A stretch of DNA of 64,000 bases, taken from assembly GCA_017792465.1 (NCBI GenBank), contig CP051234.1:1-64000 (forward strand), given 5' to 3'. The notes beneath the pieces are model-generated. The model searched no databases. It was not told the DNA's origin and worked only from the letters and a program-made list of their open reading frames with translations. The number at the start of each line of letters is the position of its first letter. The stretch's first letter is position 1. This DNA is from Filomicrobium sp. (GTDB taxonomy: Bacteria > Pseudomonadota > Alphaproteobacteria > Rhizobiales > Hyphomicrobiaceae). Positions 1 to 64,000 of this stretch are shown here, piece after piece. Position numbers and translations under genes: made by a program.

Positions 1-831
1 CGCCTGCCGCGCGCAATTCTCGGCGCGACGATCGGTGCGACGCTGGGATTATCAGGCGCCGCCTTGCAGGGATATTTGCGCAACCCGCTCGCTGAGCCGG
101 GCCTTCTTGGCATTAGCGCCACCGCCTCGCTCGGCGCGGTGATTGCCATTTATACCGGTCTCTCGGCGGTTTTCTCGCTTGCCTTGCCGCTGATGGCGCT
201 TGCCGGTGCCGTGATCGCGGTCCTGCTTGTGCGGCTGCTGGCCGGTGGCGGTGCCGCGACCATCACGCTCATTCTCGCCGGAGTCGCCGTGACGAGCTTT
301 GCGGGCGCGTTGACGTCGCTGGCGCTCAACTTGTCGCCCAACCCGTTTGCCGCGCTGGAAATCGTCTTTTGGATGCTGGGCTCGCTCAAGGATCGTTCGA
401 TGATGCATGTCTGGCTCTCGGTGCCGTTCATGTTCGTTGGCTGGCTAATGCTGGCCCAGGTTGGCCGGGCGCTGGATGCGCTGACGCTTGGAGAAGAGGC
501 GGCGGCCAGTCTGGGGTTCAAGCTCGGGACGGTGCAGGCGCTTGTCGTGCTCGGGACGGCTGCAAGTGTTGGTGCAGCGACGGCCGTCGCGGGCGCGATT
601 GGTTTCGTTGGCCTTGTCGTGCCCCACATCCTGCGCCCGTTGGTTGGCTCGCATCCAAGTCGGCTGTTGGCCGCAAGCGCGCTGGGCGGCGCGGCGGTGG
701 TTCTCGCAGCTGACATCGCGGTCCGTCTGATAGCGCCTGAGCGTGACATTAAGCTCGGTGTCCTGACGGCGCTTGTCGGCGCTCCGTTCTTTCTTTGGCT
801 CATTTTCAAGACGCGGCGGGAACTGCGATGA
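1..831 (+). CDS. FecCD-family ABC transporter permease (BtuC-like), 5' truncated
   Basis: This is the C-terminal 276 residues of an inner-membrane permease of the FecCD/BtuC family, which moves vitamin B12 or iron chelates from a periplasmic binding protein into the cytoplasm. The frame is open from the first base, so the true start lies outside the window; family members are about 330-350 residues, so roughly 60-70 are missing. The family signature G-A-x-L-Q-G-x-x-R-N-P-L-A-x-P is visible at residues 19-33, and G-F-V-G-L-V-V-P-H, the cytoplasmic loop contacting the ATPase, lies near residue 205. Several hydrophobic helices follow. The stop overlaps the downstream ATPase start by four bases (ATGA). 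A cobalamin or cobinamide substrate is inferred from cobC two genes downstream and the surrounding cob genes; a siderophore substrate is possible. Confidence 0.9.
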   Translation, partial: RLPRAILGATIGATLGLSGAALQGYLRNPLAEPGLLGISATASLGAVIAIYTGLSAVFSLALPLMALAGAVIAVLLVRLLAGGGAATITLILAGVAVTSFAGALTSLALNLSPNPFAALEIVFWMLGSLKDRSMMHVWLSVPFMFVGWLMLAQVGRALDALTLGEEAAASLGFKLGTVQALVVLGTAASVGAATAVAGAIGFVGLVVPHILRPLVGSHPSRLLAASALGGAAVVLAADIAVRLIAPERDIKLGVLTALVGAPFFLWLIFKTRRELR

Positions 832-1613
832 CGACCACCGGTGCGCAACGCTTGGAAATCTTAAACCTGTCGGTCTCACTCGGCGGGCGAACGGTTGTCG
901 ACAAGCTGTCATGCCGTCTTGAGAGCGGGTCTTTCGTTGGTCTCATCGGTCCTAACGGATCGGGCAAGTCGACGCTTTTGAAGGCGGTCATGGGGCTTCT
1001 GCCATCCGTCGGCGAAGTCATGCTGAATGGTGAGAATTTTCTCGACAAGCCGCCCAAAGAACGTGCGCAGCTGGTTGCCTACCTGCCCCAGGATGGACAA
1101 GTCGTGTGGCCCATTGCCGTCGAGGATCTCGTCATGCTGGGGCGGGCGCCGCACCGATCCGGCTTTGCACCTCCGACGGAGGTCGACCGCGCCGCTGTCG
1201 AAAGCGCTCTGGCGGCTATGGATCTGGGATCGCTCAGACGGCGCTCTGCACGGGAATTGTCCGGCGGTGAGAAGGCGCGGGCCCTCATCGCGCGCACGTT
1301 GGCCCAGGATACCGCTGTGCTGATCGCCGACGAACCGACTGCCGGGCTCGACCCGTCGCACCAGATTGCTTTGATGGAAACGTTCTGCGCCAAGGCGCGC
1401 GAGGGGCGCACGGTTCTCGCATCGCTTCATGATCTTGCCCTTGCGGCGCAGTGGTGCGATCAGCTCATTCTTATCGACGATGGGGCAATCGTCGCGGCTG
1501 GGAACCCTGGGACCGTATTGACTGCAGACGTGCTCGCAGCCGTCTATGGCGTAGAGGCCTATTTCGGTGAAAGCCGTCGAGGACTCGTCGTTGCTCCCAT
1601 CGCTCGCGTCTAA
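828..1613 (+). CDS. ABC transporter ATP-binding protein (BtuD/FecE-like)
   Basis: Cytoplasmic ATPase of a FecCD-type importer, 261 residues. Walker A GPNGSGKST is at residues 41-49, the LSGGEK signature at 144-149 and Walker B with the D-loop (VLIADEPTAGLD) at 164-175. I placed the start at the ATG whose ATGA overlaps the permease stop; an ATG eleven codons earlier exists but lies inside the permease gene. Its own stop TAA overlaps the ATG of the next gene by one base, so all three are probably translationally coupled. With the upstream permease it would form a BtuCD-like transporter; the binding protein is not in the window. Substrate assignment to B12 rests on context only. Confidence 0.9.
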   Translation: MTTTGAQRLEILNLSVSLGGRTVVDKLSCRLESGSFVGLIGPNGSGKSTLLKAVMGLLPSVGEVMLNGENFLDKPPKERAQLVAYLPQDGQVVWPIAVEDLVMLGRAPHRSGFAPPTEVDRAAVESALAAMDLGSLRRRSARELSGGEKARALIARTLAQDTAVLIADEPTAGLDPSHQIALMETFCAKAREGRTVLASLHDLALAAQWCDQLILIDDGAIVAAGNPGTVLTADVLAAVYGVEAYFGESRRGLVVAPIARV

Positions 1614-2719
1614 TGGGCGCTTCATCGCTCATCCAGCCTGTTCAACGAAATTTGGTTTTGCACATGATCGACCTTCACGAGACGCTGCGCTCCAATCTTT
1701 ACGACCCCGAGACCGGCTGGAGCATGGGCGGATTTGGAGCCATTGCAGAGTTTCACCAGGACGCGGATGAAACTCTTTGCGTCGATGACGGCCAACGTCT
1801 AGTCCGCGCAACGGTGCGAGGTGGCATCGGACTGTCCCGCCTGCCTCAAAACATCGTGCCAGTTGCCTATGAGGCGGTGAGCAAAAATCCTATGAGATGG
1901 GCGCATGGCGTCGCGCTCTGTTTGCCGTCGGCCGAAGCGTCCATGAACAAGCGCGTTGTGGTGACCGAACTTGGACCGGACGAGGAGCCGCTTCGGGACA
2001 AGGACAAAGGTGCGGTTCTTTTCGATATGGGCCTGAGTGCTGTCGGGGGTGCCTGCACGGCCGTCGACTTCTGTGTTCGCCCAGCCGATGCCGATCTCAT
2101 CGAAGCGCTGCGCAGCGCCTGCGGGCGCTCTATCTTCGATCCCGAAAGTCCTGCCATGCATGCAATCTTGAATGCCCATCCGCATCGCGTGGCGTTGACG
2201 AGGGTGGGCCGGGTCGAAGTCTACCAGTTGATCGGCGGGCCGGCGACGGGGGGGAAATCACCACCGGGGCCGCACACGCATGTGCTGCCGAACATCATGC
2301 GCTCAGGTCGCACGCATTCGGCAAACCAGCCGATTCCCGACGGATTCATCCCCTGTGCGATGATGTACCCGGGCAATCCTCTGACGACCGCATTGGGTGT
2401 CGAGCGGGTGTTTGATGAACGCTTGCACGATTCCTTCCAGAAATTGTTCGAGGTCTGGGGGCGAGACGAACAGACCTACCCCAAAGAGCAAGCCCGTGCG
2501 ATGATCAGAGATGGCGCTGCTGCTGCGAGCTTCGAAGAGCCCGGGACACGCGCTGGTCGGATTGCCTTGCGAGTCCTGTGTCGCCAGTTTCTGGCTGATC
2601 CGCGCGCGGGTGTCGATGGGCCAACATTGAAAGACTGGTCGGCCCGCTTCGACGGTGCTAGCGAACCAGACCCGGACGACACCGATCCCACCGACGTCGT
2701 TGAAGGCGAGGGACATTGA
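1613..2719 (+). CDS. Uncharacterised protein of the B12-transport/cobC operon
   Basis: A 368-residue soluble-looking protein with no signal peptide or membrane helix, fused by a one-base overlap to the ABC ATPase gene. I recognise no enzyme motif. Conserved-looking features are a GGFGAIAEF stretch near residue 42, a Cys in ACTAVDFCVRP near 150, and a central block with His residues around 222-240 (PGPHTHVLPN and GRTHSANQ), which could bind a metal. The C-terminus is acidic. It may correspond to the Pfam family DUF6925, but I could not verify that. An alternative start is the ATG at 1664, which gives MIDLHETL. Location between a B12-type importer and cobC suggests a role in corrinoid uptake, salvage or sensing; this is inference. 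Confidence 0.8.
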   Translation: MGASSLIQPVQRNLVLHMIDLHETLRSNLYDPETGWSMGGFGAIAEFHQDADETLCVDDGQRLVRATVRGGIGLSRLPQNIVPVAYEAVSKNPMRWAHGVALCLPSAEASMNKRVVVTELGPDEEPLRDKDKGAVLFDMGLSAVGGACTAVDFCVRPADADLIEALRSACGRSIFDPESPAMHAILNAHPHRVALTRVGRVEVYQLIGGPATGGKSPPGPHTHVLPNIMRSGRTHSANQPIPDGFIPCAMMYPGNPLTTALGVERVFDERLHDSFQKLFEVWGRDEQTYPKEQARAMIRDGAAAASFEEPGTRAGRIALRVLCRQFLADPRAGVDGPTLKDWSARFDGASEPDPDDTDPTDVVEGEGH

Positions 2720-2791
2720 AAGGCACGCTTGGCATTGGCGCAAATATTTTCCCAAGATGATGGTGGCAGCAGAAAGGCCGCGGTTCGCGCG

Positions 2792-3814
2792 ATGGCAGAC
2801 GCGATAGATCGTTGCGAGATTGGGCATCCGCGCGATCACGGCGGCAATCTCGATCATGCTGTCGCGATCTATGGCGGACCTGTCGACGAATGGATCGATC
2901 TATCGACTGGCATTAACCGGGTTCCCTACCCAATTCCTCGCCTTCCGGCGGCGGCGTGGTCGCAATTGCCGACGTGGCAGGACATCGACGCGCTCATTGC
3001 GTCTGCCCAAGGCGCCTACGGGACTGACGCGTCCGTCTTGCCGGTTGCCGGCGCGCAGGCTGCGATCCAACTTGTGCCGCGGCTTGTGGCTCCAGATCGC
3101 GCCGCCGTGCTTGCGCCGACCTACAACGAACACGCAGCAGCACTTCGCGCATGTGGCTGGAACGTCGACGAGGTCGAAACCGTCGACGAGCTACGCGGCA
3201 CCTGCATTGCCGTTGTCGTTAATCCGAACAACCCGGATGGGCGCGCGCATCAGCCTGAGGAACTCATGGCCTTGGCCGATCACGTTGACTGGCTCGTTGT
3301 CGATGAGAGTTTTGCCGACGCCACGCCGAAGCATTCGCTTGCTCCGTTGGCCGGACGTGCGGGACTGATCGTGTTGCGGTCGTTTGGAAAGTTTTATGGT
3401 CTTGCCGGTGTGCGGCTTGGTTTCGTGCTTGGGAATGCGAACGATCTTGCCCGGCTTGATGAACTGGCTGGCCCGTGGGCCGTTTCGGGGCCTGCTATCG
3501 CGATTGGGCAAGCCGCACTCAACGATCGTGCCTGGGCTGGCCAGACGACAGCTCGGCTGATGACCGACGTGGAAAGACTCGACGCAATGGCAAGTGCCGC
3601 AGGATGGGATGTCGTGGGCGGGACCAGTCTCTTTCGTTTCTATCAGACGCACGATGCGAGCCAGGCTCAAACAGCGCTTGCGCGGCATCGTATCTGGTCG
3701 CGCATTTTTCCGTGGTCGGCAACGTCGGTGCGGCTTGGACTTCCCGGTTGCGAGCGTGAATGGCAGCGACTAGCCGACGCTTTGGCCGATGCGGGGCGGT
3801 TTCAGTTGCCCTGA
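2792..3814 (+). CDS. cobC: CobC, threonine-phosphate decarboxylase-like PLP enzyme
   Basis: PLP-dependent fold-type I enzyme that in aerobic cobalamin producers supplies the aminopropanol arm: it decarboxylates L-threonine O-3-phosphate to (R)-1-amino-2-propanol phosphate for attachment by CobD. The N-terminal HGGN motif, the NPNNPDG substrate/cofactor loop (about residues 144-150) and the Schiff-base lysine in SFGKFYG (about K200) are visible, with the R-L-G-F strand after it. I chose the ATG at 2792 (340 residues); a TTG at 2729 would add 21 residues without homology that I recognise. The 3' end overlaps the convergent gene on the other strand by 13 bp. It is separated from cobD, which is 18 kb away. 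Confidence 0.9.
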   Translation: MADAIDRCEIGHPRDHGGNLDHAVAIYGGPVDEWIDLSTGINRVPYPIPRLPAAAWSQLPTWQDIDALIASAQGAYGTDASVLPVAGAQAAIQLVPRLVAPDRAAVLAPTYNEHAAALRACGWNVDEVETVDELRGTCIAVVVNPNNPDGRAHQPEELMALADHVDWLVVDESFADATPKHSLAPLAGRAGLIVLRSFGKFYGLAGVRLGFVLGNANDLARLDELAGPWAVSGPAIAIGQAALNDRAWAGQTTARLMTDVERLDAMASAAGWDVVGGTSLFRFYQTHDASQAQTALARHRIWSRIFPWSATSVRLGLPGCEREWQRLADALADAGRFQLP

Positions 3815-4299
3815 ATTGTCTTGGTCGCGGCGATGGCTTTGCCGGCGACCGCCAGGGTCGCGTGGTCATTCGTGTTCAAGGTGACATGGAGCTCGAACGG
3901 TGGCGGCGGCAGCTTGGCGATATGGAACCAGGGTCCGTAGACGCGGGCGAGCTTGTTGCCATCGACATAGACATGGGCGTGGCCCTCGCCGGGGACATGA
4001 GGCTGGTTGACGCTCTCGGGGCTGAAGCTGAAATTCGTCGTCTGGATGTTCAGGTTGAAGCCACCGTGTGGGTCCGGTTTCAAAGCAAAATCGACAGTTG
4101 GAATTGGCGCGCCGGCTGGAATTTCGATCATCCGACTGTGGTCGTGGTCAGTCTTGGCTGATTGAGAGGTGCGGGTGTGAACGGCATTGTGAGCCGCGTC
4201 GCTCGGTGCGCGATGCTGCATCTTTTGCAGTTGCACCGAAGCGCCGAACCCGCCGACAAAGCCAACTGCCAAGGCGACCAGGAGCCAGATCCGCGACAT
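3802..4299 (-). CDS. Exported or membrane-anchored His-containing protein of the CbtAB operon
   Basis: A 165-residue protein with an N-terminal hydrophobic segment (residues 5-23), then a His-containing linker and a beta-rich domain. The domain contains FSPESVN, GEGHAHVYVDGNKLARVYG and LHVTLNTNDHATLAV, a layout resembling small cupredoxin-like or copper-chaperone-like periplasmic domains. I chose the second ATG because AAAGGA, a good ribosome-binding site, falls inside the six codons between the first ATG (4317) and this one. It is the last gene of the riboswitch-led cbtB-cbtA-DUF1636 unit, so B12 or cobalt availability probably controls it. A periplasmic cobalt-binding role is plausible but unproven; no family was identified with certainty. 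Confidence 0.75.
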   Translation of the reverse strand: MSRIWLLVALAVGFVGGFGASVQLQKMQHRAPSDAAHNAVHTRTSQSAKTDHDHSRMIEIPAGAPIPTVDFALKPDPHGGFNLNIQTTNFSFSPESVNQPHVPGEGHAHVYVDGNKLARVYGPWFHIAKLPPPPFELHVTLNTNDHATLAVAGKAIAATKTIQGN

Positions 4300-4313
4300 T
4301 CGATTTGGTCCTT

Positions 4314-4724
4314 TCAATCGTTATCTTTGATGGGGATTTGCGAGACTGGTGGAAGGCGGCCAAGCACCGCCTCGCGAAAGAATGCCGGGCGGTCTGCCAT
4401 AGCTGGGATGCCATGGGGGGACCGGGCAATCGCATCGGCGAGCGTCACGATTTCAGCCGCGTGCGCGATCGGATCGATGCCGGTCAGAATGTAAGACCAG
4501 CGGTTCGGCGACTGGAATGCAACCGCGACCGGACGGCCACAGGCGGCCAGGCATGGCACGGCTTTGACGCGTAGGTGTGGATGGCTGCAACCGACCAACT
4601 CCTGCAATCGGTCTTTAAGAACCGCACCGGGACAGCGCGTCCCGGCCGGTTCCTCGCCTGTTTCACCGCAGATTTCGCAAACCGTAATCGTGGTCGGTGC
4701 CGGTCCGAGTTCCTGAGCGCACAT
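4314..4724 (-). CDS. DUF1636 metal-binding (ferredoxin-like) protein, paralogue 1
   Basis: A 136-residue DUF1636 protein. The family resembles thioredoxin-like [2Fe-2S] ferredoxins and carries four cysteines: here CEIC near residue 15-18, RCPG near 30, and CLAAC near 57-61, with a conserved RWSYI element. The start is the ATG overlapping the cbtA stop (TGATG), so translation is coupled to cbtA; upstream Met codons lie inside cbtA and are rejected. Its position behind cbtBA under a B12 riboswitch points to cobalt handling, for example delivery of imported cobalt or an iron-sulfur redox role, but the biochemical function is unknown. A second divergent copy sits behind the other riboswitch at 8563. 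Confidence 0.85.
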   Translation of the reverse strand: MCAQELGPAPTTITVCEICGETGEEPAGTRCPGAVLKDRLQELVGCSHPHLRVKAVPCLAACGRPVAVAFQSPNRWSYILTGIDPIAHAAEIVTLADAIARSPHGIPAMADRPAFFREAVLGRLPPVSQIPIKDND

Positions 4725-5470
4725 CAAGCGGTCGCGTCGGAGTTTGCTCCCAACGAGAAGACGTAGCCTGCCACCGATCCGACGAGCGTCCACAAAACGG
4801 CGTGAACGACGAGCGAGGCGGACACAAAGTGGCCCGACAATTCACCAGGAACGCGGCTAGTGAATTCGTGTGGATGCGGTGCGCCAATGACGTGCGGCGC
4901 GACGAGCAGGGCAAGCCCGACGGCGATCGAGATCGGGGTCGCAACACGAAGCGCGAGGTAAAGTCCGAGGGCCGTCGCAACCATCGTTGCAAACCACCAC
5001 TGCTGGCGCGCGACCAATTCCGCAGCGGCCGAACCTGGCAACTCCGGACTTAGGCCGAGAGCCGGCGCCAATCCTGTCGCAACAAACGCTGCAGCGCCCC
5101 AGGCGAGCCCGCTGCGAACGGTAATCTTTTCGCCGGCGATGATCATGGCGGACAACAGCATCAGCGCGAATCCGAAGCCTGCCGCGATGGTCGATACCGA
5201 AGTGTAAAAGGTGCGCTCGACACCATCTTCTGGGCCCCACTCATTCTCGCTGTCTTCACTACCGTGGGCGGTGTCAGCGAGGATCAACTTGGCGCCATGC
5301 CACTGCGCACCGTGGTGACTGGAGTGATGTGCGCCGTCAGAGCCCGCCGGCACTTCGTAGGCTTCGGCTTTGATAATCAGAGGCGTTGTCGTGAATTCCT
5401 GGAGGATTGCAGTCGACAGCCCAGCGATGATGCCTGCCGCGAGGCAGGCAACCAAAATTCGATAAAGCAT
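4724..5470 (-). CDS. cbtA: CbtA, predicted cobalt transporter subunit
   Basis: A 248-residue integral membrane protein of the CbtA family, predicted by comparative genomics to take up cobalt together with CbtB. The N-terminal helix (MLYRILVACLAAGIIAG), the EAYE segment following helix 1, a His-rich loop (DGAHHSSHHG) near residue 45-55, and four further hydrophobic helices match the five-helix architecture. It follows cbtB after a 20-bp gap. Expression should follow the cobalamin riboswitch upstream of cbtB, so uptake is shut off when B12 is plentiful. The metal specificity is known only by family prediction. Confidence 0.93.
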   Translation of the reverse strand: MLYRILVACLAAGIIAGLSTAILQEFTTTPLIIKAEAYEVPAGSDGAHHSSHHGAQWHGAKLILADTAHGSEDSENEWGPEDGVERTFYTSVSTIAAGFGFALMLLSAMIIAGEKITVRSGLAWGAAAFVATGLAPALGLSPELPGSAAAELVARQQWWFATMVATALGLYLALRVATPISIAVGLALLVAPHVIGAPHPHEFTSRVPGELSGHFVSASLVVHAVLWTLVGSVAGYVFSLGANSDATA

Positions 5471-5490
5471 AATGAATAGCTCCGGTCGGC

Positions 5491-5664
5491 TCAGTGGCAG
5501 GGGAACGCAAGCGCGTGACGGGAGTCGTGCGCAGCATTATGCAGCGTGGTGCTGTGCGAAAAGCCAACCGTATAGACGAGAGCCGCACCGGCGAGGAAGC
5601 ACACCGCGGCAATAGCTCGGGCGCTGGTCTCGAATTGAGTCGATGAAAAAACCGTTGTCGACAT
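5491..5664 (-). CDS. cbtB: CbtB, small predicted cobalt transporter subunit
   Basis: A 57-residue membrane protein. One hydrophobic helix spans residues 17-35, and the C-terminus holds the CbtB metal-binding signature: spaced histidines (H37, H42, H46, H50) ending in F-P-C-H. The start is preceded by GGAGG at ideal spacing (GGAGGATTACACT-ATG). CbtB is the usual partner of CbtA, which follows 20 bp downstream. The gene is the first in the unit controlled by the cobalamin riboswitch, so it is the direct target of that element. Confidence 0.93.
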   Translation of the reverse strand: MSTTVFSSTQFETSARAIAAVCFLAGAALVYTVGFSHSTTLHNAAHDSRHALAFPCH

Positions 5665-5716
5665 AGTGTAATCCTCCGCAGCCGTCCCTTCGACGGCGTT
5701 ATCGCCTCATCAGTAT

Positions 5717-5912
5717 TGCGGCAGGTCTCCTGGCTTGCGCGTCATCCCAATCGCTCGCCTTCCCAGACATGGTTGCCAGTGGCATTAGGAGTGATTGGTC
5801 TTCGCTTACAGTCGCGAGGGCGGCCACGGCTTTGGAATGCAACTCAAGCGCAATCCGCACCGTGTTCCCGTTTTCAGCCGACTCCGGCTTGGCCGGCGTC
5901 AGCACCACAATA
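5717..5912 (-). promoter_or_regulatory. Cobalamin riboswitch upstream of cbtB
   Basis: Read on the minus strand the segment contains the hallmarks of the B12 riboswitch in order: GGTGCTGACG, GGGAACACGGTGCGGATTG, the TGCAT-containing segment, GGCCGCCCTCGCGACTGTAA (the B12 box), GCCACTGGCAACC, GGGAAGGCGAGCG, and the closing GCCAGGAGACCTGCCGC at the 3' end. It precedes cbtB by about 50 bases. A GCCGTC/GACGGC hairpin at 5681-5697 lies just upstream of the cbtB Shine-Dalgarno sequence and has no U tract, which favours control of translation rather than termination. Adenosylcobalamin binding would repress cobalt uptake. Confidence 0.95.
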
Positions 5913-5978
5913 GGATTGTTGTGGCACAATCCACGGCGTCGCGCCAGTGCCGATCAGGAACGTTGAGGTCTCAAGGCG

Positions 5979-7427
5979 TTATCGGGCCGTTGATATCAGC
6001 GCGTCGAGGTCTAGATGAGCCTCAAGATGATCCGCCAGCTTGTCCAGTATCGCATCCACATTTGCGGAATAGGCATGGTTCGACAGAGGCACGTTGAGCC
6101 CGGACAGATAGGCGGTGCGGAAGGTATCGTCGGCGAAAAGCCCGTGCAGGTATGTCCCCGCTATGCGACCATCGGACGAGATGGCCCCCTCGGGCTGGCC
6201 GCCGATTAGCGCAAAGGGGCGTGCACAATCCGGCCCTGCGGTGCGGCCGATGTGGATTTCGTATCCTTCGATGGTTCGGCCAGATTCGAGGTGCTGTGCT
6301 GTCACTCGGGTCAATCGCTTTTCAGCGCTCATAACAGTTTCGATGTCGAGGAGGCCAAGTCCGTCGCAGACCCCAGGGGGGCCTTCGATGCCGTCAGGAT
6401 CGGCGACCGATCGCCCCAGCATCTGAAAGCCGCCGCAGATGCCGAGGATTCGCCCGCCCCGCCGTGCATGGGCTTTGAGGTCGATGTCCCATCCCTGGGA
6501 TCGCAGAAACTCAAGATCGCCGCGCGTCGATTTGGTGCCGGGGATAATGACGAGGTCGGCGTCGCCGGGGAGAGCTTCACCGGGCCGGACCAGATCAACG
6601 CAAAGGTCTGGTTCTTGGCGCAGCGGGTCCAAGTCGTCGAAGTTTGCGATCCGGGAGAGCCCGAGCCAGGCGATCCTGGTTGCACCCGAATGGGTGCGGG
6701 TTTCGAGGTCGAGCGCGTCTTCTGCTGGAAGCTGGTTTGCTTGGTCAAAGAATGGCACGACCCCGAAACCGCACCAGCCGGTCCGGGCCGCGATCTCTGC
6801 ATAGCCGTCGGTGAATAGGCTTGGATCGCCGCGGAACTTATTAATGATGAAGCCTTTGATGCGGTCGGCATCGGTCGGATCAAGCACCGCCTTCGTTCCG
6901 ACGATCTGCGCGATCACGCCGCCGCGGTCGATGTCGCCGACAAGAACGACCGGCACGTCGGCGGCTTCTGCAAAGCCCATGTTGGCAATGTCGCCTTGGC
7001 GTAGATTGATTTCCGCGGGGCTGCCGGCGCCTTCGACGATGACGAGGTCGGCGCTGGCTTTGAGGCGCTCGAAGCTTTCAAGAACGGAAGCCAGCAGTTG
7101 CGGCTTCATTTGGCCGTACGCGCGCGCCTTGAGCGTCGCGACGCGTTCGCCTTGGACGATGACCTGGGCGCCGATGTCCGTTTCGGGCTTCAAGAGCACC
7201 GGGTTCATATCGACGATCGGTTGGCGGTGGGCGGCCCAGGCCTGAAGCGCTTGGGCGCGGCCGATCTCGCCGCCGTCGACGGTGACGGCTGCGTTGTTCG
7301 ACATGTTCTGCGGCTTGAAGGGAACCACGGAGATGCCGCGCCGGTAGGCCGCCCGGCACAGTCCGGCAAGGGTGAGAGATTTGCCGACGTTGGAGCCGGC
7401 GCCCTGGATCATGATGGAACGTGTCAC
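5979..7427 (-). CDS. cobQ: Cobyric acid synthase CobQ
   Basis: Glutamine-dependent amidase that adds four amide groups (b, d, e, g) to adenosylcobyrinic acid a,c-diamide, giving adenosylcobyric acid. The 482-residue protein has the N-terminal DTB-synthetase-like ATPase domain, with P-loop GAGSNVGKS at about residues 9-17 and [11 protein letters not shown] after it. A C-terminal class I glutamine amidotransferase domain follows, with the nucleophile Cys in [10 protein letters not shown] (about residue 330) and the His in TYLHGLF (about 425). The length is normal. It starts 13 bp after cobO and the two probably form one transcript. Confidence 0.97.
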
Positions 7428-7440
7428 GCCGATGCCCGGC

Positions 7441-8061
7441 TCAGAAATCGACGCCGGCTTGGGCCTTGATGCCGTCGCGGAAGGGGTGTTTGACGAGCGT
7501 CATTTCGGTGACGAGGTCGGCAGCCTCGATGAGTTCCGGCTTGGCGTTGCGCCCCGTGAGGACAACATGCGTGAGCGGCGGCTTCTCGTTTTGAAGAAAC
7601 TCCAAGACCTCATTGATATCCAGATAGTCATAGCGCAGCGCGATGTTGATCTCGTCGAGCATGACGAGCCTGATCTCAGGATCGCGGATCAGCTCCTTGG
7701 CTTTTTCCCAGCCTTTCGTCGCTGCGGCGATATCGCGCTGTCGATCCTGCGTCTCCCACGTAAACCCTTCGCCCATGGCGTGAAACTGGCAAAGATCCCC
7801 GAAGTTGGTGGTCAGCAGTCTGCGCTCTCCGGTGTCCCATGCACCTTTAATGAACTGGACCACGGCACAGGGCATGCCGTGCGCGATGCAACGCAGGATC
7901 ATGCCGAACCCGGCTGACGATTTGCCTTTGCCGGGGCCTGTGTGGACAACGATGAGACCTGTCTCGCCCTCGGATTTCTGCGCCATGATCTTGTCGCGCG
8001 CGGCCTTGATCTTCGCCATCTTGGCGTTGTGTTTGGCATCGACGTCCGAGGTCTTGGTCAT
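7441..8061 (-). CDS. cobO: Cob(I)yrinic acid a,c-diamide adenosyltransferase CobO
   Basis: CobO/BtuR-type ATP:corrinoid adenosyltransferase, forming the Co-C bond of adenosylcobyrinic acid a,c-diamide before CobQ acts. 206 residues, with P-loop GPGKGKSSA at 42-50 and the family segments [16 protein letters not shown] and VVLTGRN. I placed the start at the ATG preceded by GGAG seven bases away; in-frame Met codons farther upstream extend into repetitive DNA (three copies of CCATTCTTT at 8071-8111). It is the first gene of the cobO-cobQ unit and diverges from the riboswitch-led operon on the plus strand; no riboswitch is seen on its own side. Confidence 0.95.
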
Positions 8062-8220
8062 GCGGACACTCCATTCTTTTCTTTCGGCCCATTCTTTTCT
8101 GGCCATTCTTTCCGGGGTTGTGGTCTTGATTATCACAAGAAAAGCTTGATTGCAGGACTTCGCGAAAATGAAGCGCATAGAGGGCTGGGTTAACGGATTT
8201 GGCCCCAGATTAGCTGTTAC

Positions 8221-8249
8221 TTGACAATCCTAGGCAACCTGCGATTTTC
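8221..8249 (+). promoter_or_regulatory. Candidate sigma-70 promoter of the cob operon
   Basis: TTGACA at 8221-8226, a 17-base spacer and ATTTTC at 8244-8249 lie just upstream of the plus-strand riboswitch. The -35 box is a perfect match and the -10 box is weak, as is common in alphaproteobacteria. The predicted transcription start near 8256 would put the riboswitch at the 5' end of the transcript. Confidence 0.45.
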
Positions 8250-8260
8250 ACGCCCTTAGC

Positions 8261-8448
8261 TGGTGCCTGTGTTTTTTAGCAGGTGAAAAGGGAATGTGGT
8301 TCGTGCCCTCCGGGCCCTTAAGCCACAGCCGCCCCCGCGACCGTGAACGGAAAGACCCGTGTCAATACCACTGGATGGCCACATTCCATCTGGGAAGGCG
8401 ATATGGGTCGCTGGATTGTCCAAGATCCGTGAGCCGGGAGACCTGCCA
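8261..8448 (+). promoter_or_regulatory. Cobalamin riboswitch upstream of the DUF1636-cobW-cobN operon
   Basis: Contains the conserved B12 riboswitch blocks in order: GGTGCC, AGGTGAAAAGGGAATGTGGT, GCCACAGCCGCCCCCGCGAC with CTGT-like spacing (B12 box), ACCACTGGATGG, CTGGGAAGGCGAT and the closing GAGCCGGGAGACCTGCC. It lies about 115 bases before the first gene. The large stem complementary pair (GAATGTGG and CCACATTC) is also evident. It should repress the whole downstream cobalamin operon when adenosylcobalamin is sufficient. Confidence 0.96.
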
Positions 8449-8537
8449 GCCATTGAACATCAACGGGCGGACGGGGCGTTCTGCAACCGGTTGGGCACAG
8501 CTTTGGGCAAGGACCTGCCCACCTGCTCCACGGTTAA

Positions 8538-8561
8538 GCCTGCCGCCAAACTGGGACAGGC
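8538..8561 (+). promoter_or_regulatory. Hairpin masking the ribosome-binding site after the riboswitch
   Basis: GCCTGCC (8538-8544) can pair with GG-A-CAGGC (8554-8561), enclosing the purine-rich GGGACAGG immediately before the ATG at 8563. There is no T tract, so this looks like a translational expression platform of the upstream riboswitch. Folding is by eye only. Confidence 0.4.
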
Positions 8562-8562
8562 A

Positions 8563-8928
8563 ATGACCGTTACCCTCCATGTTTGTGTCACCTGCCGCGC
8601 GGGCGAAATCGTGCCCGAGGGCGAGGCCTGTCCCGGCAAAAAACTGCACGCCGCCTTGCAAAAGGCCGGGGCGCCCGAAGGCGTCGAGATTGTACCGGTC
8701 GAATGTCTGTCAGCCTGCACGCGCGGAGCTGCGATTGCGCTTTCCTCGAAGGGGCGTTGGTCCTACGTCTATGGCCAATTGAGCGAGGCAGACGCGAACG
8801 ATATCCTCATCGGCGCTACCGATTATGCGGCTTCAAGCGACGGGATCGTGCCCTGGCGGGAGCGTGTCGAAATCTTCAAACGAAATTCCATCGCCCGCAT
8901 TCCACCTGCAAAGGATACTCGAGCATGA
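8563..8928 (+). CDS. DUF1636 metal-binding (ferredoxin-like) protein, paralogue 2
   Basis: A 121-residue DUF1636 protein with cysteines CVTC (about 8-11), ACPG (about 24), and CLSAC (about 51-55), and the conserved GRWSYVYG element. It is the first gene behind the plus-strand cobalamin riboswitch. The ATG at 8563 was chosen because homology with the 4314-4724 paralogue starts here; upstream in-frame Met codons would run through the riboswitch. Its stop overlaps the cobW start (ATGA). Its cysteine spacing is the same as paralogue 1, but the rest has diverged. Linkage to cobW and cobN suggests delivery of cobalt to the chelatase or an iron-sulfur redox step; function unproven. Confidence 0.88.
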   Translation: MTVTLHVCVTCRAGEIVPEGEACPGKKLHAALQKAGAPEGVEIVPVECLSACTRGAAIALSSKGRWSYVYGQLSEADANDILIGATDYAASSDGIVPWRERVEIFKRNSIARIPPAKDTRA

Positions 8929-9980
8929 CAGACTTGACCAAAATTCCCGTCACCGTGATTACGGGCTTTTTGGGGTCCGGCAAGACAACCCTCATCCGTC
9001 ACTTGATGGCGAATGCAGGCGGACGTCGGCTTGCCGTGCTCGTCAATGAATTCGGCACGGTCGGCGTCGATGGCGAAATCCTCAAGGGTTGTGCCGACGA
9101 AAACTGCCCGGCGGACAACATCGTCGAACTGGCCAATGGCTGCATCTGCTGCACGGTTGCCGACGACTTCATCCCGACCATCGAATCCCTCATGGCGATG
9201 GACCAGAAGCCCGAGCACATTCTGATCGAGACGTCTGGGCTGGCCCTCCCCAAGCCGCTCCTCAAGGCGTTCGACTGGCCGGCGATCCGCTCGAAGATCA
9301 CCGTCGACGGCGTCATCGCATTAGCTGACGCCGAGGCTGTGGCGAATGGACGGTTCGCGCCCAACGTGGCGGCAGTCCAAAAGCAGCGCGAGGCTGATGA
9401 AAACCTCGATCATGAAACGCCGCTGTCGGAAGTCTTCGAGGATCAGATCGCGTGCGCGGACATCGTGCTTCTCACCAAGGCTGACCTTGCCGGCGAGGAC
9501 GGACTTGCGAAGGCGACCGCGGTGATCCAGCAAGAAGCGCCACGCAAATTGCCGATTCTGCCAACGACAGAAGGGGTGATTGATCCGCGCGTCGTCTTGG
9601 GGCTGAACGCGGCAGCTGAAGACGATCTCGAAGCCCGTCCCTCGCACCACGACAGTCACGACCATGATCACGATCATGAAGATTTCGATAGCGTCGTGGT
9701 CGAGCTTGGCGAATTCCCCGATCCTGAACTTTTGAGCGAGGCTATCGCCCGGCTGGCGCGCGATCAGAGCATCCTTCGCGTCAAAGGATATGTCGCGGTA
9801 AAAGGAAAGCCGATGCGTCTCCTGGTGCAGGCGGTCGGCGAGCGTGTTCGCCATCAGTATGACCGGCTTTGGGGAGAGACGCCGCGCGCGACGCGGCTCG
9901 TGTGCATCGGCGAGCACGACCATGTCGACGCGGATGCGATCAAAGCGACCCTACAGACGGCGGCGACCGTGGAGGCCTGA
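8925..9980 (+). CDS. cobW: CobW, COG0523-family metal-chaperone GTPase
   Basis: G3E-family P-loop GTPase of COG0523, thought to deliver cobalt during aerobic cobalamin synthesis. 351 residues: P-loop GFLGSGKTT at about 14-22, the zinc/cobalt-binding CICC motif at about 73-76 inside ANGCICCTV, LTKAD as the guanine specificity element (NKxD-like) near 185, a His/Asp-rich tract around 240-255 (HHDSHDHDHDHED) and a C-terminal CobW_C domain. The start ATG overlaps the DUF1636 stop by four bases; the longer open frame upstream is an accident. It precedes cobN, as in Pseudomonas denitrificans and rhizobia. Confidence 0.95.
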   Translation: MTDLTKIPVTVITGFLGSGKTTLIRHLMANAGGRRLAVLVNEFGTVGVDGEILKGCADENCPADNIVELANGCICCTVADDFIPTIESLMAMDQKPEHILIETSGLALPKPLLKAFDWPAIRSKITVDGVIALADAEAVANGRFAPNVAAVQKQREADENLDHETPLSEVFEDQIACADIVLLTKADLAGEDGLAKATAVIQQEAPRKLPILPTTEGVIDPRVVLGLNAAAEDDLEARPSHHDSHDHDHDHEDFDSVVVELGEFPDPELLSEAIARLARDQSILRVKGYVAVKGKPMRLLVQAVGERVRHQYDRLWGETPRATRLVCIGEHDHVDADAIKATLQTAATVEA

Positions 9981-9985
9981 CCCCG

Positions 9986-11587
9986 TTGCACATCATCTTT
10001 CGCGAAAGCCATGGTCTCGAAGAAACGGAGACGCCATTCGATGTCGGCCAAGATCCTGCCGATCTCGTCGTGCTCTCTTATTCTGATAGCGACCTTGGTG
10101 CATTCGCGGCTGGATGGCATCGATCGCAACGCGCGCTGCCGACGTTACGGCTTGCCAACATTGTCGCGTTGCGCCACCCCGTATCCGTCGACACCTACAT
10201 CGAGAATACGCTTCACGCGGCGAAGGCCATCCTGGTTCGCGTTATCGGCGGCGAGTCGTATTGGCCCTACGGTCTGGCTTCACTCAATCGTCTTGCGGTC
10301 GAACAGGGTATTGCGCTGGCGGTGCTTCCAGCGGACGGGCGAGAAGACCGGCGTTTGGACGACCTCTCGACGCTTCCTGTGTCGACGCTGCGACGTCTGA
10401 CAGCCTTGGTTGATGCCGGGGGAGCTGTGGCCGCACAGGCTGCACTTGCGCAATTGGCGATCGCTGCCGGGCTTTATGCCGGACCGGTGGCGGGCGAGAA
10501 GACCGTGCCGGATTTCGGGTTTTATGATCCAGATATCGGCGTGGTCTCGCCGCCTGAAATTGGCGCTGCCGATGCGCCACTCGTTCTTGTCACGTTTTAT
10601 CGCTCGTATCTGACTGCCGCCGACACCTCACCCGTCGATGCGCTGATCAACGAGTTTCGCGCCCAGGGTTACAGTGCCATTGGCGTTTTTGCGCCGTCCT
10701 TGAAAGCGGCTGGCGTCGGAGAATGGCTGCGCGATTTTATTTCGGCGGCCAAGCCTGCGGCCATCGTCAACGCCACTGCTTTCTCGGTCCAGGACGAAGC
10801 GGGTGCAACGCCGTTTGACACCGCAGAGTGTCCAGTGTTCCAGGTCGCGTTATCGACTGCGCGTCGCCGCGAATGGGAACAAGCCGAGCGCGGATTGTCG
10901 CCGGCCGATCTTGCGATGCATGTGGTTTTGCCGGAAGTGGATGGCCGGCTGTTCGCAGGTGTCGTGAGCTTCAAGTCTCCAGGACGGCGCGATCCCGATC
11001 TGCAATTTTCCAGATTTGCGCATCGTGCCGACCGTGACCGGGCAAAGGCGGCGGTGGCCCGCGTCGTCGCGTGGCATCGTCTTGCAACCACGCCGCCTGC
11101 AGAACGCAAGCTCGCGATCGTGTTGTCGACCTATCCTGGACGGTCCTATCAGATGGCGCATGCTGTCGGTCTCGATACGCTGCGCTCAACCGAGGCCTTG
11201 ATCGAGGATTTGGCCGCTGCCGGCTTTGACGTGGGCCAGCCTGAGCAGCCGCTCTCGGCCCTCAATAGTTTGACGATCGCATGGTCTGTCGACGACTACA
11301 AAGCAGCCTTAGAAAACCTGCCTGCGGAACTGCAAGAAAAGCTCGCTGAAGCCTGGGGCGAACCTGAGAATGATCCGGCGGTACGGGCGGGGGCGTTCCA
11401 CTTCAACGCGGTGACGATGACTATCACGATATCGCAAGGACGCCGCGGCACGGATACGTCGCTTTCTATCTCTGGCTCCAAACGCAAGGCCTACACGCGC
11501 TCGTTCATATGGGGGCGCATGGCACGCTGGAGTGGCTGCCTGGCAAGGCCGTCGCGCTATCTTCGGACTGCTGGCCGGAACGTCTGA
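9986..11587 (+). CDS. cobN: CobN cobaltochelatase large subunit, N-terminal part (frameshifted gene)
   Basis: N-terminal portion of CobN, the large subunit of the ATP-dependent CobNST complex that inserts cobalt into hydrogenobyrinic acid a,c-diamide. The start is a TTG preceded by GGAGG at ten bases, only five bases after cobW; it gives HIIFRESHGLEETETPFDVGQ, matching the family start. Recognisable blocks include SDSDLGAFAAGW, PAIVNATAFS and DLAMHVVLPEVDGR. Homology holds to GAFHFNAV, ending near 11413; after that this frame reads unrelated residues to the stop at 11587 while the CobN sequence continues in another frame. About 20 codons usually present here (the region of the F-G-N-V-x-V-x-L-x-P-D-R-G-R element) are missing. 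Either a pseudogene or an error in the sequence. Confidence 0.85.
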   Translation: MHIIFRESHGLEETETPFDVGQDPADLVVLSYSDSDLGAFAAGWHRSQRALPTLRLANIVALRHPVSVDTYIENTLHAAKAILVRVIGGESYWPYGLASLNRLAVEQGIALAVLPADGREDRRLDDLSTLPVSTLRRLTALVDAGGAVAAQAALAQLAIAAGLYAGPVAGEKTVPDFGFYDPDIGVVSPPEIGAADAPLVLVTFYRSYLTAADTSPVDALINEFRAQGYSAIGVFAPSLKAAGVGEWLRDFISAAKPAAIVNATAFSVQDEAGATPFDTAECPVFQVALSTARRREWEQAERGLSPADLAMHVVLPEVDGRLFAGVVSFKSPGRRDPDLQFSRFAHRADRDRAKAAVARVVAWHRLATTPPAERKLAIVLSTYPGRSYQMAHAVGLDTLRSTEALIEDLAAAGFDVGQPEQPLSALNSLTIAWSVDDYKAALENLPAELQEKLAEAWGEPENDPAVRAGAFHFNAVTMTITISQGRRGTDTSLSISGSKRKAYTRSFIWGRMARWSGCLARPSRYLRTAGRNV

Positions 11588-13197
11588 TGGGTGCGACGCC
11601 GGTTGTCTACCCTTTCATCGTCAATGATCCCGGCGAGGCCGCCCAGGCCAAGCGCCGGATCAGCGCGGTCACGGTTGGCCATTTGCCGCCTCCGCTTATC
11701 AGCGCGAAAACGCCGGAGCACCTGTTCCACCTGGAGCGTCTTCTCGATGAATATTCCAACGCCGATGGCCTTGACCCGGCGCGGCGCAACAGGCTGATTG
11801 ATGAGGTTCGTAGCGAAGCACGCGCCGTTGGTGTCGAAGACGACTTGGGGCTGGCCTCCGATGCCTGTCCGGCCGAGGCGATCACGCGCATCGACCGCTT
11901 TGTTTGCGACATCAAGGACAGTCAGCTCGGCGATGGATTACACACACTAGGCCGCGGCGAATACGGCGCCCACGAGCGGGACGCAATGATTGCCGTGTTG
12001 TCGGGGCGGCGCATTGCGCCGGGGCCGGCGGGCTCACCTTTTCGCGGTCGAACGGATGTTCTGCCGACGGGGCGGAATCTCTATTCGGTTGATCCGCGCG
12101 GGGTGCCGACATCGACGGCCTATGCGCAGGGCGTCAAGCTCGGTGAAGAATTCATTCGCCGCTACCTGCAGGATCATGGCGACTGGCCGAAAGGTCTCGT
12201 TGTCGATTTGTGGGGTTCTGCGACCATGCGCACAGCCGGCGAAGACTTCGCAATGGCGCTGCATTTGGCCGGTCTGAAACCGACTTGGGATCACACGTCC
12301 GGACGCGTCACGGGATTTGAAATCGTCGAGCTAGCGCTCCTTGGTCGGCCTCGCATCGATGTGACACTAAGGATTTCGGGTCTCTTTCGCGATATCTTCC
12401 CCGGCCTCGCACAGCTGTTCCAGGCTGGTGTTGATGCGCTTGCCGCCCGCGACGAACCGCAAGTGGAGAACCCTTTCAGGCAGGGGGAAGCACGCGTATT
12501 CTGCCCGAAACCGGGACAGTACGGAATTGGCATGGAAAGCCTCGTCGATGATTTTAGCGATGATGCCCGAGCGGCGGCGGGTGAGGCTTGGCTTGCAGCA
12601 TCGAGCTTTGCACTCGGCAAAGACGGCGTCGCAAGGCAGGATCGCGTCGGCCTTGAGGCGCGGGTCGGTGCCGCCGATGCGTTCGTCCATACGCAGGACA
12701 TGCCGGAGACCGATCTGCTGCTTGCGTCGGATTACGCCGCTCACGAGGCCGGCTTTGCCGCCGCCGTCGCCCGCCTTGCAGGACAATCCGGTGGGTCGTC
12801 TCAAGCGCCAACGCTCTATCATCTGGATGCGACAGATCCCGAACGCCCACGTTCGCGCACCTTGACCGAAGAGATTGCCCGCGTCGTGCGTGCGCGTGCC
12901 ACCAACCCGGATTGGGCGGACGGGATGATGCGTCACGGGTTTCGCGGGGCTGCGGAAATTGCGGCGACGCTGGACCATATGGCGGCCTTTGCACAGCTGG
13001 CAGGTGTCGTTCCCGGTCACCTCTTCGATGCTTATCACGATGCGACGCTGGGGCGCGCGGACGTCGTCGATTTTATGGCCCGTGAAAATCCAGAGTCACT
13101 TGGAGCGATGCGCACGACATTTCGTCGGCTCCACGATGCCGGTTTGTGGCGCACCCGGCGCAATGCCATCGCGGCAGCGCTCGAGGACAGCCGATGA
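11374..13197 (+). CDS. cobN: CobN cobaltochelatase large subunit, C-terminal part (frameshifted gene)
   Basis: Rest of cobN, in the frame one base back from the N-terminal part. Clear homology resumes at DDYHDIARTPRHGYVAFYLW (11413-11475) and continues through HMGAHGTLEWLPGKAVALS, PVVYPFIVNDPGEAAQAKRR, LPTGRNLYSVDPR, DLWGSATMRTAGED and DVTLRISGLFRDIFP to a normal C-terminus. The open frame has no upstream start of its own before 11374; if translated separately, the first ATG is 11509 (MGAHGTLE), without a convincing ribosome-binding site. The stop overlaps the cobG start (ATGA). Without this half no metal insertion would be expected, since the metal and tetrapyrrole-binding core is here. Confidence 0.85.
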   Translation, partial: SGGTGGGVPLQRGDDDYHDIARTPRHGYVAFYLWLQTQGLHALVHMGAHGTLEWLPGKAVALSSDCWPERLMGATPVVYPFIVNDPGEAAQAKRRISAVTVGHLPPPLISAKTPEHLFHLERLLDEYSNADGLDPARRNRLIDEVRSEARAVGVEDDLGLASDACPAEAITRIDRFVCDIKDSQLGDGLHTLGRGEYGAHERDAMIAVLSGRRIAPGPAGSPFRGRTDVLPTGRNLYSVDPRGVPTSTAYAQGVKLGEEFIRRYLQDHGDWPKGLVVDLWGSATMRTAGEDFAMALHLAGLKPTWDHTSGRVTGFEIVELALLGRPRIDVTLRISGLFRDIFPGLAQLFQAGVDALAARDEPQVENPFRQGEARVFCPKPGQYGIGMESLVDDFSDDARAAAGEAWLAASSFALGKDGVARQDRVGLEARVGAADAFVHTQDMPETDLLLASDYAAHEAGFAAAVARLAGQSGGSSQAPTLYHLDATDPERPRSRTLTEEIARVVRARATNPDWADGMMRHGFRGAAEIAATLDHMAAFAQLAGVVPGHLFDAYHDATLGRADVVDFMARENPESLGAMRTTFRRLHDAGLWRTRRNAIAAALEDSR

Positions 13198-14366
13198 CAG
13201 GGTCCGCGAAATTCCAGATCAAGGGTTGGTGCCCCGGCGCACTTCAGCCCATGGAAAGCGGCGATGGGCTGATCGTCAGAGTCCGGCCGCCGGTTGGGTG
13301 CCTGTCATCGCGCCAGCTGCGGGCTATCGGCGAAGGTGCGCAGCGCTATGGCAATGGTCTCGTCGATCTTACATCTCGCGCAAACCTGCAAATCCGGGGT
13401 GTCTCTGCGGACAGCCATTCCAATCTTATAGCGTTGCTCGATAAAGCTCAGTTGATCGACCCGGATGCCGCGACGGAAACGCGACGCAACATCGTCGTGA
13501 CGCCGTTTGGACATGAGGACGATCGCGCCGACGCCGTCAGCATCGCCAGCTCCCTCACCGCGCTGCTCTGCGAAGGTCCTGACCTGCCGGGCAAGTTCGG
13601 GTTTGCTGTCGATACCGGATCTCGGCGGGTGCTGGCGGAAGTGCCCGCGGATGTCCGTATCGAACGCGGCAGGGATGGGCAGCTGATCGTGCGTCCGGAC
13701 GGGGCTGAGCGCGGACTTCGCGTCGAGAAGGGTGAGGCTGCAGACGTTGCTGTTGCGGTTGCGGACTGGTTTGTTCGCAGTGGCGGGGTGTCCGGCGGTC
13801 GAGGACGTATGGCGCGGCACATTGCCAATACGCCGTTACCGCAAGATTTGCGTGGGGACGTGGCTCCAGCCTCGACAACCGGAACGCCCACGCCGGGACC
13901 CTGCCCCGATGGGTTGCTGGTTGCCGCCGAATTCGGGCAGCTCGCGTCTGAGGCCTTGCTGGCCCTGGCGCAGACTGGCGACGAGATCCGCGTCACACCC
14001 TGGCGCATGTTGCTTCTGGCTGAAGCGGACTGCGCGCCGCAAGCTTTATGCTTAATAACGGACGCGACTGATCCCCGCCTTAGGGTTACGGCGTGCACCG
14101 GCGCGCCTGGCTGTCCGCAGGCGGCAGCGCCGACGCGTGCGTTGGCGCGTTTCCTGGCGCCGTTTGTGTCGGAGCATCGGCATCTTCATGTCTCAGGCTG
14201 TGCGAAAGGGTGTGCGCGCGCAGCGCCGTCGGATGTCACATTGTGTGCGGCACTTGACGGATTTGCGCTGATCCGCGATGGGAAAGCCAGTGACCAACCC
14301 TACCGTAGCGGCATCGCGGAAGACGAGATCCGCGCCAACCCGTTAACTTTGTTCGAGACCGCCTGA
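13194..14366 (+). CDS. cobG: Precorrin-3B synthase CobG
   Basis: Iron-sulfur, oxygen-dependent monooxygenase that converts precorrin-3A to precorrin-3B, the step that defines the aerobic pathway. The 390-residue protein has the nitrite/sulfite reductase ferredoxin-like fold. SRANLQIRGV lies near residue 63, and the siroheme/[4Fe-4S] cysteine motif CTGAPGC near 301 is followed by SGCAKGCARA near 333-340. It starts at the ATG overlapping the cobN stop and ends overlapping cobH (TGATG). The presence of CobG shows that ring contraction here needs molecular oxygen. Confidence 0.95.
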   Translation: MTGSAKFQIKGWCPGALQPMESGDGLIVRVRPPVGCLSSRQLRAIGEGAQRYGNGLVDLTSRANLQIRGVSADSHSNLIALLDKAQLIDPDAATETRRNIVVTPFGHEDDRADAVSIASSLTALLCEGPDLPGKFGFAVDTGSRRVLAEVPADVRIERGRDGQLIVRPDGAERGLRVEKGEAADVAVAVADWFVRSGGVSGGRGRMARHIANTPLPQDLRGDVAPASTTGTPTPGPCPDGLLVAAEFGQLASEALLALAQTGDEIRVTPWRMLLLAEADCAPQALCLITDATDPRLRVTACTGAPGCPQAAAPTRALARFLAPFVSEHRHLHVSGCAKGCARAAPSDVTLCAALDGFALIRDGKASDQPYRSGIAEDEIRANPLTLFETA

Positions 14367-14995
14367 TGCCGCACGCCTTCGAAACCGATGGAGCGAAGAT
14401 CTATGCTCAGTCTTTTTCCATTATCCGCAGCGAAGCCGATCTCGCGCGGTTTGGTGAGGACGAAGAGCCAGTGGTTGTCCGCATGATCCATGCGGCCGGT
14501 CTCGTCGGGTTGGAAAAGCACGTGCGCTTCACGCCGGGTATGGCAACGGCTGCCCGCGCGGCTCTCGAAGCTGGTGCCCCGATCCTTTGCGATGCGCGCA
14601 TGGTCTCGCAGGGTATCACGCGCGCGCGGCTTCCAGCTCAAAACGAAATCATCTGCACGTTGCACGATCCAGAAGTTATCGACCTCGCCAGCAGGCTTTC
14701 AACAACGCGTTCGGCGGCTGCGCTTGAACTGTGGCGGCCCCACCTCGCTGGCAGCGTGGTGGCAATCGGCAATGCGCCAACTGCACTCTTTCATCTCCTC
14801 AATATGCTTGAGGATAAGGATTGTCCCCGTCCCGCTGCCATCATTGGCTGTCCGGTTGGTTTTGTCGGTGCGGCAGAATCCAAAGCGGCCTTATTGTCGG
14901 AGGCGCCTGTGCCGGCCCTCGTCGTTGAAGGGCGGTTAGGCGGGTCGGCAGTCACAGTGGCGGCGGTCAATGCGCTGGCCAGTTCCAAGGAATAA
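14366..14995 (+). CDS. cobH: Precorrin-8X methylmutase CobH
   Basis: Converts precorrin-8X to hydrogenobyrinic acid by a 1,5-shift of a methyl group. 209 residues, the normal length. The catalytic His in RMIHAAGL (about H43), the conserved DARMVSQGI and the phosphate-free binding element AIIGCPVGFVGAAESK near 154-170 are visible. The start overlaps the cobG stop by one base (TGATG), and cobI follows after six bases, so the unit is compact and translationally coupled. Confidence 0.97.
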   Translation: MPHAFETDGAKIYAQSFSIIRSEADLARFGEDEEPVVVRMIHAAGLVGLEKHVRFTPGMATAARAALEAGAPILCDARMVSQGITRARLPAQNEIICTLHDPEVIDLASRLSTTRSAAALELWRPHLAGSVVAIGNAPTALFHLLNMLEDKDCPRPAAIIGCPVGFVGAAESKAALLSEAPVPALVVEGRLGGSAVTVAAVNALASSKE

Positions 14996-15001
14996 CAGCA
15001 C

Positions 15002-15736
15002 ATGGGCAAGATCATCTGCGCCGGTCTTGGACCAGGCGATCCGGATTTGATGAGTGTGCGCGCCCACAAGGCGATCGCTTCGGTCCGCCAGATCGCCTAT
15101 TTCCGCAAAAAAGGCCGGCCGGGAAATGCGCGCAGCATCGTCGAAGGCTTGCTTCACGCTGACAGTGTCGAACACGCGATGGAATATCCGGTGACGACCG
15201 AGGTCCCGTTCGATTCACCGGAATACGTGCACCTGCTGGCAACATTCTACGATGATTGGGCTGAGCGTCTCCGGTCCTTGTCGGATGAAAGCGATGTTGT
15301 GGTGTTGTGCGAGGGCGACCCGTTCTTCTACGGCTCGTTCATGCACCTCTTCGTTCGCCTGCAGGGTCAGGTGGAGATGGAGATCATTCCAGGTATCCCA
15401 GGAATGGCCGGCTGCTGGAACGTGACCAACACGCCGATCAGCTGGGGCGATGATGTCTGTACGGTCCTGATGGGGACGCTGTGCGAAGACGACCTCGTGC
15501 GTCATATGCAAAACGCCGACGCCATCATCATCATGAAAACCGGGCGCAATCTGCCGAAGGTGCGTCGCGCGCTTGAGAAGGTCGGACGCATCGATGATGC
15601 ATGGCTTGTTGAGCGCGGCACGATGCCAGGCGAACGTGTTGCTCGATTGGCCGAAACCGACAACGCCGATTGCCCCTATTTTGCGACAGTGCTCGTGGCC
15701 GGCAATGGCCGGCGGCCGACGATGGGGGCAGAATGA
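15002..15736 (+). CDS. cobI: Precorrin-2 C20-methyltransferase CobI
   Basis: SAM-dependent tetrapyrrole methylase that methylates C20 of precorrin-2. 244 residues of the two-lobed methylase fold: GLGPGDPDLMSVRA at the N-terminus binds the substrate, CEGDPFFYGSF near 100 and IPGIPGMAG near 128 form the SAM site. The start ATG comes six bases after cobH; the stop overlaps cobJ (ATGA). The E-G-D-P-F-F-Y-G element and length separate it from the CobJ and CobM paralogues nearby. Confidence 0.95.
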   Translation: MGKIICAGLGPGDPDLMSVRAHKAIASVRQIAYFRKKGRPGNARSIVEGLLHADSVEHAMEYPVTTEVPFDSPEYVHLLATFYDDWAERLRSLSDESDVVVLCEGDPFFYGSFMHLFVRLQGQVEMEIIPGIPGMAGCWNVTNTPISWGDDVCTVLMGTLCEDDLVRHMQNADAIIIMKTGRNLPKVRRALEKVGRIDDAWLVERGTMPGERVARLAETDNADCPYFATVLVAGNGRRPTMGAE

Positions 15737-16467
15737 GCGGTCGCCTTTCGATCGTCGGTCTGGGTCCTGGCAACACGGAGTTGATCACTCCACAGGTCAC
15801 GCGCGCGCTCGAAGAAGCCAACGATGTTTTCGGTTATGTGCCCTATGTGGCGCGTGTGCCGGACCGGGTGGGACTGGCAAAGCATGCATCCGACAACCGT
15901 GAGGAATTGGACCGGGCGCGTTCGGCGCTGGCTGTGGCCGCGTCGGGCCGAAAGGCCGTCCTGGTCTCAGGCGGCGATCCAGGCGTCTTCGCGATGGCGG
16001 CGGCTGTGTTCGAAGCGATTGAGGATGAGCCGCATTGGCATGAACTCGACATCGAAGTATTGCCCGGGATCACCGCGATGCTGGCCGCCGCCGCGGCCGT
16101 TGGCGCACCTCTTGGAAACGACTTTTGCGCCATCAATCTGTCGGACAACCTCAAGCCCTGGGATGTGATTGCTCATCGCTTGCGTCTCGCGGTCGAGGCC
16201 GATTTCGCAATTGCGCTTTACAATCCGCGTTCGAAGGCTCGGCCAGAGGGTTTCGGCAAAGCACTTAAGATCATGCTGCAAGCTGGCGCTGGCGAGCGGC
16301 TGGTGACTTTCGCACGCAACGTTAGCCGGCCCGATCAAAGTCTTTCGACAATGCAGCTCAGCGAAGCCGAGCCTGAGATGGCAGATATGAAGACGCTCGT
16401 TTTGATTGGCAGTTCCGCGACACGGCGCGTTGGTCGTTTTGTTTATACGCCAAGGCGGATCGAATGA
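15733..16467 (+). CDS. cobJ: Precorrin-3B C17-methyltransferase CobJ
   Basis: Methylates C17 of precorrin-3B and drives ring contraction. 244 residues: GLGPGNTELITPQV at the N-terminus, the CobJ-specific GYVPYV near 36, SGGDPGVFAMAAAVFE near 83-98, LPGITAMLAAAAAVGAPLG in the SAM site, and ALYNPRSKAR near 172. It starts inside the cobI stop (ATGA). Its 3' end overlaps the convergent cobK by 25 bp, so the final codons of both genes are shared on opposite strands. Confidence 0.96.
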   Translation: MSGRLSIVGLGPGNTELITPQVTRALEEANDVFGYVPYVARVPDRVGLAKHASDNREELDRARSALAVAASGRKAVLVSGGDPGVFAMAAAVFEAIEDEPHWHELDIEVLPGITAMLAAAAAVGAPLGNDFCAINLSDNLKPWDVIAHRLRLAVEADFAIALYNPRSKARPEGFGKALKIMLQAGAGERLVTFARNVSRPDQSLSTMQLSEAEPEMADMKTLVLIGSSATRRVGRFVYTPRRIE

Positions 16468-17198
16468 TGAGACATGAGCCATGCCATCACTTCTTCGACC
16501 GTCTCGGCGCGGAGGCGTTCTGGAATGCTCGGCCGGGCGATCATGATGACGGGCAATCCGAGGTCGCGCGCTGCTGTGATCTTGGCGCCGGCGGCTGCGC
16601 CCCCGGAGTTTTTCGATACAATCCAGGCGATGCGGTGAGCCTTCAGGAGGGCGGTATCGCTTTCGACGGTGAACGGCCCGCGCGAAATTATCACCTCACG
16701 GTTTGGCAGCCGCAGGTCGTCCGTCGGAGTGTCGACCAGACGCAAGAGATAGTGGTGCTGCGGGACATCGGCAAAGGCCGCGATATTCTGACGACCGATT
16801 GCGAGAAAGATGCGGCTCGGTTCAGTAGGCAGAGCGCGGACGGCCGAGGCGACGTCGGGAACCTCGTGCCAGCGATCCTGCGGTGTGGCGCTCCAAGGCG
16901 GGCGTTCGAGCGCAATCAACGGAAGGCCTGTTTCGCGCGCGGCGTTGACGGCATTTGTACTCATGCCCGCGGCGAATGGGTGGGTGGCATCGACGATATG
17001 CGTGATACGCTCATTTGTGACGTAATCGACAAGCCCTGTCGCGCCGCCGAAGCCGCCAATGCGCGTCGGCAGCGGCTGAGGAATAGGATCGCGCGTGCGG
17101 CCCGCATAGGAGAAGACGGCGTCGGTGCGCCCTTCGGCAAGCGCTTTCGCAAGCCGGCTGGCTTCGTTGGAGCCGCCGAGCAAAAGAACCCGCGTCAT
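16443..17198 (-). CDS. cobK: Precorrin-6A reductase CobK
   Basis: NADPH-dependent reductase of the precorrin-6A macrocycle. 251 residues: LLLGGSNEASRLAKAL at the N-terminus is the nucleotide-binding loop; DATHPFAAGMS near 70-80 and SKNSGGAAAGAKI near 195-207 are CobK signatures. It lies on the minus strand between cobJ and cobL, overlapping cobJ tail-to-tail and starting only 27 bp from cobL head-to-head. It therefore needs its own promoter, or reads from within cobL; the riboswitch on the plus strand does not control it directly. Confidence 0.95.
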   Translation of the reverse strand: MTRVLLLGGSNEASRLAKALAEGRTDAVFSYAGRTRDPIPQPLPTRIGGFGGATGLVDYVTNERITHIVDATHPFAAGMSTNAVNAARETGLPLIALERPPWSATPQDRWHEVPDVASAVRALPTEPSRIFLAIGRQNIAAFADVPQHHYLLRLVDTPTDDLRLPNREVIISRGPFTVESDTALLKAHRIAWIVSKNSGGAAAGAKITAARDLGLPVIMIARPSIPERLRAETVEEVMAWLMSHHSIRLGV

Positions 17199-17225
17199 AA
17201 GGCAGTCTCAAAGAATTTTTGAACC

Positions 17226-18413
17226 ATGGAACCCTGGCTTTCGATAATCGGTATCGCAGAAGATGGCTTAGATGGGCTGACGGAAGCAAGCCGCAAGGTT
17301 CTGGACAGGGCCGAAGTCGTGTTCGGCGGTGCCCGTCATCTTGAACTCGCACGAGTCGGAGCACGCGGTTGCGCGTGGGCGGTTCCATTCTCCATCGAAC
17401 CGGTGCTCGCCAATCGGGGACGTAACGTCGCCGTCCTGGCGTCTGGCGATCCGTTCTGGTTCGGCGTCGGTGGGAGCCTTGCCGAAAAGCTTTCGCCGGA
17501 AGAGTGGGTGGCGTTCCCAGGGCCGTCGACCTTTTCGCTTTTGGCGGCACGGCTTGGCTGGCGAATTGAGGATTGCGTTTGTCTTGGGCTGCATGCTGCT
17601 CCTTTCGAACACCTCGTGCCGTATCTTGCCCGTGGGGCGAGGGTGCTTTGCCTCGTTCGGGACGGCGCAGCCGCAGGCGACCTTGGACGCTGGCTGGAGA
17701 GCCGCGGGTTCGGACAATCGCCGGCGTGGCTGTTCGAGGCGGTCGGCGGGCCGCGTGAGCAGCGGTATGAGACCACAGCAAGCGGACTTAAGGATCTGTC
17801 AGCAGGTTCGCTCATTGCCGTGGCAGTGCAACTCGAAGGCGGGTCTGGCACCATCCGATCAAGCGGCCTGCCCGACGATGCCTTTCAGCACGACGGTCAG
17901 ATCACCAAGCGCCCGGTTCGCGCCCTGACCCTGTCGGCGCTCGCTCCGCGTGCGGGGGAGCGGCTTTGGGACATTGGCGCCGGATCGGGTTCCATTTCGA
18001 TCGAGTGGCTGCTCGCGACGGGTAAAAGCGGACGCGCCATCGCGATTGAGCCGCGCAGTGAGAGGGCTGCCAACGTTCGGGCAAATGCTATCGCGTTCGG
18101 TGTCGCGGACCGTTTGCAGGTCATCGATGGCGAGGCGCCTGATGCGCTTCACGAGCTTCCAATCCCGAACGCAGTGTTCGTTGGCGGCGGCGCCAGCGAT
18201 ACTCTCCTGCGCGCGATCTGGTCGCTTTGCCCGACGGGAACGCGCGTTGTGGTCAACGCCGTCACACTCGAAACCGAGGCCCTGTTGCTCGATTGGTCTG
18301 AACGGTTTGGTGGCGAACTTCTTCGCATCGACCTGGCGCAAGCCGCCCCGCTTGGCAACCTGCGCGGTTGGTTGCCATCGCGGCCACTCGTGCAATGGCG
18401 GGGCGTGATATGA
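17226..18413 (+). CDS. cobL: Bifunctional precorrin-6Y C5,15-methyltransferase/decarboxylase CobL
   Basis: Two-domain enzyme, 395 residues. The N-terminal CbiE-like domain methylates C5 (GIAEDGLDGL near 9, ASGDPFWFGVG near 76-86, FPGPSTFSLLAARLGW near 98); the C-terminal CbiT-like domain methylates C15 and decarboxylates C12 acetate (SAM site WDIGAGSGSISIEWL near 247-261, with AIEPRSERA after it). The start is the ATG 27 bp from the divergent cobK. The 27-bp divergent space leaves little room for a full promoter, so cobL may be read through from cobJ or from a promoter inside cobK. Confidence 0.96.
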   Translation: MEPWLSIIGIAEDGLDGLTEASRKVLDRAEVVFGGARHLELARVGARGCAWAVPFSIEPVLANRGRNVAVLASGDPFWFGVGGSLAEKLSPEEWVAFPGPSTFSLLAARLGWRIEDCVCLGLHAAPFEHLVPYLARGARVLCLVRDGAAAGDLGRWLESRGFGQSPAWLFEAVGGPREQRYETTASGLKDLSAGSLIAVAVQLEGGSGTIRSSGLPDDAFQHDGQITKRPVRALTLSALAPRAGERLWDIGAGSGSISIEWLLATGKSGRAIAIEPRSERAANVRANAIAFGVADRLQVIDGEAPDALHELPIPNAVFVGGGASDTLLRAIWSLCPTGTRVVVNAVTLETEALLLDWSERFGGELLRIDLAQAAPLGNLRGWLPSRPLVQWRGVI

Positions 18414-18465
18414 TCAACGCTGAGAAGCCATTGCGCGCCCTACGTCGAAGCCTTGGGAGATTGCC

Positions 18466-19248
18466 TTGACTGTTCACTTCATCGGTGCCGGACCGGGAGC
18501 GCCAGATCTTCTGACCTTGCGTGGGCGAGACCTGATCGCCGCCGCGCCTGTCTGTCTTTATGCCGGATCGCTGGTGCCGGAAGGTGTCCTGGCCCACTGC
18601 CCGCGTGACGCACGCATCATCAACACCGCGCCGATGTCGCTTGACGATATCATCGAAGAGATGGCCTCGGCTCATGCCGCTGGGCACGATGTTGCGCGGT
18701 TGCACTCGGGCGACTTGTCGGTCTGGTCGGCGATGGGAGAGCAGCTACGCAGGCTGGACGCGCTGGGAATTCCTTACGACGTCACGCCGGGTGTTCCGTC
18801 TTTTTCTGCCGCCGCGGCTGCGCTCGATAAGGAACTGACGTTGCCGGGGCTGACGCAGTCGGTTGTCCTGACCAGAACCTCAGGTCGTGCGACGGCCGTT
18901 CCAGAGGCGGAGACGCTTGCCAACTTTGCGCGCACGAAAGCGGTGCTCGCCATCCATTTGTCGATCCATATGCTGGATCGCGTCGTCGAAGACCTCACGC
19001 CGCACTATGGCGCGGATTGCCCGGTTGCGATTGTCTGGCGGGCGAGTTGGCCGGACGAGCGGATCTTGCGAAGCACGTTAGCCGAGGTCGTCGAGGCTGT
19101 CGGTCAGGAGCTCGATCGCACGGCGTTAATCATGGTCGGGCGCACGCTTGATGCCCGCGACTTTTCCGAAAGCCGCCTATATGCCGATGACTATGATCGC
19201 CGGTTTCGTCCGCGTGGAACGGCTCCACGGTTTCCGGAGACAGGCTGA
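18466..19248 (+). CDS. cobM: Precorrin-4 C11-methyltransferase CobM
   Basis: SAM-dependent methylase acting on C11 of precorrin-4. 260 residues: [16 protein letters not shown] at the N-terminus, CLYAGSLVP near 30-38, [15 protein letters not shown] near 79-93, and [14 protein letters not shown] in the SAM site. The start is TTG with GGGAG eight bases upstream; no ATG suits the family start. The 52-bp gap after cobL is where cobE lies in some relatives, and no such gene is present. The stop overlaps cobB (TGATG). Confidence 0.95.
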
Positions 19249-20579
19249 TGGATTTGGATTTGTCGCAGGGGCTTCCTCCGGGCTTAGTGGTTTCGGCGCC
19301 AACTTCGGGGGCGGGTAAAACAACCGTTACGCTCGGTTTGATACGGGCGTTGAGACAACGGGGAATGGGCGTACAGCCGTTCAAGTGCGGGCCCGATTAC
19401 ATCGACCCGGCGTTTCATCGGGTCGCTGCCAATCGCCAGTCGTTTAATCTCGATAGCTGGTCGATGCCCGAAACGATGATGATGCGTCTGGTCCAGGCCG
19501 CACGAGGGGCCGAACTCGTCATCGCAGAAGGGGCGATGGGGCTCTTCGATGGCGTCGCCAAGCGCGGCGCTTGCGGCACGGGTTCCAGTGCCGACATTTC
19601 CGCCCTGATGGGTTGGCCGGTCGTCCTGGTGATTGATTGCACAGCGCAAGCACAAACGGCGGCGGCGACGGCGCTCGGTCTTTCCAAGTTTCGCGAGGGG
19701 GTGCGTGTCGCTGGCGTGATCCTCAATAAGGTCTCGGGCGAGCGGCATTTCGATCTCGTCAGAAGCGGTTTCGAAGAAGCCGGTATTGAGGTCTTTGGCT
19801 GGTTGCCGCGGCAGTCTGAGATTGCCGTGCCTGAACGCCATTTGGGGCTCATTCAGGCGGAGGAGAATGCGGGCCTGGAGGCCGCCCTTGATGGAGCGGC
19901 CCGGTTGATCGCGGAGCATGTTGACCTCGACGCGCTGTTGAAGGCTGCCGCACCGACGCAACTGACGGCAGGAAAGTCAGCCAGCCAGCATCCACCGGGT
20001 CAAAGGATTGCTCTTGCGCGGGACGAAGCCTTTTCGTTCGTCTATCCGCATATGCTGGAGGACTGGCGATCGGCGGGGGCTGAAATTCTCGTCTTTTCGC
20101 CGCTTGCGGATGAGGCACCGGATTCAAGCGCGGACGTCTGCTGGCTGCCCGGTGGATATCCTGAACTGCATGCCGGCCAGATCGCATCGGCCTCGACCTT
20201 TCTCGGAGGCTTGCGGGCATTTGCGCGGTCCAACCGTGTGCACGGCGAATGCGGGGGGTACATGGTCCTTGGCGAAGCTCTCGTCGACAAAGACGGCAAT
20301 CGCCATCGCATGGCCAGGCTTCTTGGTCTCGTCACAACGTTCGAAAATCGCAAGTTGCACTTAGGCTATCGGCTGGCGGAACTGGTCGCGCCGATGCCAG
20401 GGTTTGAACGAGGCAGCAGGCTGCGCGGGCACGAGTTTCACTATACCGCGATCGTCAACCAGCCTGACGCGCCGCTTGCCACCGTGGCCGATGGCGCTGG
20501 GCGCGAAATTGCACAAACCGGTTCCTGGCGCGACACCGTCTCGGGAACGTTCTTTCATCTTGTTGCTCCGGCCGAATAA
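19248..20579 (+). CDS. cobB: Cobyrinate (hydrogenobyrinate) a,c-diamide synthase CobB
   Basis: Glutamine-dependent amidotransferase that amidates the a and c carboxylates of hydrogenobyrinic acid, giving the CobN substrate. 443 residues: DTB-synthetase-like ATPase domain with P-loop SGAGKTT near 22-28 and KCGPDYIDP near 44-52; VEGAMGLFDG-like EGAMGLFDG near 97; C-terminal glutaminase domain with catalytic Cys in HGECGGYMVLGEAL near 336 and LGYR. It overlaps the cobM stop by one base. Confidence 0.96.
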   Translation: MDLDLSQGLPPGLVVSAPTSGAGKTTVTLGLIRALRQRGMGVQPFKCGPDYIDPAFHRVAANRQSFNLDSWSMPETMMMRLVQAARGAELVIAEGAMGLFDGVAKRGACGTGSSADISALMGWPVVLVIDCTAQAQTAAATALGLSKFREGVRVAGVILNKVSGERHFDLVRSGFEEAGIEVFGWLPRQSEIAVPERHLGLIQAEENAGLEAALDGAARLIAEHVDLDALLKAAAPTQLTAGKSASQHPPGQRIALARDEAFSFVYPHMLEDWRSAGAEILVFSPLADEAPDSSADVCWLPGGYPELHAGQIASASTFLGGLRAFARSNRVHGECGGYMVLGEALVDKDGNRHRMARLLGLVTTFENRKLHLGYRLAELVAPMPGFERGSRLRGHEFHYTAIVNQPDAPLATVADGAGREIAQTGSWRDTVSGTFFHLVAPAE

Positions 20580-20588
20580 GGAGGTGCC

Positions 20589-21326
20589 ATGAGCGGTTTC
20601 GTTTCGTTCGTGTCTTCCGGGCCAGGCGACCCGGAACTGCTGACCTTGAAGGCGGTCGACCGGCTACAGAATGCAGATGCCATTTTGTACGATGATCTAG
20701 CTTCCGGTCCCATCTTGGCGCATGCCCGAGACGGCGCGGACTTGATCGGTGTTGGCAAACGAGCGGGTCGCGTTTCGCCAAAGCAGCATCATGTCAGCCG
20801 CCTTCTCGTCGATCATGCGCGTTCGGGTCAAAAGGTCGTCCGCCTCAAATCGGGCGACGCCGGGCTTTTCGGGCGGCTCGAGGAAGAGGTCGTCGCATTG
20901 CGCGAAGCGGGGATTGATTTCGAGATCATCCCCGGCGTGACGACGCCATGTGCGGCAGCCGCAATCGCAGGCATTCCGTTGACGCGGCGGCTGACATCGC
21001 GGCGCGTGCAGTTCATCACCGGCTCGGATGTGACGGGAGGATTGCCGGAGGATCTGAATTGGGGCGCATTGGCAGACCCGGGCGCGACGACGGCCGTCTT
21101 CATGGGCCGCCGGACTTTTAGCGAGCTGGCGCAACGGCTCATTGCAGAAGGGCTGCCGCCCGACACGCCGGCTTTGATCGCCGAGTCGCTCTCGCGTCCC
21201 GAACAGCGGCTGACGCTCGGTACAGTTGCGACGCTCGCTACCGACCTGAAAGAGGCCACCGGTGGCGCACCGACGTTGATCCTCATCGGCCCGCTCGCCG
21301 AGTTGCGCGCAGGTGGCTTGCCGTGA
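20589..21326 (+). CDS. cobA: Uroporphyrinogen-III C-methyltransferase CobA (SUMT)
   Basis: Methylates uroporphyrinogen III at C2 and C7 to precorrin-2, committing the ring to the corrinoid (or siroheme) branch. 245 residues: SSGPGDPELLTLKAVDRLQ near 9-27, YDDLAS near 36-41, GKRAGR-SPKQ near 58, RLKSGDAGLFGRLEEE near 85-100, PGVTTPCAAAAIAGIPLTRR near 117-136. A strong ribosome-binding site AAGGAGG precedes it after a 9-bp gap from cobB. Length and motifs are of a stand-alone CobA, not CysG. Confidence 0.95.
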   Translation: MSGFVSFVSSGPGDPELLTLKAVDRLQNADAILYDDLASGPILAHARDGADLIGVGKRAGRVSPKQHHVSRLLVDHARSGQKVVRLKSGDAGLFGRLEEEVVALREAGIDFEIIPGVTTPCAAAAIAGIPLTRRLTSRRVQFITGSDVTGGLPEDLNWGALADPGATTAVFMGRRTFSELAQRLIAEGLPPDTPALIAESLSRPEQRLTLGTVATLATDLKEATGGAPTLILIGPLAELRAGGLP

Positions 21327-22078
21327 TCGACCTTCTATTGATCGGCATTGGAACCGGTAATCCAGATCACCTGACACTCGAGGCGGTCAAGATGCTGAAG
21401 TCGGCCGACCTCATCCTTCTGCCGCTGAAGGGCGGAGGGAAATCAGACCTTGCCGATGTGCGACGTGAGATCATTTCCCAACACGTTGTGAGCCCACCGA
21501 CGCAGGTCGTCGAATTTGAGATGCCGGTGCGCGATGCGAGCACACCCAATTATCGTGAGGGTGTTGACGCATGGCACGACGCCATTGCGGAGGCTTGGCA
21601 GCGCCAGATCGCGAGCGTGCTGCCGGAAGGCAAGGGTCGCGTCGCTCTCCTCGTGTGGGGCGATCCCTCACTTTATGACAGCACGCTTCGAATTGCAGCG
21701 CGGTTGGAGCATGTCCTGCCTTTAAGCGTTCAGGTCGTTCCTGGGCTGACTTCGGTTCAGCTTCTGACTTCGGTCCATCGCATTCCATTGAATGAGATCG
21801 GCGCCAGCGTGCTGATTACGACCGGCCGTCAATTGCGCGACAAAGGCTGGCCGGACGGTGTCGATACGCTCGTTGTGATGCTCGATGGGGACTGTTCGTT
21901 CACCACGGTTGAGCCCAAGGGCGTCTCAATCTGGTGGGCTGCGTACCTGGGCCTGCCGCAGATGAGAGCGCTCAATGGTCCGCTTGAAACTGTGCAGGAC
22001 GAAATCGTCGAAGCGCGCCGCAAGGCCCGCGCCGAAAACGGCTGGATCATGGATATCTACATTCTGCGGCGGCGTTAG
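21323..22078 (+). CDS. cobF: Precorrin-6A synthase (deacetylating) CobF
   Basis: CobF methylates C1 and releases the acetyl group extruded during ring contraction; it is found in the aerobic pathway. 251 residues of the methylase fold, with GIGTGNPDHLTLEAVK at the N-terminus, LPLKGGGKSDL near 32-42, VWGDPSLYDSTLRI near 110-123 and VPGLTSVQLLTSVHRIPLN near 138-156. The GTG start overlaps the cobA stop by four bases (GTGA). It is the last plus-strand cob gene, with the convergent cobD three bases beyond its stop. Confidence 0.94.
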   Translation: MIDLLLIGIGTGNPDHLTLEAVKMLKSADLILLPLKGGGKSDLADVRREIISQHVVSPPTQVVEFEMPVRDASTPNYREGVDAWHDAIAEAWQRQIASVLPEGKGRVALLVWGDPSLYDSTLRIAARLEHVLPLSVQVVPGLTSVQLLTSVHRIPLNEIGASVLITTGRQLRDKGWPDGVDTLVVMLDGDCSFTTVEPKGVSIWWAAYLGLPQMRALNGPLETVQDEIVEARRKARAENGWIMDIYILRRR

Positions 22079-22081
22079 GCT

Positions 22082-23053
22082 TTAAGCCATATGCCCTGAG
22101 AGCATGATCAGGACTGTGATTGCCAGTAGTAGAGCTGCTTTGATTGCAACGGTCCGGCCATAGATGCGTAGAGCCTGCGCAAGTCCTTCGGCTGTCGGAT
22201 CCGGCGCACCGCTATTGAGCCAGGGTTCGTTGCTCGTGCCTCCAGCGTAGCTGCGGGGACCAGATAGGCGGACACCAAGTGCGCCAGCCATTGCGGCTTC
22301 AGGGAAGCCGGCGTTGGGCGAGCGGTGTTTTCTGGCATCGCGGACCATGACCTCAAGGGCAAGTTTTGGATGGCCCGACGCGAGCGCAATCAGCAGTCCG
22401 GTCAGGCGCGCAGGGATGAGGTTGACTAAATCATCCAACCTTGCTGACGCCCATCCGAAGTCGGCATGCCGTTTGGTTCGATGGCCAATCATGGAGTCGA
22501 GGGTATTGATCGCCTTATAGGCGGCAATCCCTGGCAATCCCAAAAGCGCGCCCCAGAATAACGGTGCGATCACGCCGTCGGAGGAGTTCTCGGCCAGGCT
22601 TTCAATTGCGGCGCGGGCGACGCCGGCCTCGTCGAGCTGGGTGACATCGCGACCGACGATCATGGCGACGGCCGCGCGTGCGCCATCCAGATCGCCTTGG
22701 CGAAGCGGGGCCAGAACCGCTGCAACGTGATCGTAAAGCGACCGTGCGGCGATGAGAGGCCATGCGAAAATCGCCAACACGACGACGCTGATTATTGGCG
22801 GAGCATAGATGGCCAGGGCTGTTTGCAGGAGCAGGAAAGGTATCGTCGCAACGATCACGACGAGGATGAGCGTTACGATCCCGCACGCGCGACGCCATCG
22901 GGGTGATGCGGCTTGATTGTTGAGGCGATGGTCCAGGATGGCGACCAGCTTGCCGAGCCAGACGGCGGGATGACCGATTGCCCGGAATAGCTGCGCCGGC
23001 CAGCCGATGACGGCGTCGATGATCAGGGCAACCAAAAGCGTGGCAGAAAACAA
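22082..23053 (-). CDS. cobD: Adenosylcobinamide-phosphate synthase CobD (CbiB)
   Basis: Integral membrane enzyme that joins aminopropanol phosphate, made by CobC, to adenosylcobyric acid. 323 residues: hydrophobic helices at about 1-20 and 55-90, the family motif ESLAENSSDGVIAPLFWG near 153-170, the INTLDSMIGHR element near 184-194, and a C-terminal helix. It is convergent with cobF and could be transcribed alone. The length is normal for the family. Confidence 0.95.
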   Translation of the reverse strand: MFSATLLVALIIDAVIGWPAQLFRAIGHPAVWLGKLVAILDHRLNNQAASPRWRRACGIVTLILVVIVATIPFLLLQTALAIYAPPIISVVVLAIFAWPLIAARSLYDHVAAVLAPLRQGDLDGARAAVAMIVGRDVTQLDEAGVARAAIESLAENSSDGVIAPLFWGALLGLPGIAAYKAINTLDSMIGHRTKRHADFGWASARLDDLVNLIPARLTGLLIALASGHPKLALEVMVRDARKHRSPNAGFPEAAMAGALGVRLSGPRSYAGGTSNEPWLNSGAPDPTAEGLAQALRIYGRTVAIKAALLLAITVLIMLSGHMA

Positions 23054-23268
23054 CTGGAATTGTCCGATGGAGTGCGCGGGCTTATCAAATGAGCCGAGTG
23101 AGGCTCGCCGTCATGAAGAGGACTTCCTGGATAAGCCTATCATTCGCAGTTCTTCAAGTCTGCAGTTGACAGGGCGGTGGTCCGGCTGAGACCCGTTGGC
23201 CGTTGGCGACCCGACGTGCTGTCAGGCATGAACGCTGTCTAATTGTTCGTGGCAGGTTGTGTTTTTGC

Positions 23269-23290
23269 AAAAGTCGGATTTCCGACTTTT
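23269..23290 (-). terminator. Rho-independent terminator of tRNA-Lys
   Basis: A perfect inverted repeat AAAAGTCGGA-TT-TCCGACTTTT lies 60 bp downstream of the tRNA. The A/T flanks make it usable on both strands; on the minus strand it would end the tRNA transcript. It is the only strong hairpin in the otherwise empty stretch between the cobD start and the tRNA. Confidence 0.7.
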
Positions 23291-23349
23291 TAAGCGATCC
23301 CTTTTCGCGAAATGTTCCGCCAAAAATCCAGCTAAGTCGTTGAAATGAT

Positions 23350-23425
<76 letters not shown>

Positions 23426-23607
23426 GAAATGTGTGGGAGACCGCTTGCGCGGCGCCAAAACGAAAGGGGCCTTGCCCGGCCCCTGTCGGAGCGACTTGCT
23501 AGCATTGTGCGGTGCGTGTGTCCAGGGAAATTGGAGTTGCGGTCGCGCGGCTCGTCGTCAGCCTTCGGATTTCTGGCCCGGATGCTGGTCGGCATCCGAA
23601 GCGCGCA

Positions 23608-23799
23608 TCAAAACAACCAAACCCAAAGCGCCAGGCCAAGCGGCACCCCGACCCCTAACCCGAGCACCAAAAGAACGAACACGGCGGCCTCCGGAGGGGC
23701 TGTGCGCGGCGAGACGGCGCGCCATGCGGCCGAGATGCCAAGCGACACGCAAAACAGCGCGGCCAGCATGAAGAAGGTGTGAAGGTCCGATTGGTCCAT
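23608..23799 (-). CDS. Small two-helix membrane protein, hypothetical
   Basis: A 63-residue protein with two hydrophobic stretches (about residues 9-25 and 38-61) ending in ALWVWLF. The start was placed at MDQSDLHTF, twelve codons inside the longest open frame, because the hydrophobic protein begins there and AGAGCGG lies just upstream. An overlapping frame at 23558-23866 is rejected as its shadow. I recognise no family; coding is supported only by the clean hydrophobic pattern. Confidence 0.5.
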   Translation of the reverse strand: MDQSDLHTFFMLAALFCVSLGISAAWRAVSPRTAPPEAAVFVLLVLGLGVGVPLGLALWVWLF

Positions 23800-23959
23800 G
23801 CCGCTCTTTATGCCGTCGGGCGGGGCGCGAGACAATGGGCGAACTGGCTGTCAATTCTCTTCCCAACTTCTCGGTGTTTGTCGTTCCCGACGGGCTCGGT
23901 CTTGCAGGCTTTTCGGCCCTTCGCGCCTGGTCATCTTCGCCTTCCGACCTTCCCCCTGG

Positions 23960-24562
23960 CTAGAAACGATAGCCGTAGCGGACGCCGAGCCGGTCGAGGC
24001 CTTCGTTATAATCCTGGGTGTTGGCGTTCGACATGTGCTCGAAATAGACCGACAGGCTGTTGTGGTCGTCGAAGCGATAGCCGATTTCGGCGGGAATATG
24101 GAACAGCACGCGCGAGCCGAGGGCTTTGTCGGTCTGGAAGGCGGATTTCAAATCCGTCTCGCCGTTATGGATGACCGCGCCGAGACCTAGTCCGAAAAAG
24201 ATGCCCGATGGCGTGTCGATCTGCCAGCGCGCGTCGAGATAGGCGCTGCTGGTGCCGCCTTCGGTTGCGATCGAGCCGCCAATGGCTGGGCGGATATATC
24301 CTCCGAGTATGGGTAAGGATGGGGCGAGAAGCGCCTCGATATTGACGGCGACAGCGTCGTCTTCGGTGCGAAACCCGCTCCAAAGATCGGGAACGTCATG
24401 GGCGAGCACGCCGAATTTCAGTTCGTGCACCAGGCCTTCGGCTAGCGCCGCGTCCGTTGAGAAGCACACGAGGAGCAGGCAAGCCAGGGTTGCGAGCGTA
24501 TTCTTGGTCGACATCTTGGAGCCGCGCGAATTCGTTTTATGAGCAGAGGTCGATTCTAGCAT
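23960..24562 (-). CDS. PagL-like lipid A 3-O-deacylase / acyloxyacyl hydrolase family protein
   Basis: Outer-membrane beta-barrel enzyme of the PagL family, which removes a 3-O acyl chain from lipid A and so alters the cell surface. The mature part shows alternating barrel strands and the catalytic region YFEHMSNAN, matching the family His-Ser pair, near the C-terminus, which ends in the aromatic GYRF expected for an outer-membrane barrel. A signal sequence (TLATLACLLLVCFSTDAALA) follows a charged N-terminus. The start at 24562 has GAGGT eight bases upstream; an internal ATG at 24514 would give a shorter, more usual signal peptide. It stands alone. Confidence 0.8.
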   Translation of the reverse strand: MLESTSAHKTNSRGSKMSTKNTLATLACLLLVCFSTDAALAEGLVHELKFGVLAHDVPDLWSGFRTEDDAVAVNIEALLAPSLPILGGYIRPAIGGSIATEGGTSSAYLDARWQIDTPSGIFFGLGLGAVIHNGETDLKSAFQTDKALGSRVLFHIPAEIGYRFDDHNSLSVYFEHMSNANTQDYNEGLDRLGVRYGYRF

Positions 24563-24806
24563 AGTCGGTACCTCGCTGCCGGAGGGATGTTTGGGTTCAT
24601 GCATTTTTGGCGGACGGCTCGTGGTATTTTTGCCGATTGTTCCGATTGCGAACTTTTGCCCGGCGCGGATGCGTGAAACAGGTCGCCAAATTTGGCGTTA
24701 TTTTGGGCAAGAGCTTCAGGTGGGCTCTTTCGCCTCCGCAAATGTTGTTTTGAAATTTCCACTTTTTCGCGCGACGATTGTGCCGGCCCTTCGTGCGTAT
24801 GGATAA

Positions 24807-25667
24807 GTGATGATGCAGCCTTCAGCAGCGTTTCAAACTGGCGTCCATCTATCGGTCGCTGTCGCGTTATGCGGTTTTCTGATCGCGCTCTTCTCGGGCG
24901 TTGCGCAGGCCACGACGGCAAGCCGGTGCCTGGCTTTGGCGGATGGGCGCAACCCTGCCAGTGGTGTGCGCATCGTGCCGGTGGCGCTCAAAGCCGACGA
25001 AGTCCAGATCACCTATGTCACGCATTCCACGTTCCGGATCGTGACGCCGCAGGGGCTTAATATCGCGACAGACTATGCTGGGTTTGCCGGGGTCGGTCCG
25101 TTGCCGGATGTGGTGACCATGAACCACGCGCACGAGACGCATTTCACCTATTTTCCCGACCCCAAGATCAAGCATGTGCTGCGCGGCTGGAACCCGGCAG
25201 GCGGTCCGGCCGAACACCACCTGAAAATCCTCGATACGCTGATCCGCAATGTGCCGACCGACATCAGGACGTGGGACGGCGGCCGCGAAGCTGACGGCAA
25301 CTCGATCTTTATTTTTGAGGTGGCGGGTCTGTGCATCGGGCATCTTGGGCATTTGCATCACGAACTGGCCCCCGATGATCTTGCCCATATCGGTCAACTC
25401 GACATCGTCTTTGCGCCTGTCGACGGCAGCTTTACGCTCGACCTGCCGAATATGGTGAAGACGTTGAAAGTGCTGAAAGCGTCGATCGTGATCCCGATGC
25501 ATGCCTTCGGGCCGTCATCTCTGCAGCGGTTCATCGAGGGAATGGCGCCGGATTTTACGGCCGAATATTCGGATATTCCGAAAGTTGTCGTGCGCGCTAG
25601 CGATCTGCCTGTGCGCCCCAAAATCCTGGTTCTTCCGGAAGGGCCATCGGGCTTTAGCTGGGATTGA
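24807..25667 (+). CDS. Exported metallo-beta-lactamase-fold hydrolase (UlaG-like)
   Basis: A 286-residue protein with a signal peptide (hydrophobic 14-34, ending near AQA) and a metallo-beta-lactamase fold. Metal ligands are seen as NHAHETH near 106-112, which varies from the usual THxHxDH, and GHLGHLHHEL near 178-187, followed by VDGSFTLD and IPMHAFGP. The family UlaG-like group acts on phosphodiesters or lactones; the natural substrate here is unknown. It may start at the GTG (24807) or the ATG directly after. It is a single gene beside the PagL-like gene, transcribed away from it. Confidence 0.82.
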   Translation: MMMQPSAAFQTGVHLSVAVALCGFLIALFSGVAQATTASRCLALADGRNPASGVRIVPVALKADEVQITYVTHSTFRIVTPQGLNIATDYAGFAGVGPLPDVVTMNHAHETHFTYFPDPKIKHVLRGWNPAGGPAEHHLKILDTLIRNVPTDIRTWDGGREADGNSIFIFEVAGLCIGHLGHLHHELAPDDLAHIGQLDIVFAPVDGSFTLDLPNMVKTLKVLKASIVIPMHAFGPSSLQRFIEGMAPDFTAEYSDIPKVVVRASDLPVRPKILVLPEGPSGFSWD

Positions 25668-25870
25668 CGCTCGGGTTTACTCCGGTGCGCTGAGCCTTCC
25701 CTGGCGGTCTGGCATGCAGTTTCCTTGGAAATGCCACATCGGTGTCGATTACCATAAAAAGCGGTACAGAGAGCGCTGGTATAAACTTGCCGCTAATCAG
25801 AAACTTGAGCCTATCCGGTTGCTACCCCGGGTGGTGTTTTCAACGTCAGTCATCGCGTGGAGAAGCTTCA

Positions 25871-26521
25871 GTGACCGATCTAGGCAGTAAGAGCGTCATT
25901 ATGGGGGATCTCGTCATTGAAGGCGACGTCGTCTCCAAGGGGGCGGTTGAAGTCAACGGGCGGGTGCAGGGCAGCTTGTCGGCGCAGTCCGTTACGATCA
26001 GCAAAACGGGCGAGGTCTATGGTTCGCTGAAAGCGCAAAATGCGAACGTCAATGGCTCGGTACAAGGTGACGTGCGTATCCGCGAACTGATCCGGATCGG
26101 CGACACGGGTTCGGTGAGCGGCGACGTTGAATATGGCCGGATCGCGATGGATCAGGGCGGGGAGCTGAGTGCGACCTTGCGCAACGTGCCGCCGCATCTG
26201 TCTGGCGATCTCGATTTGACGGTTGCGAAGGGCGGAGCCGTTACGATCACGACCGAGGATCTCAACGCTATTGATCCGGATGATGATGCCACCGATCTGA
26301 CCTACAACATCAGCAACCCGATGAACGGCTTTATTGCGATGGCGTCGGCGCGCTCGTCGGCAATTATCAAATTCACGCAGGCGGATCTCGAAGGCGGACA
26401 GGTGCTGTTTGTGCACGATGGATCGAGCGCACCCGCTGCCGGGTTTGATGCGTTTGTTGTCGATGGCAAAGGCGCGACCTCGGGAGCGGCCAAGCATGTG
26501 ACCGTTTCGGTGCGGGGTTGA
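25871..26521 (+). CDS. Bactofilin with C-terminal CSPG/cadherin-like repeat
   Basis: A 216-residue protein. Residues about 5-100 form a bactofilin (DUF583) beta-helix: repeated short strands with Gly turns (GDLVIEGDVVSKGAVEVNGR, GEVYGSLKAQNANVNGSVQG, GSVSGDVEYG). Bactofilins polymerise into cytoskeletal filaments that position cell-wall enzymes. Residues about 112-216 match a CSPG/cadherin-like repeat (VTITTEDLNAIDPDDDATDL, FTQADLEGGQVLFVHDG, AAGFDAFVVDGKG), normally extracellular adhesion modules. The start is GTG with GGAG eight bases upstream; no signal peptide is seen, so the compartment of the second domain is puzzling. It is convergent with mreBCD, 84 bp away. Confidence 0.8.
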   Translation: MTDLGSKSVIMGDLVIEGDVVSKGAVEVNGRVQGSLSAQSVTISKTGEVYGSLKAQNANVNGSVQGDVRIRELIRIGDTGSVSGDVEYGRIAMDQGGELSATLRNVPPHLSGDLDLTVAKGGAVTITTEDLNAIDPDDDATDLTYNISNPMNGFIAMASARSSAIIKFTQADLEGGQVLFVHDGSSAPAAGFDAFVVDGKGATSGAAKHVTVSVRG

Positions 26522-26605
26522 GCTGACAATTTTTGGTCCTGTGACGCGCCTTTTTGGCGGTCTGCGGCGGCCACCGAAAAAGCTGCGGCTGCGGTTCGTA
26601 ATCGC

Positions 26606-27118
26606 TCAGGCGCTTTCCAGATCGAAGCGGCCTTCGGATGGAGCGAAGTCGCACAGCCGCAATAGGCCTGCAACGGCGGGATAGGCCAAGACCATCAAAG
26701 CCCACGCGGTCATTAGCTCAAGCCATGACCCTGCCGGCGCGGCGACGACCTCACCGATCAGCGCTGTTGCGCCAACGCAGACGGTCATGGCCATCGCAAA
26801 TAGGCCCCATCGACCGAACTTCCAATACCGGGTCGCCATGGGGCGCTGCAGAAGACCGATCGTCCAGGCGAGGGCGTAGATCGTGGTCCAGAAGCCGGGT
26901 GGGCCTGCCAGCACAATGTCGGCGGACAGACCGCTGAATAGAACCGCGAGGCTTGGGATCGCCGAAGGGCGGCGCAGCGCCCAGTAGTGCAGTGTTGCAG
27001 CGGGAAGAAGGGCGAGCGCCAGAGTTGCTGACGTTGTCGGAAGCCACGGGGCGAGCGTCGCTGCGGTAAGGATGGTCAAGGTAGCAAGCGGCAGCAGCGC
27101 GGCGAGCGTGGCGATCAT
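26606..27118 (-). CDS. mreD: Rod shape-determining protein MreD
   Basis: A 170-residue integral membrane protein with about five hydrophobic segments, part of the elongasome that guides side-wall peptidoglycan synthesis. Identification rests on its place directly behind mreB-mreC, its size, and the PSLAVLFSGLSADIVLAGPPG region typical of MreD. Its start overlaps the mreC stop by four bases. The usual next genes (mrdA and mrdB) do not follow here; the neighbour is a convergent bactofilin gene. Confidence 0.85.
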   Translation of the reverse strand: MIATLAALLPLATLTILTAATLAPWLPTTSATLALALLPAATLHYWALRRPSAIPSLAVLFSGLSADIVLAGPPGFWTTIYALAWTIGLLQRPMATRYWKFGRWGLFAMAMTVCVGATALIGEVVAAPAGSWLELMTAWALMVLAYPAVAGLLRLCDFAPSEGRFDLESA

Positions 27119-28107
27119 CGGTTTGCCTCGCCAAACGTGCTTTCTTTCGCAGCGTCGCGTTCGGACGTCGTACGGTCGTGCTGGACGTTTGGTTGAGGTT
27201 TGCCATTGAAGCGCGCGGCGAGTTTACGCGTTGCGACTTCATTGGCGGCTGTCTGATCAGGTTGTGCAACATCTGCCGGGAGCAAGACGCTGACGAATTC
27301 GAGACGGTTGAAATCGACATAAGGTTCGATCCGCATGCCGTACCCTGTGGCAACGACCCGTCCGATGCGCAGGCCACGCGGCAGGCCGCCTTCTTCACCG
27401 GCGCTGACGACAGCGTCGTCGATTGCAACATCGAGACTTCCGGTCGCCGACTCTATCGCCAGTGACCGCGTTCCGTCACCGCTCGCCATTGCCGTGATGC
27501 GTTGAGGTCCGATGCTGACGAGCAGGCGGCTGGCGGGATCTGTCAGGAAGCGGACCCGCGTGGTGCTGTGACCAGTTTCGTAGGTCGTGCCGACCAGACC
27601 TTTCCCATTCACGACGGCGAGGCTTTCTGCAACTCCGGACGATGTTCCGGCACCGATCAAGACGCTGCGATTTTGCTTGCCGAATGAGCGTGCGCGAACT
27701 GTCGTCGTGATGAAGCTCATGGCTGGTTCTGACACGACGCGGGTCAGAGACTGTAGATCTGCCAGCTGGCTTTCCAGATCCAGAGCGCGCCATTTCCACG
27801 CGCGGAGTGCTTCGTTTTCGGTGCGCAGGGTTTTGAGTTCGTCTTCGAGCCCGACGAGGTTTTCATAGTGGGTGCCAAGGTCGTGCAGAGGCTTCAGTGG
27901 GGTTTGCAATAGGCCAACGATCGACGAGACCGGTCCGGCAAGACGGGCCCGGGCATCCGCGACTTCGTTGGGATAGAGCTTGCCGAGCGTGAGCAATGCG
28001 AGCGCCGAAACGACAAGCGCTGCGGCACCGGCGAGGCGGCGCGCGCCAGGACCCTGGCGTGAGCGTTTGTTGCCGAGCAACCGCCGCTTTGGAGACAGCA
28101 AGTTCAT
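27115..28107 (-). CDS. mreC: Rod shape-determining protein MreC
   Basis: Bitopic inner-membrane protein of the elongasome, 330 residues. A positively charged N-terminus precedes one transmembrane helix (about 26-44), then a coiled coil (about 80-120, LVGLEDELKTLRTENEALRAW) and the beta-barrel periplasmic domain containing AVVNGKGLVGTTYETG and SAGEEGGLPRGLRIGRV. The start was set at MNLLSPKRR; 30 extra codons upstream lack homology. It follows mreB by 146 bp and overlaps mreD. Confidence 0.93.
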   Translation of the reverse strand: MNLLSPKRRLLGNKRSRQGPGARRLAGAAALVVSALALLTLGKLYPNEVADARARLAGPVSSIVGLLQTPLKPLHDLGTHYENLVGLEDELKTLRTENEALRAWKWRALDLESQLADLQSLTRVVSEPAMSFITTTVRARSFGKQNRSVLIGAGTSSGVAESLAVVNGKGLVGTTYETGHSTTRVRFLTDPASRLLVSIGPQRITAMASGDGTRSLAIESATGSLDVAIDDAVVSAGEEGGLPRGLRIGRVVATGYGMRIEPYVDFNRLEFVSVLLPADVAQPDQTAANEVATRKLAARFNGKPQPNVQHDRTTSERDAAKESTFGEANR

Positions 28108-28253
28108 TGACCCGTATACCGTTGCCTTGACGTTAGCGCGGCACGCAGGAACATCGCATTCCTGCGACGTGCCGTTCCCCACCCCTGGGTTATGCAAGCG
28201 TCATTCTTCGACGACTATAAAGCGCTATGGGGCGGACGAAAAGGTTAATGTTT

Positions 28254-29279
28254 TCAAGGGGTCAACAGCAGGTGTTGGCGCTTATCGAGCTGTTCGAGGA
28301 TCGTCGCGGAGCCCCGGATCACACAGTGCATCGGCCGGTCGGGGACGGTGAACGCGACGCCGACGCGGCGCTCGAATTCCTTGTCGAGCCCATCGATCAA
28401 GGCACCGCCGCCGGTCAGACAGATGCCGCGTTCGCAGATGTCGGCGGCGATATCGGGGGGTAGGTCTTCGAGCGAGCGCTGGATGAAGTCGGCGATGTTG
28501 TCGATGGGGCTGTCGAGCGCTTCGGCGATATCGCTGGGTGTGAGCACAATGCTTTTGGGTCGGCCCTGGCGCAGGTCGCGGCCGCGGATGTGAATGTCGA
28601 CATCGCGGTTCTCGGCACCGACGATTGCTGTGCCGCCTTCGATCTTAATGCGCTCTGCGTTGGCTTCGCCGATCAACAGATGGTGGCGGCGGCGGACGTA
28701 GCGGATGATGGCTTCGTCGAACGCGTTACCGGCACAGCGCAGAGAGCGCGCCTGCAGCACGCCGCCAAGCGAGAGGACGGCGATGTCGGTTGTGCCGCCG
28801 CCGATGTCGATCACCATCGAACCGCGCGGTTCGTCGACGGGAAGTCCCGCACCAATCGCGGCGGCGACCGGTTCCTCGACGATATAGACGCGGCGGGAGC
28901 CGGAGGAGACGGCCGTTTCGTAGACGGCGCGGCGTTCGACGGGCGTGGCGCTGGCTGGCACACAGATCAGGATGCGTGGGCGCAGGAAGCCGTATTTCGA
29001 TTTGGCGCGCTTGATGAATTGCCGGAGCATTTCCTCGGTGGCGACGAAGTCGGCGATGACGCCGTCGCGCAAGGGGCGGATCAGCTCGATGCTTTCGGGC
29101 GTGCGGCCAAGCATCGCCTGGGCCTTGTGGCCGACGGCGAGGACATCGCGAACACCGGCGACATTGCGAACGGCCACCGCCGAGGGTTCATCGATAATGA
29201 TGCCGCGGCCGACGACGTGCACGAGAGTGTTGACGGTTCCAAGGTCGATGGCGATGTCGTCGGAGAATACGCTGGCCAA
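28254..29279 (-). CDS. mreB: Rod shape-determining protein MreB
   Basis: Actin-like ATPase forming membrane-associated filaments that direct side-wall growth. 341 residues: phosphate-1 motif IAIDLGTVNT near 9-18, DFVATEEMLRQFIKRA near 78-93, IVEEPVAAAIGAG near 132-144, phosphate-2 motif MVIDIGGGTTDIAV near 155-168, and adenosine motif GICLTGGGALIDGLD near 286-300. Normal length (E. coli 347). It leads the mreB-mreC-mreD operon, with a 215-bp gap after the leuA stop that may hold its promoter. Confidence 0.97.
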   Translation of the reverse strand: MASVFSDDIAIDLGTVNTLVHVVGRGIIIDEPSAVAVRNVAGVRDVLAVGHKAQAMLGRTPESIELIRPLRDGVIADFVATEEMLRQFIKRAKSKYGFLRPRILICVPASATPVERRAVYETAVSSGSRRVYIVEEPVAAAIGAGLPVDEPRGSMVIDIGGGTTDIAVLSLGGVLQARSLRCAGNAFDEAIIRYVRRRHHLLIGEANAERIKIEGGTAIVGAENRDVDIHIRGRDLRQGRPKSIVLTPSDIAEALDSPIDNIADFIQRSLEDLPPDIAADICERGICLTGGGALIDGLDKEFERRVGVAFTVPDRPMHCVIRGSATILEQLDKRQHLLLTP

Positions 29280-29494
29280 CCGTGGTCCTCGTCGTCGAAG
29301 TGTGCCGCCTGGGCGGTCTCGCGCTTAAAGTTCAGTTCGGCGTGCAACTCCATGCGAACTGCGGTCGGTGGCGCAGCGGCGCCGCAGCGGTTCGCCGGGC
29401 TGATCGGGCGTGCACAATGAACGCACACTACGGCGGTATTACTACACTGGCCGCGAGGGCCAGTGTAGCGTTCTCAGGCATAAATCGCTTTTTC

Positions 29495-31066
29495 CTAAAT
29501 GGCGGCCTGTGCCTGGGTGGTCTTTTCGCGCTTCACCATCAGTTTGTTGACGGCTGCAACGTAAGCGCGAGCCGACGCCACCAGGGTATCGGTGTCGGCG
29601 CCGCGACCGGTCACCGTGCGGCCGGCCTCGTCTTCGAGGCGGACCGAGACTTCTGCCTGGGCATCCGTGCCCTGCGTGACGGCATGGACCTGATAGAGCG
29701 CCAACGTGCCATTGTGCGGCATCAGCTCTTTGATGGCGTTGAAGGTCGCATCGACCGGGCCGTTACCAGCTGCCTGGACGGTTTTGTGGTCGCCGTCCAT
29801 GTCCAGCGTCAGGGTCGCGGTTTGCGGGCCCATCGTGCCGGCGATGACGGTCAAGGCGACGACCTTGGTGCGGTCGTGCATGTGGGCGATGCCCTGATCG
29901 ACCAGCGCCTCGATGTCTTCGTCGTAGACGTGTTTCTTGCGGTCGGCCAAAGCCTTGAAGCGGGTGAAGGCATCTTCCAGCTGGTTTTCGCCCAAGTCGT
30001 AGCCCAGGTCTTTCAGCTTGGTGCGGAACGCCGCGCGGCCGGAGTGCTTGCCCATGACCAGCGAGGTCTTGCTGACGCCAACCGATTCCGGCGTCATGAT
30101 CTCGTAGGTCTGGGTGTGCTTCAGCATGCCATCCTGGTGGATTCCGCTTTCGTGGGCGAAGGCGTTCCGGCCGACGATGGCTTTGTTGTACTGCACGGGG
30201 AAGTTCGTCACCGCCGAGACCAGACGCGAGGCGCGCGACAACATCTTGGCGTTGACGCCGGTCTCATAGGGCAGGACATCTCCACGGGTGGCGATCGCCA
30301 TGACGATCTCTTCCAGGGCTGCGTTGCCGGCGCGTTCGCCGATGCCGTTGACGGTGCACTCGACCTGACGGATGCCGGCGCGGATGCCAGCCAGCGAGTT
30401 GGCGACCGCCATGCCGAGGTCGTCGTGGCAATGGGCCGAGAAGATCGCCTTGTCGGCATTCGGCACGCGCTCACGCAGCATCGCGATTAATGCGAAGTAT
30501 TCTTCCGGCACGGTGTAGCCGACGGTGTCGGGGATGTTGATTGTCGTGGCGCCGGCGTTGATGGCCGCCTCGACGCAGCGGCACAGGAAGTCATGCTCGG
30601 TGCGGGTGGCGTCTTCGGCCGACCATTCGACGTCGTTGACCAGGTTGCGCGCACGGGTGACCGAGCGGGTGACCAGATCCAGAACCTCGTCGGGCTCCTT
30701 CTTCAGCTTGAACTTCATATGGACGGGGGACGTCGATATGAAGGTATGGATGCGCGGCTTGACCGCTTTGCCAACGGCCTCGCCGGCGCGGTCGATGTCT
30801 TTGTCGCCTGCGCGCGCCAAACCGGCGACGGTGGCGTTCTTAACGCGACCTGCGATGGCGGAGACTGCTTCGAAGTCGCCCTCGGAGGCGATCGGGAAGC
30901 CGGCTTCGATGATGTCGACGCCCATCTCATCGAGGAAATCGGCGACTTCCATCTTTTCTTCGAACGTCATGGTGGCGCCGGGGCATTGCTCGCCGTCGCG
31001 CAGCGTCGTGTCAAAGATCAGGACGCGCTCTTTGTTTTCCGATTTGGGTTCAGGTGAAGTCGTCAT
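29495..31066 (-). CDS. leuA: 2-isopropylmalate synthase LeuA
   Basis: Condenses acetyl-CoA with 2-ketoisovalerate, the first committed step of leucine synthesis. 523 residues: TIM-barrel catalytic domain with DTTLRDGEQCPG near 19-30, HCHDDLGMAVANS near 206-218 (metal-binding HxH) and the GIGERAGNAALEE signature near 235-247; C-terminal LeuA dimer/allosteric domain from about 395, where leucine binds. A leucine-codon-rich leader with alternative hairpins at 31146-31253 precedes it and suggests attenuation in addition to feedback inhibition. Confidence 0.97.
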   Translation of the reverse strand: MTTSPEPKSENKERVLIFDTTLRDGEQCPGATMTFEEKMEVADFLDEMGVDIIEAGFPIASEGDFEAVSAIAGRVKNATVAGLARAGDKDIDRAGEAVGKAVKPRIHTFISTSPVHMKFKLKKEPDEVLDLVTRSVTRARNLVNDVEWSAEDATRTEHDFLCRCVEAAINAGATTINIPDTVGYTVPEEYFALIAMLRERVPNADKAIFSAHCHDDLGMAVANSLAGIRAGIRQVECTVNGIGERAGNAALEEIVMAIATRGDVLPYETGVNAKMLSRASRLVSAVTNFPVQYNKAIVGRNAFAHESGIHQDGMLKHTQTYEIMTPESVGVSKTSLVMGKHSGRAAFRTKLKDLGYDLGENQLEDAFTRFKALADRKKHVYDEDIEALVDQGIAHMHDRTKVVALTVIAGTMGPQTATLTLDMDGDHKTVQAAGNGPVDATFNAIKELMPHNGTLALYQVHAVTQGTDAQAEVSVRLEDEAGRTVTGRGADTDTLVASARAYVAAVNKLMVKREKTTQAQAAI

Positions 31067-31145
31067 TTGGGTTTGCCCTTCAGTCTCGGCTCCGGCTTTT
31101 CCAGCTGCGGAGCGGAAATTTACGTTGCTACCTTGGCGAATTGCG

Positions 31146-31253
31146 TCCCCTGAGCGTGGCCCCCATGATTATGGGGTCCCCTGAAAATGCTCAGGGGCTT
31201 CTAAGGAGCAGCATGGGCAGTAGAGCGCGGCCAGCAGCGCACGGCCCGTTCAC
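31146..31253 (-). promoter_or_regulatory. leuA leader with leucine-rich peptide and alternative hairpins
   Basis: On the minus strand an open frame ends CTA-CTG-CCC-ATG-CTG-CTC-CTT-AGA-AGC-CCC-TGA: five leucine codons in seven, stopping at 31191. The frame can start at ATG 31214 (MLLLRSP) or GTG 31253 (20 residues); neither has a clear ribosome-binding site. The stop lies within the 5' arm of a 7-bp hairpin (31178-31184 with 31191-31197). That arm can instead pair over nine bases (GCTCAGGGG, 31189-31197) with CCCCTGAGC at 31147-31155, enclosing another hairpin (31161-31176). Such switchable pairing behind leucine codons is the layout of ribosome-mediated attenuation. No U tract follows, so the mechanism could be Rho-dependent. 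Confidence 0.6.
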
Positions 31254-31493
31254 CAAGATCGGTGCGGGCGAGGCAATTTTCTGATTTTCGAATGGCTGGC
31301 CCATCTGGGGTGCAGCGCTCCTCGATTGAATCAACTGGCGGCGGTTCGAAGCGAACAATGCAACACTAAGACAAAGCTCTAAACAAAAAGCAAGCTTAGC
31401 GAGACGGGTAACACACGCGCAGGCGGCATTAATGCGCAGTTGCGGCATAATGGTGGCTGGTAGGCCAGTGGTGCTGACCTTGTTGGACGGCTT

Positions 31494-32405
31494 TTAGACC
31501 TCGATTTTACCCTCACACACCCGGACGGCCTGTCCACCGATCCGAACGGTTTCCAGTTCGCCGCCTCGGACGACACTGGTGACGATGACGTGGCTTGGCC
31601 GGTTCATCGTGTAGCCCTGTTCGAGGGTTCGCTTATGCGTTCCGTCGGGGAAATCGTCGAACTGATGGATTGCGCCTGCAAGGCAAATGGCTGCCGATCC
31701 GGTTGCGGGGTCTTCGGGAACGCCCATTGCCGGGGCGAACATCCGAGTATGGAAGGCCGATTTCGTATGGATGCATTGGCGGGTGTAGAGGTAGGCGCCG
31801 ACAATGCCTTGTTCCTCGAAGGCTGATTCCCAATGCGGGTGGACGACGCGGGCTTTGGTGATCGCCTCGCGCGTTGAGATCGGGATCATGGCGAAGGCCG
31901 GTCCGGCCGCAAAGCAGCGGGGGCGATGATTTTCGAAGCCGATCTCGCTGGGGATCAGCCCGATCCCGGCGGCGAGCTTTTCGACCGGTGGAAGGGCGCC
32001 GGCATCCTGGGGGCGCTTGGGAGCGTCGAACTCGGCGAAGCCTTCTTCGCCGGGGCGCAGGCGGACGCCGACTCTGACAACGCCGATTTTTTGTTCCAGC
32101 GTGACGATCGAATCCAACTCTTCGGGGGAGTCTCCGGCCTTCTTCTGCGCCAGCAGGATTGCTGTCCCGACGGTGGGGTGGCCGGCGAAGGAGATCTCTT
32201 CGTTGGGCGTGAAGATCCGCATCGATGCGGAATGGGCCGGGTTCGAAGGAGCCGCGACGAAGACCGTCTCGGATAGGTTGAACTCCCGTGCGATCGTCTG
32301 CATGCGTGCCGTATCAAGATCATCGGCTGCCAGAACAACGGCGAGAGGATTGCCGCCGAAACGGGACGTCGTGAAGACATCGAGAGTGTAGAAATCAAGC
32401 CGCAT
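31494..32405 (-). CDS. PhzF-family isomerase/epimerase-like protein
   Basis: A 303-residue protein of the PhzF family, a diaminopimelate-epimerase-like fold. Features include FTTSRFGGNPLAVVL near 11-25, the catalytic Glu in EFNLSETVF near 41-49, IFTPNEEISFAGHPTVG near 64-80 and EDPATGSAA near 231-239. Members isomerise small acids, the best known in phenazine synthesis, but most PhzF homologues have unknown substrates, and no phenazine genes are near. It is upstream of leuA on the same strand but separated by the leuA leader. Confidence 0.88.
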   Translation of the reverse strand: MRLDFYTLDVFTTSRFGGNPLAVVLAADDLDTARMQTIAREFNLSETVFVAAPSNPAHSASMRIFTPNEEISFAGHPTVGTAILLAQKKAGDSPEELDSIVTLEQKIGVVRVGVRLRPGEEGFAEFDAPKRPQDAGALPPVEKLAAGIGLIPSEIGFENHRPRCFAAGPAFAMIPISTREAITKARVVHPHWESAFEEQGIVGAYLYTRQCIHTKSAFHTRMFAPAMGVPEDPATGSAAICLAGAIHQFDDFPDGTHKRTLEQGYTMNRPSHVIVTSVVRGGELETVRIGGQAVRVCEGKIEV

Positions 32406-32533
32406 TTGATTGATGACACCTGAAAGCTGGAGATTGCCAGACAGTTGAATATGTGACCGGCGCGCACTCTGCCTCTTTCGCGAGGCGCGTCAAGCTGGAT
32501 GTGCGATGTTGGCACGGATGGTGGAAATATTGC

Positions 32534-33247
32534 TCAGGTGCCCGCAAACACGGCGCACATCGCCAAGCGCGCATAGGCGGCGACGTCCGGATTCGATTGC
32601 GCCTCGGATGCGTTCGAGAAGATCACAAAATCGCACAGTTCAGGTTCGGATTGCCTGGCGAGGTTTGCCAAGAGCTCCTCTCTTAGCTCGGTTGCGGTTT
32701 TTGAAGACCGGAATTCGATCGCTATCGAGACATTGGTTCCGACTTGTGTGACGAGGAAGTCTGGGCCGCGCGCAAAGACTGAAGGTGGCAGACCCGTTTC
32801 CTCTTCCAGTTCTCGAACGATGCTGGCGGCGATATCGATGTCACCGTCCTTAGTTAAATCGTTGCGGTCGATAAATCCGCTGGGCAGACAAAGCGTCGCT
32901 GAGTTGACTTGGCCTGGATGTTGTCGCGAGAGCAGGATTTCGCCGCCGTTGGCGCGGATGATCGCGGAGCCGAAGCCGTCGTGGATGTTCTTGTCGGGGT
33001 ATCCGCTGTCTTTCCAATGCAGGTAGGCGGCGAAGTTCGTTTCGATCATTTGTGCAGACAAGATGCCGTCGTCGATCGAAGGCGGCTCCATCATGAAAAT
33101 GCGGCCGTTAAAGAAAGACGGACTTTCAGCCAGCCGCTTTTGCCAATGGTTTGCGATTTCTCGACTATAGCGCTGTTCGTAGCTCCAGGCCTTCGAAGCG
33201 CGGCGCAGGCGGCATTCGCGTACGCGGGTGACGGATGCACTTGGCAT
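32534..33247 (-). CDS. NUDIX hydrolase
   Basis: A 237-residue protein with a Nudix box near residues 126-158: GFIDRND followed by a short insertion and then IVRELEEETGL, giving the R-E-x-x-E-E core that binds divalent metal. The first acidic position of the box is Asp rather than Glu, and the insertion (LTKDGDID) makes the loop longer than the canonical 23 residues. An N-terminal extension of about 80 residues is not recognised. The substrate, some nucleoside diphosphate linked to another moiety, is unknown. The start codon lacks a clear ribosome-binding site and may lie farther in. Confidence 0.8.
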   Translation of the reverse strand: MPSASVTRVRECRLRRASKAWSYEQRYSREIANHWQKRLAESPSFFNGRIFMMEPPSIDDGILSAQMIETNFAAYLHWKDSGYPDKNIHDGFGSAIIRANGGEILLSRQHPGQVNSATLCLPSGFIDRNDLTKDGDIDIAASIVRELEEETGLPPSVFARGPDFLVTQVGTNVSIAIEFRSSKTATELREELLANLARQSEPELCDFVIFSNASEAQSNPDVAAYARLAMCAVFAGT

Positions 33248-34192
33248 GAAGTTTTGACTGTCCTGGTTATAGCTACCGCGGATGCCCTGCGGCGCGGTAA
33301 CGGTATTGTTTATTGAAGTGGAGCGGGTTTTGGAAAGACTGGTTCCGCGGAGCCCGCTTGATGTTTCGAAGTCGCTGCCTCTCGCTCCCGTGTGGGAGTT
33401 GGGTCACATCAAGGCCGCAATAGGGCTGCGGGGCGTTGCGGCAGCAGGTTCGGCGTGCCACTGATAAGCGATGGATTTTGATCTAAGCAGAAGATATTTT
33501 TGCCTTTTTGAGCACAATGTTATTCCAGGAACACCGTGAGTAATCTTTCACGTTCGTTTCGATATCTTACCAGATCCCCCTCGAAATAGGGCACTTGCCC
33601 AGGTTCGGCCCCGTTTGGGACTTCTTTTCGCCGCCGGATCTTAATGAAATCAATCTCAACGGGGCGCTCTTAAGGTTAACCACCGACGAGGCGTCTAACA
33701 GGGGATCAACTTCAAAGCACCTTGCTGAGGGAAAGCAAGATGCCGAGAACTTCCAAAATTCTGCACCAGTACGCCATCCGGCCCCTCCGCACGTCGTGCC
33801 CGAGCTGGATCGCGATCATCTCACATCTTCATGTGCACCGCGTTCGTGCTTTGCCCGTCAGTGCTGTTTCAGCGCGATGGTCAGCGCAACTGCGAGTTCA
33901 AGCTAACGGTACGCGGCATTTTCGGTCGACGACCAACGATGCCGGCTTGCCAAAGAGATGCCCGATCACGCCGGGCTAGGGTGGGCTTCAAACAAATCTC
34001 ACCCGTTGCGAACGGTAAAGGTCCCCGCTCCTGACCCGTTCGTTCCCATGGCCTGTCTTGCTTCTCCGAGCAGTTGGAGCAAGGCAGGCCTGCCACTGGA
34101 AGGCTCGTGCTTTCGCACCGCCACACACCTCCCTCCCCGACGCGGGAGTTCGGGTCTTCCGGTGGGTTTATCTCCAAAATCCAAAATAGATC
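33248..34192. other. 945-bp stretch without a recognisable gene
   Basis: Short open frames here lack protein-like composition. The best candidate is a 79-codon plus-strand frame at 33740-33979, preceded by GAGGGAAAG, but its product is Arg/Ser-rich with no family that I recognise, and I do not call it a gene. The 33480-33700 part is more A/T-rich than its surroundings, with TTAAGGTTAACC at 33670-33681, and may hold promoters. No hairpin with a T tract was found. Confidence 0.4.
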
Positions 34193-34465
34193 TCAAAGAC
34201 ACCCGGTGATGGTGGTGCCGCATTTGACGTAGTTGCCGATGGCCTCCCATTCGCAACAAGGAACCGCCTTGTCGCAAATCCAGACCTTGCGTACGCCATC
34301 GGAGAATTTATAGCGGCAGAGTTTCTCGCCCGGCAGGAGCGAACGCGTGGGTTTGGGCCAGCCCGTCTTGGAGCTTGCCTCGCCTTCAGCAGCGATGGCT
34401 GCTGGCGCTACAGTCACGGTTGCAATGCTAATAGCAAGCAGTGCCGCAACGATCATTTTAGGCAT
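34193..34465 (-). CDS. Small exported Cys-rich protein, hypothetical
   Basis: A 90-residue protein with a clear signal peptide (hydrophobic residues 5-20, then AIAA as likely cleavage site) and a mature part of about 65 residues holding six cysteines: one in LCRYKF, one in VWICDK, a CC pair in VPCCEW, one in VKCGT and one in the final TGCL. This suggests two or three disulfide bonds in the periplasm or outside the cell. The start ATG has GTGAG eight bases upstream; a GTG three codons earlier is an alternative. No family recognised; it sits alone beside an empty stretch. Confidence 0.6.
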   Translation of the reverse strand: MPKMIVAALLAISIATVTVAPAAIAAEGEASSKTGWPKPTRSLLPGEKLCRYKFSDGVRKVWICDKAVPCCEWEAIGNYVKCGTTITGCL

Positions 34466-34713
34466 TGGAAACACTCACTATTTTCAAAACTATAACGAAG
34501 ATTGTGCGCCAAAACTCGGCGCGGCACTAGGACCTGAAAGCATCAGTGGAAATGTTTCTGCAACCGTCGTGTCGTTTGACCTGAGGCACGGTGCCGGCAG
34601 CCGCAATGAATTGCGCCACCTGAGAGGGTCTCGGGTGGAGTTATTTATGGTCTTTGTGGCTTAGGAAATTTGGTCGCGATCGTCGCGATTGTCCCCAGGG
34701 GCGGGCGGGCCCG

Positions 34714-35073
34714 TCAGGCATCGAGCAGACGTTCGACCTCGTCGACCAGATCCTTCAAGTGGAACGGTTTTGACAAAACGCGCGCGTCGTTGGGGGCCTC
34801 GGATGCGTTGTTCAGGGTGACGGCCGCAAATCCGGTGATGAACATGATCTTGAGTTCAGGGTCGAGTTCGCTGGCACGACGGGCCAATTCAATACCGTCC
34901 ATCTGCGGCATCACGATATCGGTCAAAAGGAGCGAGAATGGCTCTTCCTTTAAGCGCTCAAAGGCTTCGATCCCGTTATTGAAGGATACCACCTCATAGC
35001 CGGCACGCAGCAATGCACGTTCTAGAAAGCCGCGCATGGATTCATCGTCTTCGGCGAGGAGGATGCGGCGCAT
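34714..35073 (-). CDS. cpdR: CpdR-like single-domain response regulator
   Basis: A 119-residue stand-alone receiver domain. The N-terminus MRRILLAEDDESMRGFLERA is almost the CpdR consensus, the phospho-acceptor is D52 in LLTDIVMPQMDG, and the conserved Lys is in VLSKPFHL near 103. In Caulobacter, unphosphorylated CpdR directs ClpXP to the cell pole and primes degradation of cell-cycle proteins; it is phosphorylated through CckA-ChpT. The open frame extends 35 codons upstream, but the family begins at this ATG. It diverges from the N-formylglutamate amidohydrolase gene across a 447-bp gap. Confidence 0.88.
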   Translation of the reverse strand: MRRILLAEDDESMRGFLERALLRAGYEVVSFNNGIEAFERLKEEPFSLLLTDIVMPQMDGIELARRASELDPELKIMFITGFAAVTLNNASEAPNDARVLSKPFHLKDLVDEVERLLDA

Positions 35074-35520
35074 GGCGAGGAGCGTTTGCTTTGCTGTCAT
35101 TGGAATTTTGGCTCTCGAACGAAGGTGGCACAGCAAACGAAATTCGAACAGTGTTTGCTGCGTTGGAACGATCCCCATCGTGAACGGGGCTTGCGCGGGT
35201 CAGTCAATTGGCGGTGCCAGCTTCGACACTACCAGAAGACGGTCAACATACCTTTTCGAGAACAACTTGACGCGAGTTTGGTAAAGGTAAGGTTGAGAAC
35301 GTGCGATCGCGAAACGATTGAGGATAACCTCTGGGCGCGGTTGAAGAGGCGCCAGACTGGTTTATGCAATGCACTCATGCCGCGCGCCGGTTGGTGGCTT
35401 TCGACGGGCAATTCGTCGGTCCTTAGTGGACATTAATCAAGGGGATTGGCAGACTGCTTGGCGTTGCCGGTTCCGACGAAGGTTCCAGTACGAGGTTTCA
35501 GCGAAGGGGTACGAGGACTT
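35074..35520. other. 447-bp divergent intergenic region, cpdR / amidohydrolase
   Basis: No gene is visible. TTGACG at 35266-35271 followed after 17 bases by TAAGG-like sequence could be a weak plus-strand promoter. The region must carry the promoters of both divergent genes. I see no CtrA half-site pair (TTAA-N7-TTAA). Confidence 0.4.
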
Positions 35521-36420
35521 ATGCCCGTCAGGGAACGCGCCGCTATTGAGGCCGAGTTAACGCCCCCTTTTGTTGTCCAGGAACCCGAGCGTCTTTCGAC
35601 GCCCGTCGTTTTTTGTTCCCCCCATTCGGGACGGATCTATCCGGATTATTTCCTGGCTCAATCGCAGCTTGACGCGCACACATTGCGTAAGTCCGAAGAC
35701 TGCTACGTCGATGAGCTGTTTTCCTGTGCGCCTGCATACGGTGCGCCTTTGATCGCGGCGTTGTTTCCGCGCGCCTACCTCGATCTTAACCGGGAGCCTT
35801 ATGAACTCGATCCAGTGCTGTTTGATGAACCGCTGCCGGCTTATGCCAATGCACACACGACGCGGGTTATCGGCGGGCTTGGAACAATTGCGCGGATTGT
35901 TGGTGATGGGACTGAAATCTACCGTGATCGCTTGACGCTGGCTGCGGCTCTGGTGCGGATCGAGGCGCTTTACCGTCCGTTTCATGCGGCGCTGGCTGGC
36001 TTACTTGAGCGTACGCGCAATCAGTTCGGCTATGCGATCCTGATCGATTGCCATTCGATGCCGTCAAACAGCACCTCGACGGACCGGCGCGTGCGGCCGG
36101 ATATCGTGCTTGGGGACCGGTTTGGGACCGCATGCGACGGTATGCTGACGGCTTTTGTGCAGCAGGCCTTCAGCTCGCGCGGCTATGGCGTGCATGTGAA
36201 TCGGCCTTATGCCGGCGGCTATATCACCGAGCATTACGGACAGCCGGTGCGGGGCATCAATGCCTTGCAGGTGGAAATCAACCGCGGGCTCTATCTCAAT
36301 GAGACGACTCTGGAGCCTAATGGTGGTTACCAACGGCTGCTCACCGATATCGAGCAGGTCGTTGCTAGTGTTGCTTGCGATTTGCCGGGGTGCTTTGAGC
36401 AGGCTTCCGCCGCAGAATGA
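35521..36420 (+). CDS. N-formylglutamate amidohydrolase family protein
   Basis: A 299-residue zinc hydrolase of the N-formylglutamate amidohydrolase family, which in histidine breakdown (HutG type) releases glutamate and formate. Features: FCSPHSGRIYP near 31-41, the RAYLDLNREPYELDP block near 82-96, the metal/catalytic IDCHSMPS near 173-180, and LQVEINRGLYL near 247-257. The start ATG has GAGG seven bases before it; the longer frame from 35446 has no support. No other hut genes are near, and family members beside cpdR are known in other alphaproteobacteria, so a hut role is not certain. Confidence 0.88.
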   Translation: MPVRERAAIEAELTPPFVVQEPERLSTPVVFCSPHSGRIYPDYFLAQSQLDAHTLRKSEDCYVDELFSCAPAYGAPLIAALFPRAYLDLNREPYELDPVLFDEPLPAYANAHTTRVIGGLGTIARIVGDGTEIYRDRLTLAAALVRIEALYRPFHAALAGLLERTRNQFGYAILIDCHSMPSNSTSTDRRVRPDIVLGDRFGTACDGMLTAFVQQAFSSRGYGVHVNRPYAGGYITEHYGQPVRGINALQVEINRGLYLNETTLEPNGGYQRLLTDIEQVVASVACDLPGCFEQASAAE

Positions 36421-36567
36421 GCTGCTGACCCAGCGACCGCCATCGATCAGCTGTGATCATTCGCAATGATCGTGCGTTGGCGAGGGGCGGTTGAGCGGCA
36501 GCAGGTCTGCGGAAGGCACACGCACTTATTATCGAGATAAGGCGCTTAAAAACCGTTGAGAAATGGG

Positions 36568-36637
36568 GAAAGAAAAGGGGCCGTCCAACGAATGAACGGC
36601 CCAAGTCTAGGGAGGAAACGCCCAAGGAGGGCTGCGA
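36568..36637 (-). ncRNA. Candidate small RNA 1 (anti-Shine-Dalgarno, paired with copy 2)
   Basis: On the minus strand a candidate promoter TTGCAT (36670-36665), a 16-base spacer and TAGCTT (36648-36643) leads to a predicted start near 36636. The roughly 67-nt RNA carries CCTCC and GTTTCCTCCCTAGACTT (36604-36620), perfectly suited to pair with ribosome-binding sites. It ends in a 9-bp hairpin (GGGCCGTTC with GGACGGCCC, 36578-36602) followed by CTTTTCTTT, a Rho-independent terminator. The motif, terminator stem and their spacing are repeated 390 bp away (copy 2). No open frame in either strand looks like a protein. Confidence 0.6.
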
Positions 36638-36956
36638 CGGACAAGCTAGCTCGTCGATGTCGCAATGCAACATTAGGAGGTGCGGCGCACAAATGACAAA
36701 TGCATTTTTTGCAGAGCTGATTTGCTCGTCGTGATGACCTATTGCTAACACGTTGGAAACAAACGACTTTCACCCTGAAATTTTTTGTGGCGGCCGAGCA
36801 ACTTGTCCACTGTGGCGCATTAACCCGCGCTTTTTGGGCCAGAAGTCGAATTGGCAAGCGGAATTTGCGCGCGTTTTCGGTCTCGGCGTTGCCCGTTCAA
36901 TGGGCAGGCCGTTTTACGGAACGCTATCGATGAAGAAGGAAGCGGATCGAGGGTTT

Positions 36957-37049
36957 TCGAAAAAAGTGGGCCGTTCGCGAAGAACAGCCCAAGTCCAGGG
37001 AGGAAACGCCCGATCTATCAGGCCATGACGCCGAAGTAGCTTCGCACGC
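36957..37049 (-). ncRNA. Candidate small RNA 2 (anti-Shine-Dalgarno, paired with copy 1)
   Basis: Second copy of the element. On the minus strand TTATAC (37061-37056) could be the -10 box, giving a start near 37049 and an RNA of about 90 nt. It has GGGCGTTTCCTCCCTGGACT (36992-37011), then a 9-bp hairpin (GGGCTGTTC with GAACGGCCC, 36968-36990, one G-U pair) followed by ACTTTTTT, a strong terminator. The 5' part differs from copy 1, whereas the CCTCCC segment and terminator stem are conserved, including a compensating G-U change. The clear -35 box seen in copy 1 is not obvious here. The surrounding 36421-37270 gap has no protein gene. Confidence 0.65.
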
Positions 37050-37270
37050 CACGTCGTATAATCTGGTGTTATTCGTCGCGTTCTGCAATTGAAGAAAAGT
37101 CGATTGTTGAGGATGAGTACGGTGGAGAATTGCGTGCAGGACATAGAGTTTTCCACGTCGAAATGTCAGTTTGCCTGAGGTTTATACAGGTTGCAGCGCG
37201 GTCGAGGGGTTGTAGTTATCTTCAATCACAGCGCGTTGTGCGGTAGCGAAAAGTGAACTGCTTGACAAAA

Positions 37271-38101
37271 ATGTCACATAAAAAACCACCGAAAGATGCT
37301 GATTTTGGGCGTTTGGCGGACTGTGCGCAGGTCCTGGCGGATGCTGCGGCCGCAAAAACGATTCGCTGGTTTCGTGCCGATTTCGATGTCGACAGCAAAA
37401 GCGGGGCCTCAAAGCCGGGGGTCCAAGGTCAGTTTGACCCTGTGACAATTGCCGATCGCGAGGCTGAAACGGCCATTCGTGACAAATTGAGCGAGCTGTT
37501 TCCCGATCACGGCGTTTTTGGCGAAGAATTCGGCAGTCTGAACCCCGATGCCCGCTTCCAATGGATTATCGATCCCATCGACGGGACGGCGGCCTTCATC
37601 ATGGGGTGGCCGATGTGGGGGACGTTGATCGGTCTCACCGATCAGGGACAACCCGTCCTGGGCGTGATGGACCAGCCTTATACGGGTGAACGGTTCTGGA
37701 GTACGCAATCGGGGGCGATGTGGCGGGGGGCTCAAGGGCAAACGCGCGAGCTGAAGACGCGATCGTGCGCCGGGCTTGGCGATGCGGTGCTGTCGACAAC
37801 ACATCCGGACTATTTCAGCGCCGAGGATCGGCAGTCCTTCGACAAGATCAAAGGGCAAGCCAAGACAACCCGATATGGTGGGGACTGCTATGCCTACGCG
37901 ATGCTGGCGGGTGGTTTTTCGGATTTGATCGTCGAAAGCGGATTGAACTCGTATGACGTGGCGGCCCTTATCCCGATCGTGGAGAAGGCTGGCGGCGTCA
38001 TGACGACTTGGTCTGGGGATAGTGCCGTCAACGGTGGAAACATCGTTGCGGCTGGCGATGCCCGTGTGCATGAAGCGGCGGTCAAGCTCCTCACGGGCTA
38101 G
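37271..38101 (+). CDS. hisN: HisN-like histidinol-phosphatase / inositol monophosphatase family
   Basis: A 276-residue phosphatase of the inositol monophosphatase superfamily. Metal-binding motifs are GEEFG near 83-87, the signature IDPIDGTAAFIMGWP near 101-115, and NSYDVAALIPIVEKAGG near 228-244. In alphaproteobacteria and actinobacteria this clade (HisN) dephosphorylates histidinol phosphate; the F-x-x-G-W-P-x-W-G-T-L-I-G element supports it, but substrate cannot be read from sequence. ATG 37271 is chosen over a GTG six codons upstream. No strong ribosome-binding site precedes it. Confidence 0.85.
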   Translation: MSHKKPPKDADFGRLADCAQVLADAAAAKTIRWFRADFDVDSKSGASKPGVQGQFDPVTIADREAETAIRDKLSELFPDHGVFGEEFGSLNPDARFQWIIDPIDGTAAFIMGWPMWGTLIGLTDQGQPVLGVMDQPYTGERFWSTQSGAMWRGAQGQTRELKTRSCAGLGDAVLSTTHPDYFSAEDRQSFDKIKGQAKTTRYGGDCYAYAMLAGGFSDLIVESGLNSYDVAALIPIVEKAGGVMTTWSGDSAVNGGNIVAAGDARVHEAAVKLLTG

Positions 38102-38181
38102 CGCAAGGTGGCTGTCGCTTAGCGCGTGACATCGCGTGATATAGTGAGCGTTACGGATTATCGGTTTGGGAAGACTGGTCG

Positions 38182-39153
38182 ATGGCTGAAAACGTGGAAT
38201 TGATTTCGCTTGCCAAGAACCCCGTACCTAGCGGTCCGGTTGTTGGGACATTTGGCGGGTACGACGGCCAGCCGATGCGGTACGCCATCTGGCAGGCGAC
38301 GCGCGGGCCCCGGCGTGGGACGATCTGCCTGTTTCATGGCCGTGGCGAATTCATCGAGAAGTACTTCGAGACGGTAGCCGATCTTCGTCGCCGCGGGTTT
38401 GCTGTTGCAACTTTTGACTGGCGGGGCCAAGGCGGGTCGTGGCGGTCTTTGGGAAATCCGCGCAAAGGCCATATCACCGATTTTGCCGAGTACGAGAAAG
38501 ACGTTCTGCGGTTCATGAAGGACGTCGTTCTACCGGATTGCCCGCCGCCGTTTTTCGCTCTGGCGCATTCGATGGGCGGAAACGTGCTTTTGCGGCATGC
38601 CGTCAAGCCGGGGTCGTGGTTTGACCGGATCATTCTCACGGCCCCGATGATTGCGTTTGCCGATGAGCGGGTCGGGGTTTCTCAGCGTCTTGCAAATATC
38701 TATGCGGAAGCCGCTTCGGTGACCGGTTTTGGCGGCACTTATGTTTACGGCGGCAGCGATGCTTTCGAGGGAACCGACAAGTTCGAGGGCAATCCACTGA
38801 CCTCCGACCGTGAGAGGTGGTCGCGCAACAAGGCGATTTTGGAGGTCAAGCCGGAGCTCGGGCTCGGTGCGCCGACGGTTGCGTGGCTCAGAGCGGCTTA
38901 CCGCTCAAGCGCGCAGATCCAGAACCCCGACTTTGCGCCGGACGTGAAAGTGCCGGTGATGTTGTTTGCTGCCGGCAAGGATCGCATCGTGTCGACGCGG
39001 GCGATCGAGGAATTCGCGATGCGGCTGAAAGTCGGCAACCTGATCCTGGTGCCGGGGTCTTTGCATGAGATTCTGCAGGAGCGCGACGTTTTCCGTCAGC
39101 GTTTCTGGGCGGCCTTCGATGCCTATCTGGGTGTTTCGAAGCTCGTGGCCTGA
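38182..39153 (+). CDS. Alpha/beta hydrolase (lysophospholipase-like, Hydrolase_4)
   Basis: A 323-residue alpha/beta hydrolase of the monoglyceride lipase/lysophospholipase type. The oxyanion element LFHGRGEFIEKY is near 51-62, DWRGQGGS near 85-92, and the nucleophile elbow AHSMGG has Ser near 130; the catalytic Asp is probably in AAGKDRIVS near 265 and the His in PGSLHEILQE near 294. PldB-like enzymes release fatty acids from lysophospholipids, but the substrate is not known here. It lies between hisN and hsp20 and appears monocistronic. Confidence 0.87.
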   Translation: MAENVELISLAKNPVPSGPVVGTFGGYDGQPMRYAIWQATRGPRRGTICLFHGRGEFIEKYFETVADLRRRGFAVATFDWRGQGGSWRSLGNPRKGHITDFAEYEKDVLRFMKDVVLPDCPPPFFALAHSMGGNVLLRHAVKPGSWFDRIILTAPMIAFADERVGVSQRLANIYAEAASVTGFGGTYVYGGSDAFEGTDKFEGNPLTSDRERWSRNKAILEVKPELGLGAPTVAWLRAAYRSSAQIQNPDFAPDVKVPVMLFAAGKDRIVSTRAIEEFAMRLKVGNLILVPGSLHEILQERDVFRQRFWAAFDAYLGVSKLVA

Positions 39154-39398
39154 GTGGCTTCGCTAAGCCTTGCGTGGACGGGATTTTACAGTCCCTACCA
39201 GACGTTGCGGACCAGTGATGCCGGCCGCCGTTACCTATTTGCATCAATAGGGTTGATCGCAGCTGGAAAGCGCGCTCGTCAGGGCTTGAACAGCCCGGAA
39301 GCCTTCTTACCTTAGATTTGCGCTCGCCACACCATCGGGAGCGCATTGAGCGCCTGGCCCGTTGGGCAGTCGCGTTGATTGTCCAAAGCAGGCAAAAC

Positions 39399-39425
39399 CA
39401 CATATCGCTTCTCAAGGAGGATGTG
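39399..39425 (+). promoter_or_regulatory. ROSE-like RNA thermometer hairpin before hsp20
   Basis: In the 275-nt leader of hsp20, CACAT (39399-39403) pairs with ATGTG (39421-39425), and ATCGCTT (39404-39410) faces GAGGA of the ribosome-binding site AAGGAGGAT. The TCGCT segment with an unpaired G opposite the purines matches the conserved U-Y-G-C-U motif of ROSE thermometers of rhizobial small heat-shock genes. Melting at heat shock would free the site for hsp20 translation. Folding was done by eye. Confidence 0.6.
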
Positions 39426-39428
39426 TTT

Positions 39429-39890
39429 ATGCGTCACATCGATTTCGCCCCATTGTACCGTTCCACCGTTGGCTTCGACCGTCTGGTCAATATGCTCGAC
39501 CATATTGCCGGCGACGATAACGGTTTTCCGCCCTACAACATCGAGCGGGTGGGTGAGAATGAATACCGAATTACCATGGCGGTTGCAGGCTTCTCGCGCG
39601 ACGAACTCAGTGTCGAAGTCAAGGAGCAGACCTTGACCGTGCGCGGCCAGAAGGAGGCGACCTCCAAAGACCGTGAATATCTCCACCGTGGGATCGCGAC
39701 ACGTTCGTTCGAGCGGCGGTTCCAGCTGGCCGACCATGTTGAAGTAAAAGATTCGGCACTTGCTGACGGTCTTCTGGATATTGGCCTGGTGCGCAACGTG
39801 CCCGAAAAAATGAAGCCGCGGCTGATTGAAATCGCGGATCAAGGCACGACCGGTGCGCCGCAAATCGAACAGGCCGCCGTCCAATCGTAA
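39429..39890 (+). CDS. Small heat-shock protein Hsp20/IbpA
   Basis: A 153-residue ATP-independent holdase chaperone. The alpha-crystallin domain runs from about 33 to 125 (PPYNIERVGENEYRITMAVA, ELSVEVKEQTLTVRGQKE, GIATRSFERRFQLADHVEVK), and the IbpA-like N-terminus MRHIDFAPLYRSTVGFDRL is typical of class A rhizobial Hsp20. The start is the ATG nine bases after AAGGAGG; the longer frame upstream overlaps the thermometer. It ends with a strong terminator at 39929. Confidence 0.95.
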   Translation: MRHIDFAPLYRSTVGFDRLVNMLDHIAGDDNGFPPYNIERVGENEYRITMAVAGFSRDELSVEVKEQTLTVRGQKEATSKDREYLHRGIATRSFERRFQLADHVEVKDSALADGLLDIGLVRNVPEKMKPRLIEIADQGTTGAPQIEQAAVQS

Positions 39891-39928
39891 CCGACGACAA
39901 GACTTCTCCAAGTCCCTAGCCCCACTGA

Positions 39929-39961
39929 GCCGCTGCTTCATCCAAGCAGCGGCTTTTTTTG
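39929..39961 (+). terminator. Rho-independent terminator of hsp20
   Basis: GCCGCTGCTT (39929-39938) pairs with AAGCAGCGGC (39944-39953) over ten bases with a short loop, followed by eight T. It is the strongest terminator in the window. Confidence 0.92.
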
Positions 39962-40394
39962 TCGTACTTCTAGCCAACTGTTCGGCACTCGGTAGGCTCT
40001 TGTGTCGCGGGTCGAAATCTGCAACATTGCGAAAAAGGTCAGCAACTCTGTCCTTTCTTCGTCCATTTCGGCAAGACCGCAGCCAAGGCACCGGTTAGCT
40101 TTGCGCGCAGGGCGGACTTGGCTCCTCGCGTCGATGCGGAATGTTTGTTGGGATCGCCTCGAAGCCCAGGCATTGCGAATTTGCGCGCAGGGCTTGTCAG
40201 TCCGAAAAATCGTGCGAGGCTGAAGGACGAAGAAGGATGGCTGCAGCGCTCTGTCAGGTTCTGTTGGTCCAGCGGACGGGCGAACAGGTTTTGATTGATC
40301 TGCAGGAGACGTTGCCTCCAAAATCGCCAGCGGTTTTGGTTGAACTTTGGTTTATATGCAATTTGGCTTTTGGCCATCGGCACAGGGTTGGGAA
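39962..40394. other. 433-bp leader region before gltB
   Basis: No protein gene is evident. The 14-base sequence TTTGCGCGCAGGGC occurs twice, at 40100-40113 and 40180-40193, exactly 80 bp apart in direct orientation. TTGAAC at 40340-40345 with TATATG about 10 bases on is not a well-spaced promoter. The gltB promoter and any nitrogen-control site must lie here, but I saw no clear sigma-54 element (GG-N10-GC). Confidence 0.4.
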
Positions 40395-45017
<4,623 letters not shown>

Positions 45018-45086
45018 CAACGGGCGTGACCTGCGAGCAAATTACCTTCCAGCTTGATCAAGTGAATTTAGGGACGACACGAGACC

Positions 45087-46526
45087 ATGGGCAAGCCAAC
45101 CGGATTTCTGGAATTCGAACGCGCGGAGCGCAAGTACGAGCCGGTCGCAGAGCGCACCAAGAGCTATCATGAGTTCGTCATTCCTCCCAGCGAGGAGGAA
45201 TCGAAGACGCAGGCTGCGCGCTGCATGGATTGCGGGATCCCGTTTTGTCATACGGGGTGCCCGGTCAACAACCAGATCCCGGACTGGAACAACCTGGTTT
45301 ATGAAGGCGAGTGGAAGGAAGCGGTTATCAACCTGCACTCGACCAACAACTTCCCGGAAGTGACGGGACGCGTTTGTCCGGCGCCATGCGAAGCTGCGTG
45401 CACACTCAACATCGACGACACTCCGGTGACGATCAAATCGATCGAGTGTGCGATTGCCGATCGCGGTTTCGAGGAAGGCTGGATCGTGCCGCAGCCGCCG
45501 GAAAAGCCGACCGGCAAGAAGGTTGCGATCATCGGTTCAGGGCCTGCCGGTCTGGCGGCTGCGCAGCAGCTCGCACGGGCTGGCCACGATGTCCATGTTT
45601 ATGAAAAGAACGCGCGTCCGGGCGGCTTGCTCGTCTACGGCATTCCCGACTTCAAGATGGAAAAGTCGGTGATTGCGCGTCGTGCCAAGCAGATGGAAGC
45701 CGAAGGTGTGACCTTCCACTGCAACGTCAACGTGGGTGTCGATGTCGATGCTGCTGAGTTGCAGAAATCGCATGACGCGGTGCTGCTGGCGATGGGCTCG
45801 GAAACGCCGTTCGATTTCTTCGCCAATGCGCCGGGGCGCGATCTTGATGGCATCCATTTCGCGATGGATTTCCTGCCGCAGCAGAACCGCCGTGTGGCTG
45901 GCGAACGATTGGCGGAAGGCACGCACGAGATTTCCGCCAAGGACAAGCACGTCATCGTTATCGGTGGCGGCGACACGGGCTCAGACTGCATCGGGACGTC
46001 GATCCGGCAGGGCGCCAAGTCGGTGACGCAGCTTGAGATCATGCCGCGTCCTCCTGAGAAGGAGAACAAGGCGATGTCCTGGCCGCACTGGCCGATGAAG
46101 CTTCGGATTTCGACGAGCCAGGCCGAAGGCGCCGAGACGATCTATTCGGTTTCGACGACGGGCTTCGAAGGTCAGGATGGCAAGGTCACGAAGCTCAACT
46201 ATGTGCAGGTCGACCCGAAGATGCAGCCGGTTGCCGGCACCGAAGCCTCGCTTGATGCAGACCTTGTTTTGTTTGCGATGGGGTTCTCGGGGCCGATCGA
46301 AGCCGGCGCGTTGCAGCAGCTTGGTTTGGACGTGGTTCCACGCGGCCGCTTCAAGGGCGTCGACAGCAACGAAGACAACTACAAGCTGCCCGGCGACAAC
46401 AATCTGTTTGCGGCTGGCGACGTTCGCCGCGGTCAGTCGCTGGTTGTCTGGGCGATCCGTGAAGGTCGTCAGGCTGCGCGTGCCATCGACGAGCAGCTGA
46501 TGGGCTCAACGGTTCTGCCGCGCTGA
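45087..46526 (+). CDS. gltD: Glutamate synthase (NADPH) small subunit GltD
   Basis: Beta subunit of NADPH-GOGAT, 479 residues, passing electrons from NADPH through FAD and two [4Fe-4S] clusters to GltB. The N-terminal cluster cysteines appear in [20 protein letters not shown] near 47-66 and [12 protein letters not shown] near 98-109; the FAD site is [21 protein letters not shown] near 148-168, and the NADPH site [16 protein letters not shown] near 290-305. It is followed by a bidirectional terminator at 46568. Confidence 0.97.
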
Positions 46527-46567
46527 TATTGCTCGGCGCCGCTCACGGTTGATCGCTTTTGAAAACG

Positions 46568-46602
46568 AAAAAATCCCGGCGCTACGGTGCCGGGATTTTT
46601 TT
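46568..46602. terminator. Bidirectional terminator between gltD and fadI
   Basis: AAAAAATCCCGGC (46568-46580) pairs with GCCGGGATTTTTTT (46589-46602) over a GC-rich core with A and T tracts on both sides, so it can stop transcripts from gltBD on the plus strand and from fadEJI on the minus strand. Confidence 0.92.
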
Positions 46603-46635
46603 GTTTCGCGTTGCCGAAGTTTGGGCGCCTCAGTC

Positions 46636-47931
46636 TCAAGTATTGGATGCTGATGGCGCTTCAACAATCGCCGCGACCCCCATGCCGCCAGCTGTACAAA
46701 TGGAAATCAGGCCGCGGCCGCTGCCCTTGTCGCTTAAGAGCTTGGCAATGTTGGCGAGCACGCGTGCGCCAGTTGCGGCGAAGGGGTGGCCGACGGCAAT
46801 CGACGAGCCTTTGACGTTCAACTTCGATCGGTCGATCGATCCCAGCGGTGCATCGCGGCCGAGCGCGTTCTTGCAGTACTCGGGATCTTCCCAGGCTTTC
46901 AGCGTTGCCAGAACCTGGGCGGCGAAAGCTTCGTGGATTTCGTAAAAATCGAAGTCCTGTAGTGTCAGGCCATTGCGCTTAAGAAGCTTGGAGACGGCAA
47001 TGGTTGGGGCCATCAGCAAGCCGTCGCCACCGACAAAATCGTTGCCGATATGGATGGCATCGACGAGGTAGGCCTGGACGGGAAGTTTGTGCTCAGTGGC
47101 CCAATCCTCGGACGATAGCAGGACGGCTGCCGCGCCGTCCGTCAGCGGGGTCGAGTTGGCCGCCGTCATGGTTCCGGTTTCCGTCTTGTCGAAGACCGTT
47201 TTCAGTTCGGCAAGCTTGTCGAGTTCGATATCGGCGCGGACGTTGTTGTCACGGAAAACGCCGGAAAAGGGAATGACGAGGTCGTCCATGTGGCCGTCGG
47301 CGTAGGCTGCGGCGGCCTTCTTGTGGCTTTCGTAAGCGAGTTGGTCCTGCTCCGTCCGCGGGATCTGCCAGTTCTTGGCCATCAGTTCGCAATGCTGTCC
47401 CATCGACAGACCGGTGCGTGGTTCGGTGGCGGCAGGCGGCAGCGGGATCAGTTCGCCGGGTCTGGTGCCGGCCAGAACCTTCAGCTTGTCGAGCATCGTC
47501 TTCTTCTTGTTCATTTCCATCAGGCGCTGGGAGAACTTTTTCGAAAAGACGATGGGCACGTCGGAGGTCGTATCGGAGCCGACGGCGATGCCGCTTTCAA
47601 TCTGGCCGGTGGCGATTTTGGCAGCGATGCCCATGGCGGCCTGGAGCGAGGTTCCGCAGGCCTGCATCATGGTGACGCCGGGTGTGGAGGTTGCGAGCTT
47701 GGTGCCGAGGACCGCTTCGCGCGCCAGGTTCCAATCCTTGGAGTGCGTCATGACCGAGCCGCCGACAACTTCATCGATATGCTGGCCTTTGAGACCGTAA
47801 GCCTCCACGACCCCGTTCAATGCAGCGGTCATCATGTCGAGGTTCGACTGGTCGGCGTAAAGCGTGCCGGAGCGGCAGAAGGGAGTGCGTTTGCCACCGA
47901 GGATGGCGACCCTGCGCAGGGATTTGCTCAA
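46636..47931 (-). CDS. fadI: Acetyl-CoA C-acyltransferase (FadI-type thiolase)
   Basis: Thiolase of 431 residues that cleaves 3-ketoacyl-CoA with CoA in the last step of beta-oxidation. The active-site Cys lies in MMQACGTSLQAA near 88-94, the His in FYEIHEAFAAQ near 353 and the second Cys in GLISICTAGGMG near 415. The start is a TTG with GGGGAG seven bases upstream; 18 codons of open frame before it carry no homology. It is the third gene of the fadE-fadJ-fadI unit and ends at the bidirectional terminator. Confidence 0.93.
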   Translation of the reverse strand: MSKSLRRVAILGGKRTPFCRSGTLYADQSNLDMMTAALNGVVEAYGLKGQHIDEVVGGSVMTHSKDWNLAREAVLGTKLATSTPGVTMMQACGTSLQAAMGIAAKIATGQIESGIAVGSDTTSDVPIVFSKKFSQRLMEMNKKKTMLDKLKVLAGTRPGELIPLPPAATEPRTGLSMGQHCELMAKNWQIPRTEQDQLAYESHKKAAAAYADGHMDDLVIPFSGVFRDNNVRADIELDKLAELKTVFDKTETGTMTAANSTPLTDGAAAVLLSSEDWATEHKLPVQAYLVDAIHIGNDFVGGDGLLMAPTIAVSKLLKRNGLTLQDFDFYEIHEAFAAQVLATLKAWEDPEYCKNALGRDAPLGSIDRSKLNVKGSSIAVGHPFAATGARVLANIAKLLSDKGSGRGLISICTAGGMGVAAIVEAPSASNT

Positions 47932-48014
47932 TGTTCTCTCCCCATGAATTACCCTCTTTGAGTGTGCGAGGGTCGAAGACTTCAACTGTTAGAATTTGTG
48001 AATAGGCGGTTGCG

Positions 48015-50048
48015 TTACTCGGCGGCGGTCAGCTCTTCGGTTGCGGCGCTGAGTTCGGTTTTGTAGTGGAGCGGTCCGCCACGGAATGGTGCAAAGCCTG
48101 TTCCGAAGATGACGCCGGCATCGACGAGGTCGGCCGTTTCGACGACGCCTTCGTCAACGGCGCGCTGGGCTTCGGCGATGAGCGGCTCAACCAGTTCGCG
48201 GCCGAGTTTTTCGAGTTCGCCGTTGCCGTATCGCGCGTCTTCGGATTTGACAGGTTTGCCGTCCTTCCAGGTGTAGTAGCCCTGGCCGGTTTTCTTGCCG
48301 AGCTTGCCGGCATTCACCAGTTGGGCGGCGCCGGAGACTTTGTTTCCGAGGCCGAGGATCTGGCCGACGCTGGCGCAGACATCGAGGCCGACGGTATCTG
48401 CCAGCTCAATCGGTCCCATCGGCATGCCAAAGGTGCGGGCGGCTTCGTCGATTTTTTCTTTTTCCTCGCCCGCATCGACGCGCGCCATCGCGCCCATCAT
48501 GTAAGGGGCAAGCACGCGGTTGACGAGGAAGCCGGGCACCGACTTGACGATCAGCGGGAACTTGTCGATTGCGGTGACGAAGGCGGCGCCTTTATCGACT
48601 TCCTCTTGTCGGCTCGATGCGCCGCGGACGACTTCGACGAGCGGCATCTGCGCGACGGGGTTGAAGAAGTGGATGCCGATGAGGCGGCCGGGATCTTTGA
48701 GCGGGGCTGCGATGTCTTCGATCTTCAGCGACGAGGTGTTGGAGGCCATGACGGCGCCCGGCTTCATCTTCGCCTCAAGATCCTTGAACAGCGTCTGCTT
48801 GACGTCGAGCTTCTCGACGATCGCCTCGATGATGATGTCGGCGCGCGCGATGCCGTTGCCGTCCGGGTCGGCGATGAGGCGCGCCTTTGCGGCATCGTTG
48901 GCGGGCTTCTTGCGGAACTTCTTTTTGAAGAGGCGCGACTGGGCGGCGATGCCATTTTCAATCTGCTCTTTGGAGAGGTCCTGCAAGGTGACTTCCATGC
49001 CGCTGGCGACACACCAGCCGGCGATATCGGCCCCCATCGTTCCGGCGCCGATGATGTGCGCGCGCATGGGTTTCCAGCTCAGGCCTTTTGGTGCCTGGGC
49101 TTTCAAGGCTTCGGAGAGGAAGAAGACGCGGCGCAGATTTTTGGACGTGTCGGAAACCATCAGCGGCGCGAACGCCTTGGTTTCTTCGCGCTTCATTTCG
49201 TCATACGAACCGCCGTGCTCCTCGAAGAGGTCGATGAGCGCGAAAGGGGCGGGATAATGGTCGGGGCGCACGCGCTTTTTGGTTTCGTCGCGCAGTTTGC
49301 CAGCGAGGAAGCCGCGTGCCGGCCATTTCGACATGAGGCTTGCGAACCAACCTTTGGGTTTTGACTTGCGCTTCTGCATGACGGCCTTGCGGGCGGCCCA
49401 TCGCAACGCGCCTTTGCTGTCGACGAGTTGGTCGATGAAGCCTTGGGCGCGGGCGGCGGTGGCGCGGATCATCGAGCCTTTGAGCATCGCCGTCATGCCC
49501 GCGATAGCGCCAGCCTGACGGATCGACCGTGCGGTGCCGTTGAAGCCGGGGAAGATGCCCAGCTTGACCTCGGGGAAGCCGATCTTGGTGGAGTCGTCGC
49601 GGGTGGCGATGCGGTAATGGCAGGCGAGGATGAGTTCCAAGCCGCCGCCGACGCAGACGCCGTGAATTGCGGCGACGACTGGGACTTTCATCTTCTCGAT
49701 GCGATCGAGCATTTCGTTGACGGGCTTGATGGCGTCGACGACCTGCTCTTGCGTTTTGAGATCGGCGAACTCGCGAATGTCGGCTCCGACGATGAAACCC
49801 TTCTCCTTGCCCGACATGATGACGAGGCCGCGGACAGCCTTTTCGGCTGCGCGCTTTTCAACCCAATCGATGATCGTGGCGAGTTCTTCCAGCGGGCGGC
49901 GGCCAAGCGCGTTGGCGCTTTCGCCTTCGCGGTCGAAAGTCGCCCAGGCGATTTTCTCGACGTCGACATTTAACCGCCAATCGTTGAGGACGGGCGGAGC
50001 GGTGGTCGTTGCGCTCGTCGTGGTGGCAGTCGGAGTGTCGTCGTTCAT
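48015..50048 (-). CDS. fadJ: Fatty-acid oxidation complex alpha subunit FadJ-like (hydratase/3-hydroxyacyl-CoA dehydrogenase)
   Basis: A 677-residue bifunctional enzyme. Residues about 20-230 form the enoyl-CoA hydratase domain (GLVIMSGKEKGFIVGADIRE, AAIHGVCVGGGLELILACHY, FPEVKLGIFPGFNGT). From about 330 comes the 3-hydroxyacyl-CoA dehydrogenase with the NAD loop VIGAGTMGADIAGW (here HIIGAGTMGADIAGW), ASNTSSLKI and the catalytic His in GIHFFNPV near 452. It pairs with FadI downstream and FadE upstream, giving a full beta-oxidation cycle except for the ligase. It is about 40 bp after fadE. Confidence 0.94.
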   Translation of the reverse strand: MNDDTPTATTTSATTTAPPVLNDWRLNVDVEKIAWATFDREGESANALGRRPLEELATIIDWVEKRAAEKAVRGLVIMSGKEKGFIVGADIREFADLKTQEQVVDAIKPVNEMLDRIEKMKVPVVAAIHGVCVGGGLELILACHYRIATRDDSTKIGFPEVKLGIFPGFNGTARSIRQAGAIAGMTAMLKGSMIRATAARAQGFIDQLVDSKGALRWAARKAVMQKRKSKPKGWFASLMSKWPARGFLAGKLRDETKKRVRPDHYPAPFALIDLFEEHGGSYDEMKREETKAFAPLMVSDTSKNLRRVFFLSEALKAQAPKGLSWKPMRAHIIGAGTMGADIAGWCVASGMEVTLQDLSKEQIENGIAAQSRLFKKKFRKKPANDAAKARLIADPDGNGIARADIIIEAIVEKLDVKQTLFKDLEAKMKPGAVMASNTSSLKIEDIAAPLKDPGRLIGIHFFNPVAQMPLVEVVRGASSRQEEVDKGAAFVTAIDKFPLIVKSVPGFLVNRVLAPYMMGAMARVDAGEEKEKIDEAARTFGMPMGPIELADTVGLDVCASVGQILGLGNKVSGAAQLVNAGKLGKKTGQGYYTWKDGKPVKSEDARYGNGELEKLGRELVEPLIAEAQRAVDEGVVETADLVDAGVIFGTGFAPFRGGPLHYKTELSAATEELTAAE

Positions 50049-50089
50049 GGTCGGTGGATCTCCCTTGCCGCGGGGGCAGCAATGAAATG

Positions 50090-52597
50090 TTATTCGGCAG
50101 CTTCAGCGGTGTGATCGTTGCCTGGTGTGTCATCAGCGTGTTTGTAGTTCGGCTTGACCTCTTCGGGGTCGAAATGGTCAACGGCGATGGCACGGGCAAC
50201 GAGGGCTTCGGCTTCCTTGAGGTCTTCGGCTTCTTTGGCGGTGATGACGCCTGCCTTGGCAGCTTCATCGAACCAGTTGAGGCCGTGGTAACGGCGGATC
50301 GTTCCGGCGCGGATGGCTTTGTCGAGTTTCTTCTCGGCGGCCTCGGTTGCGATGACGCGGGCAAGCGTTGCTTCGAGAAGGCCGGTCGGATCGTCGGGAT
50401 CATTGGAGATGAAGATGTCACGGGTCAGGCGGTCGCGGACTTCGCCGGGTTCGCTTATGGCGCGTGCGACTTTGCGGGTGAGCGTATCGGAGGCCGGCCG
50501 GTAGGGGACGCCGAAGGGGAAAACGGCGAGGCTCAAAAAGCTGCGGGCAAACGGGTTGGGGAAGTTTTCGATGGCGCCGTTCAATGCCGTTTGGAAGCGG
50601 TGTAATCCGTTGCGCATTGCAAGCTCAACGATTGGCAGATCGTCTTCGTTGCTACCGTCGTCTTCATATCGCTTCAGAACGCATGACAGGAGGTAGAGTT
50701 CCGATAGGGCATCGGCCATGCGGCCGGTCAGCATCTGGCGGGTTTTCAATCCGCCGCCAAGCGTTGCGACGGCGGTGTCGGCGACGAGTGCGAAGTTGCG
50801 CGACTGGCGCCAGAGCTGACGATACCAGTGTGCCAGTGGGCCGCTATCGAGAGGCGTTTCGCCGAACGAGCCGAATGTCAGGTTATGGAAGAGCGCGCCG
50901 AAGACGTTCGAGACCGAATAGCTGATGTGGCTGGTGAAGGCGTCTTCGAATTCCTTGAGGCCCGCTTTTTTATCTTCGTTCTGGGCGGCTTGGATTTCCC
51001 GGTAGAGATAGGGGTGGGAGCGTAGCGCGCCTTGCGTGAAGGTGATCAGCGAGCGCGTCAGGATGTTGGCGCCTTCGACCGTGATGCCGACGGGGACCAT
51101 CTGGTAGGCGGCCTGCAGGTAGTTCGTCGGGCCGTCGCAGATGGCGCGGCCGCCGTGGATGTCCATCGCGTCGTTGACCGCTTGACGCATGCGCTCGGTC
51201 GTTTGGTACTTCATCAACGCGGAAATGACCGACGGCTTCTCGCCAGCGGTGACGCTCGTTGCCGTGACGCCGCGCGCGGCCTCGTTGACGTAGGCGCTTT
51301 CAGCGATGCGGGCCAGCGGCTGGGCGATGCCATCCATGCGCGCGATCGGGATGCCGAACTGTTTGCGGATGCGCGCATAGGCGGAGGTGTGGCGCAGCAT
51401 CGCCTTGGCCCCGGCGGTTGCCGATGAGGGGAGTGAAATGGCGCGCCCGGCGGCCAGGCATTCCATCAGCATGCGCCAGCCCTGCCCGACGCGCTCGCTG
51501 CCTCCAATGACCCAATCGAGTGGAATGAAGACGTCCTTGCCCCAGTTCGGACCGTTGGGGAAGGCGGAGCCCGATGGCAGATGACGGCGGCCGATTTCGA
51601 CGCCGGGATGGTCGGCGGGGATCAGTGCCAGCGTGATGCCGATGTCGTCACCCTTGCCGAGCAGGTTGTCGGGGTCGAAGAGGCGGAAGGCGAGGCCAAC
51701 GAGGGTCGCTTTAGGGCCAAGCGTGATGTAGCGCTTATCCCAATTGAGCCGGATGCCGAGGACTTCGTTGCCGTCATGCATGCCGCGCTCGACGCGGCCG
51801 ATATCGCGCATCGTGGCTGCATCTGAACCGGAGGTCGGGCCCGTCAGCGAGAAGCAGGGGATCTCTTTTCCGGTCGCCAGGCGCGGCAGGTAATGGGATT
51901 TTTGTTCAGGCGTGCCGTACTTCTCGATCAATTCGCCCGGGCCCAGTGAATTGGGCACCATTACGATTGTTGCGACGTCCGGCGAGCGCGATGAAATCTT
52001 ACCGAGGATCAACGATTGTGCCTGAGGGGAAAAGCCGAGACCGCCATGTTCCTTTGAAATGAGCATGCCGAGGAAGCCGTTCTTGGCAACAAAGTCCCAG
52101 ATCTCCTGTGGGATCTCTTTTTTCTGGAAGCGGATCTGCCAGTCGTTGGCCATCCGGCAGAGCTCTTCGGTCGGGCCGTCGAGGAAGGCGCGTTCTTCGT
52201 GCGTCAACGTGACGGCCGGGAGGTCATGCAACTTGTTCCAGTTGGGCGTGCCGGAAAACAGCTCGGCATCGAAACCGACGGTGCCTGCATCGAGCGCCTG
52301 ACGTTCGGTATCGGAGACGCGTGGCAGGATCTTGCGGACCAGATTGAAGGCGGGCTCGATCAAGAGGCGGCGGCGGATGGCGGGAACTGCAAGAAGCGCC
52401 AGCACTGCGGGAATGAGCCAGACCGCGATGCCGGTGAAGCTTGAGGGCGGGAACTGGTTGCCGCCGCCGAAAAAGCCAAGCTGAGCAGCCAAAATCGCCA
52501 CGGACAGGCCGACGGCCCAGCCGATGAGACTTGCACGATGCATGGCGAGAGCGGTGATCAGGGCAATCAGGATCGCCAGATAGGCTACGGTTGCCAT
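50090..52597 (-). CDS. fadE: Long-chain acyl-CoA dehydrogenase FadE
   Basis: Flavoenzyme of the first beta-oxidation step, 835 residues as in the E. coli FadE type (814). Two hydrophobic segments near residues 1-75 anchor it to the inner membrane. The acyl-CoA dehydrogenase core follows (about 140-560: NGFLGMLISKEHGGLGFSPQ, LTGPTSGSDAATM, MDIHGGRAICDGPTNYL), then the C-terminal domain unique to FadE (about 590-800). It leads the fadE-fadJ-fadI operon. Confidence 0.95.
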   Translation of the reverse strand: MATVAYLAILIALITALAMHRASLIGWAVGLSVAILAAQLGFFGGGNQFPPSSFTGIAVWLIPAVLALLAVPAIRRRLLIEPAFNLVRKILPRVSDTERQALDAGTVGFDAELFSGTPNWNKLHDLPAVTLTHEERAFLDGPTEELCRMANDWQIRFQKKEIPQEIWDFVAKNGFLGMLISKEHGGLGFSPQAQSLILGKISSRSPDVATIVMVPNSLGPGELIEKYGTPEQKSHYLPRLATGKEIPCFSLTGPTSGSDAATMRDIGRVERGMHDGNEVLGIRLNWDKRYITLGPKATLVGLAFRLFDPDNLLGKGDDIGITLALIPADHPGVEIGRRHLPSGSAFPNGPNWGKDVFIPLDWVIGGSERVGQGWRMLMECLAAGRAISLPSSATAGAKAMLRHTSAYARIRKQFGIPIARMDGIAQPLARIAESAYVNEAARGVTATSVTAGEKPSVISALMKYQTTERMRQAVNDAMDIHGGRAICDGPTNYLQAAYQMVPVGITVEGANILTRSLITFTQGALRSHPYLYREIQAAQNEDKKAGLKEFEDAFTSHISYSVSNVFGALFHNLTFGSFGETPLDSGPLAHWYRQLWRQSRNFALVADTAVATLGGGLKTRQMLTGRMADALSELYLLSCVLKRYEDDGSNEDDLPIVELAMRNGLHRFQTALNGAIENFPNPFARSFLSLAVFPFGVPYRPASDTLTRKVARAISEPGEVRDRLTRDIFISNDPDDPTGLLEATLARVIATEAAEKKLDKAIRAGTIRRYHGLNWFDEAAKAGVITAKEAEDLKEAEALVARAIAVDHFDPEEVKPNYKHADDTPGNDHTAEAAE

Positions 52598-53159
52598 GAA
52601 GAAATTCCTCTGCGCATTGGGCCGGGCGATGCCCGGGGGGATTTAGACGCTTCGGTTCCTGCCCAGAATTTGGACCTTAGCAAAGGACTGCTGCGCTGTC
52701 CGGTCAAGTTGCCGATAAGGGCTAGTCACGCTTGAGCCTGACAGGCAATTTCTTGCGCTGGAACATAGGTTTTCAGGCTTTGGCTAAGCCCTCGTTGTGT
52801 CAGTTTCGGACAAAACTGCAAATGCCCGGTGAACAAAACATAAGGATGTTTGTGCAAGTCTAAATGGTTGAGCTGCTGAAATTTTGCGCAGGATTGCCGA
52901 ATTCGAAGCCCGAGGCCTGCTGTCTTAGCCTACAAATATTGCTGCAAATCAGACAGTGACAACTTGGGTGTGTGCAATTGACCTCATCGTCGGCGGGGGC
53001 GTCCTTGTGGGCTTGTCGCCCCTTGGAATAGCCGGTAGAGCAGATGGGTTGGCCCTGTTGATGCCGTTTCCGGAGCGTTCCAAGCCTGGAAGCAAGCCTC
53101 GCAGTGCCGGACTTGCCGGATGGGCAAGTGGGGTAAAAGACACTCTAATGGAGGTGACC
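52598..53159. other. 562-bp divergent intergenic region, fadE / CDGSH gene
   Basis: No gene is supported. The 52740-52970 portion is A/T-richer than its flanks and should hold the promoter of the fad operon on the minus strand; a short frame at 52956-53147 in phase with the CDGSH gene has no recognisable homology. I saw no FadR-like palindrome with confidence. Confidence 0.4.
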
Positions 53160-53402
53160 GTGGCAGAAGAGCCAGTCGTTGCGCAGCCGGGTCCTTATCA
53201 GGTCGAACTCGTCGAAGGCAAAGCGTATTTCTATTGCCGATGTGGGCGGTCCCAGAAACAGCCGTTTTGCGACGGTGCGCACCAGGGGACGGGCATTGAT
53301 CCCTTGCGCTTTGTTGCCGAAAGCAGCGGAACCTTCAATTTGTGTGGCTGCAAGGATACCGATGACGAGCCGTTCTGCGATGGCTCGCACAATATCCTGT
53401 AA
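53160..53402 (+). CDS. CDGSH iron-sulfur domain protein, double motif
   Basis: An 80-residue protein with two CDGSH-type motifs, CRCGRSQKQPFCDGAH near residues 26-41 and CGCKDTDDEPFCDGSH near 62-77. Each provides three Cys and one His for a [2Fe-2S] cluster, as in mitoNEET-like proteins used in iron-sulfur or redox homeostasis. The GTG start has GGAGG five bases upstream; an ATG four codons earlier overlaps that ribosome-binding site and is less likely. It is alone, between fadE and livH. Confidence 0.87.
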   Translation: MAEEPVVAQPGPYQVELVEGKAYFYCRCGRSQKQPFCDGAHQGTGIDPLRFVAESSGTFNLCGCKDTDDEPFCDGSHNIL

Positions 53403-53576
53403 GGCATTTTTTCGGGGATTGGGCGGGGCGCACGGCAAATCAAGCGTTTTCTGAACTTGCCAGTTAGCTGATCTTGCGCTTCGCTGTCCTTTGCAAGCTC
53501 CGCCACGGTGCATTCTCTATCAGATCTGATCCATGAGATGCAGCGACCTTCGACCCTTAGAGACCGATAGGCCGAC

Positions 53577-54491
53577 ATGGATTATTTTCTGCAACAGCTC
53601 GTCAACGGACTAACGCTTGGGTCGGTCTACGGCCTCATCGCGATCGGCTACACGATGGTCTACGGGATCATCGGCATGATCAATTTCGCGCATGGCGATG
53701 TGTTCATGCTGTCCGTCTTCATCGCGCTCATTGTTTTCGTTCTAATCAGCAGCCTTGTCGGCGGGTTGGCGATCGCGCTGGCGCTGATCATCGTGCTTGT
53801 TTGCGCGATGGCGCTGACAGCGTTGTGGAGTTGGGCCATCGAGAGAGTGGCTTATCGGCCTTTACGCGGATCGTTCCGTCTGGCGCCGCTCATATCGGCA
53901 ATCGGCATGTCGATCTTCCTCGTCAACTTCGTGCAGCTCGTTCAGGGCCCGCGCAATAAATCGCTGCCGCCCATTATGGATGGCGGTTTTGTTATTCCCG
54001 TGGGGTCGGGGAATATCACGCTCGCCTATAAGCAGATCCTGATCATCCTGACGACCGCCGTGCTCTTGGCGGCGTTCTGGTTTGTCGTGCAGAAGACGTC
54101 GCTGGGGCGGGCGCAGCGCGCGTGCGAGCAGGACCGCAAGATGGCGTCGCTGCTTGGGATCGACGTCGACCGGACGATTTCATTGACGTTCGTGATGGGG
54201 GCTGCGCTGGCCGCCGTCGCGGGTGTGCTTTTCATGGTGCAGTACGGCGTTGTGAATTTCTCCGACGGTTTCGTTCCAGGCATCAAGGCCTTCACGGCGG
54301 CGGTTCTAGGTGGGATCGGGTCGTTGCCGGGCGCGGTGATTGGTGGGCTCTTGATCGGTCTCATCGAGGTGTTCTGGTCGGCCTACTTCTCCATTGACTA
54401 TAAGGATGTCGCCGCGTTCTCGATTTTGGCGGTGACGTTGATCTTCATGCCGTCTGGCCTGCTTGGGAAACCGGACGTGGAGAAGGTCTAA
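53577..54491 (+). CDS. livH: Branched-chain amino acid ABC transporter permease LivH
   Basis: Inner-membrane permease, 304 residues and about eight helices. The N-terminus FLQQLVNGLTLGSVYGLIAIGYTM (residues 4-27) and the loop FSDGFVPGIKAFTAAVLGGIG near 223-243 are characteristic of the LivH/HAAT family. It opens the liv cluster and ends three bases before livM. Family members carry Leu/Ile/Val, but some carry other amino acids, amides or urea, so the substrate is a family-level inference. Confidence 0.95.
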   Translation: MDYFLQQLVNGLTLGSVYGLIAIGYTMVYGIIGMINFAHGDVFMLSVFIALIVFVLISSLVGGLAIALALIIVLVCAMALTALWSWAIERVAYRPLRGSFRLAPLISAIGMSIFLVNFVQLVQGPRNKSLPPIMDGGFVIPVGSGNITLAYKQILIILTTAVLLAAFWFVVQKTSLGRAQRACEQDRKMASLLGIDVDRTISLTFVMGAALAAVAGVLFMVQYGVVNFSDGFVPGIKAFTAAVLGGIGSLPGAVIGGLLIGLIEVFWSAYFSIDYKDVAAFSILAVTLIFMPSGLLGKPDVEKV

Positions 54492-54494
54492 ACG

Positions 54495-55892
54495 ATGGCG
54501 CAAAGCGAAGATATCGGCGGTGTCGCCGCCGAACCATCCGCTTCACTCGATTGGCCCAAGGCGTTGCGCGATGCCGGGCTGTTAGCTCTTTTCACTCTTG
54601 GACTATCCTTTCCGATTCTGGCTTTTCGCACGCGGCAGGACCTGACGCAGGGGTTGGTTCTCGATCCGCGCTGGGGGCTGGTCGCGACCGTTGTCGCCAT
54701 CGCTTTTTTCGCGCGCCTGGGCTGGCTTGTGTTCGGAGGGGCGTTGACGCGTGGCGCGGCGGCGGGCGCTGCCAGAGTTAGTCGGGCACTGGCGCCGGTC
54801 AAACCGTACGCGTGGATTTTCCGATATATTGTGCTGGCGCTATTGGCGGCCTATCCGTTCCTGGCGGTGCTGTTCACGGGGACTGGCGGCGCGCTCAAAT
54901 GGATCGACAACTTTGGGATCCAGATCCTCATCTACGTGATGCTGGGCTGGGGGCTTAATATCGTTGTCGGCTTGGCCGGCCTGCTCGATCTGGGATACGT
55001 CGCGTTTTATGCGGTGGGGGCTTATTCGACCGCGCTGTTGTCGACGCATTTTGGGTTTTCGTTCTGGATCTGTCTGCCGCTGGCGGGAATCTTCGCTGCG
55101 TTCTGGGGGATCATGCTCGGCTTCCCCGTCTTGCGATTGCGCGGAGATTATCTGGCGATCGTGACGTTGGCGTTCGGCGAGATCATCCGGCTTGTCATCA
55201 TCAACTGGGTGGAGCTGACAAACGGCGCCTCGGGCATTTCGGGGATTCCGCGGCCGACGTTCTTCGGGCTTCCATTCAACGCGTCCGATGAAGGATTCGC
55301 GGCGTTCTTCGGATTGCAGTTCACGCCGCTGCATCGGCTCTTTTTTCTTTTCTATCTGATCCTGGCGCTGGCTCTCTTGACCAATTGGGTGACGGTGCGT
55401 TTGCGGCGGCTGCCGATTGGGCGGGCGTGGGAAGCGTTGCGGGAAGACGAAATCGCTTGCCGGTCGCTGGGTATCGATACGGTCATTACCAAGCTTACGG
55501 CGTTCTCCATCGGGGCGATGTTTGGTGGGTTTGCCGGCGCGTTCTTTGCGGCGCGTCTCGGGTTCATCTCGCCCAAGTCTTTCGAGTTCATGGAAAGCGC
55601 CGTCATCTTGTCTATTGTCGTGCTCGGCGGTATGGGGAGCCAGATCGGTGTCGCCATTGCTGCGATTGTGATGATCGGCGGAACGGAACTCTTGCGCGAA
55701 TTGACGTGGCTCAAGGCCGTGTTCGGTCCGAGCTTCGACCCGACCCAATACCGCATGCTGCTGTTCGGGATGGCGATGGTGGCGATGATGGTGTGGCGGC
55801 CACGCGGTCTGATCTCCAATCGAGAGCCGTCGATTGTTCTGCACGAGAAGCGCGCGATTGGCGGCGATATGGTCAAGGAGGGACATGGCTGA
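54495..55892 (+). CDS. livM: Branched-chain amino acid ABC transporter permease LivM
   Basis: Second permease, 465 residues. An N-terminal extension with three helices (to about 130, the DUF3382 region) precedes the LivM core (GWGLNIVVGLAGLLDLGYVAF near 150-170, LRGDYLAIVTLAFGEIIRL near 214-232, VLGGMGSQIGV near 376-386). It starts at the ATG three bases after livH and its stop overlaps the livG start by one base (TGATG). Confidence 0.95.
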   Translation: MAQSEDIGGVAAEPSASLDWPKALRDAGLLALFTLGLSFPILAFRTRQDLTQGLVLDPRWGLVATVVAIAFFARLGWLVFGGALTRGAAAGAARVSRALAPVKPYAWIFRYIVLALLAAYPFLAVLFTGTGGALKWIDNFGIQILIYVMLGWGLNIVVGLAGLLDLGYVAFYAVGAYSTALLSTHFGFSFWICLPLAGIFAAFWGIMLGFPVLRLRGDYLAIVTLAFGEIIRLVIINWVELTNGASGISGIPRPTFFGLPFNASDEGFAAFFGLQFTPLHRLFFLFYLILALALLTNWVTVRLRRLPIGRAWEALREDEIACRSLGIDTVITKLTAFSIGAMFGGFAGAFFAARLGFISPKSFEFMESAVILSIVVLGGMGSQIGVAIAAIVMIGGTELLRELTWLKAVFGPSFDPTQYRMLLFGMAMVAMMVWRPRGLISNREPSIVLHEKRAIGGDMVKEGHG

Positions 55893-56824
55893 TGTCGGTC
55901 TCTTCAGGCGACGCGCCGGCGGGGGTGAAACCGCCGATTCTGCAGGTCGAGCACCTGACTATGAGGTTTGGCGGGCTTGTTGCTGTCAATGATTTGAGCT
56001 TCGACGTTGCGCGCGGCGACATCACTGCGTTGATCGGGCCGAACGGTGCGGGCAAGACCACCGTCTTTAATTGCATCACGGGTTTTTATAAGCCGACGGC
56101 CGGACGTATTGCGCTCTATCGGGGAGCGACGCCGAAGCCCGGGACGCTGGACGCGTTGACCAATTCGCCACGGCGGTTTGCCACCGGCGATGATGGCGGG
56201 ATCTTCTTGCTGGAGCGGATGGGGGATTCTGAAATCACGGCGCGGGCGAAAGTCGCGCGCACGTTTCAGAACATTCGGCTCTTCACCGGGATGACGGTGC
56301 TTGAGAACCTGATGGTGGCTCAGCACAACTGGCTCAACCGCGCCTCGGGTTATTCGTTTCTCGGGCTTGCCGGAGCCAAGAGCTTTCGGGATGCGGAGGC
56401 GCAGGCGGTCGACATCGCGGTGCAGTGGCTCGACCGCATTGGTTTGAAGGGCCGCGCCGATGATCCTGCTGGCGCGCTACCTTATGGCGATCAGCGCCGT
56501 TTGGAGATCGCGCGGGCGATGTGTACGGGGCCGGTTTTGCTGTGCCTCGATGAGCCGGCGGCCGGCCTCAACCCGCGCGAGAGTGCTGAGCTCAACGAGT
56601 TTCTAATGTCAATCCGCTCCGGCAACGGGACGTCATTATTGCTGATCGAGCATGACATGTCGGTGGTGATGGAGATTTCCGATCACATCGTCGTTCTGGA
56701 ATACGGCACCAAGATTTCAGACGGTACGCCTCAGTTCATCCAGAACGATCCGAAGGTGATTGCGGCCTATCTGGGGGTCGAAGACGATGAGGTGGACGAA
56801 GCGGAGACGGAGCTGGAAAAATGA
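55892..56824 (+). CDS. livG: Branched-chain amino acid ABC transporter ATP-binding protein LivG
   Basis: ATPase of 310 residues with Walker A IGPNGAGKTT near 49-58, the LivG-type insertion that follows (about 70-110, longer than usual because of GDDGGIFLLERMG), the signature LPYGDQRRLEIARAM near 196-210 and Walker B VLLCLDEPAAGLNP near 215-228. The C-terminus matches the BCA_ABC_TP_C type. It starts at the ATG that overlaps the livM stop; the long frame before it is a shadow. Confidence 0.95.
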   Translation: MSVSSGDAPAGVKPPILQVEHLTMRFGGLVAVNDLSFDVARGDITALIGPNGAGKTTVFNCITGFYKPTAGRIALYRGATPKPGTLDALTNSPRRFATGDDGGIFLLERMGDSEITARAKVARTFQNIRLFTGMTVLENLMVAQHNWLNRASGYSFLGLAGAKSFRDAEAQAVDIAVQWLDRIGLKGRADDPAGALPYGDQRRLEIARAMCTGPVLLCLDEPAAGLNPRESAELNEFLMSIRSGNGTSLLLIEHDMSVVMEISDHIVVLEYGTKISDGTPQFIQNDPKVIAAYLGVEDDEVDEAETELEK

Positions 56825-57543
56825 GCGAACCCATGTTGTCGGTTCGCGGAGTGTGGACCTACTACGGAAGCATCGTTGCGCTACGCGGGATCGATCTTGA
56901 TGTCCACGAAGGTGAGATTGTTACGCTGATCGGCGCTAATGGAGCCGGCAAGTCCACATTGATGATGACGATTTTCGGTTCGCCGGCCGCACGCCAGGGT
57001 AGAATCGTCTACCAGGGCCAGGACATCACCAAGCTAACGACCCATAAGATTGCACAGCTCGGCATCGCGCAGTCGCCGGAAGGTCGGCGGATCTTTCCGC
57101 GCATGACGGTTCTGGAAAACCTGCAAATGGGCGCGCACCTTGTCGATGACAAACATTTCGAATCCGATCTGGCGCGTGTGACCGAGCTCTTCCCCCGGCT
57201 ACGCGAGCGGCTGGACCAGCGCGGTGGGACGCTTTCGGGCGGTGAGCAGCAGATGCTGGCCATTGCGCGGGCGATGATGAGCCGGCCGCAGTTATTGCTG
57301 CTCGATGAGCCTTCGCTGGGGTTGGCGCCACTCATCGTCAAGCAGATCTTCGAAGTCATCAGGGAGATCGCGCAGAGCGGGGTTACGGTTTTTCTCGTCG
57401 AGCAGAACGCCTATCATGCCTTGCAGTTGGCCGACCGCGGCTATGTGATGGTGAACGGTGAAATTACGATGAGCGGGCCTGGGCAGGATCTCTTGAGCCG
57501 CCCGGAAATCCGCGCGGCCTATCTGGAAGGTGGGCGTCACTAA
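56821..57543 (+). CDS. livF: Branched-chain amino acid ABC transporter ATP-binding protein LivF
   Basis: Second ATPase, 240 residues: Walker A IGANGAGKST near 38-47, the LivF Q-loop region GRRIFPRMTVLENLQMGA near 88-105, signature LSGGEQQMLAIARAM near 138-152 and Walker B LLLLDEPSLGLAP near 158-170. It starts within the livG stop (ATGA), so LivG and LivF are made together in the expected heterodimer ratio. Confidence 0.95.
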   Translation: MSEPMLSVRGVWTYYGSIVALRGIDLDVHEGEIVTLIGANGAGKSTLMMTIFGSPAARQGRIVYQGQDITKLTTHKIAQLGIAQSPEGRRIFPRMTVLENLQMGAHLVDDKHFESDLARVTELFPRLRERLDQRGGTLSGGEQQMLAIARAMMSRPQLLLLDEPSLGLAPLIVKQIFEVIREIAQSGVTVFLVEQNAYHALQLADRGYVMVNGEITMSGPGQDLLSRPEIRAAYLEGGRH

Positions 57544-57612
57544 AGGGCCATGTGTTGCGCGCCAAAAATTTGTGTGCTGCGAACAGGCTGAAACAGGGGC
57601 TGATTGCGTTTT

Positions 57613-57963
57613 ATGGACATTCTTTACCCGAGCGGACCCAACGGACTTGCCGTCTTTATTTTCGTGACGCTCATTTTGGGTGGCGCGGCAAGCTGGGCGG
57701 CGGGTCGGGCGGTCGCGATGGTTTGGAAACCGATCTGGCAGCTGGCTTTTTATATGGCGCTGATGACGTTTGCGGTGCGTTTCGTTCAATACGCGCTTTT
57801 TCATCAGCCGTTTCTGACTGTCGGGAATGTCTTGGTCGATTATCTGGCGCTGTCGGCCTTTGCGATGCTGGGATACCGGATGATGCGGACCTGGCAAATG
57901 GGAACCCAATATCCTTGGGTCTTTACCCAGGGCAGTATTATCAGTTGGCGGCGGAAAGATTGA
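57613..57963 (+). CDS. Small membrane protein of the liv operon (DUF6867-like)
   Basis: A 116-residue protein with three hydrophobic segments (about 11-33, 43-62 and 73-93) and a basic, aromatic tail ending in ISWRRKD. It sits between livF and livK in the same orientation. I believe this position and size are shared by a small family in Hyphomicrobiales (named DUF6867 in Pfam), but the name is unverified. A start three codons earlier (TTG) is possible. A transporter accessory role is a guess from context. Confidence 0.75.
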   Translation: MDILYPSGPNGLAVFIFVTLILGGAASWAAGRAVAMVWKPIWQLAFYMALMTFAVRFVQYALFHQPFLTVGNVLVDYLALSAFAMLGYRMMRTWQMGTQYPWVFTQGSIISWRRKD

Positions 57964-58044
57964 CCATATCGCGGGGGACGGCTAGACGGTCTCCCCAAGT
58001 TGCGCCTGAAGCTATCGGGCTGGGAATGGCGAAGGAGAGATGAC

Positions 58045-59196
58045 ATGCGTAAGTTGCTAATTGCGGGCTTGAGTGCTTTTGCGATGCTGGGCGTTGCCGC
58101 TTGTGGCGATTCTGGCGATGAGGGATCGCAGTCCAAGGCAGAAGAAACTATCATGATGGGCGTTGCCGGTCCGCTGACCGGCGCCAATGCCGCTTTCGGG
58201 GCGCAGCTCAAGAACGGTGCGACGCAGGCGGTTGCAGACATTAACGCTGCAGGCGGCATCAACGGTAAGCAGATCTCGCTGGTCCACGAAGATGACGTCT
58301 CGGATCCCAAGCAGGGTGTCTCGGTTGCCAATAAGATGGCGGGCGAAGGCGTCAAATTCGTTGTCGGTCACTTCAACTCCGGCGTTTCCATCCCTTCCTC
58401 CGACGTCTATCTCGAAAACGGGATGCTGATGGTGACGCCCGCGTCCACGAACCCGAAAATCACGGAGCGGGGCATGTGGAACGTGTTCCGCGTCTGCGGT
58501 CGCGATGATCAGCAAGGCACGGTTGCGGGGAAGTACATTGCCGACAATTTGAAAGACAAGAAGGTTGCGATTGTTCACGACAAGACGCCTTACGGAAAAG
58601 GCTTGGCTGACGAGACGAAGAAGGCTCTGAACGAGGCTGGCATTACCGAGGTCGTCTATGAAGGCGTGAACATCGGCGAGAAGGATTTCTCGGCGCTGAT
58701 CGCCAAAATGAAGGATGCCGGTGCGGAACTGGTCTACTTCGGCGGCGTGCACACCGAAGGCGGCCTGATCGCTCGCCAGATGCGCGACCAGGGCTTGAAC
58801 GCGACGCTGATGTCGGGCGATGGCATTGCGACTGATGAATTCGCTTCGATTGCGGGTGCTGATGGTGCGGTTGGCACGCTGATGACGTTCGCTCCCGATC
58901 CGCGTAAGCGTCCGGAAGCTGCCGACGTCCTCAAAGAGTTCGAGAAGAAGGGCATCTCCACGGAAGCCTATACGCTTTATTCCTACGCTGTCGTGCAGAT
59001 CATCAAGCAGGCCGCCGAAGCGGTGAAGTCAACCGATCCGAAGGCGGTCGCCGATCAGATGCGCTCGGGCCAGGAGTTCGACACCGTGATTGGCAAGATT
59101 TCTTTCGACAAGAAGGGCGACGTCAATCGTCTCGACTACACGATGTACACTTGGCAGAACACCGGCGACCGGGTGACGTACGTCGAGAACGAGTGA
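58045..59196 (+). CDS. livK: Branched-chain amino acid ABC transporter substrate-binding protein (LivJ/LivK type)
   Basis: A 383-residue periplasmic binding protein of the Peripla_BP_6 family. The signal sequence ends in a lipobox-like V-A-A-C near residue 20, so it may be a lipoprotein. The ligand fold shows [20 protein letters not shown] near 33-52, [20 protein letters not shown] near 62-81 and [13 protein letters not shown] near 105-117. It has a good ribosome-binding site (GGAGA). It is the last gene of the liv transporter and is followed by a terminator. Confidence 0.95.
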
Positions 59197-59240
59197 TTGT
59201 ACCTAAGGCCTGATTTTTCCAGGTCAGCTCAAAGGTTATG

Positions 59241-59270
59241 AAAAGGCGCTCCTATGGGGGCGCCTTTTTT
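59241..59270 (+). terminator. Rho-independent terminator after livK
   Basis: AAAAGGCGC (59241-59249) pairs with GCGCCTTTT (59260-59268) and is followed by a T tract, about 45 bp after the livK stop. It separates the liv operon from the divergent binding-protein gene that follows. Confidence 0.9.
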
Positions 59271-59334
59271 GTTTGGTCCAATGGCGGGTTGGCCGGAAAT
59301 CTGCTTTCGGCGGGATGACGGATTGGGAGGCAGG

Positions 59335-60516
59335 ATGCTTCGGGTGACGTTGATCGGCTGGGTGGTGGCACTCCTTTTGTTGTCGGGACCTGTTTTCGCG
59401 GAAGACGCGACGCCTCCGAAACTCGAAAGGCCGGCCGAGATTGTCGTAATCGGGCACGGCGAGATCATGGATGCTTTGCATCGCGTCGTCGAAGATGAGG
59501 TGGCCATCATCAACGGCGACGGTGGAGTGATGGGGCAGCCGCTGAAGGTGACACGCGTGGACGAGCCTTGCGATCAGGGTGCGAAGGCCTCGTTGACGCG
59601 GGCGCGAAGCATCGCGAAACGGCAACCTTTGGTGGTGTTTCAAAGCTACTGTGAGGGCAGCGGGCTGGATGAGGCAGCGGCTTTTGCCGAACGCCACGTT
59701 CTTTTCATAGGCGTTGGCTCTTGGCCTGCGGCGCTCACGGGCGAGCGTCGCAGCGCGACTGTACTTCGCCTGGCGCCCAACCACCGTGTTGCTCAGGAAT
59801 GGGCGTTTCATCTTGCTTCCACCGCTAGCGATCATTTCGAACTGGTCTTCAGGGTGCGAGAGCGCAAGAAAATTGAATCCGTTGCCGATGAACTGCGTCG
59901 AGGCTTTGCGGCGACGAAAGAAGAAACAGAAGCGTGGGGTGAGTTGCTGCCAGCAAAGATAGCGGTGGTCGAGCTACGTGAGTTGGCAATCGATGGTGCA
60001 ACGTCAATTTCTGCGGCGCCGAATGATGCGGGCCGTACAACTCTGCTGCTGGCGGATGGTGTCGACCCCGGTCCGGCGGCGTTGCAGCGCTTCGTCGATG
60101 CGGGGTGGAACGGCGACATCGTTGTGCTTGGCCTGTCGAAGGCAATCAGGATGCAGCCTGAACGATGGGAGGCGTTTTTCAAGAAGCTACCCGATGACGT
60201 GAAACTAATGTCTCTCGACAAGCAGCCGTTTTATCTTGGAGTGCCGCCTGAAGGCGCTAAATCCTACACGGCATTTCACCCCGACTGGGTTGCAGGCTTC
60301 TGGCAGGTGATGAAGGCGGTCAAATACGCCAGGTCGATGGATGGTCGCGAAATCGCTGCAGGTCTTGGAGGCCCACCATTCTTTTCGCGCGCGCCCTGGC
60401 TGATGCTGCAATCAAGCGGGCGCTTCGTTCCGCCAGCCTTACGGCAGCGGTTCGACGATAACGGCGATCTCAGGTTGGCTGGATTTCAGCTGAAACGAAT
60501 TTGGCCGGAAGAGTAA
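59335..60516 (+). CDS. Divergent periplasmic binding protein-like protein (Peripla_BP_6 fold)
   Basis: A 393-residue exported protein: signal peptide at residues 5-22 (VTLIGWVVALLLLSGPVFA), then a weak but readable LivJ-like fold (VVIGHGEIMDALHRVVEDEV, INGDGGVMGQPLKVTRVDEP with CDQGAKA, and ARSIAKRQPLVVFQSYCEGS). The two cysteines (about 76 and 103) could form a disulfide as in solute-binding proteins. It is preceded by GGGAGG. Downstream of the liv terminator, it has no permease of its own; it may bind a related ligand or act as a sensor domain. The identity is less certain than livK. Confidence 0.7.
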   Translation: MLRVTLIGWVVALLLLSGPVFAEDATPPKLERPAEIVVIGHGEIMDALHRVVEDEVAIINGDGGVMGQPLKVTRVDEPCDQGAKASLTRARSIAKRQPLVVFQSYCEGSGLDEAAAFAERHVLFIGVGSWPAALTGERRSATVLRLAPNHRVAQEWAFHLASTASDHFELVFRVRERKKIESVADELRRGFAATKEETEAWGELLPAKIAVVELRELAIDGATSISAAPNDAGRTTLLLADGVDPGPAALQRFVDAGWNGDIVVLGLSKAIRMQPERWEAFFKKLPDDVKLMSLDKQPFYLGVPPEGAKSYTAFHPDWVAGFWQVMKAVKYARSMDGREIAAGLGGPPFFSRAPWLMLQSSGRFVPPALRQRFDDNGDLRLAGFQLKRIWPEE

Positions 60517-60693
60517 TGCTCATAACGGCGAGTCGGTCCGCGAGACAGAGGTCGCAGACTTCAGATTGAGGGGGATCGGGCAGCGCGCTCTAATCTTTTT
60601 AGAGCCTGCCAAATTGCGGGACGATAGTTATGACCCGCTTTCTGCCGGCGCGAGCATCGCGCCAGCCAAACACCCTAGTCTAAAACGAGACGC

Positions 60694-60891
60694 TTAGCGC
60701 CCCTGAGACTCTGCGAGGCATTCTGTCAGGACGACTTGCTGAAGTCGCTGCAGGTCCTCGGGAATGGCTTCGCCAGCTTCACGATGCTTCTGGATGCATT
60801 CGCAAACGGCGGCGTAGCATTCACGCGGGTCTTCGGTTTGGTCGAGGAGGCCGTTCAGTTCTTCGACCTCTTGTTCAAAGTTCGCAGGCAT
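60694..60891 (-). CDS. Small acidic conserved hypothetical protein
   Basis: A 65-residue, acidic, Gln/Glu-rich helical protein (MPANFEQEVEELNGLLDQTE near the start, CYAAVCECIQKHREAGE near 29-45). The start ATG has AAGGA nine bases upstream, whereas 34 codons of open frame before it look non-coding. Two or three cysteines (C29, C34, C36) and the predicted helices suggest a small regulatory or adaptor protein, but I recognise no family. It is alone between the binding-protein gene and the P1 peptidase. Confidence 0.6.
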   Translation of the reverse strand: MPANFEQEVEELNGLLDQTEDPRECYAAVCECIQKHREAGEAIPEDLQRLQQVVLTECLAESQGR

Positions 60892-61299
60892 ATTGCGATC
60901 CTTCTTCGTTTCCTCACTACCAACTGCCAGGAATTTGTCAGTCGGCGGCAAATCCAGTCTCGAATCAATTTTATGAGACCGGCCCTTAAGCATGTACGCA
61001 ACATAACGCAGGGTTCAAGATCCGACTGTTACATTAGTAACTCGTCGTGGCCTTGCACCAACACCGTCTCAGTATTGAAGTCGGTCCCTCACCGGCATCC
61101 CTCTGCGTCGTCGCGAAGGGGGGCGTATCGAAGTCCGCTCACCACTTCAACTCATCTTTTGTGTCAGGCTAGGATGAAGATCTGATCGATTGGCATGGTG
61201 CGGAACATTGTGCGGTGCGATTTGAGCGGCTCATGATCGGCTGCCAATGATGCCGAATAGTCCGTCGTTCTGGTTGCTTAGTGTCATGTATACAGGGGA
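60892..61299. other. 408-bp intergenic region
   Basis: No gene is supported. It must hold the promoters of the divergent small protein and P1 peptidase genes. It is A/T-richer than the neighbouring genes; no strong hairpin or riboswitch-like block was noticed. Confidence 0.4.
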
Positions 61300-62298
61300 A
61301 TGCACTTGCTCAATCTCATCACCGATGTTGCCGGGATCGCGGTTGGACACGCTCAAGATGCGACGATTTGCACAGGGGTTAGCGTGGTTCTGACAGAGGC
61401 CGGCGCGACGTCTTCTGTCGATGTGCGTGGTGGCGGGCCTGGGACACTCGAGACGGATGCACTCGCGCCGGATGGCACCGTTGATTCTGTGCATGGCATC
61501 GTTTTGTCGGGGGGATCGGCATTCGGGATGGCGGCTTCCAGCGGCGTGCGCGATTGGCTAAGTGCGCGCGGGGTTGGCTTTGCGATTCGCGAGGCGCGGG
61601 TTCCAATCGTTGCGCAGGCCATTCTCTTTGATTTGCTCAACGGTGGGCGGAAAGACGGGCTGTCGGAGGCCTATGCGGCGATGGGAGCTGCCGCCTGCGA
61701 AGCGGCGACTAGTGAAGCTTTCAATCTGGGGAGTGTCGGCGCTGGTTTCGGTGCGACGACGGCTGATTTGCGCGGCGGACTTGGCAGTGCGTCGGTGCGT
61801 CTAGACAATGGCATCACTGTTGGGGCGCTCGTTGCCGCCAATCCGGTGGGCCAGGTGACGATTGGCGACGGACCGCAATTCTGGGCGCATCCCTTCGAGC
61901 GGGATGCGGAGTTCGGCGGTCGTGGTCCGGCACAAGGAGGTCTGGAGGTTTCGCAGCCGTTGCGGCTTAAAGGTGGTCCGCAGCAATCGACCACACTCGC
62001 AGTCGTGGCGACAGATGCCGTATTAACCAAAGCGCAGGCGCGGCGAGTTGCCATCATGGCGCAGACCGGTCTGGCGCGCGCCATCCATCCCGTTCATACG
62101 CCGCTTGACGGAGACGTTGTGTTTGCGCTGGCGACAGGGCGGATTGCACTTGCCGATCCCGTGTATGACCTTGCCGTTCTGGGAAGTGCTGCCGCCGATA
62201 CTCTGGCGCGGGCCGTCGCGCGCGGGGTCTATGAGGCGGATCGGGTTCCGCAGGGCTGGGCAGGGCCGCCGTCTTATCAGGAACGCTTCGGGCGCTAA
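61300..62298 (+). CDS. P1-family (DmpA-like) N-terminal nucleophile peptidase
   Basis: A 332-residue protein of the P1/S58 family, which are made as precursors and cut themselves to expose an N-terminal nucleophile; known members are aminopeptidases and beta-aminopeptidases. Visible blocks: VAGIAVGHAQDATICTGVSV near 10-29, VHGIVLSGGSAFGMAASSGV near 64-83, GSVGAGFGATT near 146-156 with the following GGLGSASV as the candidate autocleavage region, and AIHPVHTPLDGDVVFALATG near 266-285. The ATG is very close to AGGGG. Self-cleavage is known for the family, and was not checked for this protein. Confidence 0.87.
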   Translation: MHLLNLITDVAGIAVGHAQDATICTGVSVVLTEAGATSSVDVRGGGPGTLETDALAPDGTVDSVHGIVLSGGSAFGMAASSGVRDWLSARGVGFAIREARVPIVAQAILFDLLNGGRKDGLSEAYAAMGAAACEAATSEAFNLGSVGAGFGATTADLRGGLGSASVRLDNGITVGALVAANPVGQVTIGDGPQFWAHPFERDAEFGGRGPAQGGLEVSQPLRLKGGPQQSTTLAVVATDAVLTKAQARRVAIMAQTGLARAIHPVHTPLDGDVVFALATGRIALADPVYDLAVLGSAAADTLARAVARGVYEADRVPQGWAGPPSYQERFGR

Positions 62299-62475
62299 AG
62301 TGCACGCACAACCTCCATCGCGGCGCTTTGCCTGTGCAGTTTGACCGGGAGCATTGGCTCTCTGGCCTTTGGGTCATTGCAGTGTTGGGCGCAGGGTGCT
62401 AGCTGCGCGGTCAAATGGTAAGGCGCGCTGGCGCCGTTTCCCGTCTCCAACCGTTGCAAAGAAGAAGATCACCTC

Positions 62476-63777
62476 ATGATTCCACGCTACTCCCGTCCGG
62501 AAATGACTGCGATCTGGTCGCCCGAATCGCGGTTTCGCATCTGGTTCGAAATCGAGGCGCATGCCGCGACGGCGATGGCGGAGATTGGCGTCATTCCGAA
62601 AGAAGCCGCCGAGACGATCTGGGCCAAGGGCGGAGAAGCTCAGTTCGATATCGCCCGCATTGACGAGATCGAGGCGGTTACCAAGCACGATGTTATCGCG
62701 TTCCTGACGCATATGGCGGAGTTCGTTGGCCCGGATGCGCGGTTCGTTCACCAGGGCATGACGTCGTCGGATGTGCTCGACACCTGCCTCAACGTGCAGC
62801 TGACGCGGGCGGCCGACATTCTGCTTGCCGATCTCGACCGGCTTCTGGAAGCGCTCAAGACCCGCGCGCACGAACACAAGATGACGCTGACGATCGGGCG
62901 CAGCCACGGCATTCACGCCGAGCCGACGACGTTCGGGGTCAAGCTCGCCTATGCCTATGCCGAGTTCCAACGCAACAAGGAGCGTCTGCTGGCGGCGCGC
63001 AAGGAAATCGCAACGTGTGCCATCTCCGGCGCGATCGGCACCTATGCCAACATCGATCCGCGGATTGAAGCGCATGTCGCCAAGGAAATGGGGCTGGAGC
63101 CGGAGCCGGTTTCGACGCAGGTCATTCCGCGCGACCGTCATGCGATGTTCTTTGCCACTTTGGGGGTGATCGCATCCTCGATGGAGCGGCTGGCGATTGA
63201 AGTCAGGCATCTGCAACGCACCGAGGTGCTGGAGGCGGAAGAGTACTTCTCGCCGGGGCAGAAGGGATCGTCGGCAATGCCGCATAAGCGCAATCCGGTT
63301 CTGACCGAGAACCTTACAGGCCTTGCACGCATGGTCCGCGCCTATGCCTTGCCGGCGATGGAAAACGTTGCGCTTTGGCATGAGCGGGACATTTCGCACT
63401 CTTCGGTTGAGCGGATGATCGGCCCAGATGCGACGGTAACGCTTGATTTTGCGCTCAACCGGTTGGCCGGGGTGATCGAGAAGCTCGTTATCTATCCCGA
63501 GCGGATGCAGGCCAATCTCGACAAGCTCTCAGGGCTGCACAATTCGCAGCGCGTTCTTCTGGCGCTGACGCAGAAGGGGGCATCGCGCGAAGACGCCTAT
63601 GTTTATGTGCAGCGCAATGCGATGCGGACCTGGAACGACGGCGCCGACTTTCTGTCGGAATTGAAGGGCGATGCCGACATTGCGAAATATCTGAAGCCGG
63701 CGGAACTCGATGAAATGTTCGATCTTGGCTATCATACCAAGCACGTCGATACGATTTTCAAGAACGTGTTCGGCTGA
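62476..63777 (+). CDS. purB: Adenylosuccinate lyase PurB
   Basis: Cleaves SAICAR and adenylosuccinate, releasing fumarate in purine synthesis. 433 residues of the fumarase/aspartase superfamily: MIPRYSRPEMTAIWS at the start, HQGMTSSDVLDTCLNVQL near 94-111 with catalytic residues, GRSHGIHAEPTTFG near 138-151 and the signature GSSAMPHKRNPVLTE near 261-275. The length is usual. It is followed 80 bp later by an RBBP9-like hydrolase gene. Confidence 0.97.
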   Translation: MIPRYSRPEMTAIWSPESRFRIWFEIEAHAATAMAEIGVIPKEAAETIWAKGGEAQFDIARIDEIEAVTKHDVIAFLTHMAEFVGPDARFVHQGMTSSDVLDTCLNVQLTRAADILLADLDRLLEALKTRAHEHKMTLTIGRSHGIHAEPTTFGVKLAYAYAEFQRNKERLLAARKEIATCAISGAIGTYANIDPRIEAHVAKEMGLEPEPVSTQVIPRDRHAMFFATLGVIASSMERLAIEVRHLQRTEVLEAEEYFSPGQKGSSAMPHKRNPVLTENLTGLARMVRAYALPAMENVALWHERDISHSSVERMIGPDATVTLDFALNRLAGVIEKLVIYPERMQANLDKLSGLHNSQRVLLALTQKGASREDAYVYVQRNAMRTWNDGADFLSELKGDADIAKYLKPAELDEMFDLGYHTKHVDTIFKNVFG

Positions 63778-63857
63778 GCAAAGCTTGAAGGTGTGCTGGT
63801 GGGGGTGCTCCCAAGGCCTGCTTTTGCTATCGCCGAGGAATAGAATCGGGACCATCC

Positions 63858-64000
63858 ATGCGTACAGCCGACGCCGACATTCTAATCATTCCCGGGTGGT
63901 CGGGCTCTGAAGAAGACCATTGGCAAAGCCGGTGGGAGCGTAGCCTCAAGACGGCGCGGCGGGTCGAGCAGGAAGACTGGTACGAGCCGGACTTGTCCGC
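63858..64000 (+). CDS. RBBP9/YdeN-family alpha/beta hydrolase, 3' truncated
   Basis: Only the first 47 codons are in the window: MRTADADILIIPGWSGSEED followed by HWQSRWERSLKTA and QEDWYEPD. This matches the start of RBBP9/YdeN-like serine hydrolases, with the I-P-G-W-x-x-S oxyanion region and H-W-x-x-x-W element. The catalytic Ser lies beyond the edge. The function of bacterial members is poorly known. Confidence 0.75.
   Translation, partial: MRTADADILIIPGWSGSEEDHWQSRWERSLKTARRVEQEDWYEPDLS

Follow-up and report, generated by a model that had tools for sequence, protein, structure and literature searches.

Tandem alpha-R8 small RNA paralogues with different upstream elements beside an FGase gene in Hyphomicrobiaceae

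The 64-kb stretch of DNA analysed here (the window) carries two homologous small-RNA genes on the minus strand between the genes for N-formylglutamate amidohydrolase (FGase) and an inositol monophosphatase (IMPase) family protein. Judged by sequence, both are members of the known family RF00519 (alpha-R8, MmgR/SisA). We read them as tandem alpha-R8 paralogues that would act in trans with Hfq, the FGase-side copy (copy A) being repressed by PhaR and the IMPase-side copy (copy B) being under another signal, and we give this joint reading a probability of about 0.93. The original prediction could not assign the pair to a described family; with both copies above the RF00519 cut-off, that finding is now placed in a studied one. 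Adjacent alpha-R8 copies are already known in general terms (PMC12559287). What sequence comparison appears to add here is a split between the paralogues in promoter and pairing ends, a modest refinement to a known family. We have not met this split in print, in a search that was incomplete for the family phylogeny and the MmgR work, and it may be known.

Locus layout and family assignment

The genes, seeds and terminators of the locus are, in window coordinates:

35446..36420, plus strand: FGase gene (PF05013, E 1.7e-73)
36564..36639, minus strand: copy A, FGase-side alpha-R8/MmgR-family sRNA (RF00519) with CCUCC in the first hairpin loop; Rfam 70.3 bits, gathering cut-off 41; fold z -3.66
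36578..36602, minus strand: Rho-independent terminator stem of copy A, from a terminator scan; 10 pairs and a T tract
36609..36618, minus strand: 10-mer seed UUUCCUCCCU of copy A, an exact match and the same as the seed of Caulobacter crescentus SisA (PMC12559287)
36953..37030, minus strand: copy B, IMPase-side alpha-R8/MmgR-family sRNA (RF00519) with a diverged first hairpin without CCUCC; Rfam 46.6 bits, gathering cut-off 41; hairpin common to six of the seven loci seen in the genus
36967..36991, minus strand: Rho-independent terminator stem of copy B, from the same scan; 10 pairs and a T tract
36997..37006, minus strand: 10-mer seed UUUCCUCCCU of copy B, an exact match
37253..38101, plus strand: IMPase family gene, flanking the RNAs (PF00459, E 2.7e-48)

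The scores come from an Rfam scan of the whole window with RF00519 (suhB, 'Makes More Granules Regulator', mmgR; alpha-R8), in which the E-values of 1.8e-12 for copy A and 2e-6 for copy B lie far beyond chance; copy B exceeds the cut-off by only 5.6 bits. Alpha-R8 RNAs are reported from all Alphaproteobacteria except Rickettsiales, in most species as one copy beside the FGase gene, and have in common the 10-mer, preceded by a weak hairpin, and a terminator (PMC12559287). All of the RF00519 sequence traits are present at the locus, namely the score, the exact 10-mer in both copies, the weak hairpin preceding it and the Rho-independent terminator, and adjacency to the FGase gene holds here too.

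A direct repeat of 30 nt, identical at 28 of 30 positions with a spacing of 388 bases, covers the core together with the first part of the terminator stem and reads GGGCGTTTCCTCCCT(A/G)GACTTGGGC(C/T)GTTC on the minus strand in both copies. Together with the RF00519 matches it supports, at the level of sequence, the predicted tandem pair of homologous sRNA genes carrying an anti-Shine-Dalgarno segment. The closing terminators described in the original prediction are likewise found in both copies as 10-pair stems followed by T tracts, and the C-to-U change in the stem does keep pairing (C-G to U-G); the terminator pattern scan alone was not above chance (2 found, 1.4 expected). The proposed extent of 36568-37049 gave the right location with inexact limits, the RNAs running from 36564 to 37030. 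From the end of the FGase gene at 36420 to the start of the IMPase gene at 37253 there are only mechanical open reading frames of 62 to 128 amino acids, and a Pfam search with eight of those overlapping it returned nothing at an E-value of 0.01 or below, in agreement with the claim that the gap holds no protein gene.

The predicted fold of copy A was better than all 200 shuffles. Copy B alone folded more weakly (z -1.92, with 9 of 200 shuffles equally good) and reached z -4.20 with a 5' extension. The CCTCCC segment is present in both copies. The folds leave it unpaired, except that in copy B a 3-pair stem may close part of it, and do not place it in a strong hairpin loop. Six copy A sequences from the window's genus have in common an extra predicted 5' stem, and 3 of 25 pairs are changed on both sides among these genomes, two of them in the 5' stem. 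Since 57 of 500 shuffles match these changes (57 to 71 on four of five measures and 460 on the fifth), covariation in copy A does not rise above shuffles and gives no firm support. The six copy B sequences of the genus are near-invariant from CATGGCCTGAT to the terminator while their flanks vary, and this near-invariance allows no covariation statement. By analogy with the spacing in Sinorhizobium meliloti, the copy A transcript may start near 36663; a sigma-70 scan returned one site against 0.6 expected, at neither RNA start.

First and later copies among relatives

Of 59 genomes of relatives searched, 54 matched RF00519 at an E-value of 0.001 or less, and in 47 a match exceeded the cut-off. 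In 30 loci (29 from relatives and that of the window, some of them incomplete) FGase lies beside the RNAs in 28, IMPase in 26, and the two together in 25. The comparison set consisted of 80 matches of 36.7 bits or more from the covariance search, in 43 loci of 43 genomes; outside it lay weaker matches, loci not beside FGase (such as those of G028) and several genomes of other families, and the two copies of G056 did not fit the core pattern used. Two or three copies occur in one locus in 28 of the 35 genomes of the window's taxonomic family (Hyphomicrobiaceae). The remaining seven are G002, G003, G004, G013, G016, G020 and G028, of which at least G003 is cut by a contig end. We call the copy nearest IMPase, which comes first in the direction of transcription, the first or upstream copy, and the FGase-side or middle copies the later ones.

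Upstream of the two RNAs in the window we located three elements:

36661..36669, minus strand: second PhaR-like core TGCATTGCG of copy A, overlapping the predicted 5' RNA stem; a core match, not the full 12-mer
36681..36689, minus strand: putative PhaR/AniA box TGCGCCGCA upstream of copy A; fits the core YGCRNYGCR, not the full 12-mer TGCRNYGCASMA; at the same place in congeners
37070..37075, minus strand: CGAATA element upstream of copy B, of the form CGAAYA common to 16 of 28 upstream copies in the family

The core is that of the published S. meliloti motif, the full 12-mer being taken from PMC6201568. The 90 bases preceding copy B contain no PhaR-type box. A PhaR-like core, CGCGCTGCA, lies at 37200-37192 on the minus strand, 170 bases upstream of copy B and outside the counted 90-base zone.

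In the 28 tandem loci of the family, all 34 later copies have the PhaR core in the 90 bases before them, as do 2 of the 28 first copies, against a background of 10.6% of random 90-base pieces from the same loci. The two exceptions are G034, whose first copy resembles the class of the others, and G033, which has both the box and CGAAYA. A second CCUCC, in the first hairpin before the core, is present in 25 of the 34 later copies and 1 of the 28 first copies, and CGAAYA, at -45 to -56 in the 16 first copies, occurs within 90 bases of 2 of the 34 others (background 5.0%); these loop and CGAAYA differences were counted on the sequences in which they were first noticed, and related genomes are not independent, so that p-values on them are not independent tests. 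In the window's genus, three of the six tandem first copies have no CGAAYA before them. Outside the family, the PhaR box precedes 8 of 9 single, 0 of 3 first and 2 of 3 later copies.

A further set of 80 loci contained 70 with a recognisable copy and 10 without, and 59 of the 70 share no sRNA stretch with the first set. Copies in this further set were recognised by a text pattern, which overlooks diverged sequences (L077 and L102, tandem by covariance matches, are single here). In the 59 loci the PhaR box precedes all 53 single copies, all 6 later copies and 1 of 6 first copies. CCUCC is carried by 27 of the 53 single, 5 of the 6 later and 1 of the 6 first copies, and CGAAYA by one, none and three copies of these classes, respectively. 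CCUCC is absent from 26 single copies, and 24 of these carry CCUUC, 23 being from Microvirga; the promoter difference therefore holds more generally than the loop difference. A tree of 65 family copies did not trace the upstream class to a single origin (12 changes, 3 starred branches).

A PhaR-like core near -45 to -51 precedes the third copies nearest FGase in G011, G027, G030 and G021 (L044, L048, L020 and L056), whose first hairpin lacks CCUCC; they are perhaps a third promoter class.

Copies A and B might instead be redundant, serving gene dosage in the manner of OmrA/OmrB or the Qrr RNAs and sharing both targets and control; their promoter and loop differences would then be drift. The 10-mer seed is identical in the two and the core and stem start are nearly so, as such siblings would have them. 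However, the differences recur by position, with the PhaR core at 34/34 later against 2/28 first copies and CCUCC at 25/34 against 1/28, counts to be read with the kinship among genomes and their origin in the discovery sequences in mind. We regard redundancy as unlikely, while giving it some weight.

Considerably less credible is the view of copy B as a decaying pseudo-sRNA of little function. Its low score of 46.6 bits and its loop without CCUCC would fit decay, as would the still weaker first copy of G007, the seventh genome of the genus with such a copy, which has a different hairpin and scores 38.6 bits, under the cut-off. Against this, copy B retains the 10-mer and the terminator, and its hairpin and core are near-invariant in six congeners in which the flanks vary.

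Other identities, the contig end and candidate targets

The RNAs are very improbable members of another CCUCCC-bearing family such as alpha-r14/NfeR1, SorY or BjrC1505. They have CCUCCC in common with these, and copy B has a weak SorY match (E 0.0029), but the SorY model (RF02651) gave 27.1 and 21.6 bits where the cut-off is 111, the listing for the gap at E up to 1 contains neither alpha-r14 nor BjrC1505 (overlapping members of one Rfam clan not being shown), and the RF00519 scores contradict such an assignment. SorY, sbrA, SorX and anti-hemB were tried for the gap RNAs and rejected, all being under their Rfam cut-offs. Alpha-r14 RNAs bear CCUCCUCCC hairpin loops, which are shown for SmelA075 and SmelA099. 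With these loops as the criterion alpha-r14 was rejected as well: CCTCCTCCC is missing from both strands of the gap, and the likeness to alpha-r14 or CUCCUCCC RNAs drawn in the original prediction was not sustained.

A covariance search of the whole genome listed five matches: copies A and B, a duplicate pair at the contig end, and one at 40 bits, under the cut-off of 41. The last, at 228817-228899, was rejected as a third genomic mmgR copy; BjrC1505 (RF02356) fits it better, with 61.7 bits against a cut-off of 50. This BjrC1505 sRNA (L007 1434-1575, plus strand) is likewise an RNA of Alphaproteobacteria that contains a stretch of GACGCCUCCCUGUU.

Where sampled (11,557 of 42,476 positions), the last 42.6 kb of the contig (G000:C1:4428302-4470904) repeat positions 1-42476 of the window with one mismatch and one 69-base insertion; a further net difference of 58 bases falls in the uncompared part. 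This repeat is probably an untrimmed circular assembly overlap and the second RNA pair no real duplication. That the RNAs are a dispersed intergenic repeat element, the alternative named alongside the original prediction, is scarcely conceivable: two copies do lie in one gap and two more near the contig end, but the latter fall in the apparent end overlap, FGase is beside the RNAs in 28 of the 30 loci, and none of the listed matches over the cut-off is at an unrelated genome site. The window also contains two cobalamin riboswitches (RF00174), at 5703-5924 on the minus strand (114.8 bits) and 8244-8464 on the plus strand (102.2 bits), no more than 3 kb apart.

Outside the sRNAs and the contig-end duplicate, the 10-mer has a single exact complement, AGGGAGGAAAC, which lies at the ribosome-binding site of a Lar_N-domain gene, a gene found in the window's genome and in none of eight other genomes of the genus. 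Over 11 bases this site is perfectly complementary to the sRNA core GUUUCCUCCCU (L041 1428-1438, plus strand). Target prediction failed, in that duplex energies, computed without accessibility, did not single out the phasin or Lar_N starts from 36 mechanically chosen background starts. For copy A the energy was -34.7 kcal/mol at the Lar_N start and -17.5 to -31.6 kcal/mol at the phasin starts tried, against a background median of -29.3 and a best value of -41.4.

Proposed regulation and known systems

Each copy has its own terminator, seen in the sequence, and probably its own minus-strand promoter. SisA of Caulobacter represses target messages via the 10-mer with Hfq, and the pairing was shown by compensatory mutation (PMC12559287); by analogy, the unpaired UUUCCUCCCU of both copies would probably pair with G/A-rich ribosome-binding sites and block translation with Hfq. 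Comparison among relatives suggests that copy A is probably repressed by PhaR/AniA, the polyhydroxybutyrate (PHB) sensor. Its hairpin loop carries an additional CCUCC. Having neither a PhaR-type box in the 90 bases upstream nor a loop CCUCC, copy B probably answers to another signal and offers a narrower pairing surface. In this genome there is a single match each for Hfq and for a PhaR-type protein (PHB_acc_N), and there are three for Phasin_2. Of the phasin genes, two carry the full 12-mer box (PMC6201568) upstream of a possible start, and the third has a loose PhaR core only, at one of two possible starts.

The split between first and later copies suggests siblings with one seed under different control. 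For the Hyphomicrobiaceae as a whole, we put at about even odds a two-part switch comprising a PhaR/PHB-controlled RNA with two anti-Shine-Dalgarno segments and, upstream of it, a sibling that has a single such segment, no PhaR box and a different promoter element, in many cases CGAAYA. If so, the same seed would serve two signals, copy A would reach targets closed to copy B, and the upstream sibling in most of the window's genus would have its own conserved hairpin before the seed. The siblings are then predicted to be independent, copy A being tied to carbon storage and copy B not.

Among known systems, AbcR1/AbcR2 (alpha-r15) are also tandem alphaproteobacterial sRNAs with CU-rich anti-Shine-Dalgarno motifs, and partial homology to RF00519 has been stated for them (PMC7143759). 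They have other genomic neighbours; the Rfam listing used here would not show an overlapping clan member. MmgR of S. meliloti (alpha-r8; RF00519) limits PHB accumulation, and AniA/PhaR binds its promoter and represses it (PMC8401924, PMC7143759, PMC12542648). The locus described here resembles it in the covariance model, the 10-mer core, the terminator and, for copy A, a putative PhaR/AniA-type box upstream. In contrast to the one copy given for S. meliloti (PMC12559287), there are two in tandem here, and copy B differs from MmgR in its diverged first hairpin and in having no PhaR-type box within 90 bases upstream. Several alpha-R8 copies, some of them adjacent, are reported for many genera (PMC12559287). 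SisA-D of C. crescentus resemble the present pair in the seed, the weak hairpin before it, the FGase linkage (SisA) and siblings with different promoters; the Caulobacter siblings lie at separate genome places (PMC12559287), whereas here they stand in tandem beside FGase. Whether alpha-R8 siblings are redundant or independent, a question raised in PMC12559287, becomes directly testable at this locus.
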